Shown piece by piece: positions 1-64,000 of a stretch of 64,000 nucleotides of DNA. The stretch is from Morinoia aosen. Taxonomy: Eukaryota; Arthropoda; Malacostraca; Amphipoda; Talitridae. The DNA is taken from positions 24,971,009 through 25,035,008 of the forward strand of contig CM059578.1 of assembly GCA_030386875.1 (NCBI GenBank). Direction: 5' to 3'. Within the stretch, counting starts at the first letter, position 1; the number at the start of each line of letters is the position of its first letter. A model generated the notes under the pieces. That model saw nothing but the letters and a program-made list of their open reading frames with translations, did not search any database and had not been told where the DNA came from. The position numbers were made by a program, and so were the translations under genes.

Positions 1-3000
1 TTTGAAGTATTTAAATGTAGTGAAGTGTTGAAACAAATGTGTAAATGAATAGTCTTACATAGTTGGAATAGTTGTGGTTTTCATTTAGACATTAGGTAGA
101 CTTGATTGATGTTGAATGAGCATATGTAGGATATGTTTTGCTAGTGACTTGATTTAATTTCATGTTGTCTTTTTCTCTTGGATGTAGAAATGTAAGATTT
201 TTCTCATTATTTTCTAGAAGTTTTGATGAAGTTCTACTAAGCAGACAATTTTGTTAATAAAGCGTTAGAGTATACGTTGTTGATTGAATCCTTCAGCATA
301 AGTATTATCCTTTTTTGTTGTGAATATAGTTTTGGAAAGTTGGATGTGGTTGGGAAATGTTTAATGAGCTCACATCTTGATTCAATAAGTATTGTTCTGT
401 GGAAGATTTATGACTCAAAGGAAATGGAAATGTTGTTGAAGTGTGGTTGAACTTGAGTATTTGGGTAGCATTTCTTTTAGAGAAATGTGCCCGAGCTAAA
501 GGTTAGGTAGGGTTTATTTTTTTGTTGAAACAGAGTATGTTTTTGTTTTGTTACGGACCATATTTTTTCGGTTCACTGCTGTCCTGTTTTTTGTCAGCAC
601 CTACTACTTTCTTCTTCAACTTTGATTTTGATTCATGAAATTCTTCCTCATCTTACTGTTTCTATGGCGTTTCTGCATAGATTCCCCATTCTCTCATCTG
701 CATACTAAATGGTCGCTTCCTCCTTCCTCTCTTGGATACGTTTTTTTGTAGTGGTTAGGGAGGGTAACTTATAATCTTTATAATCTGGAATGTTTTAGAT
801 AAATGTACATGTTGATGGTTGTGTTGTGACTGAACAACTAAACGGCCATATAAATGTAAGTGAATTGATAAAAATTTTTACCTGAAATGGAAAAGATGGT
901 GTGAAAGTGCAGGTTTTGTATAGTAAATGATGTTTTTTGGAAGCTCACGTGTGAGCAAAAAGAGATAATAATTTAGAAATGTTGAAAAGAATAATTGAGG
1001 TAGCGCAGGGTTTTGTGTGTACTACATTTTTTGTAAAATCCCTCTGTGAGACATTGTATTGAAAGAGATTCATGTAGCCAATGCACTTAATTAGCCAGAC
1101 GAGTTGATAATGGAAATTATAAATGATGTTGTATGTATTTACAATGTGTTGGTAATAAAATACACATGTGTAAAGGTGTTGGCATAATTCACTATTCTTT
1201 CAAAACATGAGGGGCTAGAACTTGATGACAAGTAATATCACCTGGTTCTCTTGAAAGATATTTTTTTTGGAGAAAGAAGACTGTGAACAAACATGAATTG
1301 TTTGTGAATAATGTGAAAATATGAATGTATTTGAACCCTGTATTGTATACCCATTTCATTGTTAAATATTGTAAATAAAGGGACTTCTGAAAAGGAAAAT
1401 CGTTTTGTAAAAATGACTGATAGGAATAGGAGATACATTGAGAACAATATTGGGTGTAGGTTGCTGAATCCCAAATGTTCATATGCATGTAAGACTCTGA
1501 ATTGATGGATTCAATATTTTATTTAATGAGAAATAGGTGAAGAAGGATGTCTTGTGTTGAAGACAAATTTAATATGAAGCACGTATGGATGAAAATATTT
1601 GTATGTATGTTGTGGTGTAGATTTTTTTCTACATGAATAGATGCAAGTATGATTGCATTCACTGTAAGTGGGTGGTAGTGAGACTCAATAAATACTTCTT
1701 AAAAAGCAAGGACTTGAATGGAAATTGTCATGAAAGTAGAAGAATGCTTACTAAAAAGTATTGGTTTGTATATCACATGTAGTTCATGATAGCAGTGAGA
1801 CAATTGCATTTTAATTGTTATACTTTGAATTTGAATGGTGGTAAAATAAGGCTGGAATTGGACAGGTACATGGTAGAAATGGTATATACAAGGTACTTAA
1901 GTCATTCTGTCCTGTATATTCCAGAGGAAGAATTTTCAAAGTAATTTTTGGTACAATGTGGTTTGCTTGAGCATTTGTTATTGGGTAATAGTGCAGAAAT
2001 CCGAAAGGTCTCAGATGCTTTGTTTAATTTGTAATGTGACCATATTTGAAAGGTATTTTAGGAATCAGTTCATGTCAAATAGACATGTTATGTCCGAAAT
2101 AATCGCTGCAAGCGACTTGTACTTGAGTGAAGGTTAAATTATGTTTAGAAAATTAGGAGTCAATGCTATATATTGTGTACTAAGTTGTTTAAAAATAGAT
2201 TGGTGTTAGTGAATTGAAAATGCAGTATGTGAATGATGCTGATAAAATTGAGGTGTTGCATGTAGAACTGTCTTACTGCATTGATATTGTGTGTGATATG
2301 CGTGCATTGATTAGAGTAATTAAACATTTTTGTGATGTTTGTATGGGTGGTGAATGTTGAGATGAGGACAATCATTGATTTCCCAATTTTTTGTGCTGGA
2401 ATATAGATCATTAGATCAGAGTAAACAATGTATCCTTTATGAATTTCTGGTCGGAAATGAGTATTTACCGAGTTATAGCCTTAACGAAATGTAATCTTGT
2501 ATGGGCGGTAAATGTGAAGTAGAGGACCTTAATCAATGTTTCAATTTTTGTGCTTGAATATGGGTAATTAGATGAATATAAACAATTTATCTCTCATACA
2601 CTTTTTGTCGCAAATGAGTATATAGTGAGTAATAGGGGTTACGTAATGTAACGTATCAGAAATAATTTAAAGTAAAGTAACATTATGTTATCGCTATAAC
2701 TCGGTAAATATTCATTTGCGACAAAAAGTGCATGGAAGATGAAATGATCATTTTGATCAAATGACCTATATTCAAACAGTAAAACTTGGAAAATGTATTC
2801 TGGTCCTCTCTTTAACATTGGCTGCCGAAACTACATTGCATTACGTTACCGCTGTAACTCGTTAAATACTGATTTGCAACTAGAAGTGGATGGAAGAAAA
2901 ATGGTTTATTTTCATTTAGTTACCTATATTGGAGGACCGAAAAGTTGGAAATCGATCATTGTCATTTCCTGTACAAATACCTATTATTTTAGTTACGTGA

Positions 3001-3470
3001 CATTATGTCAGCGCTATAACTGGTTTAATACCCACTTTGGACGGAAAGTGCATAGAGGAATAAATTTTTATTATGATCTAATGACCTACATTGAGACAGA
3101 AAAATTTGGAAATCAATAAAGGTGCTTTGCTTCACATTTAGAGCTCATACATTACATTATGTTACCGCTATAACTCGTTAAATGCTCATTTGCAAGTTAT
3201 CGTGCATATAAGAAAAATTGTTCATTTTGATCCAATTGCCTATATTGTAGCCAAAAACAATGGAACATCAACCATGGTCCTGTGCTCTATATTTACCGCC
3301 CATACAACACTGCATAATGTTAAGGCTATAACTCGTTAAATACTCATTTGCGACCAGAAATGCATAAAGGATAAATTGTTTACTTTGATCTAATGATCTA
3401 TATTGCTGGACAAAAAATGTAGAAATCTAATATTGTCGTCTGCTCAACATTCACCACCCATCCATACGTT
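1..3470. repeat. Segmental duplication block, copy I (5' part)
   Basis: This block aligns collinearly with 23427-26735 at a near-constant offset of about 23,426 bp, with only a few differences per line. It also aligns with 8757-10990 plus 12640-13781 at an offset of about 8,756 bp. It has no supportable gene. It contains one copy of the dispersed repeat (480-765) and the start of the 160-bp monomer field (from about 2440). Confidence 0.9.
480..765 (+). repeat. Dispersed repeat, about 300 bp, copy 1
   Basis: It starts near a CCCGAG..AGGTTAGGTAGG segment. A GGACCAT motif and a T/C-rich stretch (CAGCACCTACTACTTTCTTC) follow, ending near ACTAAATGG. The same order of motifs recurs near 5337, 9238, 23905, 31755, 33990, 59415 and, inverted, 61305-61617. 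No family recognised; no coding frame. Confidence 0.75.
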
Positions 3471-3475
3471 ACAAA
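2440..3475. repeat. Field of ~160-bp monomers with recurrent core, copy I
   Basis: The core CTATAACTCGTTAAATAC followed by TCATTTGCGAC recurs at about 2697, 2851, 3012, 3170 and 3328, a period of about 158 bp. Reverse-complement copies lie at about 2450 and 2610. Each core is followed by AAGTGCAT-like sequence, then an A-rich stretch and a GATCTAATGACCTA-like segment. The monomers are clearly diverged from one another, so this is an old satellite-like array rather than a recent one. The 108-residue open frame at 2793-3119 is only a translation of this repeat. Confidence 0.85.
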
Positions 3476-3478
3476 AAT

Positions 3479-4318
3479 GTTGAATTACTGCTGCTTATTT
3501 GGATTTAGATTGTACATCTAATTTTTTGCACAATATTGCAAAAACATTCTAGGTTCTCATCACAATTAAATTATAAAATTTCATCCCTGTAATAAAACTG
3601 ACAACTGAAACTGAACCCACTACTGAACCGCTATAGCTCGTTAAATACTCATTTGTGACGGTAAGTGCATATAAGGAAAATTGTTGATTTAGTTTTAATA
3701 TGCAATAATGCAGCAGCAGAAATTGGTCAATTCACTATGGTTTTCTCCTTCACAAATGTTGAATTACTGCTGCTTATTTGGATTTAGATTCTACATCTAA
3801 TTTTTTTGCACAATATTGCAAAAACATTGTAGGTTGTCATCACAATTAAATTTTAAAATTTCATCCCTGTAATAGAAATGACAAATGAAACTGAACCCAC
3901 TACTGAACCGCTATAGCTTGTTAAATACTCATATGTGACGGTAAGTGCATATATGGAAAATTGTTGATTTATTTTTAATTTACAAGAATGCAGCAGCAGA
4001 AATTGGTCAATTCACTATGGTTTTCTCCTTCACAAATGTTGAATTACTGCTGCTTATTTGGATTTAGATTGTACATTTAATTTTTTGGCACAATATTGCA
4101 GAAACATTCTAGGTTCTCATCACAATTAAATTCTAAAATTTCAGCCCTGTAATAAAAGTGACAAATGAAACTGAACGCACTACTGAACCGCTATAGCTCG
4201 TTAAATACTCATTTGTGACGGTAAGTGCATATAAGAAAAATTGTTGATTTATTATTAATATACAAAAATGCAGCAGCATCAATTGGTCAATTCACTATGG
4301 TTTTCTCCTTCACATTTA
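3479..4318. repeat. 280-bp satellite, 3 tandem units
   Basis: Units start at GTTGAATTACTGCTG at 3479, 3758 and 4038 (steps of 279-280 bp) and run to CTCCTTCACATTTACC near 4318. Each unit contains the core of the 160-bp monomer (CCGCTATAGCTCGTTAAATA), so the satellite appears derived from that family. The paralogous block at 26741-30657 carries 14 units. Confidence 0.95.
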
Positions 4319-6250
4319 CCAAATGTGAAGCTAGTCAGTTTTTGAACCAGAATACTTGAATAGTGACAGAGAAAGTTGTTGATAGTGTCATGGATGAGTT
4401 CAATCTGAAAGTATGTACAATTTTATTGCTTTTAGAGATATTTGTAGAAGAAGTGCAATGTTTGCATGAGAACTGGTACCTTGGGAAAATAGTAATAGGT
4501 TACTTTATGTATGAATAGGTTACATAGAATATTAGTGTGTGTTCACAGTGTGTTATGTTGAATGTAGTTGTTTGCCGCGTTATCATGAAATCTCTACATA
4601 CTTCACATGAAATGATTCATTTTTGCACCTTTGATTTATTCTTAGAGGTAATGAGTTGTAAGCTGGATGATTCAGTTACAATCATTAGTATTGTATAGTA
4701 TGAGAAATGTTAGGTTATTATAGAAGGATTACTCTGGGGTATTATTGAAAATGAGAACCTGGGTGAAATGTAAAGTTTAAAGGTTATAATGAAGGTCGGT
4801 TGATTTCTTTTTGTGGAAATATAATAGGAATTCTTGACCTTAAACATGAACCATTATTTTTTAAGTTATTTTTCAATGTAACTGGCTGATTGAATTTGTG
4901 TTTCAGTCTGAGTATTGCAGATTAAAGTTCAATTTGTTTTTTATCTTCATACAGCTTTTTAGCACGTGAGGAGACTAGAATTAGTGAACTCAACTATGAT
5001 AAAAATGAGACATAGTTAGTTAATAATGATTGGTTATTTGATGTTTATGGTGAATAGCATTTGTTTGGTTATGGATTGTTTTGTTTTATCTATGTATGTT
5101 CATGCAGTATGCTTCATAGAAAGTTGAACCAACAATTCATTTTTGTGTATCAGTAATACCATTGTAGAAATATTGAGAACATTTATTTGTATCATAATTA
5201 TTTGTCCAAAGAAATGTTAATGTTGATGGTATTCTTATGTGGTGATACTGATATACGAGGATGGATTTTTGTTTGTGGAACCTTTTGTTAGTGGTTTCAG
5301 AGGATTCAAGTAGATATGATCCAGTTTAATTCTCTGAGGAAGTAAGTACACTTCCCTCAGGTGTGTTTAAAATTATTGTATATATGGGAATTAGCGCTCC
5401 AAAGGTGATTATGTGAGGTCCCGATTTATAAGTTAGGTAGGTATTGTGTTTGGTGAAAGAAAATAGGTTTTTTTGTTTAGGTATAGACTGTATTTTTTGG
5501 CATCAGTGCTATTGTGTTTCTCAACACGTAGAAATTTTATAGAATTTAAGCAATTCATGAATTATTTGTTGTGTATCTAAAATCATCGGTAAAAAAAGAA
5601 TGGAGAGGGATAAATTGGATTGCATGAATCAATTAGTGGATTGGTTATTGTTTGGGTTACCCATATTTCATTATATTAATTAGGAAGCAGCTCAAAGTTA
5701 AAAATGGAAATATTTATTTCTGGTAAAGTCATGGAATTTGTTTCAAACATTGTTTATATTTGTTATTAAAATTTAATACTTTGTGTGCAGTGTTATCTAC
5801 CCTGAAGTTGAGATCCAGCACTGATTGTTGCAGATTTTTCAGTTCCACAGCTTGAGTGTTAAGTAAAGGTGAAAGGGTAAGTTGACATTAGATATTAATC
5901 ATTACCTATTATTACTCAGGAATGGATAGGCGACAGTTTTATCATTGAATGTTACTTAGTTTTGAGATGAAAAGAGAAAGTTGAGTTGTAAAAGTTTCAT
6001 ATCATATTGTGATGAATTGGTGTTCCAGAAGAAGGTAAATATATATAATGTATATGAAATGTATATTACAAAAGTGTATTTGCTCTTTGATTTCAATATG
6101 CTTGAGATTGTACACATTTATTGTTATTGAAGAGTTTGGATAAATGAATGATAAATATGTGGAAAGAAGAACGGGATAAAAGTGATTGTTAAGCAGATGA
6201 ATAACATTCATTGTTGAGGAAGTGGGTTCATGGTTTGCTTAGTTATATGT
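4319..6250. repeat. Segmental duplication block, copy I (3' part)
   Basis: Collinear with 30658-32695. Copy IV carries about 97 bp near 31600-31700 that is absent here. It contains a dispersed-repeat copy at about 5337-5640. Its first ~175 bp (4319-4495) reappear as reverse complement at 7029-7205. No gene is supported. Confidence 0.88.
5337..5640 (+). repeat. Dispersed repeat, copy 2 (diverged)
   Basis: It shows GGAAGTAAGTACAC.., GGGAATTAGCGCTCC, GTTAGGTAGG and a shortened T-rich second half, in the same order as the other copies. The paralogue in copy IV is at about 31755-31995. Confidence 0.6.
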
Positions 6251-6401
6251 ATATATTTATTCATGACAAAAGAAGGGAATGGAAAATGTTTTCGATTTTA
6301 ACATCAGATTACCAACGTGTAATTTGACGTGTCTTTAAGGGTTGCTGTTTTGGATAATGAATATTTTCTTGAAACGTTATAATTTCGTGATTTTTGTACA
6401 G

Positions 6402-6497
6402 TTTCATTCGTTGTGCACACGCATCGCAGAAGCCGTTGGGTGGGGGTATGGTAAAAAGAGGCGTTGCCACTCCTGAATTGCTTTCGATGAATTAGAG
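6402..6497 (+). other. Exon-like module B, copy B1
   Basis: A 96-nt segment bounded by an acceptor-like TTTTTGTACAG and a donor-like GAG|GTAAG. It is homologous to modules at 50847, 53450, 54378, 55346 and 56286 (shared core TCGTTGTGCACACGCATCGC). The splice-like edges are conserved among copies even where the interior has drifted. Whether it is translated is unknown. Confidence 0.5.
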
Positions 6498-6851
6498 GTA
6501 AGATTATGTTGGACTAAATGTTGGCATGAAATGTGTAATGAATTTCCGGAGAAGCATAATGTCAAGGAATGTATGTAGGTAGTGTTTAATATTCATGGTT
6601 GATATTGTACCTCATTATCGTAGAGTATATTGATCAGTAAAATTCATTAATTTTGTAAGTTAAGTGTTATACGTGGACCTAAAATGCGCGTTATAGTGTT
6701 AGTATTGAATGTGTATTTGTGATAATAGTGATCGGTTGAGAAGTGTAATGTTGCTGCTTAATTATTATTTGAGACTCATGTTATGAGAGTGAAAGGAAAT
6801 GTGTGTGAGAAAGTGTGTGGACGTTAAAATTGGAGTAGACGTGGTGAATTA

Positions 6852-6902
6852 GGCCGTGCGGCCTCTGAAAGGGCGCAGCCCTTTTAGAGTCCGTGCACGG
6901 CC
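6852..6902 (+). ncRNA. Conserved 51-nt GC-rich hairpin, copy 1
   Basis: An outer 8-bp stem (GGCCGTGC with GCACGGCC) encloses a 12-bp inner stem (CTCTGAAAGGGC with GCCCTTTTAGAG) and a GCA loop. The second copy at 57420-57470 has the same length and fold. Between copies one inner pair changes from T-A to G-C and the neighbouring G-T wobble becomes G-C. This suggests selection on structure, as RNA or as a DNA cruciform. It is far more GC-rich than its surroundings. Not a tRNA or any family I recognise. Confidence 0.55.
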
Positions 6903-7028
6903 GCATGCATAGAAATATGAAATGTATGGTTTGATTGCAGTTATGCATATCTTCGGAAATACGATGTCGCTTCTGCTTGCAAGGAAATAATAATGGTTTT
7001 TGAGAATAGTCGTTAGGTAATGAAATGT

Positions 7029-7265
7029 CTATTTTCCCAAGGTACCAGTTCTCATGCAAACATTGCACTTCTTCTACAAATATCTCTAAAAGCAATAAAA
7101 TTGTACATACTTTCAGATTGAATTCATTAATGACACTATCAACAACTTTCTCTGTCACTATTCAAGTATTCTGGTTCAAAAACTAACTAGCTTCACATTT
7201 GGTAAATGTGAAGGAGAAAACCATAGTGAATTGACCAATTTCTGCTGCTGCATTATTTTATATTA
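7029..7265 (-). repeat. Inverted copy of the 4250-4495 segment
   Basis: Read on the minus strand, this repeats 4319-4495 nearly base for base (GAGAACTGGTACCTTGGGAA; TTGAACCAGAATACTTGAAT) and continues back into the end of the 280-bp satellite unit. With 4250-4495 it forms an inverted pair about 2.5 kb apart. The 125-residue minus-strand frame at 6781-7158 spans it. I do not treat that frame as a gene, because the homologous frame in the + copies is not longer or better preserved. Confidence 0.85.
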
Positions 7266-7289
7266 CAAATGAATCAACAATTTTCCTTA

Positions 7290-8756
7290 TATGCACTGAA
7301 TATATGTCTCTCTCCTTAATTTTTGTATGATTGAAGAGGCAAATTTAAGGGACTTTCGGATGAATATTCAAAGAGTTATAGCGGTATGTTCATATTTGTG
7401 TTTTGAGACCCCCGGGGAGACTGAACCAATAGGGAGAAACGATTGAACATTGGAATGAAATATTCAAAATGTTAGTGTTCATAATGTATTAAAAATGATA
7501 GTATTTGTCACTGATATGAATATTATGAAATGAACAATAATTGCGTAGAAGCTGTAGAGAAGGGGGATTGAAATGTTTTTGGGTAAATGTTTAGGAGAGG
7601 ACCATTATAGATTTCCCTTTTTTGGAGCCTAAACATAGCACATTAGATGCAAATAAAGAATGTTGCATCTGTGCACTTTTGGTCGGCGAAAATGAATATT
7701 CAAAGAGTTATAGCGGTATGTTCATATTAGTGTTTTCAGAGCCCGCGGAGCCTGAACCCGCATCGAGGATCCATGAGTTAATAACACAATGATGGTTATC
7801 ATGCAAATATATTAAGTAAAAGATTCTTGAAGTGGGTTTAGTCCTTGCAAGGTTGGCGCTGACTCAATCATTTGAGCTCGTCGGAAGGGAGAGTTCATGT
7901 AGTGTAACGCCATCCGATGCGCTCAATGAGTTACTTCCTGCTTCGAAGTCTAGAATTGAAGGAACTGATTTACCGCTATAACTCCTTAAATATTCATTTC
8001 CGGCAGAAATTGCGTAAACAAAAAATGTGTTTTTACGTGTGATTATCAATGATTAGGGTCCGAAAATTGGCAAATCGATGATATTCCTCTAGTAAACATT
8101 AACCATGGTTTTGTTGGGAAACTTGAATTAGATATTTGGTATTTGTGATGAAGAGGAAAAAGGTTGATTTTCCAATGTATGCGGCCTAAAAGTAGGTATT
8201 TAGATAAATAGGACAAATTTGTCTTTAATGTACTTTCCATCGCGAATGAGTATTTAACGAGTTATAGCGGTATCGTAATTTGTGTTGTGTATGATTCAGC
8301 GACGTTGGAGATCCTGAACCCACTTCCAGGATCTTTTAGTTAATTAATACACTCCAAAGATGTTAGCGCAAGAGAGGTGGTGTGTATTTAAATCAAGGGA
8401 ACCATTGATTTTTAGGGTGGCTGAGTATTTAGCGAGGTACATTGAACCGATAGAATTGAATTAGGTTACCGGTATAACTCGTAAAATACTCATTTGCGAC
8501 TGATAGTGCATAGAAGAAAAATACTTTAATTAAATATAATGAACTAGAATTAGGCAGGAAAAAGTGTAAAATATATTTTGTTCTCTTCTTGACATTGACC
8601 TGAAATTGAGCTTCTTTCTCTTTATAAATAGGTGAATGATAGATATGTATTTTATTTCCGTGAATGTGTGTAAGTTTTATTGAAATAAGATAGAATATTA
8701 AATTATGAATGATTTCCCTAAAAGTTTGTGGTGGAATGTAATAATTTAAAAGCCAT
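7290..8756. repeat. Block A copy (paralogue of 18485-21258 and 22019-23426)
   Basis: It contains a 332-bp internal duplication (AATATTCAAAGAGTTATAGCGG at about 7365 and 7697), several inverted 160-bp monomer cores, and a segment with AGGATCCATGAG followed by a GAGCTCGTCGGAAGGGAGAG-like motif that recurs at about 20260 and 22425. No gene; the 172-residue minus frame at 8429-8947 is attributable to strand skew. Confidence 0.85.
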
Positions 8757-10990
8757 TTGAAGTATATAAATGTTCTGAAGTGTTGAAACAAATTTGGAAA
8801 TGAATACTCTAATATGGTTTCAATAGTTGGGGTCTTGAATTTGACATCAGGTAGGGTTGATTGATGTTTAATGAGCATATGTAATAAATGAATTGTTACT
8901 GAGTTGATTGCTTGATATGTTGTGTTTTTGTCTGGTTGTCTAGACATCCATGATTTGTCTGTTTATTTTCAAAAATTGTTGATGAAGTTCTACTAAAGAG
9001 ACTATTTTTTTAATAGAGCGTTAGAGTGGACGTTGTTGATTGAATCCTTCAGCAGAAGTATTTTCATTTTTTTTCAGAATATAGTTATGGAAAGTTGTAT
9101 GTGGTTGGGAAATCTTGAATGAACTCACATGTTGATTCAATAAGTATTGTTGGGTGGAAGATTTATGACTCAAGGAAAATGGAAATGTTCTTGAAGTGTG
9201 GTTGAACTTTAGTATTTGGTTAGCATTTCTTGTAGAGAAATGGGCGCGAGCTTAAGGTTAGGTAGGCTTTATTTTTTCGTTGAAATAGAGTATGTTTATG
9301 TTTTGTTACGGACCATCTGTTTTTGGTTCACTGCTGTCCTGTTTTTCGTCAGCACCTAGTACTTTGTTCTTCAACTTTGATTTTGTTTCATGAACTTCTT
9401 TCTCATCTGACTGTTTCTATGACGTTTCTGCATAGATTCCCCATTATTTCATTTCCATACTAAATGGTGCCTTTCTCCTTCCTCTCTTCGATACGCTATA
9501 TTTTTGTAGCAGTTAGTGAGGCTAACTTATAATCTTTCTAATCTTAAATCTTGTAGATAAATGTACATGTTGATGATTGTGTTGTGAGTGAACAACTAAA
9601 AGGCCATATAAATGTAACAATAGATAACAATTTTTACCTGAAATGGAAAAGATGGTGTTAAAGTGTTGATTTTGTATAGTAAATCATGTTTTTTGGAAGC
9701 TCACGTGTGAGCAAAAAGAGATAATAATTTAGAAATGTTGAAAAGAATAATTGAGGTAGCGCAGGCTTTTGTGTGTACTACATTTTTTGTAAAATCCGTC
9801 TGTGAGACATTGTATTGAAAGAGATTCATGTAGGCAATGCACTTAATTAGCCAGACGAGTTGATAATGGAAATGATAAACGATGTTGTATGTATTTAGAA
9901 TGTGGTGGTAATAAAATACCCATGTGTAAAGGTGTTGGCATAATTCACTATTCTTTCAAAACATGAGGGGCTAGAACTTGATGACAAGTAATATCACCTG
10001 GTTGTCTTGAAAGATATTTTTTGTTGAGAAAGAAGGCTTTGTGAGCAAACATGAATTGTTTGTGAATAATGTGAAAATATGAATGTATTTGAACCCTGTA
10101 TTGTATTCCCATTTCATTGTTAAATATTGGAAATAAAGGTAATTCTGAAAAGGAAAATCGTTTTGTAGAAATGAGTGATAGGAGATACATTAAGAAGAAT
10201 GTTGGGTGTAGGTTTCTGAATCCCAAATGTTGATATGCATGTAAGACTCTGAATTGATGGATTCAATATTTAATATCAAGCACGTATGGATGAAAATATT
10301 TGTATGTATGTCGTGGTGTACATTTTTTTCTACATGAATAGATGCAGATATGATTGCATTCACTGTAACTGGGTAGTAGTGAGAATCAAGAAAGACTTCT
10401 TAAAAACCAAGGACTTGAATGGAAATTGTCATGAAAGTAGAAGAATGCTTACTAAAAAGTATTGGCTTGTATATCACATGTAGTTCATAATAGCAGTGAG
10501 ACTATTGCATTTTAATTGTTATATATGAATTTGAATGGTGGTAAAATAAGGCTGGAATTGGACAGATACATGGTAGAAATGGTATATACAAGGTACTTCA
10601 GTCATTCTGTCCTGTATATTTCACAGGAAGAATTTTCAAAGTAATTTTTGGTACAATGTGGTTTGCTTGAGCATTTGTTATTGGGTAATAGTGCAGAAAT
10701 CCAAAAGGTGTCAGATCCTTTATTTCCTTTGTAATGTGACCATATTTGAAAGGTATTTTAGGAATCAGTTCATGTCAAATAGACATGTTATGTCCGAAAT
10801 AATCGCTGCAAGCGACTTGTACTTGAGTGAAGGTTAAATTATGTTTAGGAAATTAGTAGGCAATGCTATATATTGTGTACTTAGTTGTTTAAAAATAGAT
10901 TGGTGTTAGTGAATTGAAAATGCAGTATGTGAATGATGCTCATAAAATTTAGGTGTTGCATGTAGAACTGTCTTACTGCATTGATATTGT
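8757..10990. repeat. Segmental duplication block, copy II (5' part)
   Basis: Aligned with 1-2280 and 23427-25710, and somewhat more diverged from them than they are from each other. It includes dispersed-repeat copy 3 at about 9238-9535. No gene. Confidence 0.88.
9238..9535 (+). repeat. Dispersed repeat, copy 3
   Basis: Same motif order as copy 1 (AAGGTTAGGTAGG, GGACCAT, CAGCACCTAGTACTTTGTTC, CCATACTAAATGG) inside block copy II. Confidence 0.75.
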
Positions 10991-12640
10991 GTGTGGTATG
11001 TGTGCATTTCTTGGAGCTATTTCTAAATGCATTTGTAAAGGTATTGTTTGTAAATTAATGTCATAGGTAACCAAGATATGTTCATGTGCAACTCTTTTGA
11101 ATGGAAATTTTTGCATTCTCTTAATTCCAGAATTGAAGAACTCATAATAATTTTGCAAACAACTGAGCGGATAGAAAGAAATGTCAGAGTGGGTGTTTGA
11201 TAGGATATATGAAATCATGATTGAATGCTTGGTGTGTAGGGAAAAAGAAGTAAAATAATGAATTGGTCTTGTCGCTATGAAAGAAATGGTTGCATGTTAT
11301 AGGAATTGTTGGTGTTGATGGTATGAAATGCCTGTAAATTGTAGGCCTAAAATGATGAAATTAGAAATTACACACAAACGTTATTTAGAGTAGTTGTGAA
11401 GTTTCCTTACCATAGAAGTATTGTGAAATAGGGAAATGTAGTAAACGTTGAAGAAAGTGTGTAAATTGGTAGTGTCATATGTTGCAGAAATGTCTGGTCT
11501 TAATGAAGTGATCTTGAATGAGACATGAGGCGGCCTTTGCCTATGTTGAAGTGTAGTATGTGGGGGTCAAGAATTAGTTAGTGAGTGCATTTGGTTTAAA
11601 GCTATGTTTTTGTCTGGTATGTGGGCATGTATGAATTTATGATTTCTTATACATTTCATTTCAGGAAGTTGTAATAAGGTGAGTTTTTGTGAATGAAGTG
11701 TTGGAACTAACCTTGTTGATGTTAGACTATAGTATAAGTCTTTTTCTTTGTTGTTGGAGATGTAGTTAAGAAAGATGGTTGTTGTTGGGAAAGTTTGAAT
11801 GAAGTGATATACTAAGCGAATAATCATTAGAACGTGGAGTATTTATGAATGAAATGAATAAGGAAGTTTCTTGGTGTTTAGATTGACAGTGTTTGAAAGA
11901 ATAATTGATGTACTGTAAACTTTTGTGTGGAGTACATTTATGGTAAAAGCCCTGTGTGATAGTTTTCATAGAAATAGATTCATGTGAGGATGTAAATATT
12001 TTGTGTATAAGATAGGGGAACTGGAATGAAAGATTTAGCTTGTGTGTCATAAGAAATAGCTTTCAGGATAGATATGTATGTTTTTTATTAAATGTGAGTA
12101 CATTTGCGGTGTGAAAAGATAAAATATTGAATTATAAATGATTTTCATACGCATTGTTGGTAAAATATTGTGAGGAAGAAAGTCTGGTAAATGTTAGGAA
12201 ATTGACAAAAATCGATTGTCCACTTTTGAGTGCCTAAAAATAGTTAATTAGATGTAAGTGAAGTTTAATTGAAATTGTAAAGGATGTGTGCAAGTTGTCA
12301 TTACAAGTTATATATTTTTTCAGCTTCATTCAGAGAAAGTTTTATAAGAAGGGAAGCGATGTAATAATAATTTGTTGAAATTGTGTATTGTAGCAGGGTT
12401 TTATTTTTGGAATTGGTGACATGTTAGGAGTGGAAAATTGGATTTAAATAGTTGTAGCTTATATTTTCATGTGTTGGATCATGTTCATTAGTTTGATTAG
12501 TGGGTCCAGTTTAATTTATGTTGCAGTTTTGTTACAAGATTAAAATTGTAAGAATGAATTTGTGCTGAGAACCTAGAATGTTTTTGAAATTTTGGGGAAA
12601 TGATTAGATGTGGGATCGAAATCCTAATGTGATTCAGTAA
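10991..12640. other. 1.65-kb segment present only in block copy II
   Basis: Copies I and IV pass directly from the sequence matching 10980 to that matching about 12640. Copy II instead continues with 1.65 kb that resembles older diverged sequence at 38050-38400 (GTGTGCATTTCTTG..) and 34460-35060 (GAAAGAAATGGTTGCA). So it is probably ancestral sequence deleted from the other copies rather than a new insertion. No gene is seen. Confidence 0.7.
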
Positions 12641-13781
12641 TTCAAAATTTTTGTAATGTTTGTATAGGTGGTGAATGTTGAGAAGAGGACAATCATTCAT
12701 TTCCAAATTTTTTGTGCTGGAATATAGATCATTAGATCAGAGTAAACAATTTATCCTTTATGAATTTTTGGTCGCAAATGAGTATTTACCGAGTTATAGC
12801 CATAACGAAATTTAATGTTGTATGGGCGGTAAATGTGAAGTAGAGGACCTTTATCAATTTTGCAGTTTGTGTGCTTGAATATAGGTAATTATATCAATAT
12901 AAACAATTTATCTTTCATACACTTTTTGCCGCATATGAGTATATAGTGAGTAATAGGGGTTACGTAATGTAACGTATCAGAATTAATTTAAACTAAAGTA
13001 AGATTATGTTATCGCTATTACTCAGTAAATATTCATTTGCGACAAAAAGTGCATGGAAGATAAAATGTTCATTTTGATCTAATTACCTATATTCAAACAC
13101 TAAAACTTTGAAAATGTATTCTGGTCCTCTCTTTAACATTGGCTGCCGATACAACATTGCATTACGTTACCGCTGTAACTCGTTAAATACTGATTTGCAA
13201 CGGGAAGTGGATGGAAGAAAAATGATTTATTTTAATTTTGTTACCAATATTCGATGACCGAAAAGTTGGAAATCGGTCATTTTCATGTCCTGTGCAAATA
13301 CTTATTATTTTAGTTACGTGACATTATGTCAGCGGTAAAACTGGTTTAATACCCACTTGGGACGGAAAGTGCATAGAGGAATAAGTTTTTATTTTGATCT
13401 AATGACCTACATTGAGGCACAAAAATTTGGGAATCAATAAAGGTCCTTTGCTTCACATTTGGAGCTCATACATTACATTATGTTACTGCTATAACCCGTT
13501 AAATGCTCATTTGCAACTCATCGTCCATATAAAAATAATTGTTCATTTTGATCCAATTGCCTATATTCTAGCAAAAAAATATGGAACATCAACCATGGTC
13601 CTGTGCTTTATATTTACCGCCCATACAACACTGCATAATTTTAAGGCTATAAATCGTTAAATACTCATTTGCGACCAAAAATGCATATAAGATAAATTGT
13701 TTACTTTGATGTAATGATCTATATTGCTGCACAAAAAATGTGAAAATCTAATATTGTCGTCTGGTCAACATTCACCGCCGC
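12641..13781. repeat. 160-bp monomer field, copy II
   Basis: Cores at about 13013, 13170, 13332, 13490 and 13645, with inverted cores at about 12772 and 12930. Collinear with 2330-3470. The 280-bp satellite that follows in the other copies is absent here; the sequence switches at about 13782 to a different tandem repeat. Confidence 0.85.
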
Positions 13782-15640
13782 TGTGGGAATAGTTATGGAA
13801 CGCATTGCCGCGGTTGTAACGTTATGATGTTGAGTGGTCAGTAGTTAGTTTGATGCAAGATCGTTAGCGTACATATAAAAGTTGGGAATTCGTAAAGATT
13901 AAGGGCGAAGGCATTAGAATCAAATAGAATAAAATAAGTGGGACGGAAATTTAAAGTATAAATGAGGACAGGGCACCGTGGATTAGTGTACTTGAGTTGT
14001 ATATAGGTGAGTTTAAACTATGTCGAATGAGTTATTTCACCTTATATATAAGCAGGATATGTTGAATTATGTTACATTAAAGTTACATCAAGTTAGGTTT
14101 GCTTGGGTGTGTTTATATTATACTTTGTTACTTGCTGTTACTTTAGATAGGGGTTAGGTAGGCTGTGACATGAAAAGTGATGTAATGATTGCAGAAGTTG
14201 TGACAAATACGTTTAGCCTGCGTACTATATAAATGAGGGTACGATCGTTTTGGTTAGGCTGTGTTATTGTTGTAAATGGTGTGGAGAAATGATTTCTCAC
14301 GAGTTTCTTGTTGGCAAGATGAGGTTCGGTTTGAATTGTTTCAAGTTGGTATTGGTAAATTGGTAAATAGTATTGGATTTAGTATATTGGAATGAAGTTT
14401 CGCTTGGCTAACTGGTGTTATGGTTAGTTGTTTTGATGGTTATTACGGTTTCGTTTGAAGGTCTTTGTAGGGAAAAGATTTATGTTTGAATATTGTAAAC
14501 GAGCTTTTGGCGAAATGATCGACAGCTTATATAAGTTTTTGCAATTGACAACACTTTGACGTCATTTATTCGTTAAAACGAATTTCCATTGACTACGTAA
14601 GTTTTAAATAATGAATTGTTGATTAGAACCAAGCGCAGTTGTCATTTTTGAAAGTGAGCGAAGATCTAGTATCCAGTAGTGAAGGTATGAATAAACCGGT
14701 ATGTAACGTGTTCCGTCACAACGTTTAATGAGAGAAAGATTTTGAAATGTTGAATTGAACTCTAAATCGAAATTGAATGAAAAAATATTGCAACGTAAAC
14801 CTCTCCTCTGCGAAAATAATTAGGGAACGCATTGTCGCGGTTTCAGCATTACGATATTAAGTGGTCATCAGTTAGTTGGATGAAAGAATGTTACTGCTCA
14901 TAGAGTTTCGGAATTCGTGATGAAAAAGGGCAAAGGCGTTGGAATCTAATAGAATGAAATAAGTAGAACACAAATTTAAACCATAGAATAAGACAGGGCA
15001 CCCTGGATGAATGTAGTTGAGTTGTATGTAGGTGAGCTTAGGAAGTATGCCGAGTGTTTGAGAGTTCACATTATATATGAGCAGGATAGGTTAACTGAAG
15101 TTAGGTTAGTATGCGCTACGTTATGTTAGGTTTGCTTAGTTATGTTGAGGTTACGTTTTGTTAGTTGAGGTTATTTGGTCTTGCCTTAGCTTAAGTTGGG
15201 TGAGAGTAACTTTATTTCTTCAGATAGTGTTAGGACTGGTTGTGATATGAAAACTTATTTATTGTTTGGATAAATTGTAACACATACGTTTAGTCAGTGT
15301 TGTACTATAAATGAGGGTACCATCGTTTTGGTTAGGTTGTGTTATGGATGAAAATGAGTTGCCGAAATAATTTTTCACCAGTTTGTTGTTGGCAAAGTTA
15401 GATCAGGTTTTAGTTGTTTTAAATTGGTATTGGTAAATTGACGAATGATACTGCTTTTGCTAAATTAAATTGTTGTGGTGTTTTCAAGTTCGACATAGAG
15501 TTTAGAGTGAAAGACGTTGGGTATATAGTGGTTTGTTTTGTGAGACGATGTTGTCTGTACGTGGGTGGCTTCTGAATTGTGTTGATTTGTTTCGTCAATT
15601 CAGCAATGGTATTAGTGTTGAAAAATGAAATGGTTGTGGT
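13782..15640. repeat. Two-unit tandem duplication, period about 1.03 kb
   Basis: GGAACGCATTGCCGCGG at 13797 and GGGAACGCATTGTCGCGG at about 14822 start parallel series of matching segments: GACAGGGCACC, TTGAGTTGTAT, AAATGAGGGTAC, TTGGTATTGGTAAATTG. The second unit is slightly shorter. The copies are well diverged. Short GTTAGGTT-like tracts are present. No coding frame. Confidence 0.85.
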
Positions 15641-15682
15641 GTTTGAAAGTTAAACATAGAAATTGAAGTAAATAGCATTGCG

Positions 15683-15806
15683 TTTTGATACATATATTAT
15701 TTTGGCATTTGACACGATGGTGCATCTCATTGCTATGATTTGCATTTTGATACATATATTATTTTGGCATTTGACACGATGGTGTATCTCATTGCTATGA
15801 TAGTGG
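15683..15806. repeat. 63-bp tandem duplication
   Basis: TTTGATACATATATTATTTT recurs at 15683 and 15746 with the following 40 bp almost identical. It sits just left of the compositional island. Confidence 0.9.
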
Positions 15807-15819
15807 TGTACAGAGGAAT

Positions 15820-18484
15820 GTCTGTGTTCGCCCCTTGCGGGCTGTGCCTGGTTACTTGCGGCGGGCGAACTTTGTAGGTTGCGAGAACACACTAAAAATA
15901 GTACCCGTGAAAAAATCATACCTGGCTCCAACATCGAAATGCTGGTCGCCGAAAGGTGGAGCCTCGAGTATTATAAAAATTCACCCCCTAATTCGCGCAA
16001 AACCACACTTCCCGGGGTCCCAGCGCTTTCAAACTTGGTGAGCGTGTACAAGGGAAAATTCTAAGACATACGGACCCCTTTCCAGGCCCCAAGACCCCAT
16101 AGGAGACCCCCGAGAAGTCGAAAACCGACCGAAAATAGGGTCATTTCAAACATGAAGATTTTTTTGATTGCGCCGTCGGAGGAGCTGACTTGGTGGGAGC
16201 TGATAGAGAAAATGTCGGGCTTTAAGACGGTGTGATCGTTACTTCGAAAAGTATTAGGGAAAATGTTCAATGAATGAAAAACTTTTGGGTAAAAAAACGC
16301 CCGTTTTTCAAGTGTCACTTTGGCTGCCAGTTGCGGCGTTTTCGATGGCCGTTCGCCTCTCAAAATTTGATAGAATGTAGATTGGAGTTTTTTCTAAAAT
16401 CTATCAAATTTATGAAGCGACAATTGCGATACTTTTCTCAAAATGAGCGATTTAAAAATACTCCTTTTTGTCTGAAAATTCACTTAAACCAAAAACATTG
16501 GAGAACGCTTCGTTTTACAGGCAAAGTTGTTGAACACTTTTTGCTCGTTTTTTCACGCTACATACAAAAAAGCTTTTGGGGAACGATCGCATCAACCGTT
16601 CCATGTATATATGAAAAAAACATGGTTTTCACGTCATTTAGACTTTTATTACCCCTCTCACGCCCCCTGCTTTACCCTTGAGGGCTTTTAAATACTCTGT
16701 ACTGATGCGTCTCGAGGACATCTTTCTATAATGATACGTGTCTCAAAGTCGTAGCTTTTCTATTTTTTGAGATAAATGGAAAAAACATCGAAAGAAATTT
16801 CCCCTGGACGCGAAATGTGCCAGTGAAAAGGTCTTTCAATCTCCGCGGATTTTTTACACGGATTATTCCAATGAACGCATTGAAGTTTCCACATCGAGAT
16901 CATGGGTGACTGGGTTGAGGCGGCCCAGCTTGCTTGAGTGTTGTGAGGGCTGTATAAGGATCTTGAACATCATGACGCTTATGTTTTCATGTTTGTCGAG
17001 TTTGATCCCATATATTTCGAGTGATTGATAAAGTTCAAAGTTTCAACCAATTTTTGACCGTTTGAGGCTGTGTTGCAAATTTTTCATAGGTCTACAGTGT
17101 TGTTAAAGTTATTATAAATTTATTTTGACGTGGAACTCAATACTCGAACTCGGTTCTTTCGCTTTTAGATTCGCATAACTTGCAGTCATGACTAGTAAAT
17201 AATCCTTTTCAAGTGTTTAAACTGGTTTTACATGGAAATTTATAGAGAACAAATGTGTTTAAAATATTTCATTCACCTTAAGGTAGTATCATTTTAATTC
17301 TAACAAGTTTTGCAATGGAGAATAAATGATGGTTACGCGTTTTATTTTCGCTGCTTGAAGGTCCATGAATTTCAGACACACATTTTCACAGGTATGGCGA
17401 CTTTGAATTGCAATATAGTAATGAGGTTTAGTATTTGAGACTTAAATTTTCAGCTTCTTATAAGAATTGTATTATAATTATCCAGTTGAAGTAATATAAA
17501 TTGATATAAATCGCAAATCAAACGTTGCGTAAAGGCGTAAATATTGCTGTTGATGCCTTTTTGACCAGAAATGATGCTCATTCGTTCGAGGTGCTCATTT
17601 CAGTTCGACTTTATTTATTTTTTATGACGTATTATATGTTGTCCTCTCTCTCCATCACGTTACAAATCACAAGTTCAATCTAGTGTTTTACCTTAAGGTG
17701 TCAGCATCATCGACCTTACTTCGTAGTATGAGTTCAAATATGCAAAGCGAGTAGTTTTCGACGGCCAAAATTCCGCATCTACTGTGTTGGTGTTCTTGAG
17801 AGCAATTTTATAGCAAACCGATACTATTTCGACATCGCGAATTGTGTAATCGCAAAAGAAGGCGTATTCGTAAAAGTTGGTAAATGAACGATAATTCGAA
17901 GGTAATACACTTGAAATCAGTCATCTCTTTTGAGATGTAGCGGTTAAATTATTTTCGTTCGATACGGCTATTTGTGCGTATTTGTGTAATATGAGCCCAA
18001 ATATGCAAATTGAGTATTTTGAGATGAAAAGAATTCAAGAAATACGGACTTGGGCTTATTGAGAGCAATTTTCTTCGAGCCCTTTATTATTTCGACATCA
18101 AAATTTCCGTCCAATGATATTCATTGATGACAAAAACAAATCGCATTCGTGAATTTTTTGTAATTGCAAATAAATTCCAAGGTATTGAATTTCGAATTCT
18201 TCATTTGTGGAGATGTAAGAATTGAATTGTTCAAATACGGCATATATATGTTTTTTGCCGACTTGTGTTGTGATTGCAATGGGTTATTTAGACGTTAGAA
18301 ATTTGAAATTGGAAGAAATCTTAGGTCAAGCACTTGCCTTTCAATTGCGTAAAGAAAAAAAAGCTCGTTGAGGAATGAATCTGTCGTGACTGAGGGTCAA
18401 ACTCAATGAACATGGTTCCTGTCGGCATATACATGCTTCCATTGAGCGAGGCATTTTCTAAGAAGGGTAGTTTAAGTGAATACA
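15820..18484. mobile_element. Compositionally distinct island, possible inserted element
   Basis: The first 1.1 kb is clearly richer in C and G, with several CCCC/GGGG runs. The whole stretch lacks the strong G-over-C bias of the flanks. The normal mosaic resumes at about 18485 (CTCCTTAATTTTTGTA, matching 7315). Inside, 17700-18225 holds two diverged ~265-bp tandem units (CAAATATGCAAA at about 17735 and 18000; GAGAGCAATTTT; TATTTCGACATC). Open frames near 15835-16064 and 16274-16681 match no family I know. A non-autonomous inserted element is plausible but no ends were found. Confidence 0.45.
17700..18225. repeat. Two diverged ~265-bp tandem units inside the island
   Basis: Three ordered landmarks repeat at the same spacing: ATGAG..CAAATATGCAAA, GAGAGCAATTTT and TATTTCGACATC, at about 17728/17990, 17796/18061 and 17826/18091. 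Confidence 0.75.
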
Positions 18485-21258
18485 ATTCTCCTTAATTTTT
18501 GTAGGATTGGAAAAGGAAATTGAAGGATGTTTAGGACCAGGGACTCGTTGATTGTACACGAAGAATTCAATCCCCAATAATAATAATAATAATACCAACT
18601 CCTCGTTTGAAAGCCTCAAAATCACTATCTTGGCATGCGTAGGTTCCAGTAAATCCTCGTTAAAGTGGGTATAGAATATTTAGGGTCGCCAAAAGAGTGT
18701 TAAAATGTAATGAATGTGTGTCTCTGATGTCGACTAAATTTGTAGAGGTTATGCGTGTTTGAAGTGTGATATTTATTAAATGTGAAATGGTATAAGTGAA
18801 AAATTTATTAACATATGTAGATGATCGATCTCAATAAGCCTTATTTTTTCGGAAATGTAAATACTCTGCAAATTTTGATATGGGGTTTAATTCATGAAGT
18901 TTCAAGATAGAGAGAGACTTAATTTTGTGCTAAAATGAAGTGCCATTGAAGATGTGTTGTTTAGTGTGTGAATGAAATGATCGTTGTGAATACATGTGAA
19001 GTATGCTTGCTGGTAACATTTCACGTTTTCTTAGTTTGTCCAACAGAAAACGTTTAGGAAAATGTTTGTAACGAATACTCCTTCATGTGAATGAGTTCGG
19101 TAAATATAGACATATATGAGTGGAATATTTTAGAACAAACTACTTGGTGTGCACAATGGAAACTGTGAAATTCATGTTCCAATTGTATCCGTAAGTAAAG
19201 TTAGTGAAATGAGTTGAAGATATTCTTGCCCCTTCAAAGTTGAGAAATATGCAGGATTTGATGTGAAATGTGTCTTTTGAACTTGAAAAAAGTATGTAAT
19301 ACATTGCCTGTAGTTTGTGTGCCATTTTTTTATACGAATGTTGATACTTCATATTGTGAATGGAAAGTAACAGGCATAAGTGTTAAAGAAATGGATTTTG
19401 TTAAAATACATATCAGGTTTATCAGTGCCCCAAGACAAATCATGTCTGTGCTGTTGAAAGGTAGAAGTGACATTTGGATGGGGAGAAACGATTGAACATT
19501 GGAATTGAATATTCAAAATTTTTGTGCTGATATTGTAGTAGAAAGGATAGTATTTGTCACTGATTTCAATGTTAGGAAATGAACAATAATTACGTAGAGG
19601 CTATAGAGACGGGCGATTGAAATGTTTTAAGGGAAATGTTTAGGAGAGGGCCATTAAAGATTTCCCTTTTTCGGTGCCTAAACATAGCACATTAGATGTA
19701 AATAAACAAATTTGCATCTGTGTACTTTTTGTCGGAAATGAATATTCAAAGAGTTATAGCGGTATGTTCATATCTGTGTTTTCAGACCCCCCGCTAAGCG
19801 TGAACCACTAGGGAAAGAAACGATTCAACATTGGAATTGAATAATTAAAATGTTAGTGTTGATAATGTAGTAAAAATGATAGTTTTTGTCACTCATATGA
19901 ATATTATGAAATGAACAATAATTGCATAGAAGCTGTAGAGAAGGGGGATTGAAAAGTTTTTGGGTAAATGTTGAGGAGAGGAGCATTATAGATTTCCCTT
20001 TTTCGGAGCCTATACATAGCACATTAGATGTAAATGAACAATTTTGCATCTGTGCACTTTTTGTCGGAAATGAATATTCAAGGAGTTATAGCGGTATGTT
20101 CATATTTGTGTTTTCGGACCCGGCGCAGCCTCAACCCGCATTGAGGATCCATGAGTGAATAACACAATGATGGTTATCATCCAAATGTATTAGGTAAAAG
20201 ATTCTTGATGTGGGTTTAGCCCTTGCAAGGTTGGCACATGCACCGACTCAATCATTCGAGCTCATCGAAAGGGAGAGTTCATTGTAGTGTTATGCCATCC
20301 GACGCGCTCGATGAGTTACTTTCTGCTTCAAACTCTGGAGTTGCGGGAACTGATTTACCGCTATAACTCATGAAATATTCATTTCCGGCGGAAAGTGCGA
20401 AGACAAAAAATGTTCATTTATATGTAATTACCTATGTTTATGCTAAAAAAATAGGCAAATTAATGATTTTCTTCTAGTCAACATTAACCATGTTTTTGTA
20501 GAGATAGTGAAATTATAGATTTGGTATTTGTAAAGAAGAGGAAAATAGTTGATTTTTTGATTTTCGCTGCCTAAACATAGGTAATTAGATAAAGATGAAC
20601 AATTGTTTTCAATGTACTTTCCATCGCAAATGAGTATTTAATGAGTTACAGCGGTATGTTGATTTTCGTCGTGTATGATTAGGCGACCCTGCGGAGCGTG
20701 AACCCACTTCCAGGATGTTTGAGTGAATAACACTCCAAAGATATTAGCGCAAGAGAGGTAGTGTATACCTAAATGAGGGGGAACATTGATTTTTTGGGTG
20801 CCTGAGTATTTAGCGAGGTATATCGGTTGACGGCATTATCGATGGGTCGACCAACTATTACTTGACTGTTGGGAGGGAGAGTCCATCAGTGGTCCCTCAT
20901 GTTGCAGTGTCAATTTATGATCTTACCTATTTTTTCCCAAGCTTGCATCAATAGAATTGCTGTGAGTTACCGCTATAACTCGTGAAATATTCATTTGCCC
21001 CGGAAAGTGCATGGAAGAAAAATGGTTTCTTTACTTCTAATGAACTATGTTAAGGCAGCAAAAAATTGAAAATCTATTTTGTTCTCTTCTTGACATTGAC
21101 CAAAAATGAAGATTGTTTCTCTTTAGAAATAGCTTCGATGATAGGTATGTAATTTTTTCAGTGAATGTGTTTCAGTTCTATTCTATTGAGATAGAATATT
21201 GAATTATGAATCCTTTCCATTAAACTTAGTAGTGAAATGGATTCAGTAAGAAAGCATT
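18485..21258. repeat. Block A copy with an extra 332-bp duplication
   Basis: Collinear with 7290-8756 and 22019-23426. Two tandem 332-bp units (AACGATTGAACATTGG at about 19487, AACGATTCAACATTGG at about 19819) lie at 19480-20140. The portion at 18600-19480 has no close match elsewhere in the window and no supportable gene. Inverted 160-bp cores lie at about 19740, 20070 and 20630, direct cores at about 20360 and 20970. A short (AAT)6 run is at about 18577. Confidence 0.82.
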
Positions 21259-21470
21259 TTGAAGTGTTTAAATGTAGTGAAGTGTTGAAACAAATGTGTA
21301 AATGAATAGTCTTACATAGTTGGAATAGTTGGGGTCTTTAGGTAGAAGACATTAGGTATACTTGATTGATGTTGAATGAGTATATGTAGGAAATGTTTTG
21401 TTAGTGACTTGATTTACTTTCATGTTGTGTTTTTCTCTCGGATGTATAAATGTAAGATTTTTCTCATTAT
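21259..21470. repeat. Block fragment, copy III (5' end only)
   Basis: It matches 1-213 and 23427-23640 and stops at TTCTCATTATTTTC, where the inverted-repeat element begins. Confidence 0.85.
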
Positions 21471-22018
21471 TTTCGGTCAATGTTGAATATAATGTTGTCA
21501 ACGAATTTCATAATTTCGTAGGTATAGATAGGTAATTTAGTCAATTTTAAGACGTTTTACATGAATGACAATATGCCCGGAAATGCTTAGTTTAGGAGAT
21601 ATAGGATAAATAACGCCAGGAAAGAATAGCATTAACGGCAGTTTCGATATGGCTCTTCCGGCGTTTTGCGGACGCGGACCACGCCAAGTTTTTGGGCGGG
21701 AGTCATCGGCCTCGGTATGGTTGAGTTAAAAAAAGATAGATTAGGCTTACTTAGGTTAGGATCCTTAACTAAATGAACTTAACCAAACCTAACCTTACGT
21801 ATCGTTACGTGAGAACCGGATTTCTGCTTATTTACGTCTCCGTCTGTTGAATTTTATAAACGACGTTCCTTTAACTTCAAAGTTAAATATCTGCAAAAAT
21901 AAGCATTTGCGGGCACATTGTCATTCATGTAAAACGTCTTAAAATTGACCATATTACCTATGTATACCTACGAAATTATGAAATTCGTTGACAACATTAT
22001 ATTCAATATTGACCGAAA
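21471..22018. mobile_element. MITE-like element with ~110-bp terminal inverted repeats
   Basis: The left end TTTCGGTCAATGTTGAATAT and the right end, read as reverse complement, TTTCGGTCAATATTGAATAT, pair over about 110 bp, with weaker pairing beyond. The 548-bp element has no coding capacity and carries TTAGGTTAGG/CCTAACCTTA-type tracts internally, as is common in insect MITEs. No target-site duplication can be read, because its two flanks come from different parts of the surrounding mosaic. Superfamily not assigned. Confidence 0.85.
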
Positions 22019-23426
22019 CTTCAGTGATGTTGATAATGTAGTAGAAATTAAGTTATTTGTTACTTACATGAACAAATGGAAATGAACAATAATTGTGTAC
22101 TAGGCAATACAGAATGGGGATTAAAATGTTTTTGGGTAAATGTTTAGGAGAGGACCATTACAGATTTCCCCCTTTCGGTGCCTAAACATAGCTCATTATA
22201 TGTAAAGAAACAAATTTGCATCTGTGGACTTTTTGTCGGAAATGAATATTGAAGGAGTTATAGCGGTATGTTCATATTTGTGTTTTCGGACCCCGAGCAG
22301 CCTCAACCCGCATTGAGGATCCATGAGTGAATAACACAATGACGGTTATGATCCAAATTTATTAGGTAAAAGATTCTTCATGTGGGTTTAGCCCTTGCAG
22401 GGTTGGCACATGCACCGACTCGATCATTCGAGCTCATCGAAAGGGAGAGTTCATTGTAGTGTTATGCCATCCGACGCGCTCGATGAGTTACTTCCTGCTT
22501 CAAACTCGAGTTGCAGGAACTGATTTTCCGCTAGAACTCGTGAAATATTCATTTCCGGCGGAAAGTGCGTAGACCAAAAATGTTCATTGATATGTAATTA
22601 TCTATGTTTATGCTAAGAAAATAGGCAAATCAATGATGTTCTTCTAGTCAACATTAACCATCGTTTTGTAGAGATAGTGAAATTATAGATTTGGTATTTG
22701 TAAAGAATAGGAAAATATTTGATTTTTTGATTTTTGCTGGCTAAACATAGGTAATTAGATCAAGATGAACAATTGTTTTCAATGTACTTTCCGTCGGAAA
22801 TGAGTATTGAATGAGTTATAGCGGTATGTTGATTTTCGTCGTGTATGATTAGGCGACCCTGCGGAGCGTGAACCCACTTCCAGGATGTTTGAGTGAATAA
22901 CACTCCAAAGTTATTTGCGCAAGAGAGGTAGTGTATACCTAAATCAGGGGGAACATTGATTTTTTGGGTGCCCGAGTATTTAGCGAGGTATATCGGTTGA
23001 CGCCATTATCGATGGGTCGACCAACTATTACTTGACTGTTGGGAGGGAGAGTCCATCAGTGGTCCCTCATGTTGCAGTGTCAATTTAGGATGTTTCCTAT
23101 TTTTTCCCTAGCTTGCATCAATAGAATTGCTGTGAGTTACCGCTATAACTCGTGAAATATTCATTTGCCCGGAAAGTGCATGGAAGAAAAGTGGTTTCTT
23201 TACCTCTAATGAACTATGTTAAGGCAGCAAAAAATTGAAAATCTATTTTGTTCTCTTCTTGACATTGACCAAAAATGAAGATTGTTTCTCTTTAGAAATA
23301 GCTTCAATGATAGGTATGTAATTTTTTCAGTGAATGTGTGTAAGTTTTATTCTATTAAGATAGAATATTAAATTATGAATCATTTTCATTGAACTTAGTA
23401 GTGTAATTTATTCAGTAAGAAACCAT
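22019..23426. repeat. Block A copy
   Basis: Close paralogue of 19850-21258, including the GGATCCATGAGTGAATAAC and GAGCTCATCGAAAGGGAGAG segments and the CCAGGATGTTTGAGTGAATA motif. It leads straight into block copy IV. No gene. Confidence 0.88.
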
Positions 23427-25760
23427 TTTGAAGTATTTAAATGTAGTGAAATGTTGAAACAAATGTGTAAATGAATAGTCTTACATAGTTGGAATAGTTG
23501 GGGTTTTCACTTGGACATTACGTACACTTGATTGATGTTGAACGAGCATATGTAGGAAATATTTTGTTAGTGACTTGATTTACTTTCATGTTGTCTTTTT
23601 CTCTTGGATGTAGAAATGTAAGATTTTTCTCATTATTTTCTAGTAGTTTTGATGAAGTTCTACTTAGCAGACAATATTTTTCATAAAGCGTTAGAGTATA
23701 CGTTGTTGATTGAATCCTTCAGCATAAGTATTATCCTTTTTTGTTGTGAATATAGTTTTGGAAAGTTGGATGTGTTTGTTAAATCTTTAATGAGCTCACA
23801 TGTTGATTCAATAAGTATTGTTGTGTGGAAGATTTATGACTGAAAGGAAATAGAAATGTTGTTGAAGTGTGGTTGAAGTTGAGTATTTGGTTAGCATTTA
23901 TTTTAGATAAATGGGGCCCAAGCTAAAGGTAAGGTAGGGTTTATTTTTTGGTTGAAATAAAGTATGTTTTTGGGTTGTAACGGACCATATTTTTTCGGTT
24001 CACTGCTGTCCTGTTTTTTGTCAGCACCTACTACTTTCTTCTTAAACTTTGAGTTTGATTCATGAAATTTTTCCTCATCTTACTGTTTCTATGACGTTTC
24101 TGCATAGATTCCCCATTCTCTCATCTGCATACTAAATGGTGGCTTCCTCCTTCCTCTCTTGGATACGTTTTTTTGTAGTGGTTAGGAAGGGTAACTTATA
24201 ATCTTTATAATCTTAAATGCTTTAGATAAATGTACATGTTGCTGGTTGTGTTGTGAGTGAACAACTAAACGGCCATATAAATGTAAGTGAATTGATAAAA
24301 TTTTTTACCTGAAATGGAAAAGATGGCGTGAAAGTGCAGATTTTGTATAGTAAATCATGTTTTTTGGAAGCTCACGTGTGAGCAAAAAGAGATAATAATT
24401 TAGAAATGTTGAAAAGAATAATTGAGGTAGCGCAGGGTTTTGTGTGTACTACATTTTTTGTAAAATCCCTCTGTGAGACATTGTATTGAAAGAGATTCAT
24501 GTAGCCAATGCACTTAATTAGCCAGACGAGTTGATAATGGAAATTATAAATGATGTTGTATGTATTTAGAATGTGTTGGTAATAAAATACACATGTGTAA
24601 AGGTGTTGGCATAATTCACTATTCTTTCAAAACATGAGGGGCTAGAACTTGATGACAAGTAATATCACCTGGTTCTCTTGAAAGATATTTTTTTTAGAGA
24701 AAGAAGACTTTGTGAAGAAACATGAATTGTTTGTGAATAATGTGAAAATATGAATGTATTTGAACCCTGTATTGCATACCCATTTCATTGTTAAATATTG
24801 TAAACAAAGGGACTTCTGAGAAGGAAAATCGTTTTGTAAAAATGACTGATAGGAGATACATTTAGAAGAATATTGGGTGTAGGTTGCTGAATCCCAAATG
24901 TTCATATGCATGTAAGACTCTGAATTGATGGATTCAATATTTTATTTAATGAGAAATAGGTGAAGAAGGAAGTCTTGTGTTGAAGACAAATTTAATATCA
25001 AGCACATATGGATGGAAATATTTGTATGTATGTTGTGGTGTACATTATTTCTACATGAATAGATGCAAATATGATTGCATTCACTGTAACTGGGTAGTAG
25101 TGAGAATCCATAAATACTTCTTAGAAACCAAGGACTTGACTGGAAATTGTCTTGAAAGTAGAAGAATGCTTACTAAAAAGTATTGGTTTGTATATCACAT
25201 GTACTTCATAATAGCAGTGAGACTATTGCATTTTAATTGTTATACTTTGAATTTGAATGTTGGTAAAATAAGGCTGGAATTGGACAGATACATGGTAGAA
25301 ATGGTATATACGAGGGACTTAAGTCATTCTGTCCTGTATATTTCACAGGAAGAATTTTCAAAGTAATTTTTGGTACAATGTGGTTTGCTTGAGCATTTGT
25401 TATTGGGTAATAGTGCATAAATCCAAAAGGTCTCAGATGCTTTGTTTAATTTGTAATGTGACCAGATTTGAAAGGTATTTTAGTAATGAGTTCATGTCAA
25501 ATAGACATGTTATGTCCGAAATAATCGCTGCAAGCGACTTGTACTTGAGTGAAGGTTAAATTATGTTTAGGAAATTAGGAGTCAATGCTATATATTGTGT
25601 ACTAAGTTGTTTGAAAATAGATTGGTGTTAGTGAATTGAAAATGCAGTATGTGAATGATGCTGATAAAATTGAAGTGTTGCATGTAGAACTGTCTTACTG
25701 CATTGATACTGTGTGTGATATGCGTGCATTGATTGGAGTAATTCAACATTTTTGTGATGT
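23427..25760. repeat. Segmental duplication block, copy IV (5' part)
   Basis: The closest relative of copy I. For example AACATGAGGGGCTAGAACTT lies at 24631 and at 1204, giving the same offset as the block starts. It carries dispersed-repeat copy 4 at about 23905-24200. No gene. Confidence 0.9.
23905..24200 (+). repeat. Dispersed repeat, copy 4
   Basis: Same motif order as copy 1 within block copy IV (AAGGTAAGGTAGG, GGACCAT, CAGCACCTACTACTTTCTTC, CATACTAAATGG). Confidence 0.75.
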
Positions 25761-26735
25761 TTGGATGGGTGGTGAATGTTGAGATGAGGACAATCATTGA
25801 TTTCCAAATTTTTTGTGCTGGAATATAGATCATTAGATCAGAGTAAACAATTTATCCTTTATGAATTTCTGGTCGCAAATGAGTATTTATCGAGTTATAG
25901 CCTTAACGAAATTTGATGTTGTATGGCCGGTAAATGTGAAGTAGAGGACCTTAATCAATTTTGCAATTGTTGTGCTTGAATATAGGTAATTAGATGAATA
26001 TAAGCAATTTATCTCACACACTTTTTGTCGCAAATGAGTATATAGTGAGTAATAGGGGTTACGTAATGTAACGTATCAGAAATAATTTAAAGTAAAGTAA
26101 CATTATGTTACCGCTGTAACTCGTTAAATACTGATTTGGAACTAGAAGTGGATGGAACAAAAATGGTTTATTTTCATTTAGTTACCTATATTGGATGACC
26201 GAAAAGTTGGAAATCGATCATTGTCATTTCCTGTACAAATACCTATTATTTTAGTTACATGACATTATGTCAGCGCTATAACTGGTTTAATACCCACTTT
26301 AGACGGAAAGTGCATAGAGGAATAAATATCTATTTTGATCTAATGACCTACATTCAGACAGAAAAATTTGGAAATCACTAAAGGTGCTTTGCTTCACATT
26401 TAGAGCTCATACATTACATTATGTTACCCCTATAACTCGTTAAATGCTCATTTGCAACTTATCGTGCATATAAGAGAAATTGTTCATTTTGATCCAATTG
26501 CCTATATTCTAGCAAAAAAAAATGGAACATCAACCATGGTCCTGTGCTTTATATTTACCCCCCATACAACACAGCATAATGTTAAGGCTATAACTCGTTA
26601 AATACTTATTTGCGACCAAAAATGCATAAAGGATAAATTGTTTACTTTAATCTAATGATCTATATTGCTGCACGGTAGATGTGGAAATCTAATATTGTCG
26701 TCTGCTCAACCTTCACCACCCATGCATACGTTACA
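25761..26735. repeat. 160-bp monomer field, copy IV
   Basis: Direct cores at about 26115, 26276, 26430 and 26587, inverted cores at about 25872 and 26032. One monomer fewer than copy I: the pair around 2697-2851 has collapsed into one at 26115. Confidence 0.82.
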
Positions 26736-26740
26736 AAAAT

Positions 26741-29700
26741 GTTGAATTACTGCTGCTCATTTGGATTTAGATTCTACATCTTATTTTTTTGCACAATATT
26801 GCAAAAACATTCTAGGTTCTCATCACAATTAAATTATAAAATTTCATCCCTGTAATAAAACTGACAAATGAAACTGAACCCACTACTGAACCGCTATAGC
26901 TCGTTAAATACTCATTTGTGACGGTAAGTGCATATAAGGAAAATTGTTGATTTATTTTTAATATACAATAATGCAGCAGCAGAAATTGGTCAATTCACTA
27001 TGGTTTTGTCCTTCATAAATGTTGAATGACTGCTGCTTATTTGGATTTAGATTCTACATCTAATTTTTTTGCACAATATTGCGAAAACATTCTAGGTTGT
27101 CATCACAATTAAATTCTAAAATTTCATCCCTGTAATAAAAACGACAAATGAAACTGAACCCACTACTCAACCGCTATAGCTCATTAAATACTCATTTGTG
27201 ACGGTAAGTGCATATAAGGAAAATTGTTGATATATTTTGAATATACAATAATGCAGCAGCAGAAATTGGTCAATTCACTATGGTTTTCTCCTTCACAAAT
27301 GTTTAATTACTGCTGCTTATTTGGATTTAGATTGTACATCTAATTTTTTGGCACAATATTGCAGAAACATTTTAGGTTCTCATCAAAATTGAATAATAAA
27401 ATTTCATCCCTGTAATAAAACTGACAAATGAAACTGAACCCACTACTAAACCGCTATAGCTCGTTAAATACTCATTTGTGACGGTAAGTGCATATAAGGA
27501 AAATTGTTGATTTATTTTTAATATACAATAATGCAGCAGCAGAAATTGGTCAATTCACTATGGTTTTGTCCATCACAAATGTTGAATTACTGCTGCTTAT
27601 TTGGATTTAGATTCTACATCTAATTTTTTTGCACAATATTGCGAAAACATTCTAGGTTGTCATCACAATTAAAGTCTAAAATTTCATCCCTGTAATAAAA
27701 ATGAGAAATGAAACTCAACCCACTACTGAACCGCTATAGCTCGTTAAATACTCATTTGTGACGGTAAGTGCATATAAGGGAAATTGTTGATTTATTTTTA
27801 ATATACAATAATGCAGCAGCAGAAATTGGTCAGTTCACTATGGTTTTCTCCTTCACAAATGTTTAATTACTGCTGCTTATTTGGATTTAGATTGTACATC
27901 TAATTTTTTGGCACAATATTGCAGAAACATTCTAGGTTCTCATCACAATTAAATTCTAAAATTTCAGCCCTGTAATAAAACTCACAAATGAAACTGAACG
28001 CACTACTGAACCGCTATAGCTCGTTAAATACTCATTTGTGACGGTAAGTGCATATAAGGAAAATGGTTGATTTATTTTTAATATACAATAATGCAGCAGC
28101 AGAAATTGGTCAATTAACTATGGTTTTCTCCTTCACAAATGTTGAATTATTGCTGCTTATTTGGGTTTAGATTTTACATCTAATTTTTTGGCACAATATT
28201 GCAGAAACATTCTAGGTTCTCATCACAATTAAATTCTAAAATTGCAGCCCTGTAATAAAACTGACAAATGAAACTGAACCCACTACTGAACCGCTATAGC
28301 TCGTTAAATACTCATTTGTAACGGTAAGTCCATATAAGGAAAATTGTTGATTTATTTTTAATATACAATAATGCAGCAGCAAAAATTGGTCAATTCACTA
28401 TGGTTGTTTCCTTCACAAATGAATTACTGCTGCTTATTTGGATTTAGATTCTACATCTAATTTTCTTGCACAATATTGCAAAAACATTCTAGGTTGTCAT
28501 CACAATTAAATTCTAAAATTTCCTCCCTGTAATAAAAATGACAAATGAAACTGAACCCACTACTGAACCGCTATAGCTCGTTGAATACTCATTTGTGACG
28601 GTAAGTGCATATAAGGAAAATTGTTGATTGATTGTTGATATACAATAATGCAGCAGCAGAAATTGGTCAATTCACTATGGTTTTGTCCTTCACAAATGTT
28701 GAATTACTGCTGCTTATTTGGATTTAGATTCTACATCTAATTTTTTTGCACAATATTGCGAAAACATTCTAGGTTGTCATCACAATTAAATTCTAAAATT
28801 TCATCCCTGTAATAAAAATGACAAATGAAACTCAACCCACTACTGAACCGCTATAGCTCGTTAAATACTCATTAGTGACGGTAAGTGCATATAAGGGAAA
28901 TTGTTGATTTATTTTTAATGTACAATAATGCAGCAGCAGAAATTGGTCAATTCACTATGGTTTTCTCCTTCACAAATGTTTAATTACTGCTGCTTATTTG
29001 GATTTAGATTGTACATCTAATTTTTTGGCACAATATTGCAGAAACATTCTAGGTTCTCATCACAATTAAATTCTAAAATTTCAGCCCTGTAATAAAACTG
29101 ACAAATGAAACTGAACGCACTACTGAACCGCTATAGCTTGTTAAATACTCATTTGTGACGGTAAGTGCATATAAGGAAAATTGTTGATTTATTTTGAATA
29201 TACAATAACGCAGCAGCAAAAATTGGTCAATTCACTATGGTTTTGTCCTTCACAAATGTTGAATTACTGCTGCTTATTTGGATTTAGATTCTACATCTAA
29301 TTTTTTGGCACAATATTGCAAAAACATTCTAGGTTGTCATCACAATTAAATTCTAAAATTTCATCCCTGTAATAAAAATGACAAATGAAACTGAACCCAC
29401 TACTGAACGGCTATAGCTCGTTAAATACTCATTTGTGACGGTAAGTGCATATAACGAAAATGGTTGATTTATTTTTAATATACAATAATGCAGCAGCAGA
29501 AATTGGTCAATGAACTATGGTTTTCTCCTTCACAAATGTTGAATTACTGCTGCTCATTTGGATTTAGATTCTACATCTAATTTTTTTGCACAATATTGCA
29601 AAAACATTCTAGGTTGTCATCACAATTAAATTCTAAAATTTAATCCCTGTAATATAAATGACAAATGAAACTGAACCCACTACTGAACCGCTATAGCTCG

Positions 29701-30657
29701 TTAAATACTCATTTGTGACGGTAAGTGCATATAAGGAAAATGGTTGATTTATTTGTAATATACAATAATGCAGCAGCAGAAATTGGTCAATTAAGTATGG
29801 TTTTCTCCTTCACAAATGTTTAATTACTGCTGCTTATTTGGATTTAGATTGTACATCTAATTTTTTGGCACAATATTGCACAAACATTCTAGGTTCTCAT
29901 CACAATTAAATTCTAAAATTTCAGCCCTGTAATAAAACTGACAACTGAAACTGAACGCACTACTGAACCGCTATAGCTTGTTAAATACTCATTTGTAACG
30001 GTAAGTGCATATAAGGAAATTTGTTGATTTCTTTGTAATATACAATAATGCAGCAGCAAAAATTGGTCAATTCACTATGGTTTTGTCCTTCACAAATGTT
30101 GAATTACTGCTGCTTATTTGGATTTAGATTCTACATCTAATTTTTTTGCACAATATTGCAAAAACATTCTAGGTTGTCATCACAATTAAATTCTAAAATT
30201 TCATCCCTGTAATAAAAATGACAAATGAAACTGAACCCACTACTGAACCGCTATAGCTCGTTAAATACTCATTTGTGACGGTAAGTGCATATAAGGAAAA
30301 TTGTTGATATATTTTTAATAGACAATAATGCAGCAGCAGAAATTGGTCAATTAACTATGGTTTTTTCCTTCACAAATGTTGAATTACTGCTGCTTATTTG
30401 GAATTAGATTGTACATTTAATTTTTTGGCACAATATTGCAGAAACATTCTAGGTTCTCATCACAATTGAATTCTAAAATTTCAGCCCTGTAATAAAACTG
30501 ACAAATGAAACTGAACGCACTACTGAACCGCTATAGCTCGTTAAATACTCATTTGTAACGGTAAGTGGATATAAGGAAAATTGTTGATTTATTTTTAATA
30601 ACAAAAATGCAGCAGCATAAATTGGTGAATTCACTATGGTTTTCTCCTTCACATTTA
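26741..30657. repeat. 280-bp satellite, 14 tandem units
   Basis: Units start at 26741, 27021, 27301, 27581, 27861, 28141, 28418, 28698, 28978, 29258, 29538, 29818, 30098 and 30378. Two unit types can be told apart: one with GTTGAATT, TTTTTTTGCACAA and GGTTGTCAT, the other with GTTTAATT, TTTTTTGGCACAA and GGTTCTCAT, usually with CTGAACGCAC. The pair 27581/27861 shares variants with the pair 28698/28978 (GCGAAAAC plus CTCAACCC, then CTGAACGC), showing multi-unit duplication by unequal exchange. The last unit (30378) resembles the last unit of the 3-unit array (4038). Confidence 0.97.
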
Positions 30658-32695
30658 CCAAATGTGAACCTAGTCAGTTTTTGAACCAGAATACTTGAAT
30701 AGTGACAGAGAAAGTTGTTGATAGTGTCATGAATGAGTTGAATCTGAAAGTATGTACAATTTTATTGCTTCTATAGATATTTGTAGAAGAAGTGCAATGT
30801 TTGCATGAGAACTGGTACCTTGGGAAAATAGTAATAGGTTACTATATGTATGAATAGGTTACATAAAATATTAGTGTGTGTTCACAGTGTGTTATGTTGA
30901 AGGTAGTTGTTTGCCGCATTATTATGAAATCTCTACATACTTCACATGAAATGATTCATTTGTGCACCTTTGATTTATTCTTAGAGGTAATGAGTTGTAA
31001 GGTGGATGATTCAGTAACAATCATTAGTATTGTATAGTATGAGAAATGTTAGGTTATTATAGGAGGATTACTCTGGGGTATTATTGAAAATTAGAACGTG
31101 GGTGAAATGTTAAGTTTAAAGGTTATAATGAAGGTCGGTTTATTTATTTTTGTGGAAATATAATAGGAATTCTTGACCTTAAACATGAACCATTATTTGT
31201 TAAGTTATTTTTCAATGAAACTGGCTGATTGAATTTGTGTTTCAGTCTGAGTATTGCGGATTAAAGTTCATTTGTTTTTATCTTCATAGTTTTTTAGCAG
31301 GTGAGGAGACCAGAATTAATGAACTCAACTATGATAAAAATGAGACATAGTGAGTTAATATTGAATGGTTATTTGATGTTTATGGTGAATAGGATTTGTT
31401 TGGTTATGGATTGTTTTGTTTTATCTATGTATGTTCATGCAGTATGCTTCATAGAAACTTGAACCAACAATTTATTTTTGTGTATCACTAATACCATTGT
31501 AGAAATAGTGAAAACATTTATTTGTATCATAATTTTTTGTCCAAAGAAATGTTAATGTTTATGGTATTCTTATGTGGTCATACTGATATACGAGGATGGA
31601 TTTTTGTTGTACTTATCGTATGTAGAGAGGGTTTGTGTTTGTAAATTGATACCTAGTTGTTTTTGAAGTGGAAATAGTAGATATTGTATACCTAATTTTG
31701 TGGAACATTTTGTTAGTGGTTGAAGAGGATTCAAGTAGATATGACCCAGTTTAATTCTCTGAGGAAGTAACTACACCCCCCTCAGGTGTGTTTGAAAGTA
31801 TTGTATATATGGGAATTAGCGCTCCAAAGGTGATTATGTGAGGTCCCGATTTATAAGTTTGGTAGGTATTCTGTTTGGTGAAAGAAAATATTTTTTTTTG
31901 TTTTGGTATAGACTGAATTTTTTTGCATCAGTGCTGTTGTGTTTTTCAACACCTAGAAATTTTATAGAATTTTAGCAATTCATAAATTATTTGTTGTGTA
32001 TCTAAAATCATCGGTCAAAAAAGAATGGAGAGGGATAAATTGGATTGCATGAATCAATTAGTCGATTGGTTATTGTTTGGGTTACCCATATTTCATTATA
32101 TTAATTAGGAAGCAGCTCGAAGTTAAAAATGTAAATATTTATTTATGGTAAAGTCATAGAATTTGTTTCAAACATTGTTTATATTTGTTATTAAAATCTA
32201 ATACTTTGTGTGCAGTGTTATCTACCCTGAAGTTGAGATCCAGCACTGATTGTTGCAGATTTTTCAGTTCCACAGCTTGAGTGTTAAGTAAAGGTGAAAG
32301 GGTAAGTTGACATTAGATATTAATCATTACCTATTATTACTCAGAAATGGATAGGCGACAGTTTTATCATTGAATGTTACTTAGTTTTAAGGTAAAAAGA
32401 GAAAGTTGAGTTGTAAAAGTTTCATATCATATTGTGATGAATTGGTGTTCCAGAAGAAGAAAAATATATATAATGTATATGAAATGTATATAACAAAAGT
32501 GTATTTGCTCTTTGATTTCAATATGCTTGAGATTGTACACATTTATTGTTATTGAAGAGTTTGGATAAATGAATGATAAATATGTGGAAAAAAGAACTGC
32601 TTAAAAGTCATTGTTAAGCAGATGAATAACATTCATTGTTTAGGAAGTGTGTTCATGGTTTTCTTAGTTATATGTATTCATTTATTCATGTCAAA
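30658..32695. repeat. Segmental duplication block, copy IV (3' part)
   Basis: Collinear with 4319-6250 apart from an extra ~97 bp near 31600-31700. Homology to copy I stops at about 32695, where sequence resembling the 1205/9965/24635 segment begins instead. It carries dispersed-repeat copy 5 (about 31755-31995). No gene. Confidence 0.87.
31755..31995 (+). repeat. Dispersed repeat, copy 5
   Basis: GGAAGTAACTACACCCCCCT, GGGAATTAGCGCTCC and GTGAGGTCCCGA in order; paralogue of copy 2. Confidence 0.6.
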
Positions 32696-33989
32696 ATAAG
32701 GATGGCAAGTAATGTGACCTGCTTCTCAAAGAAGATGTAATTTTTGAGAGAAGAAAGTGTGTGAACAAACAAAAGTGTACGTGAATAATGGACAAATAGT
32801 GATGTAGCTGAACCCCTTATTGTATACTCTATTGATTGAGAAGAAATTGAAATACTGGGCTGCTTGCAATCAGGAGTTACTGTGCGGTGTAATGAGAAGA
32901 ACAGGAAATCAAAAGAGGGGTGTAGAAATGATGAAAATGAGACCAAAAAAGTTATTGTGGGTGTAGCTTGGTGAATGGTAACTGTTCATGTGAATGTATG
33001 ACCCAGAATCCATGAATTCATCACTTGAGTTGATGAAGAATAGCTGTATAAATATGTATTATGTTAATAGCAATTCAATGGAATGAAGTATGGAACTGAA
33101 TTGTTGTTGAAATATTCATGTGCAGATCACTGTTAGCATTTATACAAGCAAATATGAATGGATTGACTTCAACTCACACTCAGTGATTAAGATAAAAGAG
33201 TTCCTAATTATGCAAGCATGTAAATGACAATTTCCTGGAGAATTGAAAAATGATTAGTTTAAGTTGATGTTGTTTGTAGGATTGTTTTTGCGAGCAGTAA
33301 GAGTAATGCTCGTGAATTTTTTATTAGTTTTAATTATAATGAAATCCGATGTAAATGAAGGGTCTGAGAAGACAGATGCACAATCAAAATTGTCATGTAC
33401 AGAGCAGTTGAATCATCCATTGCTGTGCATTTTAGAGAAAGGATTGCCACACTATTTATTTACACAATATCTTTGAATGATGCTTATGTTATTAGGTTAT
33501 ATTGTGTAAATACAAATGAGGCATGTTATTTATTTTCATTGGCCATTTCACATGATTTGCAAGGAAGTTGATTAATCAGTGAAAATATAATGAACCTGTT
33601 GTCTTGAAACCAATGTCTGCAAATGAGTGAGGACAAATTGTAGGTGAAGGAATGTTGACAATTGAAAGGTATATGATACTGGTTGTGGTTGCTTATTGAA
33701 GGAATTAGTTGTGATGTTGAACAATTGTAAAGAAAGTGAGTGATTTATGGTGATAATTGTAATGTGTGTCATGGGAAATTGTTGTTTGACATAGATGGGA
33801 TGTGTGATATTTTTGCATTTATGTCATTTAGTTGTAAATGTTAGTCTGTGAAGTTAATTTTGGTAAATGAATGTCATAAACACTGGAGCTCAATTGATAG
33901 TGGACTGTATTTCATGGATAAGCACGCATTCCCTTCATACGAGTGTTGAGGACATATGTTAATTTGTAAAGGACCACCTGTAAGGGTAT

Positions 33990-34330
33990 ATGAATATTGG
34001 GTATGGGAATGAGCACTTGCAGGTGGACTATGTGAGGGCCCGAGGTAAAGGTTACTTAAGTTGTTATTTGTTCAAATGAAATAGGTGTGTGTTTTGTTAG
34101 GGACCATATTTTTTCCGTTGACTGCTGTTCTGTTTTTCAGCAGGTATTACTTTCTTGGTCACGTTGTAAATGTTTAATGAACTTCTTTCTTAGGTTCTTG
34201 TTTCTGTGCACCTTGTGCATAGATTACAGATTCCCTGAACGCCATAGTGAATGGTGCCTTCATCGTTACTCTTATAGATCATCTTTTTCATGGTATGGTT
34301 ATTGGAGGCCTAAGGTTTGTTCTATAAGGA
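33990..34330 (+). repeat. Dispersed repeat, copy 6
   Basis: GTGAGGGCCCGAGGTAAAGG, GGGACCATATTTTTTCCG, CAGCAGGTATTACTTTCTTG and TAGTGAATGGTGCC in family order, more diverged than copies 1, 3 and 4. Confidence 0.65.
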
Positions 34331-37300
34331 ACATATTTATAATAATGTTTAAAGGAACAGAGTTGATGGGAATGTATTTTACAGTTAGTTGTGGATAAGT
34401 TATAGTGTGATTCAGATATTGAGTTTATAAGGCAAGTGAATTAGAATAGCAATTGAAATTGGGTCTATGAAAGAAATGGTTGCACATTATAAAAGCTTAT
34501 TGGGTTGGAGGTATGAAATATTGCAGGCCTCAGAAGATGAAGTTAGAAAGTTTGAGAAACTATGGTATGGACTTTATTTGTTTAGTTTTGTTATCAAAAA
34601 ATGTGTTGTGAAATAGTCAAATGTAGTAAATTGTGATCAATAATGTTGGAATTGGTAGTGTGTATATTACAAGAATGGGTTTTTTCAATGAAACGAGAAT
34701 TGGTGATAAGCCACATACATTTTATGTATGTTGAAGTTTAGTATGTTTCTCCAATATTGGGTTAGGGATTGTATTTGGAGTACTATGTTTTGCTAAGGTG
34801 TGTGTGCATGTAAGAAATAGTAATTTTTTACGTATCACATTTTAAGAAGTTGTAGTGAGGTAACTTTGTATGAAAATATTGTTTTAATGGACTATGTTGA
34901 TATAAGAATATAATCTAAGTGTTGTCGTTTATTGGTTGGAATTTATTGAGGATAGTTGGTTGTTGTTGCTAAAGTGGTCATGAAGTGACATTGAACTGAA
35001 ATTTTCCTAAAAGACGTGCATCATTTATGAATGGAATTGATTTCATAAAGTTAATTTGGATTGATTAAACCTTAATAATTTTCAGTAAGTTGATGGGGCA
35101 GAACTGTACATGTATGGAATTTGATCCTGAATGGAATGAGGAGTGATACAAAAGTACATTGATTCTAGTTATCACAATATTACAGACAGGGTATGAATGT
35201 TTGTTATTGTAGTGAAATAGTAATATAGTAAAGGTTAAGGTATGAGAAACTGTGGCAAAGTACAAGAACGCTGTTGACTATGGGAAATAAGATGGAGAGT
35301 GTGGGAAAGAATACTTGATTTATGGTATCCCTGTGTGTGTAGTTCATTCTTGGTAAAAGCCATGTGTGCTAGTTTTGATAGAAATACATGAATGTACTGA
35401 ATGTTCATAATTTGTGAGACCAGTTGAGAATGGAGATGGGAAACATTAGTACAAGTACTGTGAATGTGGTCGTAATGAAATAGGAATGTGTAATGCTCTT
35501 TACGTAATTCATGCATCTTAAAGGCATTGTAGACGTGGAAGGTTTTCAATGTCCGTTGACTACTGGTGTACACATGAAACGACGCCCATGAGAGTAAGTG
35601 CGTGCACAACTGCAGCTGATGCTTTTACACGGAGTTACCGCTAGCAGTCAACGCAATCCATGTAGTGAAATGAGCAGCTAAAATGTTGACAAACTCTAGG
35701 TAGGTACAGATTTCTTTATCCACGGCTAAGTACTGATAAGAAATTATTCTGAAAGTATATGTGGCTCTAAGTATGTATTTATCAGTAGCTTCTCCACAAA
35801 GTGACTGAACAAATTCAGAAATAATGAGAAACTGCATCCCACCAGGAGCTAGAATGAGAACCTACATTACCGGAAACATTATTAAGAAAGCTGAGAAAAT
35901 CGTAATTTTTGGTAGAACATGTCGTTAGTTGCATAACAATATTTATTTGATTGTTTGAAGACCATATTTTGAGTTGTAACGTTGGAATTTAGGATTTGAT
36001 TGCTTTCACTTGATAATTTGGGAGACTGTCAGTCATTGTCCAATATGCCATCATGTGTAGATTTAATATTTGTATATTTTTCCAATTGAGTATTCAATAA
36101 AGTTTAAGAGTCTTTGTACATCTCGATGAAAATCACAACATGATTTCGTGAGAACACTATTGTGTATAGTCAACAAAAACTTCCCGTATGGCATTTGCTG
36201 CCTCATTACCACCGGCAAGGTAGCAGCTGCAGTCAACAGAATGAAGACATGCTTGATGGCGACGGTTGACTTCTGCCAGGTCGTGAGTAGTCAAAAAGTT
36301 GGCCGGGCGTTGAGCGAATGGGTCGCGTTTAGTGCACTTGTAGTGAACTGACATTAAAAACTCGGCACGTCTATAATGCCGTTTAGAAAACATCAGAGGT
36401 TATTCGTTGATGACGAGTGATGTCACATGCTTCTCAAGAAAGGTATTTTTGAGAGGAAAAAGTGTGGGAACAACCATGAAGTGTTCCTCAATAATACAGA
36501 ATTTCTAATGTATTCATATGAAGTATTGGCAACTTATTTTATTTGGAAATTGTACAAATCCTGGAGCACTTGCCATGAGGATTTTATTTCGAAAAAAATG
36601 AGAAGAACAGACTATGAAATTAGTGGTGTAGAAATGATGTCAAGTAGAACGTAGAAGAAGAATTAAGGTTGAAGGTTGCTGAATCCCAAATGTTCCTATG
36701 AATGTTTGACTTTCCATCAATAGATTGATTGATTGACTGAGTGAAAGATAGTTGACTACATATTTCTTGTGTTGAACATTCAAGGAATATGAATGAGCTA
36801 TGAAAAGAAATAGTGCTTTTAATATTCTGGTGAAAATTATTTTGTACAGAAGTATCAGCAAATATGACTGCATTGAGTCGAGCTAGGTATTAGTGCGAAT
36901 CAGGAAAGACTTCCAAGAAACCCAATAACTTGAATTTCAATAGTCCAGATAATTGAAGAATGGTTACTGAAATGGAATGGTTAGGATATCACATTTGGAA
37001 GATTAGTAATTTATTTTAAACCAAAATTTTGTAGTCATTTGATAATGAAGTATTTCAAAGAATGGGGTGTTGACCATCTGTTAATGATAACTTGAATGTG
37101 AAGAACAGGAAATGAAACCTGTGGCTTGGAAATGATGTATAGGTGATAGAAAAAGAATAATTGTGGGGTATAGGTTTCTGGGATTTCTGTGAATGCATTG
37201 ATTCCAAAATGGAGTTGATTAGAATTTTGAGTGATGTTGAATACGTATGTAATATCGATGATGTATGGAAATTAATTAGTCTTGAAATATTCTGTTGTAT

Positions 37301-37788
37301 ATTATTGTTAACATGAATAGAAGCCAATATGATTGGATTGAGTTACAGTTGAAGGAATTTGTGTTGATGAGAGAAGAGTTCTTGAATATCCAAGCACTGA
37401 AAATTAAATTGTCTGGATAATTGGATAATGCGGACTTTATTTGAATGGTCTGTATATCACTCGTATATCATAATAGCGTTTAGGAAAAGGAATTGGAATA
37501 GTTTTCTGTAGAATTGAAAGAAAAGCCCAGTTAAAGGAAGGATAAGATAAGACAGATGCATATAACAAATTCTCATGTATAGGGCACATGAGTCATTCTC
37601 TCATGGATGCGTGTATATTTGACACAAATAATTGTCACGCAACATTTTTCACACAATATCATTTGCTAGAGCATTTGTCATTGGGTGAGAGTACAGAAGT
37701 ACGAATGAGCTTTGATGCTGAATTACATTTGTAATGTGACCTTATTTGAAAGGTATTTTGTTAATCAGTTGAAGTAAAAGATATTTGG

Positions 37789-37925
37789 TATATGAGAACT
37801 AATTGCTGCAATTGAGTGTTACTTGAGTAGGTAATTGGGGAATTGGTTTATGTGGAAGAGATATGGTGTATGATAACTAATTGATGCAATTGAGTGTTAC
37901 TTGAGTAGAGGTTAAAGTTTTGTTT
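37789..37925. repeat. About 70-bp tandem duplication
   Basis: GCAATTGAGTGTTACTTGAG occurs twice about 70 bp apart, each preceded by an AGATAT..GAGAACTAATTG-like segment. Confidence 0.85.
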
Positions 37926-38520
37926 TGGAATGAATAGTTAATGTTATATGGAGTTCATTTATGAGTTCATAAAAATAGGTTTGGTATAAGTGAATTGTAA
38001 ATAAGTACGTGAATGATGCTGATGGAATATAATTCCGGCATGTAGAACAGTGTTCCTGGATTTGATATTGTGTGTGGTATGTGTGCATTTCTTGAAGATA
38101 TTTTGAAATGTGTTTGTAAAGTTAATGTTTTGAAATGAATGTTCTAGGTAATAAGTATATATTCATATTGCACTGTATTTCATTGAAATGTTATCATGTT
38201 GTTCATTCAACGATTGAAAGAGTCATAATAGATGTGGAAGGAACTGATGGGATATAAATTAATTTGAGAGTACATTTTTGATAGGGTATATGAATTCATG
38301 ATTGAATGATTGAGTGGGTAATTTATTTGACCGCAAATAGTAAATTTGGGTTGTCTGTATGAAATGAAGTGATGGTATGAGAGGAAAGTGAAATAGCTTG
38401 TTGGTGGAAAATTGTGAATAGTTGGTTGCATATTAGAGTAAAAATCGTCTTGATATAAGAATGCAACGGGAAGCAATGATAAGGTATATAATTGATTGTA
38501 TTGCGTCATCTTGTTCTCAC

Positions 38521-39815
38521 TTTAAGTGAGAAACTGTGAAGGAGGAAGGAGAGTAAAGTGCTATATGAAGATAATGTGATTTGCAAACTAATGAATGGGC
38601 TTATTAGTGAGAAGAATTATCTGTGATAATTTGGAATAATGATTTGTGACTTGACCTAGTAGAAAGTGTCAAGAAGTCTGTTCTTGTTAATCGTGTATGT
38701 TGATAAACATCTTCAATATTTCTGTGTATTGCATGAGAAAATACTTACAAGTGAAGAAGCAGATAATACTAATATTTTAGTGTAGATTTCGTACGGTTAC
38801 TTTGCATTTTCTGCGAGTGAAGTATCCACGATGTTATTTGTTTAAGAATTGGTTTGCACGGAGGAGCATTAGATGTTGTGGGAGGACTTGTCAGTGAAGA
38901 GTCGTAAATGCTGGTGGGCTGTGCGTGTGTGCTGGGACGTGTTCTTAGTGTAAGTGAAATGATTTATGATTTATTGCATATATGGCAGAGTGCGTGATTG
39001 AAGATAATGACAATTTGATTATTATTAGTCTTTATTATGCTAATTGAAACTGTATTGAAGGGTATATTCATTACAAAGTGTATTTGTCCCATGACATTCT
39101 CCATTAAGTGTTATCATCATCGTGTTTGAGATCATGTTATGTTTTGAGGGTGTATTGATGTTAAAGAGCATTTCATTTACAGTCACTATAATTGTCTCTT
39201 GCTTCGCCATCGTTAAGTCGTACGTATTTGAATGAACGCTTAACAATATTTGACATCTCTTTCAGAATGAGGACTCAGAGAGGAGCAGTAGACCGTATAT
39301 TTCGGGCATCTGTAATGAAGAGTCGTCAACCATAGAGTGCTCTCCGAGGGTTCTGATCAATTTTTGTTTGCGGTAAGTAGTGAGTGGAATGATTTGAGTC
39401 AATGAAAGATGTTGTACAAAATTATTGACTTGCTTGCAACACTGAAGAGAATCATGAGTGAACAGTCGAATTGTTTTGCATTGGAATTTAAATGTATGGT
39501 ACAATTGAATTCCTATGTATAGTATAAAAATATGAATATAAAGTTATTTAGCAATTGATTATGACAGTCAAGAAAATCATCAGTTAACATTTTCCTTTTT
39601 TGCACTTGATATTGAACTTAATGGTGCAATGAGAAGTATATGTATAGTCTTGAAATATAACTGACAAGTTAAATTTATATTAATAGTTGTTGATGTGATT
39701 GTTGTTTTTCGAAAGGAAAATGTGAATTGAAGGTTTACACCTTCCATTAATTCTCACTGAAAGATGTCGTGCGCAGTAAATGAGGTGATATTTAGATGAA
39801 TATGTTCATATGCAT
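38521..39815. other. Unannotated stretch upstream of the large gene
   Basis: No repeat match to the blocks on the left and no open frame worth calling. The minus frames at 39040-39246 and 39262-39504 fit the strand skew. It may include the 5' end of the transposon that encodes the next gene, but I could not recognise an end. Confidence 0.5.
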
Positions 39816-39823
39816 TATAAAAG
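39816..39823 (+). promoter_or_regulatory. TATA box of the Rep/helicase gene
   Basis: TATAAAAG lies 48 bp before the ATG at 39871. With a usual TATA-to-start distance of about 30 bp, the 5' untranslated leader would be only about 20-25 nt. The out-of-frame ATG at 39849 would lie close to the predicted start site. Confidence 0.6.
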
Positions 39824-39870
39824 AACCAAATTACAGATTATAAAGGAAATGTTCTCTTGGACGAACGTAG

Positions 39871-42800
39871 ATGGCACGACGACGCAAGTGCTCGAGGTGT
39901 CGTCAAAAAGGCCACAACTCGGTCACTTGTCCATGGAGAGACGTGAACCGAACTGATTTGGCGGAACATGAAGAAACCTGCAATTCTTCTCTGTCGTCGT
40001 TTAGTGAAGAAAAGTCCGTCGAAGCAGTATTAGAAGGGACTTTTGCGTCTCAGTGTTTGAATTCTTCAAGTGTCATTGGCAAAGAAGCTGTGTCTCGTTG
40101 TGTATCGAGGAAACGATCAGAAAAGTGTCAGTTTTGTGAAGACGAAGATCATAAGAAGACAAGTAGTGGATCAATAAATGTTGAAGGAAGGGATACTTTG
40201 AGTCAAATATCAGTTATGTCTTCAACTGTGAGAAGACAAACGTGTTTGAACTGCGGTATTTCAGGACACAACTCTCGTCGTTGTCCGGAACCATTAAGAG
40301 TTGTGGAGCAAGTGAGAAAAAAATCACAATGCAGTAAATGTAAAAGAATTGGTCACAATCGTCGAAGATGTCCGTCTGGTGATTCTATAGAAGGTGGCGA
40401 TGGTGTACCAGTTCCTCTTTCAGAAGATGCTCCGCGTAGTCTTGTTGAAATTCCGTTGGAGGTATTACACCCCGTTGATGACCTTGAAAGTAAATGTTTG
40501 GATGGACATGGACGAATTGAGTGTTCCGGAGCACAAATGAAAGAGGCGATTGAAATGGAGACTGAAGCTGATGAAGCAACTGAAGAAGCTCTCATGCAGG
40601 AGCCCATGCTGGTGTCTGACGAGGGGGGAAAAAGTGCAATGGGTACAGTTGCGGAAGAAAGGATGGAGGATGACGTACAAATTCAAAGAATATTTGTGGG
40701 TACACCTCAACAAATGGAGTGTTCGCAAGGATGCATACAAGAGGCGTTACAAATGGAGACTGAGGGTGATGAACCAACTCAAGAAGCTGTGATTGAGGAA
40801 CCGATGCAGGTTTCTGACGAGGAAGGAGAAAGTGTGATCGGCTCAGTTGCGGAGGAAAGGATGGATGAGAATGTTGATGTTGGAGACGTCGTAGGTGGAA
40901 ATCCGTTGAATTGCGCGTGCTGTCACCGCAAATCCGTAGAGGAGTATCCGATACATTTGCGGGCAGTGCCTCCAAATTTTGTTCGTCGAAGATTTGGAGA
41001 TAGTGTAAGATTGGACGAGAATAGCCTTGTTTGTTGGCAGTGCTGGAACTATTTAAGACCCTGCGTGAATGCAAAGTGGGTTCATGCGTGGCCCGCAGTG
41101 CTTTTTTCATTTTTGACCCAGAGACGGCTTGCTTTGAATGTGAAGAAATTAGTCGAATTTTTGCCTCAAAATGTGCGTGAAATGTATGGCAATGTTGCAC
41201 TGTCACCCCAGATGTGCGGTCAGTGGAACCGAGAGTCTTTGTTTGTTGACATAAGTGGCAAAAGGCGCAAATTTCTTGCAACTCTCGGGGAGTATCGACT
41301 GCACACAACGTTTTTAGAACTTGAGAAGTACCCCGTTCCAACTGTTTTGTGCATGATGGGGTGCACTATTTTTATCGACGCTAAGGTTGGAGGTGAAATG
41401 GCATTGGTTCCAGGGTGCCATTATTTGGCGACGATTTGTTCAGAATTCACTGCTTTTGGGGCTAATAAGTGTTATTTCAGGGGTGCACGACCTGATTGGC
41501 CATATCAGTTCAAGGAACTGAACCGGTGGCTAGTTTGTCCCTCAATTGTCATCGATCGTCAGCAGGGTCTTTGCATCGCTATGTGTGGGTCGTCAGTGCA
41601 CGCAGACGGCCGTTCACAGTACGTGCACGTACCGCGACACCCAATCTTGAAAGAACAGTCGCCTTTAGTGCAGGATATGCTTGCTCCTGTAGTGGCGACT
41701 CCTAACATCATCCGACAAGGACAAACAAGTGAGAAGAATACAAGCTATGCTGTTCTGAAACAAAGAGGTGGCGTCGGCTTAGGGACGTTCACAATAACGC
41801 CTCGTGCGCTTTGTGAAGTGAATAAATGGAGTCCTAAGCTTGTAGGGGCCTATGGGCTCACTGTTCGGAACAGGCCAGAAATCGCCCAAAGTTTTGACGG
41901 TGACAGTAGGTTTGGTGAATTTTTTGTGGAAGATTTGGTGAACGATACCAGCGAGGTATTTGACTATTCTGCCGAAGCCGTGGGTCCCGTCGTTGCGTGT
42001 GGCACCTTCGTAGACATTGGCGACGTGATGCACGCGTATAAATCATTAGAGCATCGAATGGAAGGAGCCGTTCAAGATAATTGGCGTCCTGAGGTAAGGC
42101 GTGAGCGTAGCAATCACCTGGAGTGCCTCCAGTTAGCGCATCGAGCTGATGACAGGGGATTACCCCCTGTGGATGTACCCAAGTTTCGTCGGCGGCAAGA
42201 TGATGTGACGTTTGGCCTTGTGCTGCACCTCACCGTGCAGTGCCTCGTCCATTGTCGTCCTTTGCACCGAGCTCTGTTGGGAGAAATGTGGAGTACAAGG
42301 AATAACGAATTGCATAAAAGTATGAACAAGATAGTGAAAGCGGTGGTGACGGGAAGCCGTGGTGTTGAGTGCTCTCACAGAGCAGGACTCACTGTCGAAC
42401 GTAGTTTGTTAGCAGCTTTGAACGTTCCGCATCCTGTGCCAGCTGAGTTCAACTGTTCATCTGTGGTGGTGCAGGCCTTGCGATACTGTTGCCGAGTTGC
42501 TACTGTATCATTGAACGAAGGTGCGGTCGATGTTTCTGTCGGCCAGCGGGAAGATCCAATCGTAATTGTGGACGCTCACGATAGTCCTGTGGGGCGAGGT
42601 ATTCAAGTTGAAACGGGCAACAATCATTACCTACTTTTGGGAGCTCAGTTATATTTAGAAGAAGATGATTATGTCGTAAATGTGACATATCGCTGGCGAG
42701 AAGGCTTAAAGTGGTACACTCTTGCGGGGGGAAGGACGTCAGCGAGAGAATCGCCTGGACGTGGTCCGTGGCAACTTTTGGTGTACGCGACTCGTTCCGA

Positions 42801-45800
42801 GAACATGTGTTTGCAGAAAGATGAATTCCTAAATTTCAGCGGCGGTCAGAGCAAAATGAGATGTTCCATCCATCCACGGTTTTACCTCATGAAGGAATTC
42901 CCAGGCAATGAGTTGAGATGCAGCCTTGAGGACTGTAATTCTGGCATCCGGTGGAGGTGCTCCTATGGTTATGGGATGATGTACCCTTGCCGTGTGGGGG
43001 TGTGCTTGCCTCATGGAAGACATTTGCTGCAACTGCCGACGAACACTCTGGTGCCGAGACGGCCATTTGAAGATAGGCTTATTAAAAGACGCGTTGCTAG
43101 AGAGGGTGTTGTTGCACGTCGCTGTCATGCCCCTCACATGGACGTGGACACTCGTGGGGATGCGGAAGCTGTGAGTGGTGCTTGTGAAGAGGAGATTGTC
43201 GTCTTCAGAGACATGCTCGTGGACGTCCGCGATTTTGAAGGAGATCTTCCTTTAGTCGCTGAGCCTGTGACACCGTCGTACAATGCGAATTTGGACGGTG
43301 TGTCGTCTCATTTTTTACTAAGAGACGTGTTGAAGTCCTTCCAGAGAGTGTCGTTTGACCGTAAGCCTCCCGTTGTTCTACAGCAGATGCTGCAGCACCT
43401 TCATAGTATTGTCCCCGAAAAGTACTTTCCTCTCTTGTACCCAGAAGGGGCTCTCTTTCCCACGATATTCTACCAGTCCATTGAGGGCGCTGTAGTGGGA
43501 GCAATTCCATCTCCTAGCTATTTTGACCATAGAAACAGAAATCGTGCCGGAGGATTGGCTTCTCTTGAAGACCACATGCAGGTTAGAATGCGAGACAGTC
43601 AAAGCTTGACCTCTCGCGATCCGGACTACCTGGGGTTCAGCTTTGACACCGTGTTGAATAGAACGTTCCGCTTCAACTCGTGCCGTGTTGCAGTAAAGAA
43701 AGGCTTGGAGCACGTCGCACGCCCCAAAGTGCAATGCGAGAATCGAAGGACCGACACAATGACGGATCACATAGACTCTCGTCGGCACGTAAAAAGGTTA
43801 AGTTCCATGGTGCGTGAGGCGCCATGGGACTATTTCCTCACACTAACATTGAATGAGAGCGACACTGTTGGCATACGAGTCATTCGAGAAGCAGCCGAAG
43901 CTATCCACCCTCGAGAAAGTGAAGAATTGAAGGCACTGCTGCAAAACATGTGTGTGTTGATGTGTCGCGTGTGGTCCCGCTGGGTGAAGATATTCTTCGA
44001 GTTGATTGTAAAGAGTCCTGAGCAGCCTCTTGGTCGCGTTCGTTCGTACTGGGCGCGCATGGAGTTTCAAGATAAAGGAGCCATGGGTAACCGTCCGCAC
44101 GTTCATGCAGGTATAACCTTGGAGCCGGGATCTGATAAGGAAGAGAACCTTGCAAGGATCGTAAACAATGATAATATGCTGTTTTGCCGGGATTTTGGGA
44201 CCGATGAAGAAACCTTGAAGAAGAAAGGATTGGTGAAGGACCACGAAGAAATGTTAAAGCTCTGGCATCTGGGGTATACTTTGACAAAACACGATTGCGC
44301 GAAGAGCAAATTCCGCTGTCAAAAACGCTCGGCCGATGGGTCAATGGCATGTCGGGTTCCACGTCATCCGGCAAGTTTTGGGTGCTCATTCAAAGAAGGT
44401 CCAACCAACAAATTGTACGACCATGACGCTAGAGAGCGCCTCCACGATGTAGGCCTTGCCTATCGTGACACATATGGTGACCTGCAGGTGGAAGATGCCC
44501 TGGTTGGAGGGCGCTGGCAGTATCCAAGTGTTCCGAATGTGAGCGCTGTTCCAGTAGTGCCCCAGTTGTTTGTGATTTGTCGTTCAGTGATAAATGTTCA
44601 ATTGTGTGACCGTCGCATGACGACTTCGTACATGTGTAAGTACGTCAGTGGTGTTGACGAAAAGCGGGACGTAGTTTTGACTGTGAAAGATGACGCTCCT
44701 AACGTGTTGAACGTCGAAGCTAGGCCACTCTACAATGCGAAGATAACTGGCACTGCAAAAGCTGAGCAGCGCCTCCGTGCCGATGCCCCCGAACCTCTGG
44801 CCAGAGAACTGTCCCTGTCCGAAATGTGTTGGTTCAACCTTGATCTGCCTTACATTATGACAAATGTTGAATTCGTGGAAGTACCCACAGAAGCACCGGA
44901 GTATCGTCGTGCAGTGCACAAGATTTCGCGCCAATTATCCAGGAAGTTGGTGGCTGAGGATGGTTCGCTCAAGTGCGTCAATGTTCGTGTTGGATTGCCC
45001 GCTTGGCGGCAGTGGAGTCGACACCAGGAGATAATGATGAGGGATTGCATGGAATCCATGTATCATGCGGACCGAACAACCTCGTTTAGCTTCCGGCCTC
45101 CTGAGTTGAAATCGGTGAGGCGCTTGGAAGCATATTTCAAGTGGTTTGTGTTCGACACTTGTAAAGGGTTTGTTGCTTCCGAGAATTTGAGCGAGCACCC
45201 ATTGATTGATGCATGTTGCAGACGGGTCCGAATCAGGATTCGTTATTTGGAGTGTGTAAAGGAGCATTTTGAAGGGCTGGGCAATGAATGGCGAGAGTCG
45301 TCTGCGGCCATGCTGGCGGTCATTCGACGTTTGGAAACCGAAGTGAACGCCGAGCGCTTCTCTGATCACTTTCTGCGCTTCGTTTCTCCTGAGCATCGTA
45401 AGGAGTGTATAGTCGTGTTCTCGCCCATCAGTCCCGACCGATTTGACCGATTTCTAGTCCATTTGATTTTGACACTTGGATGGTTCAACACCGAGCTTGA
45501 GGTGTATTCTTGCCGCACCGTGTTGCACGCTCTGCAGCACGTTGGACTGATAAAGGATGCCCTGAACCCCAACCAAGAGGATGCTGTTCGTTTGGCCAAG
45601 AAGTTCGTGAAGGGCCAGCTTCTCTACTACTCTATATCGGCGAGGGAGTTCAATCGGCTGGTTGCTGTGTGTTTGGACAAGTTGCGAGCGTTGATGGCGC
45701 AACGGATCGTGCCATTTGAGTCGATGCCACTAGCAACGTATCGTAGCATCAATGAGCAAGCGCAAGGTAAATTGCTCGCTGCTGAGAACAATATGAGGAG

Positions 45801-48396
45801 GAACTTGGTGGACAGTCTTCTCGACAAAGGTTTGCCTACTTTACCAATCTTGAACGATTTGCGCGCTGGAAAACCTGTTCGTTACGACCCTAAGCTGACG
45901 CGCGTGCCGAATCAGAGTGTGGAATCGTTCGAGGAGCAAGTGAGCGCACTGAACCATTTGCGAGCTGCTGTAGACTCCTTCGTCACTCCTAATGACACAT
46001 TTGTGCGTTTCCCCTTGTTGTTGGGGCCTCCTGGCGCTGGCAAAACACACGTCTTGTTGACGGCCTGTGCCTATTCATTGTCCAAAGCTCTGAGGACAAT
46101 GCTTGTTGCCGTAACATCTGAGCGAGCTCGTGCTTTGGGTGGTGAGCATGTTCATTTGTTGTTTTGCATACCTGTAACACACTGTCGTTTGGAGACGCCC
46201 AACATCACAGCAAACAAATGCATGCTCAATCTCGCTCGTAATCCTGTGCGAATGGCGTTTTTGAAACGGTTGGACGTGTTGATCTTTGAAGAAATCGGTT
46301 TGCTGCCGCTCAATTTGTTCGTCGTGATGGATATTGTTCTTCGACACGTTCGTGGCAATCCAGTGCCTTTCGGTGGGATTCTTCTGATCGCATCTGGTGA
46401 TCCGCGTCAGTTGCCTCCTGTGGAAGGTAGCGGCATTTGGTTGTCAGCTCAAATGATGACGGTGTTCACCGTACTGTATTTGCGACATTACGTTCGCAGT
46501 CGGCGCGACCTTCAATTGCAACGAATAATTTTTCTGATGCGCAAGTGTGAACTAAACGAACAAGAAGTGGGCTCTGTTTTGAATGTTCTGGCTGAACAAC
46601 AATTTGTGAACTCCTGGGACGACGTTCCCGATGGTGTGCTAAGAGTTGTTAGCAAAAAGATAGCAGAGAGGGAGGCAGTCAGTCGATTCTTGCATAAGAA
46701 GCGTATGATCCCCGGCCTTGTACTAGAAACGTTCGAGTCAATTGACACGGTGGAAGGTGTAGGCACAAATTGGCGTAATGCCGATTCGCGCGTCTCCAGA
46801 CATCTTGACTATCAGCTGGCTGAGAGTAGAGAACTTGTGCTGTTCTGCGGTGCTGTGATGCGTGTCACCTTCAATAACGTGAATCCTTCTCGAAACATGC
46901 CGAGGTTTTCGCAGGGGCAGCTGGTGGTCATAACTCGATTGCCAGATCGTGCTTTGCCACGAAATCAACAGCGCGTTGAAGCTCGACTTGTGCCACCAGG
47001 TCAACGCGTCGTAGACGTGGTCAATTTACCGGATGCATGGCAGCACGTCTCCCTGAGCCAACACACTACTAACCCGGTGGTCGTAGGAGGTAGCATGACA
47101 AGAGCAAAGCGTCTGCAGTGGCCCTTGCGACATTATGTGTGCTCGACAATCCACAAGGTACTGGGAGATACAGTTCCTCGTTTGGCGACGCAAATCAGTG
47201 CAAGAGACAAGAAGTATTCACTGTGGCAGAGAGAGCAGCTGCTCACCGTGCTGTCCCGTGTCGAAGAACTGCGTTGCATTACATTTGTGGGCTGCAAGGA
47301 GGACACTCTGTTGGCTGTGAGTGAGTTACTGCAGGTCAATGATGCACGGGCTGGCCACGCCGAACACCTGCTCAGTCAATTTGACGTCTTGCGCGAATCG
47401 CCACGAGTCACTCGAAGTGACGCAACTTTCTCCAATCCTGTTGCGTGCGAAGTCCCTTCTTTGGATGGTGGATTTGTGTACATTTTCGTCAGTATCAAGT
47501 TTCCGAAGATGTTTAAATTTGGGAACTGTTGTTCCATAAGAAAGGAGCTCTATTTGATGAACAGCTCTATTTGCCAACCCAATCTGCGTGCTGGAATGCC
47601 GTGGGTTGCGCTAGCCTTTGTCACTGGCTTCAGCGGTTCCGGAAATGATGAAGTCAATGAACAGGAAAGGCAAAGATTCGAGGGCGCCGTGTACACTCGA
47701 GCATGTAATAGAGTGGTGACAACTAAGACACGCCTCGTAGACCTCGTTAAGGAACACGAGCGCTGGATCAGAAGGGGTCACTCCTCACTCGTCTTGAGGC
47801 AGTGTTGCGATTTTGTTCGTCGTACTGATGAAGTTAATGCCGCCGTTGATGCTAATCTTGGATGTGAGAGTCCCGCTGATGTTGCACCTAGTTCTGGCGA
47901 TGTGACGACTCCCGCACCTACAACCTTGTTTGAGGGAAACGTTCAAGATGAGAATGTTTATATTGAGGGAGTGGTGAGAGTTGCTGTTCCCAAGGAGAGG
48001 CCAGCTCGAATGGCAGATGAGGACACGTGTTGCTCGGTTACAAATGATCACTTGATGGATGGTGTTGCACAGTTATTGCAAACGACGGAGGAGGAACATC
48101 TTCAAATCGCTATTGAGCGCTCTCTCGACGTACGAAAGCGACTCGAACACCACGAATTTTCCGTTGAAGAATTGAGAGCCAGAGTATCAAGAGGAAGCGT
48201 AGCTGGGTCAAGTGGAGCGTGCATATCGAAGAAGCGGCCTCATGGAGAACATCATGATTATCGTCAGGGACGACGTATGCGTTCGAGAATTGGCCTTGAG
48301 ACTGGAGAAGAGACCGTGTCTCCGGCAGAGAGATTGACTTCTTTGAAAGGGAAAATGTCAAAGTCGACACCAAGGAAGAGAGTGAAGCACAAGTAA
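39871..48396 (+). CDS. Helitron-type Rep/helicase with zinc knuckles, UIM and GIY-YIG-like segment (2841 aa)
   Basis: Single intronless frame encoding the replication protein of a rolling-circle (Helitron-like) transposon. It starts at the ATG behind a TATA box. Seen in order: CCHC knuckles at C7-C20, C125-C138 and C154-C167 (CX2CX4HX4C), and an incomplete one at C86; an acidic ~66-residue internal repeat (about 215-343); a CACC..CWQC cysteine cluster (348-391); the Rep motifs WDYFLTLT (1319), HVH (1410-1412) and YMCKY (1587-1591). The Pif1-like helicase follows with GPPGAGKT (2052-2059), FEEIG (E2140-E2141, in place of the usual DE), GDPRQLPPV (2176) and STIHKVLGDT (about 2426). After it come a GIY-YIG-like segment (2533-2604) and a UIM, EEEHLQIAIERSLD (2740-2753). 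By family knowledge, the HUH and tyrosines nick and join single strands and the helicase unwinds DNA. Roles of the end domains are inference. Codons are more GC-rich than the flanks. Transposon ends were not found. Confidence 0.93.
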   Translation: MARRRKCSRCRQKGHNSVTCPWRDVNRTDLAEHEETCNSSLSSFSEEKSVEAVLEGTFASQCLNSSSVIGKEAVSRCVSRKRSEKCQFCEDEDHKKTSSGSINVEGRDTLSQISVMSSTVRRQTCLNCGISGHNSRRCPEPLRVVEQVRKKSQCSKCKRIGHNRRRCPSGDSIEGGDGVPVPLSEDAPRSLVEIPLEVLHPVDDLESKCLDGHGRIECSGAQMKEAIEMETEADEATEEALMQEPMLVSDEGGKSAMGTVAEERMEDDVQIQRIFVGTPQQMECSQGCIQEALQMETEGDEPTQEAVIEEPMQVSDEEGESVIGSVAEERMDENVDVGDVVGGNPLNCACCHRKSVEEYPIHLRAVPPNFVRRRFGDSVRLDENSLVCWQCWNYLRPCVNAKWVHAWPAVLFSFLTQRRLALNVKKLVEFLPQNVREMYGNVALSPQMCGQWNRESLFVDISGKRRKFLATLGEYRLHTTFLELEKYPVPTVLCMMGCTIFIDAKVGGEMALVPGCHYLATICSEFTAFGANKCYFRGARPDWPYQFKELNRWLVCPSIVIDRQQGLCIAMCGSSVHADGRSQYVHVPRHPILKEQSPLVQDMLAPVVATPNIIRQGQTSEKNTSYAVLKQRGGVGLGTFTITPRALCEVNKWSPKLVGAYGLTVRNRPEIAQSFDGDSRFGEFFVEDLVNDTSEVFDYSAEAVGPVVACGTFVDIGDVMHAYKSLEHRMEGAVQDNWRPEVRRERSNHLECLQLAHRADDRGLPPVDVPKFRRRQDDVTFGLVLHLTVQCLVHCRPLHRALLGEMWSTRNNELHKSMNKIVKAVVTGSRGVECSHRAGLTVERSLLAALNVPHPVPAEFNCSSVVVQALRYCCRVATVSLNEGAVDVSVGQREDPIVIVDAHDSPVGRGIQVETGNNHYLLLGAQLYLEEDDYVVNVTYRWREGLKWYTLAGGRTSARESPGRGPWQLLVYATRSENMCLQKDEFLNFSGGQSKMRCSIHPRFYLMKEFPGNELRCSLEDCNSGIRWRCSYGYGMMYPCRVGVCLPHGRHLLQLPTNTLVPRRPFEDRLIKRRVAREGVVARRCHAPHMDVDTRGDAEAVSGACEEEIVVFRDMLVDVRDFEGDLPLVAEPVTPSYNANLDGVSSHFLLRDVLKSFQRVSFDRKPPVVLQQMLQHLHSIVPEKYFPLLYPEGALFPTIFYQSIEGAVVGAIPSPSYFDHRNRNRAGGLASLEDHMQVRMRDSQSLTSRDPDYLGFSFDTVLNRTFRFNSCRVAVKKGLEHVARPKVQCENRRTDTMTDHIDSRRHVKRLSSMVREAPWDYFLTLTLNESDTVGIRVIREAAEAIHPRESEELKALLQNMCVLMCRVWSRWVKIFFELIVKSPEQPLGRVRSYWARMEFQDKGAMGNRPHVHAGITLEPGSDKEENLARIVNNDNMLFCRDFGTDEETLKKKGLVKDHEEMLKLWHLGYTLTKHDCAKSKFRCQKRSADGSMACRVPRHPASFGCSFKEGPTNKLYDHDARERLHDVGLAYRDTYGDLQVEDALVGGRWQYPSVPNVSAVPVVPQLFVICRSVINVQLCDRRMTTSYMCKYVSGVDEKRDVVLTVKDDAPNVLNVEARPLYNAKITGTAKAEQRLRADAPEPLARELSLSEMCWFNLDLPYIMTNVEFVEVPTEAPEYRRAVHKISRQLSRKLVAEDGSLKCVNVRVGLPAWRQWSRHQEIMMRDCMESMYHADRTTSFSFRPPELKSVRRLEAYFKWFVFDTCKGFVASENLSEHPLIDACCRRVRIRIRYLECVKEHFEGLGNEWRESSAAMLAVIRRLETEVNAERFSDHFLRFVSPEHRKECIVVFSPISPDRFDRFLVHLILTLGWFNTELEVYSCRTVLHALQHVGLIKDALNPNQEDAVRLAKKFVKGQLLYYSISAREFNRLVAVCLDKLRALMAQRIVPFESMPLATYRSINEQAQGKLLAAENNMRRNLVDSLLDKGLPTLPILNDLRAGKPVRYDPKLTRVPNQSVESFEEQVSALNHLRAAVDSFVTPNDTFVRFPLLLGPPGAGKTHVLLTACAYSLSKALRTMLVAVTSERARALGGEHVHLLFCIPVTHCRLETPNITANKCMLNLARNPVRMAFLKRLDVLIFEEIGLLPLNLFVVMDIVLRHVRGNPVPFGGILLIASGDPRQLPPVEGSGIWLSAQMMTVFTVLYLRHYVRSRRDLQLQRIIFLMRKCELNEQEVGSVLNVLAEQQFVNSWDDVPDGVLRVVSKKIAEREAVSRFLHKKRMIPGLVLETFESIDTVEGVGTNWRNADSRVSRHLDYQLAESRELVLFCGAVMRVTFNNVNPSRNMPRFSQGQLVVITRLPDRALPRNQQRVEARLVPPGQRVVDVVNLPDAWQHVSLSQHTTNPVVVGGSMTRAKRLQWPLRHYVCSTIHKVLGDTVPRLATQISARDKKYSLWQREQLLTVLSRVEELRCITFVGCKEDTLLAVSELLQVNDARAGHAEHLLSQFDVLRESPRVTRSDATFSNPVACEVPSLDGGFVYIFVSIKFPKMFKFGNCCSIRKELYLMNSSICQPNLRAGMPWVALAFVTGFSGSGNDEVNEQERQRFEGAVYTRACNRVVTTKTRLVDLVKEHERWIRRGHSSLVLRQCCDFVRRTDEVNAAVDANLGCESPADVAPSSGDVTTPAPTTLFEGNVQDENVYIEGVVRVAVPKERPARMADEDTCCSVTNDHLMDGVAQLLQTTEEEHLQIAIERSLDVRKRLEHHEFSVEELRARVSRGSVAGSSGACISKKRPHGEHHDYRQGRRMRSRIGLETGEETVSPAERLTSLKGKMSKSTPRKRVKHK

Positions 48397-48690
48397 TTGA
48401 AGTTGATTGTAAAGAAGTACGAGAGTGTCCTATTATGTCCTGGGTTGTCAAGTGAGTATTTTCCTCGTGAGTTTTCTTGTGTTGTGGGTGAGGGAGATGT
48501 ATTTTCTGAAGTAATGAAGTTCATGTCATTTTTGGCCGTACGTTTGATTAAAAATGAGGCAAATGTAAAGCGTATTTGTTTGTTGTTGAACGCTTGTGTG
48601 AAGTAAGAAGAAATGAAAGCATGTATTTGTATGTAGATATGTTGTTGTTTTTCTCTGTAATATATATGAATGATGTTAGGTGTTGAATGT
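48397..48690. other. 3' flank of the large gene
   Basis: No canonical AATAAA is seen, and no hairpin plus CTRR end that would close a classical Helitron. The frame at 48397-48606 is not supported as a gene. Confidence 0.5.
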
Positions 48691-48782
48691 TTGGTCATGT
48701 AATATCATTTGTTACAGGTATGTTTTGAAATTAGTCGTCATCGTCTTCATAGCTCGTGTTTGTATTGCCATCCTTGGAGGTC

Positions 48783-48833
48783 ATGCATTTTCTTCTGGTG
48801 CTGCTGCTCATGTTCTTGCTGCTGGTTGTTAAG
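48783..48833 (+). CDS. Signal-peptide-like first exon SP1 (partial CDS)
   Basis: From an ATG the frame reads MHFLLVLLLMFLLLVVK and stops exactly at AAG|GTAGGG, a donor-like site. A short start, an unbroken hydrophobic core and a lysine at the exon edge fit the first coding exon of a small secreted protein. The downstream exon cannot be assigned with confidence; modules A and B lie 3-8 kb further on the same strand. It could also be chance within a CTG-rich tract. Confidence 0.4.
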
Positions 48834-49224
48834 GTAGGGGGGTAGTGGTGTTTGAGGCTCATCCTTTGAATATTGAAGACGCAAATGCATTCTTGCTTTT
48901 TGATATTAGCATGTTGGTTTTAGGTATAGTATTTAGAGTGAAGAGTGAGATGTTGTACTTGTGTGTGTTATTGACCCCTATTTGTTATTAATAAGAGTTA
49001 TTGAAAAGAAAGCATTGTATTTGGATGCACGGTGTGTTGGAGATGTGTGCATAGATGAAGTATTTGAAATTATGAATTAGAAGTACTATTTCCGTGTTGA
49101 TTGTTGAATGGAAAATGTAGGAGCGGAATTGTTGAGGCTGCAATTGTTGGTAATGTGATGTTTTTTGTCCACAGGTATTCGTGGTCATGATTTCGTGAGA
49201 GTCGTTTGTGCTGTTTGTTCATGT

Positions 49225-49282
49225 GCCGTCCTTTCATCTCCATAGTTTGCTGGTGGTGCTGCTGTTGGTGTTGCTTGTGGAG
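49225..49282 (+). other. Signal-peptide-like exon SP2
   Basis: Homologue of SP1: the frame gives FHLHSLLVVLLLVLLVE ending at GAG|GTGAGG. No in-frame ATG directly in front, so a complete first exon is not shown. Confidence 0.35.
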
Positions 49283-49626
49283 GTGAGGTTTTATTGCTAT
49301 TTGAGGGCCATTATCTTCTTACTTAGCTGCCAAATGTTGGAGATTTGAGGAATGGAATTAGGAAGTATTGGTAGCTCATGTAATGTAGTTATTTGTTTTC
49401 ATTGACATAGAAAGATTGTGATGAATCGTTGCCAGTGATAGTGTTCATGTTTAAGACCTGTGGTGGTAGATCGGTTCGTCGTATAGAAGGTTGACGATAG
49501 GTGATGTATTTTTCCTTTGTTGTTGTTGTATATATAGTTGGCATGGTCGTTCCTGGTTGTATAGTTGGGAGGTGTTTGTAAATGTCTCGGCATCGTTTGA
49601 AAAGCTCCTGTTTGTATTGGCGTCGT

Positions 49627-49685
49627 TGGAGGTGGTGCATTTGATTCTGGTGCTGGTGTTGGTGTTGTTGGTGCTGCTTGTGCAG
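49627..49685 (+). other. Signal-peptide-like exon SP3
   Basis: Homologue of SP1: the frame gives VHLILVLVLVLLVLLVQ ending at CAG|GTGGGG. The codon aligned with the SP1 start is GTG. Confidence 0.35.
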
Positions 49686-50079
49686 GTGGGGTGGTAGTGG
49701 TGTTTGAGTGTCATTCTCTTTGTGTTGAACATAGAGGTGTTGTATTTTACATTTTTATAAATGATCTCATTGTAGGTAATGTGGTTTGTGATTGATGTTG
49801 GAGTGATATGTTGATTTACCCGTAGTTGTTAGGGATTTCATTTCTTGAAAGGAATTTATTAAATTTAGCCGCATAGTATGTTCCAGAGTTGTGCATAGAT
49901 TGAGTGTTTTTAGAATTGGGAAAGGAAAGTATTGTTTCCATTGACACTGTGATATGAACAATTGAGTCGTTGAGTTTTTGGCGCTGCAATTGTTTGTAAT
50001 GTTATGTAATTTTTGATAGGTATACTTGCTAATTATTTAGTCAGAATCGTTGGAGGTGTTTGCTCATGTAGGGTCGTTT

Positions 50080-50139
50080 GAACTCTTTATTTTTCTGGTG
50101 GTGCTACTGCTTGGGCTGCTGTTGGTGTTACTTGTTAAG
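50080..50139 (+). other. Signal-peptide-like exon SP4
   Basis: Homologue of SP1: the frame gives ELFIFLVVLLLGLLLVLLVK ending at AAG|GTGAGG. Confidence 0.35.
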
Positions 50140-50400
50140 GTGAGGTGGTAGTGGTGATTGATTGCCATTATGTTCATACCTATTGGCCAGATGTTGTATA
50201 TTTAAGAAAGGTAATCGGAATGTATTAGTATGGCATAGAATTTGGTTATTTTTTGCATTGACATTGGAATATTGAGATGAATCATTTTGAGTTATAATGT
50301 TGATGTGGAAGACCTATCTGGCTTGGATGGGCTCGTCATAGCTGAGTAATAATTTGTAAATTATGAGTATGGGTTGAGAAAATGATTAATTCGATATTCT

Positions 50401-53160
50401 TAAGTGTAGATGTTGATATATGCATAGTGTTAAAGTTGAATGGAATGATTTATTAAATTTGGAGGAATGTTGAGGTGTGGCAGATTTGAGTTAGCGTTCG
50501 AGATGATTTTATTTGTTGTTTATTAGCGGTACATGATATGCTTATTATTTCGATGAACATTTGTGCTTAAGTGTTGTCATTGCTTCGAAGAGTGATTCGT
50601 ATTTCCGTGAAGTTGAACATTGTTCGGTTCATGTCCTTCAGTTTGAATGCAAGTGTACGGGACTACTGGGGAAGACTGTAAGTCGGTCGATTTCATTAAT
50701 GTAAATTTGATTTGAATTCGTCCCTGTTCTTTAGTGCATGGTGGGAACACTTTTGTGTTCCGTTTAGAAATGATTGTTTTCTTTTGAAGCATGAATAGGT
50801 TTGTTTCAAGTTTTAACGAATGTAATGTAGGTTGTTTATTGTGCAGGTTACATGCTGTCAACGCATCTTTCATGTTTTCGGAGGGGGCAGGCTTTCTCAG
50901 TAGTGAAGTGCGCTTGTGCAATACCAGGTTAGTGAATGTTGAAGGAAATAAGTGGTATTGAATTACTAATGAGATATTGTAAGTTTAAATTAGTTCGAAA
51001 TGTATAGGATTTGAAAAGGATGATGGAATTTCGAAGGTAGTATGTAGTGTGATAAGTACCTTCGTATTGTATGTTACGCAGAATTTAAGTTAGGAAAGTA
51101 TTTGAATATTCGTGCTTGAAGGGTAGTAAATGAAGAAGCAATTTGTATAGTAGAATTTCAAATAATATTTCGAATGACGTTTTCATGCATGGCTCTAGTT
51201 ATTTTTCACTTCGAATATTTTGCAATTTCAAACTGTTGATTTATATGTAAGTGTTTGTTAAAGCGTCGAAGTGATTGATATTGGGATGTATTTAGGATAT
51301 ATATTTTATTATAGAATGCTTCAAATGTACTCTAGGAATAGGTAGGTTATGAGTTTTGAAAGCTAGGATGATTGTATTGATGATGTCTTATCGCATGTTA
51401 TTGGGGCTGAGGATGGGTTGTGAAGGTATGAAATGGTTAGAGTATGAAATATTTTGTCATATGTAATAAGAAATTGAGATTGCGGAATTCTGAATTGAAA
51501 TCATGTGGATGAGCTTGTCATGGCGTCTCTGTTCATCGTACCATGAAGATGGGTAAGGTTGTTGTATAGTGTATCTGAATTGAAGCTTGATATGTATTAG
51601 GTTTATTTTGAAATATTTCTTAAATTATACATAACAAAGTAGGGTAGAATACAACTCCGAATTGACGAGATTCGATTGTGTTCTGAAATAAGTGTCCACA
51701 GGTCGATGACAAACAATAATATGCATCGTATGAGTACCCGCTGTTGACTGATTTCCCTTCGCATTGGTGTAACTCGTATGACAGACGCGGTCGTGAAACT
51801 TGCTTAAGAGCGTGTTAGAAGCGCAACAGGAAATGAATGAAGTAAGGAAGGGCATGACTAGGTGAGATTGTGGAATTCCGACTCGAATGATCTTTAAATC
51901 ACTCGAACATGAATTGCGTGTTATACGAATTTGCTATGAAAATGTTATTTGACTCTGTCTTACTGTTCTTTGGAGAAATGATTATGTTCGTTAATTGAGG
52001 GTATGAATATAGTAAATCGAATGCCATTTGTTTGCACTTATATTTTTTGAAGGATTTGTCGTCGCCTTTGCTGGTGGTACTTTGTGGGTCGCCGCTTCTT
52101 CTGGAGGTTGTCGTGGGTATGGTGGCGTGAACATCAACAAAGGGTGAAGATGGAGGACAAACAACAATGAGTGATATATTGCTGAAAGCACACTGAGAAG
52201 TCGGTATGTAATAGAATATAATAGAAAAATGGAGTGCGTTTGAAATAATTGGAAACCATGTAAGGAATACGATTAAAGTTCCAACCCTTATTAATGACAG
52301 TACATGTAATTTTTTGTGAAAGACTTAGGCATTGAGGAATTATACTTTTGTCATCAGTGAAGCATGAGTAATAAACGTGTGAAATCATTCGTAACTGTAA
52401 TAGATTTGTAATATTCTGAGAAGAATTCGTTCCTGAATATCGTCATGTTGAAATGTATAGGTGAAATTTTTTTATTCGTGTCCAGGCTTGTTTGGTACAA
52501 AAGTTTGCTCATTCATGTAGGGGAGAAAGATTTGATGGAGTGGCGCATTTGTAAGTTACCTATTTAAGAATACTATAGGTCTAGAGGTCCAAATGGTGAA
52601 TAGATTTATTATTTGAGAATGAATGATAATGTTTGAAGGTTTTCTACCCGGTTATCGCGTTTTTCGAGAATCACCACATGTTATGTAAAAATGAAATGAA
52701 ATCCCTCCCTCGAAATGAATGGCTACGCAAGTGAATGAGACCAAATACGGTGGGCAGCTCGACTTAAGTATGTAAGTGCTGGTCATGTACTTTTGTAGGA
52801 AATATGAACTTGGAAATGTCATTGAAAGTCGTCATACTTGATAGCGCTTGAAATGAAACATACTTCATGAAATGGATAGAATGAATTAGAGACATGAGTC
52901 CAAGTCGTGACCATAAATTTTAGAAGAGCATTCGATCGTTGGAATGAATGTGTAGCTCATTGTTAAGGCTCTTGTATTCCGCACTTGAACGTATTTGATA
53001 CTTGAATGAAGGAATGAGTGTTAAGATGAGCTATATATTATTTCATTTTGAATGACGGAAGCCTCTCGAGCTGTTGCATTTTGATATTTACAATATTTGG
53101 ATAGACGTATGTTAGTTAAGGGTGACGCTCTTCGTGTAACGTATTATTGTTGAGGTATTT
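50401..53160. other. Spacer with isolated exon-like modules
   Basis: Apart from module B2 (50847-50927), and a hydrophobic CTG/GTG-rich run at about 52066-52116 that resembles SP exons and ends at TGG|GTATGG, I see no repeat unit or gene. The 114-residue minus frame at 50577-50921 overlaps module B2 and is not supported. Confidence 0.5.
50847..50927 (+). other. Exon-like module B, copy B2
   Basis: 81 nt between TTTATTGTGCAG and CCAG|GTTAGT. In the frame that starts one base in, it reads without a stop and contains NASFMFSEGAGF, alignable with VHASHMFGGGVEAF of B3. This is the most isolated copy. Confidence 0.45.
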
Positions 53161-53209
53161 TGATGGATGTTTTTCTAAAACTTTGTGGGCGTGTTACTTT
53201 CTGCGTCCC

Positions 53210-53285
53210 CGTTCCTTCCGCTTTGAATGGTGCTCCTGGTTGTGGTGATGGTGCTCGCGTGAACATGAAGAAGGAAGTGAACATG
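53210..53285 (+). other. Exon-like module A, copy A1
   Basis: It ends GTGAACATG|GTGATG. In phase with the donor it reads GCGDGARVNMKKEVNM, alignable with the ends of A2-A4. The 5' edge is unclear (a pyrimidine-rich tract but no obvious AG). Confidence 0.4.
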
Positions 53286-53449
53286 GTGATGACGAGTTGA
53301 TGTGTTGTGTTAGGTATTGTTGTTCTTTAAAGATTGGATTTCATAGAAATGTTTGCATTTGAATAGGGGAGTATTTTCGTTGACGGTGCAAATGTAGTTA
53401 TGTAAGTTGGACGTATTACAATGTGTATTGGTGGTTTATTATTTTTCAG

Positions 53450-53535
53450 TTGCATTCGTTGTGTACACGCATCGCATATGTTTGGTGGTGGTGTAGAGGC
53501 GTTCTCACACATGCAGTGCTTCTGAGGAATGGGAG
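53450..53535 (+). other. Exon-like module B, copy B3
   Basis: 86 nt between ATTTTTCAG and GGGAG|GTCATG. One frame gives CIRCVHASHMFGGGVEAF followed soon by a final C-F; another gives SLCTRIAYVWWWCRGV. Both readings have counterparts in other copies, so the true phase is unresolved. Confidence 0.45.
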
Positions 53536-54067
53536 GTCATGTGAGTTCGTACAAAATGTTTGTATGAAATGTGTAATGGATGATTCGAGAATATTTGTCA
53601 GGAATATATGAACGTAGTGTTTGAAAGTAAGTGAGGGATGTTAGTTATAAAGTGTGAGTGTGTGAAAATGTAATTCGTGATTAGTTTATGAGATATATAA
53701 TAGGGGAAATGTTCAATAATAGGTGTATACATTTTTAGAATGACATTAAACATTGGTGGAAGAAAGTATTTTAGTGCAGAAGCTGGTAACGTTGGCTGGG
53801 TTTTTCCTGTTAGTATGATAGGTAAGATTTCACTGCAAAAATGTGGAAGTGAGAGTGGGGTTATTGTAGGAAAAGTGTCATGAAGTTTATGGTGAATGTT
53901 ATCATTTCGAAGCGTAGGAAGTGAGAAATGAGTCGTTAATGAATTGATTGTTAGTTGTACTTCGAAGTAGGAGGATGATGTGACGTAGCCATTATTACCT
54001 TTGAAAATTGTGTTTGTGGCTCATTAAAGGAAATGAATGTATCCCAAATGTTCCATTTTGTTCACAG

Positions 54068-54213
54068 CTAGTGAACAGCTTCAAATGTGGCTTGCTTTTT
54101 TGATGTGGCTTGCTTGGTGGTTGGCGCCCATAACTGTGGCGGAATCAGCTTGTGCCATTTCGACTCCTGCTGGTGATGATGCTCGCGCCAAGAGAAATGG
54201 AGGAATGAACGTG
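54068..54213 (+). CDS. Exon-like module A, copy A2, with signal peptide (partial CDS)
   Basis: Acceptor TTGTTCACAG and donor GTG|GTAAGG bound 146 nt. From the ATG at 54085 the frame gives MWLAFLMWLAWWLAPITV, then AESACA, then GDDARAKRNGGMNV, ending in phase 0 at the donor. A hydrophobic core followed by a small-residue A-x-A-like site and a basic KR fits the signal and pro-part of a small secreted peptide. Module B4 follows 165 bp later. The mature product and the splice phase into B are not established. Confidence 0.42.
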
Positions 54214-54377
54214 GTAAGGACGAGTTTGTGTGACGTTTCAGGTATTATTTTTGTTTGGATGGAGTATTTCATATAAATGTTGGTATTGGATGGAATGAAT
54301 ATTTGAACGTCACGTGGAAATTTGACGAGGGCACTTGTAAGTGATTGAATGTGTAATTGACGGTTTTCATATTTAAG

Positions 54378-54472
54378 TTGATTTCGTTGTGTAGACGCAT
54401 CGCAGATGTCGTTCGGTGGTGGTGGTGGTGTAAAGGCGTTGTCACCTGATAATTGCTTTCATTGACTGGAAG
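54378..54472 (+). other. Exon-like module B, copy B4
   Basis: 95 nt between CATATTTAAG and GGAAG|GTACG. It contains CVDASQMSFGGGGGVKA and later a cysteine followed by F, matching the B3 pattern. Confidence 0.42.
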
Positions 54473-55017
54473 GTACGAATATTTAGTACCACGTTTTTGT
54501 ATGACATGTGTTATGAATTATTCGAAGAAGCTATTGTGGAAGAATGTGTGTACGTAGTGTTAGAAATCCATTGATATTATAGGAAACAGCTTGAAGTGAA
54601 TTGTTTTGAGTGTGAGATGAATTGTGGGTGTAATTTGTGTAAGTGGAAAATATTCCTGTAAGATTGTTGAAATTCGAAATATTTGTATTCCAATGTAAGT
54701 CTGGTGTTTCGTCACAGCGTTATATTGCGAACGTGTATGATTTAGACTTGGAAATGTAGTCACAGAAATGAGTGTTCGAATGTTGATGTAGTACGTTGAC
54801 TTTTTGCATACTTCGTTGCAGCTTGTAGGTTTCATCATGGACAGGAGACGAGATAAATATGTTTTGAATACAATGGCTATCGTACTCAGAAAGTTGTGGC
54901 GTATTTGTATTTTATTCGTGATGGATGTATCGGAAACATCGTTTTCACTGTATTTTATAATTGTAGATATGTTTCGATTGACAGTAAGCAGTTTGTAATG
55001 AGAATGTTAATTTGCAG

Positions 55018-55100
55018 GAGGTGCTAATGGTGGATGGTGTTGTGGCGGTTTAGATTGTGAAGATGTCGCTCGCGTGAAGAGAATTAACGAAGTGAACATG
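55018..55100 (+). other. Exon-like module A, copy A3
   Basis: Acceptor TTAATTTGCAG and donor ATG|GTAAGG. In phase with the donor it reads GLDCEDVARVKRINEVNM, with the same R-V-K-R and x-V-N-M end as A1 and A2. No signal peptide in this exon. Confidence 0.42.
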
Positions 55101-55345
55101 GTAAGGACAAGTTTGTTTGTATTAAGCATTTCTGTTATTTGGAAGTACTATTTAAGGACTCTTGACGAAAGAATGGAAAACTTGGGGACATAAATATTTC
55201 CGGAATATAAAGATATTTTGAAATGACTTGGAACTTTGTTTTTTTGGGAATATTCGAAGAAGGGAATATTGTCGTTGAAAATGTTACTTTTGTTTGGTCA
55301 CTTAGAAGGTGAAAAAGTGTGTAATGGTTGGTTATTATTTTTCAG

Positions 55346-55431
55346 TACAATTTGTTGTGCACACGCATCGCATCAGTTTGGTGGTGGTGTAGAGGCGTTG
55401 TCACGCATCCATTGCTTTCGACTAATGGGAG
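55346..55431 (+). other. Exon-like module B, copy B5
   Basis: 86 nt between TTATTTTTCAG and GGGAG|GTAATG. Reads CCAHASHQFGGGVEAL with a later C-F, closest to B3; a second frame gives LCTRIASVWWWCRGVV. Confidence 0.45.
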
Positions 55432-55991
55432 GTAATGTGACTTCATACTAAATGTTGGTAGGAATAGGAAATGTGTAAAGAAGTATTCTAGGATTCAATT
55501 TGAGACTACTATCTGTATATAATGTTTGAAATGAAGTGCGGGATGTTAGTCATAAAGTCTTAGGCTATTGAAGTGTGATTGCTGATCAATTTCCGAGATA
55601 TACTGTACATTCATGGAAATATAAGAGAATGAGTGTAGATATTTTGAGAATGACATTGATCATTCGTGAAGCAAATGATTTTATTGCAGGAGGTGCTAAT
55701 GTTGGATAGGTTCATCCTGTTTGTATGAGAGATGATTTAGTTATGTAAAAATGTGAAAGTAAAAGTCTCGTTATTGTAGGAAATGTTTTCATGAAGTTGA
55801 AGTGGAATGGTTTGATTTCGAAGCTGACGAATTGATAAATGAGTCTTTCATGAGTTGAGTATTTGTTTGGCTTTGAACTTGGAAGATGATTTGACGTAGC
55901 CACTATTACCAGTGAGAAATATTTTTCTCGGTCAATAAAGGAATAGATGTTACAAATATGATTAATTTGGCTCACACGTATTTGTTATTAG

Positions 55992-56126
55992 GCTTCCTTG
56001 GTGGTTGGTCCTCATAACTGTGGAGTATCATCTCGTGCCCTTTTGACTCCTGCTGGTGCTGTGGCGGCTGATTGTTGAGATTGCGGTGATGATTCTGGGG
56101 TCGAAATAAAGAAGGAATTGAACGTG
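55992..56126 (+). other. Exon-like module A, copy A4
   Basis: Acceptor TTGTTATTAG and donor GTG|GTAAAG. Its nucleotide sequence aligns with A2 across the CTTGGTGGTTGG..CATAACTGTGG segment. Near the donor it reads DCGDDSGVEIKKELNV, alignable with A1-A3. Confidence 0.38.
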
Positions 56127-56285
56127 GTAAAGACGAGTTTGTGTGTTACTTTAGGTATTGTGGTTGTTTGAATGTAATGTATTAATGTTGGTATTGTAGT
56201 GAATGAATATGTTAGTGTACCGTTTTGGTTTGAGGAAGGCATTTGTAAGTCTTGTAATGTAGGATTTTTGGTTTTTATATTCCAG

Positions 56286-56377
56286 TATAATTCGTTGTGT
56301 ACACGCATAGCATGTGTCGTTGGATGGTGGTGGTGAAGAGGCTTTGTCAGTGAAAAATAGCTTTGGATGAATGGGAG
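56286..56377 (+). other. Exon-like module B, copy B6
   Basis: 92 nt after TATATTCCAG, ending GGGAG|GCAAG, a GC-type donor where the others have GT. Shares TCGTTGTGTACACGCATAGC with the other B copies. Confidence 0.38.
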
Positions 56378-57419
56378 GCAAGATGATTCTTGTAGTAAGT
56401 GTACATATGAAGTCCGTTGTGAGTAATTTGAACCCAATATTGTACAGTAATGCATGTAGTTATTGCTTGAAAATAACGGCGAATATAGTAAACTGAAGTG
56501 TTTTTAGTAATGAACAGAAAATGCTCATTTAAGCGGTACAATATTTGTGTTTGTCATGTTTGTGTTCGATTGTAAAGTGTAATGTCGGTGCTGAATTGGT
56601 ATTGTGGAAAAGGATATTACGGGATTTAGTCTGACATCAAAGTTGTGAATGACGTATAAATGATTAGAAGTTGATATGTTTATAGTATATGTATGTAATT
56701 GATTGGAAGATATGAATGCAAGTGAGAAGGTATTGTTTTCTATGATTGAATGTGTATTGTAGAGTAATAGTAATACTTGAGTTGGAAATGCTCGCCACGT
56801 TTATTTTGTGAATGTTATGAATAGGAGGAGGAAGAAGAGAAGCAAATTTTAGAATATTTTTGTTGCGAGTTCCTTGAATGAAGGTCGAACACAAGTATAG
56901 TATGTCCTGGTCGTGAAATTCAGAGCAAGTTGAAGTGCATTTTCGATGACCTCTGTTCACTGAATAGTATTTGATTTGTGTATATTGTGTTTGATATGTT
57001 GGTGTGTAACATGATGGTGAATGAAATGTTAGGAAGATGCCATTAATTGACATTTAAAATCGGTTTCAGGGTGCTGCGATGTGATACCAGCGGCAATCGA
57101 GGCGCACTTTTTTTGAAGATCTTCGAAGTTATTCATTTCCATGCATTTATGTTGATTCTTGCGTACGATTTATGTCTGTGAAATCCGTGGTGATATAATG
57201 CTAGATTGAGAAGAGAGTGTTTTGGTTTATTGAAATCGTAATATGAGAAATGTGTATGAAGTTGCAGTTGCAATTGTTTATTATAGTCGAGAATGTTTGA
57301 GTCTTTCGTGTTCGTTCATTGCTTGAATGTGGGTTATATGTTTTTCTTCGGAATTAAGGGAAGGAAATGGAAAATGAGCAAATGTGTTGATGTGTAAGTT
57401 GTGCCCACCTAATGAATTA

Positions 57420-57470
57420 GGCCGTGCGGGCTCGGAAAGGGCGCAGCCGTTTCCGAGTGCGTGCACGGCC
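57420..57470 (+). ncRNA. Conserved 51-nt GC-rich hairpin, copy 2
   Basis: Same length and fold as 6852-6902. The inner stem is CTCGGAAAGGGC with GCCGTTTCCGAG (one mismatch). Conserved flanks include GAATTA before and CGCATAG after. Six differences from copy 1: one is a complementary pair change and one repairs a wobble. Confidence 0.55.
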
Positions 57471-57479
57471 GCTCGCATA

Positions 57480-59414
57480 GGAATTTGAATGTTATAGATT
57501 TGTTTAGAGGTGTGGACGTGTCCTTGGATACGAATTGAAATGTTATTGCAAGCGATGTATAATTAGTATTTTGGAAAGTATGTACGAAGTTAACGCTTGC
57601 GAGCCCACTTGAAGATGACGTGACGTGTCTGTAAATGTTGATATCTAATGTTTGGTAGCATGTATATATGACTTTTTTCTGGTATGGAAATTTGCGTTTT
57701 AGTTGAAGACTAGTACATTCTTGGCGAAAGGAAATATAGTTCCCTTGGTGAAATGTTTGCTGTGTTGTGTTTTTAGGTATCAGTTATTTGGAACAATAAT
57801 AATTGTTTTGCAAATGATATGTTGTTGTGAGCAAATCTGACGATGGTGTTCAACAAGTACTACCTTTCATATAGTTCATCGTGAAGTAGTTATTTGGTAT
57901 TGTTACGGGATTGTCTTCATCAACGCGGCCAGAGTGATATTAGTATTTAAAATATGTCAATGAAGATTTATGTTGAAAATGTTGGAGGGTGCTTGTTGAG
58001 AGTTAGGTAGTCTTGAATGATTTCAAATGAGAATCTTTTCCTTATCTTTTTGGGTTGAGTGTTATCCTGTGTCTAAGCGCGTTATATTTGATGGTGAAAG
58101 TTGGATGTGTTTTGATGAACTTTGATAACACTTAATTGTTGATATGTCCATTTGGAATGAATGTATGGTTTTCTTATTTACCTATGAAATGGTGCTTCGC
58201 TCTTTCGTATCCTGTGGTTGTTATTGACCGGTAGGGATCATTGAATGGGAAAGTATGATATAAGTGTTTCGTGAAACACTTTGTAAGTATAATGTTTGTT
58301 GATTGGAAATTGTCGAGTTGAGTTGGCTCGATCTTTCATGTATTTAGAAATATTTATTATGTGAAGGGTGGTTTAAATGAATGTTCAGAAGTATTACAAA
58401 TTGGTTGAAATAGATTGATAATAAGAAGTGACATGTTTAATGAAAGCCTCTACGTGTAAATGAGAAGGAAGACATGTAAAGTACGGTTTTAGATATTTTT
58501 AACATTGACGTTGTGGTTTTGCATAATAGACTGTATGATTCTGAGGTCAGGTGGTATTGATAAGTCGAATATATTTCGTCGTCTTGACCTGAAGTTCATG
58601 AATAGGTAATGGGAAATCTCCCTCATCATGTGTTATTCTTCATTGACTTTTTAAATGTTTTCGGACGACGTGTGGCTTCTTTGTTCTGTGATGAATGGAA
58701 TACCTTGCATAATATAAAGAACAATACGTGACTGCCTATTATTTGACAGGGAATGTTTTAGGAAATAGAAGGCAAAGGAAATGTATATCCAATAAAGAAA
58801 GTACAGAAGAAATAGTTCTTTATTTCTTTGTAGAAGATGTTCAAGTAATTTCCATGAAATGCATAATTGCGTCTAGTGTCAGTTGAAGGTGTGTAGAGTG
58901 GTATTTGATGTTTGAATGAATGACGATCAATCTTTTGGTGTTGATAGGAGCACATGAATACGTTCATTGATGTGGACTATTGTCGTTCGAGTTAGGAAAT
59001 GCATTATTTCACGTAAGTAAGAAATAAGTTCGTGAATGTGTGCGAATGATGTTCCACTTAAACGAAGTATGGTTTTGTATTGGTCATTAAGGAGATTCGA
59101 GGTTACTTGCATGTGGGTTTACTAATGTCTTCTGTAATTGTATATCTTCCATTTATATTTCAGCCTTTTGAACAAGTTACGATTGTAATGGTATTAGGTA
59201 ATAATATTGTGCGTTGAATATCCTGAACGCTAATGATAACTTAAAATATGCGTACTTATTCTTATGTAAGTATGATGAAAATAATGAACGGAGATTCATC
59301 ATTAAGAAATTGGTTGTGATTACCGTTCGTGAGGGATTATTGTATGAGTTTATGGTACAAGTACGTCTTCATTTCTGAACTTATGGAATGTTTGATGGAG
59401 AAATGTCATCTTCA
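57480..59414. other. No recognisable feature
   Basis: AT-rich, G-over-C biased sequence. I found no repeat match, exon-like module or open frame that I would defend. Confidence 0.5.
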
Positions 59415-59760
59415 GACCTGTCAGGGGTATACAATTATCGTACATATGGGAAGTAGCCGTCCCAGGGGGACACTGTCAGGGGCCGAGGTGAGAGTTAGGT
59501 AGGCGTTTGTTTTTTGTTTAAATGAAATGTTTTTGTTATGTTAAGGACCACGTTTTTCGGGTTCACTGCTGTCGTGTTCTTCAGCTCGTAGTACTTTCTT
59601 TTTCAACTTCGATCTTGTTTCATAATTTTCTTTCACAACTTACTGTTTCTATGTCTTTCTGCATACATTCCGCGTGTCATTAACTCCATAGTAAATGTTG
59701 CCTTCATCCTTCCTCTCTTTCGATCGCATTTGCTGCTGGGTAGGGAGGCTAAAACTTAAG
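59415..59760 (+). repeat. Dispersed repeat, copy 7
   Basis: GTCAGGGGCCGAGGTGAGAG, GTTAGGTAGG, AGGACCACG, TAGTACTTTCTTTTTCAACT and CCATAGTAAATG in family order. The fullest-length copy on the + strand. Confidence 0.75.
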
Positions 59761-60119
59761 CTAATGTGTCATCTTCAGAACTATTTTACGGAACGTGAAT
59801 ACTATCTTGATAGTTTGTTGTATTCAATACAGATTGATTTTAAACTTCACTAAAAAGTTATGTCATTGAAGATGAGCGATTCTTTACATATATATAAGTC
59901 GAATTTTGTGCTCCTAAGCGGAAAAAATACATTTAGTGATAATCACATTAGTTCCATTTAGGATCGCGATGATTGACATCGTTGAGAATGTATTGTGAAC
60001 TGCTGGTAGTGCAGTATGTACACGATGTAATTGAAGGATTACCGGGCTCTGGTGTATACCGTGCCGCTTGGAATAATATAGACTCTGGTCACGATGACAG
60101 TGGGTATTGAAACGCAATT

Positions 60120-60340
60120 CCGATGACTTCTATAATTATTTGTGCGAAAACATACAAGCACAGTCAGAGATATACGCATAAACGCTTTCGCACTCATTCA
60201 CTTCCCGTGACTTGGTGCCCACAGTTTCATTCACACACATTTCCAGTGAACACAAATCTAATAAGGAAATATATAAGAAAACGCTCGCACAGACAAAGAA
60301 ACCGAAACTGTGTAGCTTAACAGAAAAGAAAGGTGTTCGT
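60120..60340. other. Weakly biased stretch
   Basis: C content is higher here than in the flanks and a short frame exists on each strand, but neither shows a family motif or splice context. Not called as a gene. Confidence 0.35.
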
Positions 60341-60344
60341 CTAG

Positions 60345-60990
60345 AAATGACGTACACTGCTGCCATTGAGAATAATTTTGGTTATACAAATTGGTTACCC
60401 ACCAATATTGTGGTCCAAAATCAGATCCGCTTCGTATTTGAAGTATAAATGATAATTTTTGTAGAATTACCGAAGTTGAATAACGTGAAAGGAACTGTAA
60501 ATGAAATGAAGTTATTGCATGATCAGTGACGACGGATAATGAGGATGAGTTACGACGCATTCCTTGATTGAAGAGGTAAATATATTTCCTGATGAAAACT
60601 TAAATTAGGGTAAATACTACTTTAAGTAATTGATTTCGATAAATCGGCGACATTAACCACACAATAAATTTAACACAGACGTTCTCGGAAGCGAAAACTG
60701 TTCCTGTAAGGATCGCGTACATGCTTCCATTGAGTTTTCTGGTGAGACAAGTATACCCAAAATTGGTGTGGTCTGACACAAATGCCGCGGCGTATGTGAA
60801 GTATAAATGAGAAGTTTTGTAGAACTAGGGAACTTACTTAAATAACGTGAAATGAACGGAAAAGAAAAAACTAATTCGAAATAAGTAACGACGCTTAACG
60901 ACGATCACTAACTACTCATTCCTTTTTAATAGTATGTCAATCTATTTCCGGATAATACCGTAAATTCAGGTAAGTATAGCATGAAGTCGT
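60345..60990. repeat. Two-unit tandem duplication, period about 359 bp
   Basis: GTATTTGAAGTATAAATGA at about 60433 and GTATGTGAAGTATAAATGA at about 60792 anchor parallel segments (TTTTGTAGAA, AATAACGTGAAA, GACGACGGAT/GACGACGATC, ACTCATTCCTT). The second unit also shares TACATGCTTCCATTGAG with about 18430. Confidence 0.75.
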
Positions 60991-61069
60991 ATCCTGGTGA
61001 AGTGAAGAGGTATATTTAGAACTAGGTGACATTCACCTTTGCCGTGAGTCGGAGGACGTACTGTGATGT

Positions 61070-63527
61070 TTAATTATCTCCACCATTGGCGTCTGCTAGA
61101 GGGGGCAGTTGATCTTCTTCGTGAACTTCATCGTTGTCCTCGTCGCGGAGAGGTTCTCTGTGAGCAATGAAAAGAAGTTGAGAGCGGTCATGGTGCATGT
61201 ATGTAGAATTTCCGTTTCACGAGATGTGAGTGAAGGCAACGTGGGTAGTTCATGATTAGGATATAAGAAAGTTGTAGGCTCCCTTGACCACGACAAAGAT
61301 GTTCGAAGAGAGGAAGGGGGAAGGCAACATTGATTTAGTATGGAGTTGAGGGAACGCGGAATCTATGCACAAGGTTCATAGAAACAGTGAGGTAAGAAAG
61401 AAGTACGTGAAACCAGAAAAATTTCAAGAAGAACGTAGTAGGTGCTGACAAAACAGGACATGATTGAATTGGAAAAGATGGTTCGTAACATAACAAAAAG
61501 TTCAACTTCAAAAGAAAGCCTACCTAACCTTTAGTTCGGGCCCTCACATAGTCGCCCTGGGAGCGCTAATTCCGGTAGATACAACAGGTGTATCTCCCCG
61601 AGGGGCGTGGAACTTACCGAAAACGAGGGAACTCTTCATCCACGAAGTTCGCACCCCTGCGCCGCCTTTCAATGGGTTGGGGTCGGAGGTCCCGAGGCAC
61701 CGGAGCAGCATCGCCGTTGAAGATGGGGGCCCCAGCGAGGCGGTCTCGGGGTTTTAGATATGTGATGTGTATTTTTTTGGTGTTTGTATCTTGTGCCCGC
61801 TTATACCAGCCTGCTATTATCCAAGGCGTGATATTTTCCTTATAGAAGGTCAGGGTTCTGTTGACCGATGGCTTCAGCCTTGCATGGTTGAATGCAGCAG
61901 CGCGGGACTGTAAGTATATAGGAACAAGATATAATTATTCAATGGCGTAAGAATGATTAATGTTCTACGAGCCTAAGGAGTACATAGTGTTGATAGGAAA
62001 GGGAACGCAATAGGTAAGCGTGTATTATATTAGAGTAGCATATTCTGAGATGTGTCGAAGGTATTAGGGAGCACGTGATGTTATTGAAGATATTGATGTC
62101 AAGTTATGATTGGATTTGCTTTTAACGTATTGTCATGTAAAGAATGGTCATACCCAAATTTGGAATTGAAGCTAGTGCTATAAGTAGACTAAGTAGATGA
62201 TGTTATTACCGATAGTAGCCTGTTGTTCACGAAGAAGGCGGACGTCGTAGCGCTCCTGAAACCGACCATAGTGATGTCCTTATTCTCTACGGACACTGAG
62301 CAGTCGAGAACCCTTCCTGATGATGAGGATGGTGAGGGAACGGTCAGAAAGCTGGGACATGGGTCTTCGTGTTTGTGGTAGGAGTCGCAGAATGAGGAGA
62401 GACATGCGCTTAATAATTTTGGGAAGTGAATTTTAACATTGAGTGATGAAATGAGGAAAGATTTGATGATAGTTTTCCCACTATCTACTATGATTTCGTC
62501 CATTCTAAACCTATCTGGCATAGATGCCGATGGCACTAAAGGTTCTTGTGTGTATAGTAGGGGGACGTCAAGAATTCGTTGGCCAGTGTAGGTTGCGTCA
62601 AGGATGGTGATTTCTTGACCGTAGAATTGTTTCTCTCGCAGCATGCAGAATGTTCTTTCAGTGTCTTTGAAATTCTTCGTGAGCATGTAGAAATCATCGC
62701 CCGTGCTGAGGTCTCTGAAAAGGGAGAGCATTTCTTGAGATGCAAGTGATGGTTCAAATGTATGTGAAACGAGATCTGTGTCTCGGAGAATTAGTAGATG
62801 TGTTTATGCATCTTCAAGAAATTGTAGAGTTGGAAACTGATGAAACTGTTAATATTTTCGATATGATGATTTATTGGAATTAGAGTGACTGAAATGAAGA
62901 CGAGTTCAGTTTTAGTTCATGAATGAATAGCGTACTTCCGACATTCTTAAATGGAAGTTTTGGCACTGTGAAGTGATAATTTTCGTATGTTTCTACGTTC
63001 GTAATGTAATTCAGGAGTTATATGGGAAACTGACCTGCAGAAAATCAATCTGTGATAAGGGACGCCGGCATCTTTTCCGGTGTATTTCAAAGTCTTGCCA
63101 TCTTTTTTGAATGCCTTAATGCTCATGATGATCGCAGTCAGTCTTTTATCCTCCAGGTCTTGTCCTTCGATTACATTTCTGACACTCGTTTGAGTGACGT
63201 GTTCCTGGAAGGGGAACGTTAAGGCTTCATCCATTCTCCCGTCAGTTACGAGTTCGTACATCATCTGTAATGATATGAAACGTGTTAGAAGAATGAATGC
63301 AATCATTTGAAGAAGGAAAGTAATGTGTAATGAATGAAATCGGTTCTAATGGCAATTCGCAACTTACAAACGATCTTCCGATGGAAATGTAAACAATATT
63401 GTGGGTGGACGAGGTTTAAGTGAAGATTGTATATAGATAATATTTATACGGTTCATTGAAATGTCAGAAATGAGATTCCGAGGAAACTTACATTTGCGGC
63501 TATGAAGTATTTGCCTCTTCTTGATAT
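61070..63527 (-). CDS. Spliced gene of unknown function, 5' end unresolved (at least 382 aa)
   Basis: Five exons join in frame on the minus strand: 63527-63492, 63264-63035, 62714-62210, 61907-61618 and 61157-61070 (TAA at 61072-61070). All four introns (227, 320, 302 and 460 bp) are GT-AG. Each junction keeps phase, including two that split an arginine codon (AG|A, CG|A). That agreement over 1.1 kb is strong evidence for a real, intact gene. The product begins ISRRGKYFIAAN, has GKTLKYTGKDAGVPYHRLIF (about residues 66-85), a long central region without recognisable motifs, PWIIAGWYKRAQ, a basic IERRRRG patch and an acidic tail (EDNDEVHEEDQLPPLAD). I see no signal peptide, membrane span or known fold. 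A possible earlier exon ends at 63675 (FPTQWYDTE, donor GAG|GTATC) in the right phase, but its own start was not found, so the gene may begin beyond the window. Confidence 0.8.
61305..61617 (-). repeat. Dispersed repeat, copy 8 (inverted, inside intron)
   Basis: On the minus strand it reads GGGCCCGAACTAAAGG, TTAGGTAGG, CAGCACCTACTACGTTCTTC and CCATACTAAAT in family order. It fills most of the last intron of the minus-strand gene and extends up to, or into, that intron's 5' splice site. Confidence 0.75.
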
Positions 63528-64000
63528 CTGGGGGGGAAATGGACAAAAAGGAATTAGTGCACTAGGAATATAATGTGGTAAGATATTGAAAACGCAATAT
63601 CCCTTTTTGGGGAAACATGACAACGACAGTGAGTGATTAAAATGGTATTCAATTTGAGTGAAGACAGTTGATACCTCTGTATCGTACCATTGCGTTGGAA
63701 AGTGACGATGGAACACAACAGACCATGTGTGTAAATGATGTTTGAATATTTTAATTTGTTAGTAATACAATATGTAAGCGCGTACAATTCAGTGTTTGTA
63801 TGAGGAAGAGAATATGAACGTAAATGGTTGAAAGAATTTCCACTGAATAGTGAAGACAGCAATGTCATGTAATTGTATGACGAAATGACGAATTGATGTT
63901 ACCTAGAGTGGTACGTCTTTTAATGTAGAAAGATATAGGTAAGAAATGAGTGACTTAACGTCAATATGACATGTTCGTAATCGTGACGTTATACAATAAA
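63528..64000. other. Right edge; probable 5' part of the minus-strand gene
   Basis: One candidate exon end at 63675 (minus strand). Nothing else can be supported. The frames at 63453-63716 and 63554-63868 run across the predicted intron. Confidence 0.4.

Follow-up and report, generated by a model that had tools for sequence, protein, structure and literature searches.

Does the Helitron-type protein encoded in this window, the whole stretch of 64,000 nucleotides from Morinoia aosen that was analysed, carry a GIY-YIG nuclease behind its helicase? A sequence-only reading had proposed such a segment at the C-terminus of the protein, with the GIY, YIG, arginine and glutamate motifs in their usual order. 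We know of no settled account of how Helitrons open the target site and handle the second strand. A conserved post-helicase tail, kept by purifying selection across several subfamilies within a single genome, offers a concrete candidate for the target-opening or second-strand step.

A conserved tail behind a Helitron Rep/helicase

The protein is encoded by an intact open reading frame of 2841 aa (39871–48396; this and all further coordinates are on the plus strand of the window), which reads without interruption through a Helitron-type Rep/PIF1-helicase and a C-terminal extension. In a Pfam scan of the whole frame, zf-CCHC_6 matched three zinc-knuckle-like stretches (E 0.005, under the Pfam cut-off), the best-scoring of which spans residues 4–27 (39880–39951). 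The Rep part (residues 1304–1412, 43780–44106) was matched by Helitron_like_N at E 1.6e-6, with 28.9 bits against a cut-off of 28.9, and it ends in HVH (1410–1412), which from our knowledge of Helitrons we take to be the HUH motif. Further along, a two-tyrosine motif read from the sequence, Y-M-C-K-Y (residues 1587–1591, 44629–44643), is presumably the Y2 motif. The PIF1-type helicase core (residues 2050–2188, 46018–46434), with GPPGAGKT and GDPRQLPP, was matched by PF05970 at E 2.2e-11 (44.2 bits against a cut-off of 25.9), and a Helitron Rep domain and a PIF1-like SF1 helicase are together in one protein. The final helicase motif, LSRVEELRCITFVG, was read as ending at about residue 2474. Together with the extent of the PIF1 match, this places the GIY-YIG-like segment C-terminal to the helicase, as the sequence-only reading had it.

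The tail is a real, conserved accessory domain of about residues 2525–2660, fused behind the helicase. It adjoins the helicase in all 31 same-genome helicase matches with at least 99% query coverage; of the 143 helicase candidates, scoring for retention covered 95. The host genome is of about 2 billion bases, and copies of the element share common flanks that reach well past the reading frame. Row sets were drawn from this same genome (A1, n=15; A2, n=16; A5, n=17), and residue conservation was counted over 17 aligned rows, 15 of them distinct. The decayed copies L042–L051 were inspected for conservation and left out of the counts because of their stops and frameshifts, row L018 was excluded because of a stop, and a motif near residue 2740 was read from plus-strand rows only.

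Constraint is concentrated in the first part of the tail. The N-terminal part (residues 2531–2566, 47461–47568), which contains GGFVYIF...FKFG...SIR and is T5orf172/GIY-YIG-like by profile matches and alignments, is under purifying selection, and its dN/dS indicates a rate of evolution about as slow as that of the helicase. Among 12 pairs, dN/dS in this part was 0.05–0.13 in six and 0 in one, while one pair lacked any change and four were saturated. Selection is looser in the C-terminal part of the tail (residues 2567–2660, 47569–47850). The region that follows (residues 2661–2841, 47851–48393) evolves fast, with dN/dS of 0.25–1.3 wherever a pair had over 9 codons aligned.

Likeness to T5orf172 and GIY-YIG proteins

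The standard families do not recognize this tail. PF01541, the profile against which the nuclease proposal was to be checked, matched no member scanned with Pfam; together with PF10544 and PF13455 it gave no match in 15 members or 5 core sequences. Pfam found no GIY-YIG family in the whole reading frame or in the tail, and no GIY-YIG model of NCBIfam was matched by any of 17 members. The proposed likeness nevertheless gained weak matches of T5orf172 type from two other libraries and from a reciprocal HMM. In PHROGs, phrog_5032 was matched by 10 of the 17 members (best E 0.004) and phrog_18781 by 5 of 17 (best E 0.15); four of five genuine T5orf172/GIY-YIG sequences also matched phrog_5032, at E 5e-11 to 7e-6. 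In PADLOC, PDLC05043 was the sole model matched (10/17 members, best E 0.012), and four of ten genuine sequences matched it at E 1.6e-8, 2e-5, 3.8e-4 and 0.005, the last being a GIY-YIG protein. The register was the same throughout, with Y2537 on the GIY tyrosine and G2551 on the KIG glycine. Ten other 116-aa stretches of the same protein, used as a control, gave no match in PADLOC and two in PHROGs (E 0.16 and 0.21). E values of 0.004–0.012 are near the noise of such scans, given that the unrelated NCBIfam model MamQ was matched by 5 of 17 members at E 0.0022.

Comparisons in the reverse direction gave a similarly faint signal. The tail HMM built as A5 scored two of 38 T5orf172 sequences at 11.1 and 7.2 bits, above all 586 decoys, whereas the other 36 and all 8 GIY-YIG sequences did not rise above the best decoy; at 7 bits it hit none of 3,800 shuffles and none of the 586 decoy reading frames. 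Profile-profile comparison with a diverse T5orf172 set returned a probability of 8%, against 70% for the positive control, and scores as high arose from 4 of the 300 column-shuffled and 9 of the 300 block-shuffled controls. A narrow T5orf172 set returned nothing, but its positive control reached just 0.6%, and comparison with 8 GIY-YIG proteins returned nothing. From these profile comparisons, a GIY-YIG likeness beyond chance is only moderately supported. It is mostly restricted to about 34 residues (about 2533–2566). The C-terminal part of the tail alone gave 0.1–0.6% in the profile-profile comparison, and past the first ~34 residues hhalign alone carries the alignment on, faintly, as far as residue 2587.

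PDB sequences searched with the tail profile gave a single match, to a calcium pump at E 0.65. In phages, tblastn of the tail gave five weak matches (E 6–9), and the one inspected was without the K-x-G motif; viral and prokaryote collections yielded 5 and 78 pattern matches, none of which was confirmed as a relative of the tail. The GIY-YIG fold has a three-stranded antiparallel sheet with helices. Structure prediction, which had been suggested as a check on the fold, gave models of low confidence: AlphaFold2 models from 15 and 17 shallow rows (pLDDT 35.3 and 53.2) were both all-helical, in the second case with GGFVYIF included, and a PDB fold search with the second model gave no match at E <7 and no GIY-YIG. 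Family-averaged propensities, a weak method, suggest strand-strand-helix-strand-helix.

Candidate active-site residues

The motif order and positions given by the sequence-only reading agree with the translation. GGFVYIFVS begins with residue 2533 (nt 47467), MFKFGN occupies 2547–2552 (nt 47509), SIRKEL starts at 2555 and makes its arginine R2557, and RFEG lies at 2602–2605, with E2604 as its glutamate. Between FVY (2535–2537) and KFG (2549–2551) there are 11 residues, in keeping with the usual GIY to YIG spacing of about 10–11. The departure first described as F-G for Y-I-G holds in that the tyrosine is absent, and it takes on a different aspect beside T5orf172 proteins, which likewise have K-I-G or K-V-G where the tail has K-F-G. 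G2534, F2535, Y2537, G2551 and R2557 are invariant in all 17 rows, and position 2549 is lysine in 12 and arginine in 5.

The assignment of R2557 and E2604 as the arginine and glutamate of a GIY-YIG site did not survive alignment. R2557 (47539–47541), whose conservation was borne out in 17 of 17 rows, lies two residues ahead of the T5orf172 arginine, a residue of the first helix, at G+6 versus G+8. HMMER and hhalign agree that E2559 (47545–47547; E in 11 rows, A in 6), and not R2557, pairs with the T5orf172 catalytic arginine. R2557 was therefore rejected as a direct counterpart; as judged from the alignments, it could act only as a shifted substitute for the G+8 arginine. E2604 (47680–47682) was rejected as the catalytic glutamate because it is conserved in only 7 of 17 rows. 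Within the same 17-row alignment E2599 (47665–47667) is glutamate in 15 rows and glutamine in two (L024 and L025), which makes it the better candidate for this role. An invariant acidic residue, D2593 (47647–47649; 17/17), precedes the second helix predicted from propensities. No profile alignment extends as far as the E2599 and E2604 glutamates. With the arginine out of register and each candidate glutamate missing from some rows, canonical metal-dependent cleavage is unlikely. The pairing of E2559, rather than R2557, with the arginine lowers the odds both of an active nuclease and of a T5orf172 origin.

Origin and role of the tail

Our tentative preference is to see the tail as a GIY-YIG superfamily member of the type found in phage T5orf172 proteins, but one that has diverged strongly. 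Such a domain would form a beta-hairpin that bears V-Y-I-F and F-K-F-G and leads into a helix; the remainder would be altered and the canonical arginine absent. From its place behind the helicase it may contact the element end or target DNA, and it may help in target or second-strand processing, as is thought for the AP-endonuclease tail of Helentrons. The tail shares with T5orf172/MUG113 (PF10544/PF13455) the V-Y hairpin and K-x-G at equal spacing, with K replacing the YIG tyrosine. In contrast to those families, its invariant arginine comes two residues early and the arginine position holds E or A, the E-x-x-x-H...E-[WF]-F block is lacking, and its arginine and candidate glutamate stand ~15 residues further apart.

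There is also a substantial chance that the tail has a different and perhaps new fold, is peculiar to Helitrons, and serves the helicase as an accessory domain that binds DNA or protein; GGFVYIF...FKFG would then resemble GIY-YIG by coincidence. The silence of the Pfam and NCBIfam GIY-YIG models, the confinement of the resemblance mostly to ~34 residues, the equally strong unrelated MamQ match, the all-helical if low-confidence AlphaFold2 models, and an arginine out of register with no invariant candidate glutamate are all consistent with this explanation. It is less easily reconciled with weak matches from two libraries that converge, in register, on one superfamily while the within-protein controls are clean, or with the two T5orf172 proteins that the tail HMM ranks above all decoys.

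It is improbable that the tail is an active nuclease of GIY-YIG type whose site has been rearranged (K2549/R2557 plus E2599 or D2593) and which gives the element a second DNA-cutting activity, for example on the target as proposed for the Helentron AP-endonuclease tail. In favour of this, Y2537, G2551, R2557 and D2593 are invariant, E2599 is nearly so (15/17), and the N-terminal part is strongly constrained; moreover, Odn (Gp88) of phage ICP1, a T5orf172 protein, is a nuclease without the usual helix-1 His/Tyr and depends on glutamate E180 for this activity (PMC8263062). Against it, E2604 is unconserved, E2599 is replaced by Q in two copies, R2557 stands at G+6 with E2559 opposite the arginine in both alignments, and the half that would carry the glutamate has no GIY-YIG likeness. 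We consider it similarly doubtful that a Helitron lineage fused a T5orf172-type GIY-YIG nuclease to its Rep/helicase and so acquired two unrelated DNA-cutting centres. If it did, HUH would cut the element's own strand and the GIY-YIG-derived centre, with its rearranged site, the target or second strand, a counterpart of AP-endonuclease capture in Helentrons.

The preferred reading of a diverged GIY-YIG relative can be set beside other mobile elements. PMC4067079 describes Helentrons as having a C-terminal AP endonuclease on the Rep/helicase. The present protein shares with them Rep, a PIF1-type helicase and an extra C-terminal module where the Helentron captured its nuclease, and differs in that none of its 10 Pfam matches (E up to 10) is to an AP-endonuclease or OTU family. 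If GIY-YIG-derived, the tail would join the Helentron AP endonuclease as a second case in which a nuclease-type module was captured at this position of the protein. A full-text literature search with little coverage of subscription journals found, in titles, abstract openings and selected GIY-YIG passages, no description of a Helitron fused with GIY-YIG or T5orf172. GIY-YIG or GIY-YIG-like modules are present in other eukaryotic mobile elements, Penelope-like elements and rotifer Terminons, and Terminons may also carry Rep proteins (PMC6431247, PMC5718144); these differ in being retroelements, and the relevant passages of those two papers describe none of their GIY-YIG modules as joined to the Rep/helicase of a Helitron. 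With canonical animal Helitrons and Helraiser (PDB 7lcc), the protein shares Helitron_like_N and the PIF1-type helicase, and phmmer against Helraiser gave a weak match in the helicase only (E 0.1). Compared with these, the protein is longer (2841 aa) and has zinc knuckles and the conserved post-helicase domain.

A retained domain behind the helicase

The window contains one long open frame (39871-48396, forward strand; 2841 aa, stop-free, in a single frame). Its protein matches PIF1 at residues 2050-2188 (Pfam, E 2.2e-11), Helitron_like_N at residues 1304-1412 (E 1.6e-6, just at the cut-off of that model) and, weakly, zinc-knuckle stretches, and its matches among PDB sequences are chiefly PIF1-type helicases; Helraiser also appears (E 0.1), as do two matches to nucleocapsid (E 0.4-0.8). 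The frame encodes a Helitron-type Rep/helicase. The helicase is followed by a further domain (the tail, residues ~2525-2660), whose start had been interpreted in the sequence-only reading as a GIY-YIG-like nuclease segment. The two residues named there are indeed positioned as described, with R2557 inside SIRKEL and E2604 inside RFEG.

Searches of the same genome (1.99 Gb, 29 contigs; the window is C23:24971009-25035008) returned 44 matches to the tail and at least 94 to the helicase (95 of 143 candidates scored). When the two lists were compared by position, a tail match lay directly 3′ of 31/31 helicase matches with at least 99% query coverage, and the tail match is in two pieces at C4:70047986 and C10:30033111. 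Shorter, broken helicase fragments, such as those at C3:6561308, C16:59314769 and C18:19548711, have no tail match among those listed. At least 12 tail copies lie within open frames of 2,807-3,416 aa. Across twelve pairs, dN/dS for residues 2531-2566 was 0.05-0.13 in six and 0 in one, with one pair lacking either kind of change and four saturated at synonymous sites, while the helicase gave 0.06-0.23. For the tail's C-terminal part (2567-2660), four pairs gave 0.27-0.39 and three very close ones >1; over the last 180 residues, values were 0.25-1.3 among pairs in which more than 9 codons aligned. Within the tail, constraint is thus strongest on the GIY-YIG-like stretch. The tail itself is a real, selected, Helitron-associated domain.

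Resemblance to GIY-YIG and T5orf172 families

The anticipated match to PF01541 did not materialize in direct tests of 15 and of 5 tail sequences, nor did one to PF10544 or PF13455. Weak matches come from two other libraries. Among 17 members (relatives of the tail from the same genome), ten match phrog_5032 (best E 0.004) and five phrog_18781 (best E 0.15), with three further PHROGs families also matched, one at E 0.0077; the sole PADLOC model matched is PDLC05043 (10/17, best E 0.012). Both sets of matches begin at the GIY-like strand and place Y2537 opposite the GIY tyrosine. Genuine T5orf172/GIY-YIG sequences matched phrog_5032 in 4/5 cases (5e-11, 3.7e-8, 1.7e-8, 7.3e-6), phrog_18781 in 2/5 (0.0012 and 0.13) and PDLC05043 in 4/10 (1.6e-8, 2e-5, 3.8e-4, 0.0048). 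Scans of ten other windows from this protein drew no match in PADLOC and two in PHROGs (E 0.16 and 0.21), a control milder than the test in that each window was one sequence and not 17 relatives. The best NCBIfam match of the tail is the unrelated MamQ (5/17 members, E 0.0022), so single E-values of such size are no proof.

Aligned to the tail, a profile built from 38 T5orf172 sequences reached 8% probability, a score equalled by 4/300 column and 9/300 block shuffles; the first 48 columns alone gave 22% and the remainder 0.1-0.6%, and the positive control, T5orf172 against classical GIY-YIG, gave 70%. With a tail HMM of 17 rows, two of the 38 T5orf172 sequences scored 11.1 and 7.2 bits, and 0/3,800 shuffles and 0/586 decoy ORFs reached 7 bits; the other 36 and 8/8 GIY-YIG sequences fell under the best decoy (6.0 bits). 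With the 16-row HMM, two shuffles reached 7 bits and none 11. No relatives of the tail were found in the viral and prokaryote collections scanned.

Both AlphaFold2 models are all-helical (15 rows over 198 residues, pLDDT 35.3; 17 rows over a 116-residue core with a relative as first row, pLDDT 53.2), and Foldseek with the core model gave no match at E below 7. These models are too poor to decide, yet offer no help to the GIY-YIG case. Family-averaged Chou-Fasman propensities, a weak method, gave strand, weak strand, helix, strand, helix.

Active-site residues and the nature of the tail

Invariant across ten T5orf172 sequences are K-I-G, an arginine that in the first row stands eight residues after the motif glycine (G+8), a glutamate with a histidine four residues later, and a second glutamate further on. 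The tail has K/R-x-G, but its invariant arginine is at G+6; opposite the T5orf172 arginine, both HMMER and hhalign place E2559 (E in 11 rows, A in 6). Of the residues named earlier, the arginine is conserved and E2604 is not (E in 7/17 rows). D2593 is invariant, and E2599 (15/17 rows) lies four residues ahead of an aromatic or histidine, as does the T5orf172 glutamate, although beyond reach of every profile alignment.

We tentatively regard a diverged T5orf172-type origin as the best single explanation, one that would account for the register of Y2537 and the two scoring T5orf172 sequences. MUG113 and T5orf172 are handled as highly related profiles in PMC10448857. Chance resemblance, to which the MamQ match and the displaced arginine point, comes only slightly behind it. 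That the tail works as a nuclease seems unlikely given its arginine position and variable E2604, even though T5orf172 proteins can be true nucleases, as PMC8263062 describes for Odn of phage ICP1, which cuts DNA while its E180A mutant does not. The closest functional precedent for the tail is Helentron, with an AP endonuclease captured at the same protein end (PMC4067079). Because the curated models did not match and the arginine is displaced, filing the tail as a GIY-YIG nuclease was rejected.

Repeats and neighbouring sequence

Downstream of the tail, EEEHLQIAIERSL (48088-48126, residues 2740-2752), whose form is retained in the relatives L016 and L019, resembles a ubiquitin-interacting motif; Pfam reported none there. 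Four further places (C4, C6, C26, C27) carry the frame and its flanks (compared at 36.8-40, 48-52 and 62-63.9 kb), three of them with 97-100% identity and one with 87-96%, and therefore the repeated unit is far larger than the frame. Positions 1000-2500 recur at 98-100% in all 40 places scored of 1,100 candidates, many clustered within ~1 Mb on C4, C6, C21, C23, C24 and C27; our guess is a centromere-like array. All 4-kb windows except 26-30 kb (-0.07) show positive GC skew, at about +0.09 to +0.41. A 280-bp tandem array of 14 copies lies in the 26-30 kb part, with three more units at 3475-4314.

Several related elements (L029-L038 and others) face a second Rep/helicase copy; no such facing relic was found in the window. 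On C21/C22 there are five facing pairs, the second copy with a 1028-aa open frame and the tails ~1.5 kb apart. Six stop-ridden helicase relics, three also with a tail relic, lie ~6-8 kb off other elements (C23 at 35.42, 35.66 and 38.60 Mb; C4 at 50.22; C8 at 68.77; C20 at 9.45 Mb). The assembly also holds bacterial-looking sequence (C27, 57-73 Mb; C26:21572916), including three ~600-aa frames with GIY-YIG that resemble UvrC, and a T5orf172 gene with a domain that matches Chryseobacterium at 100% identity.
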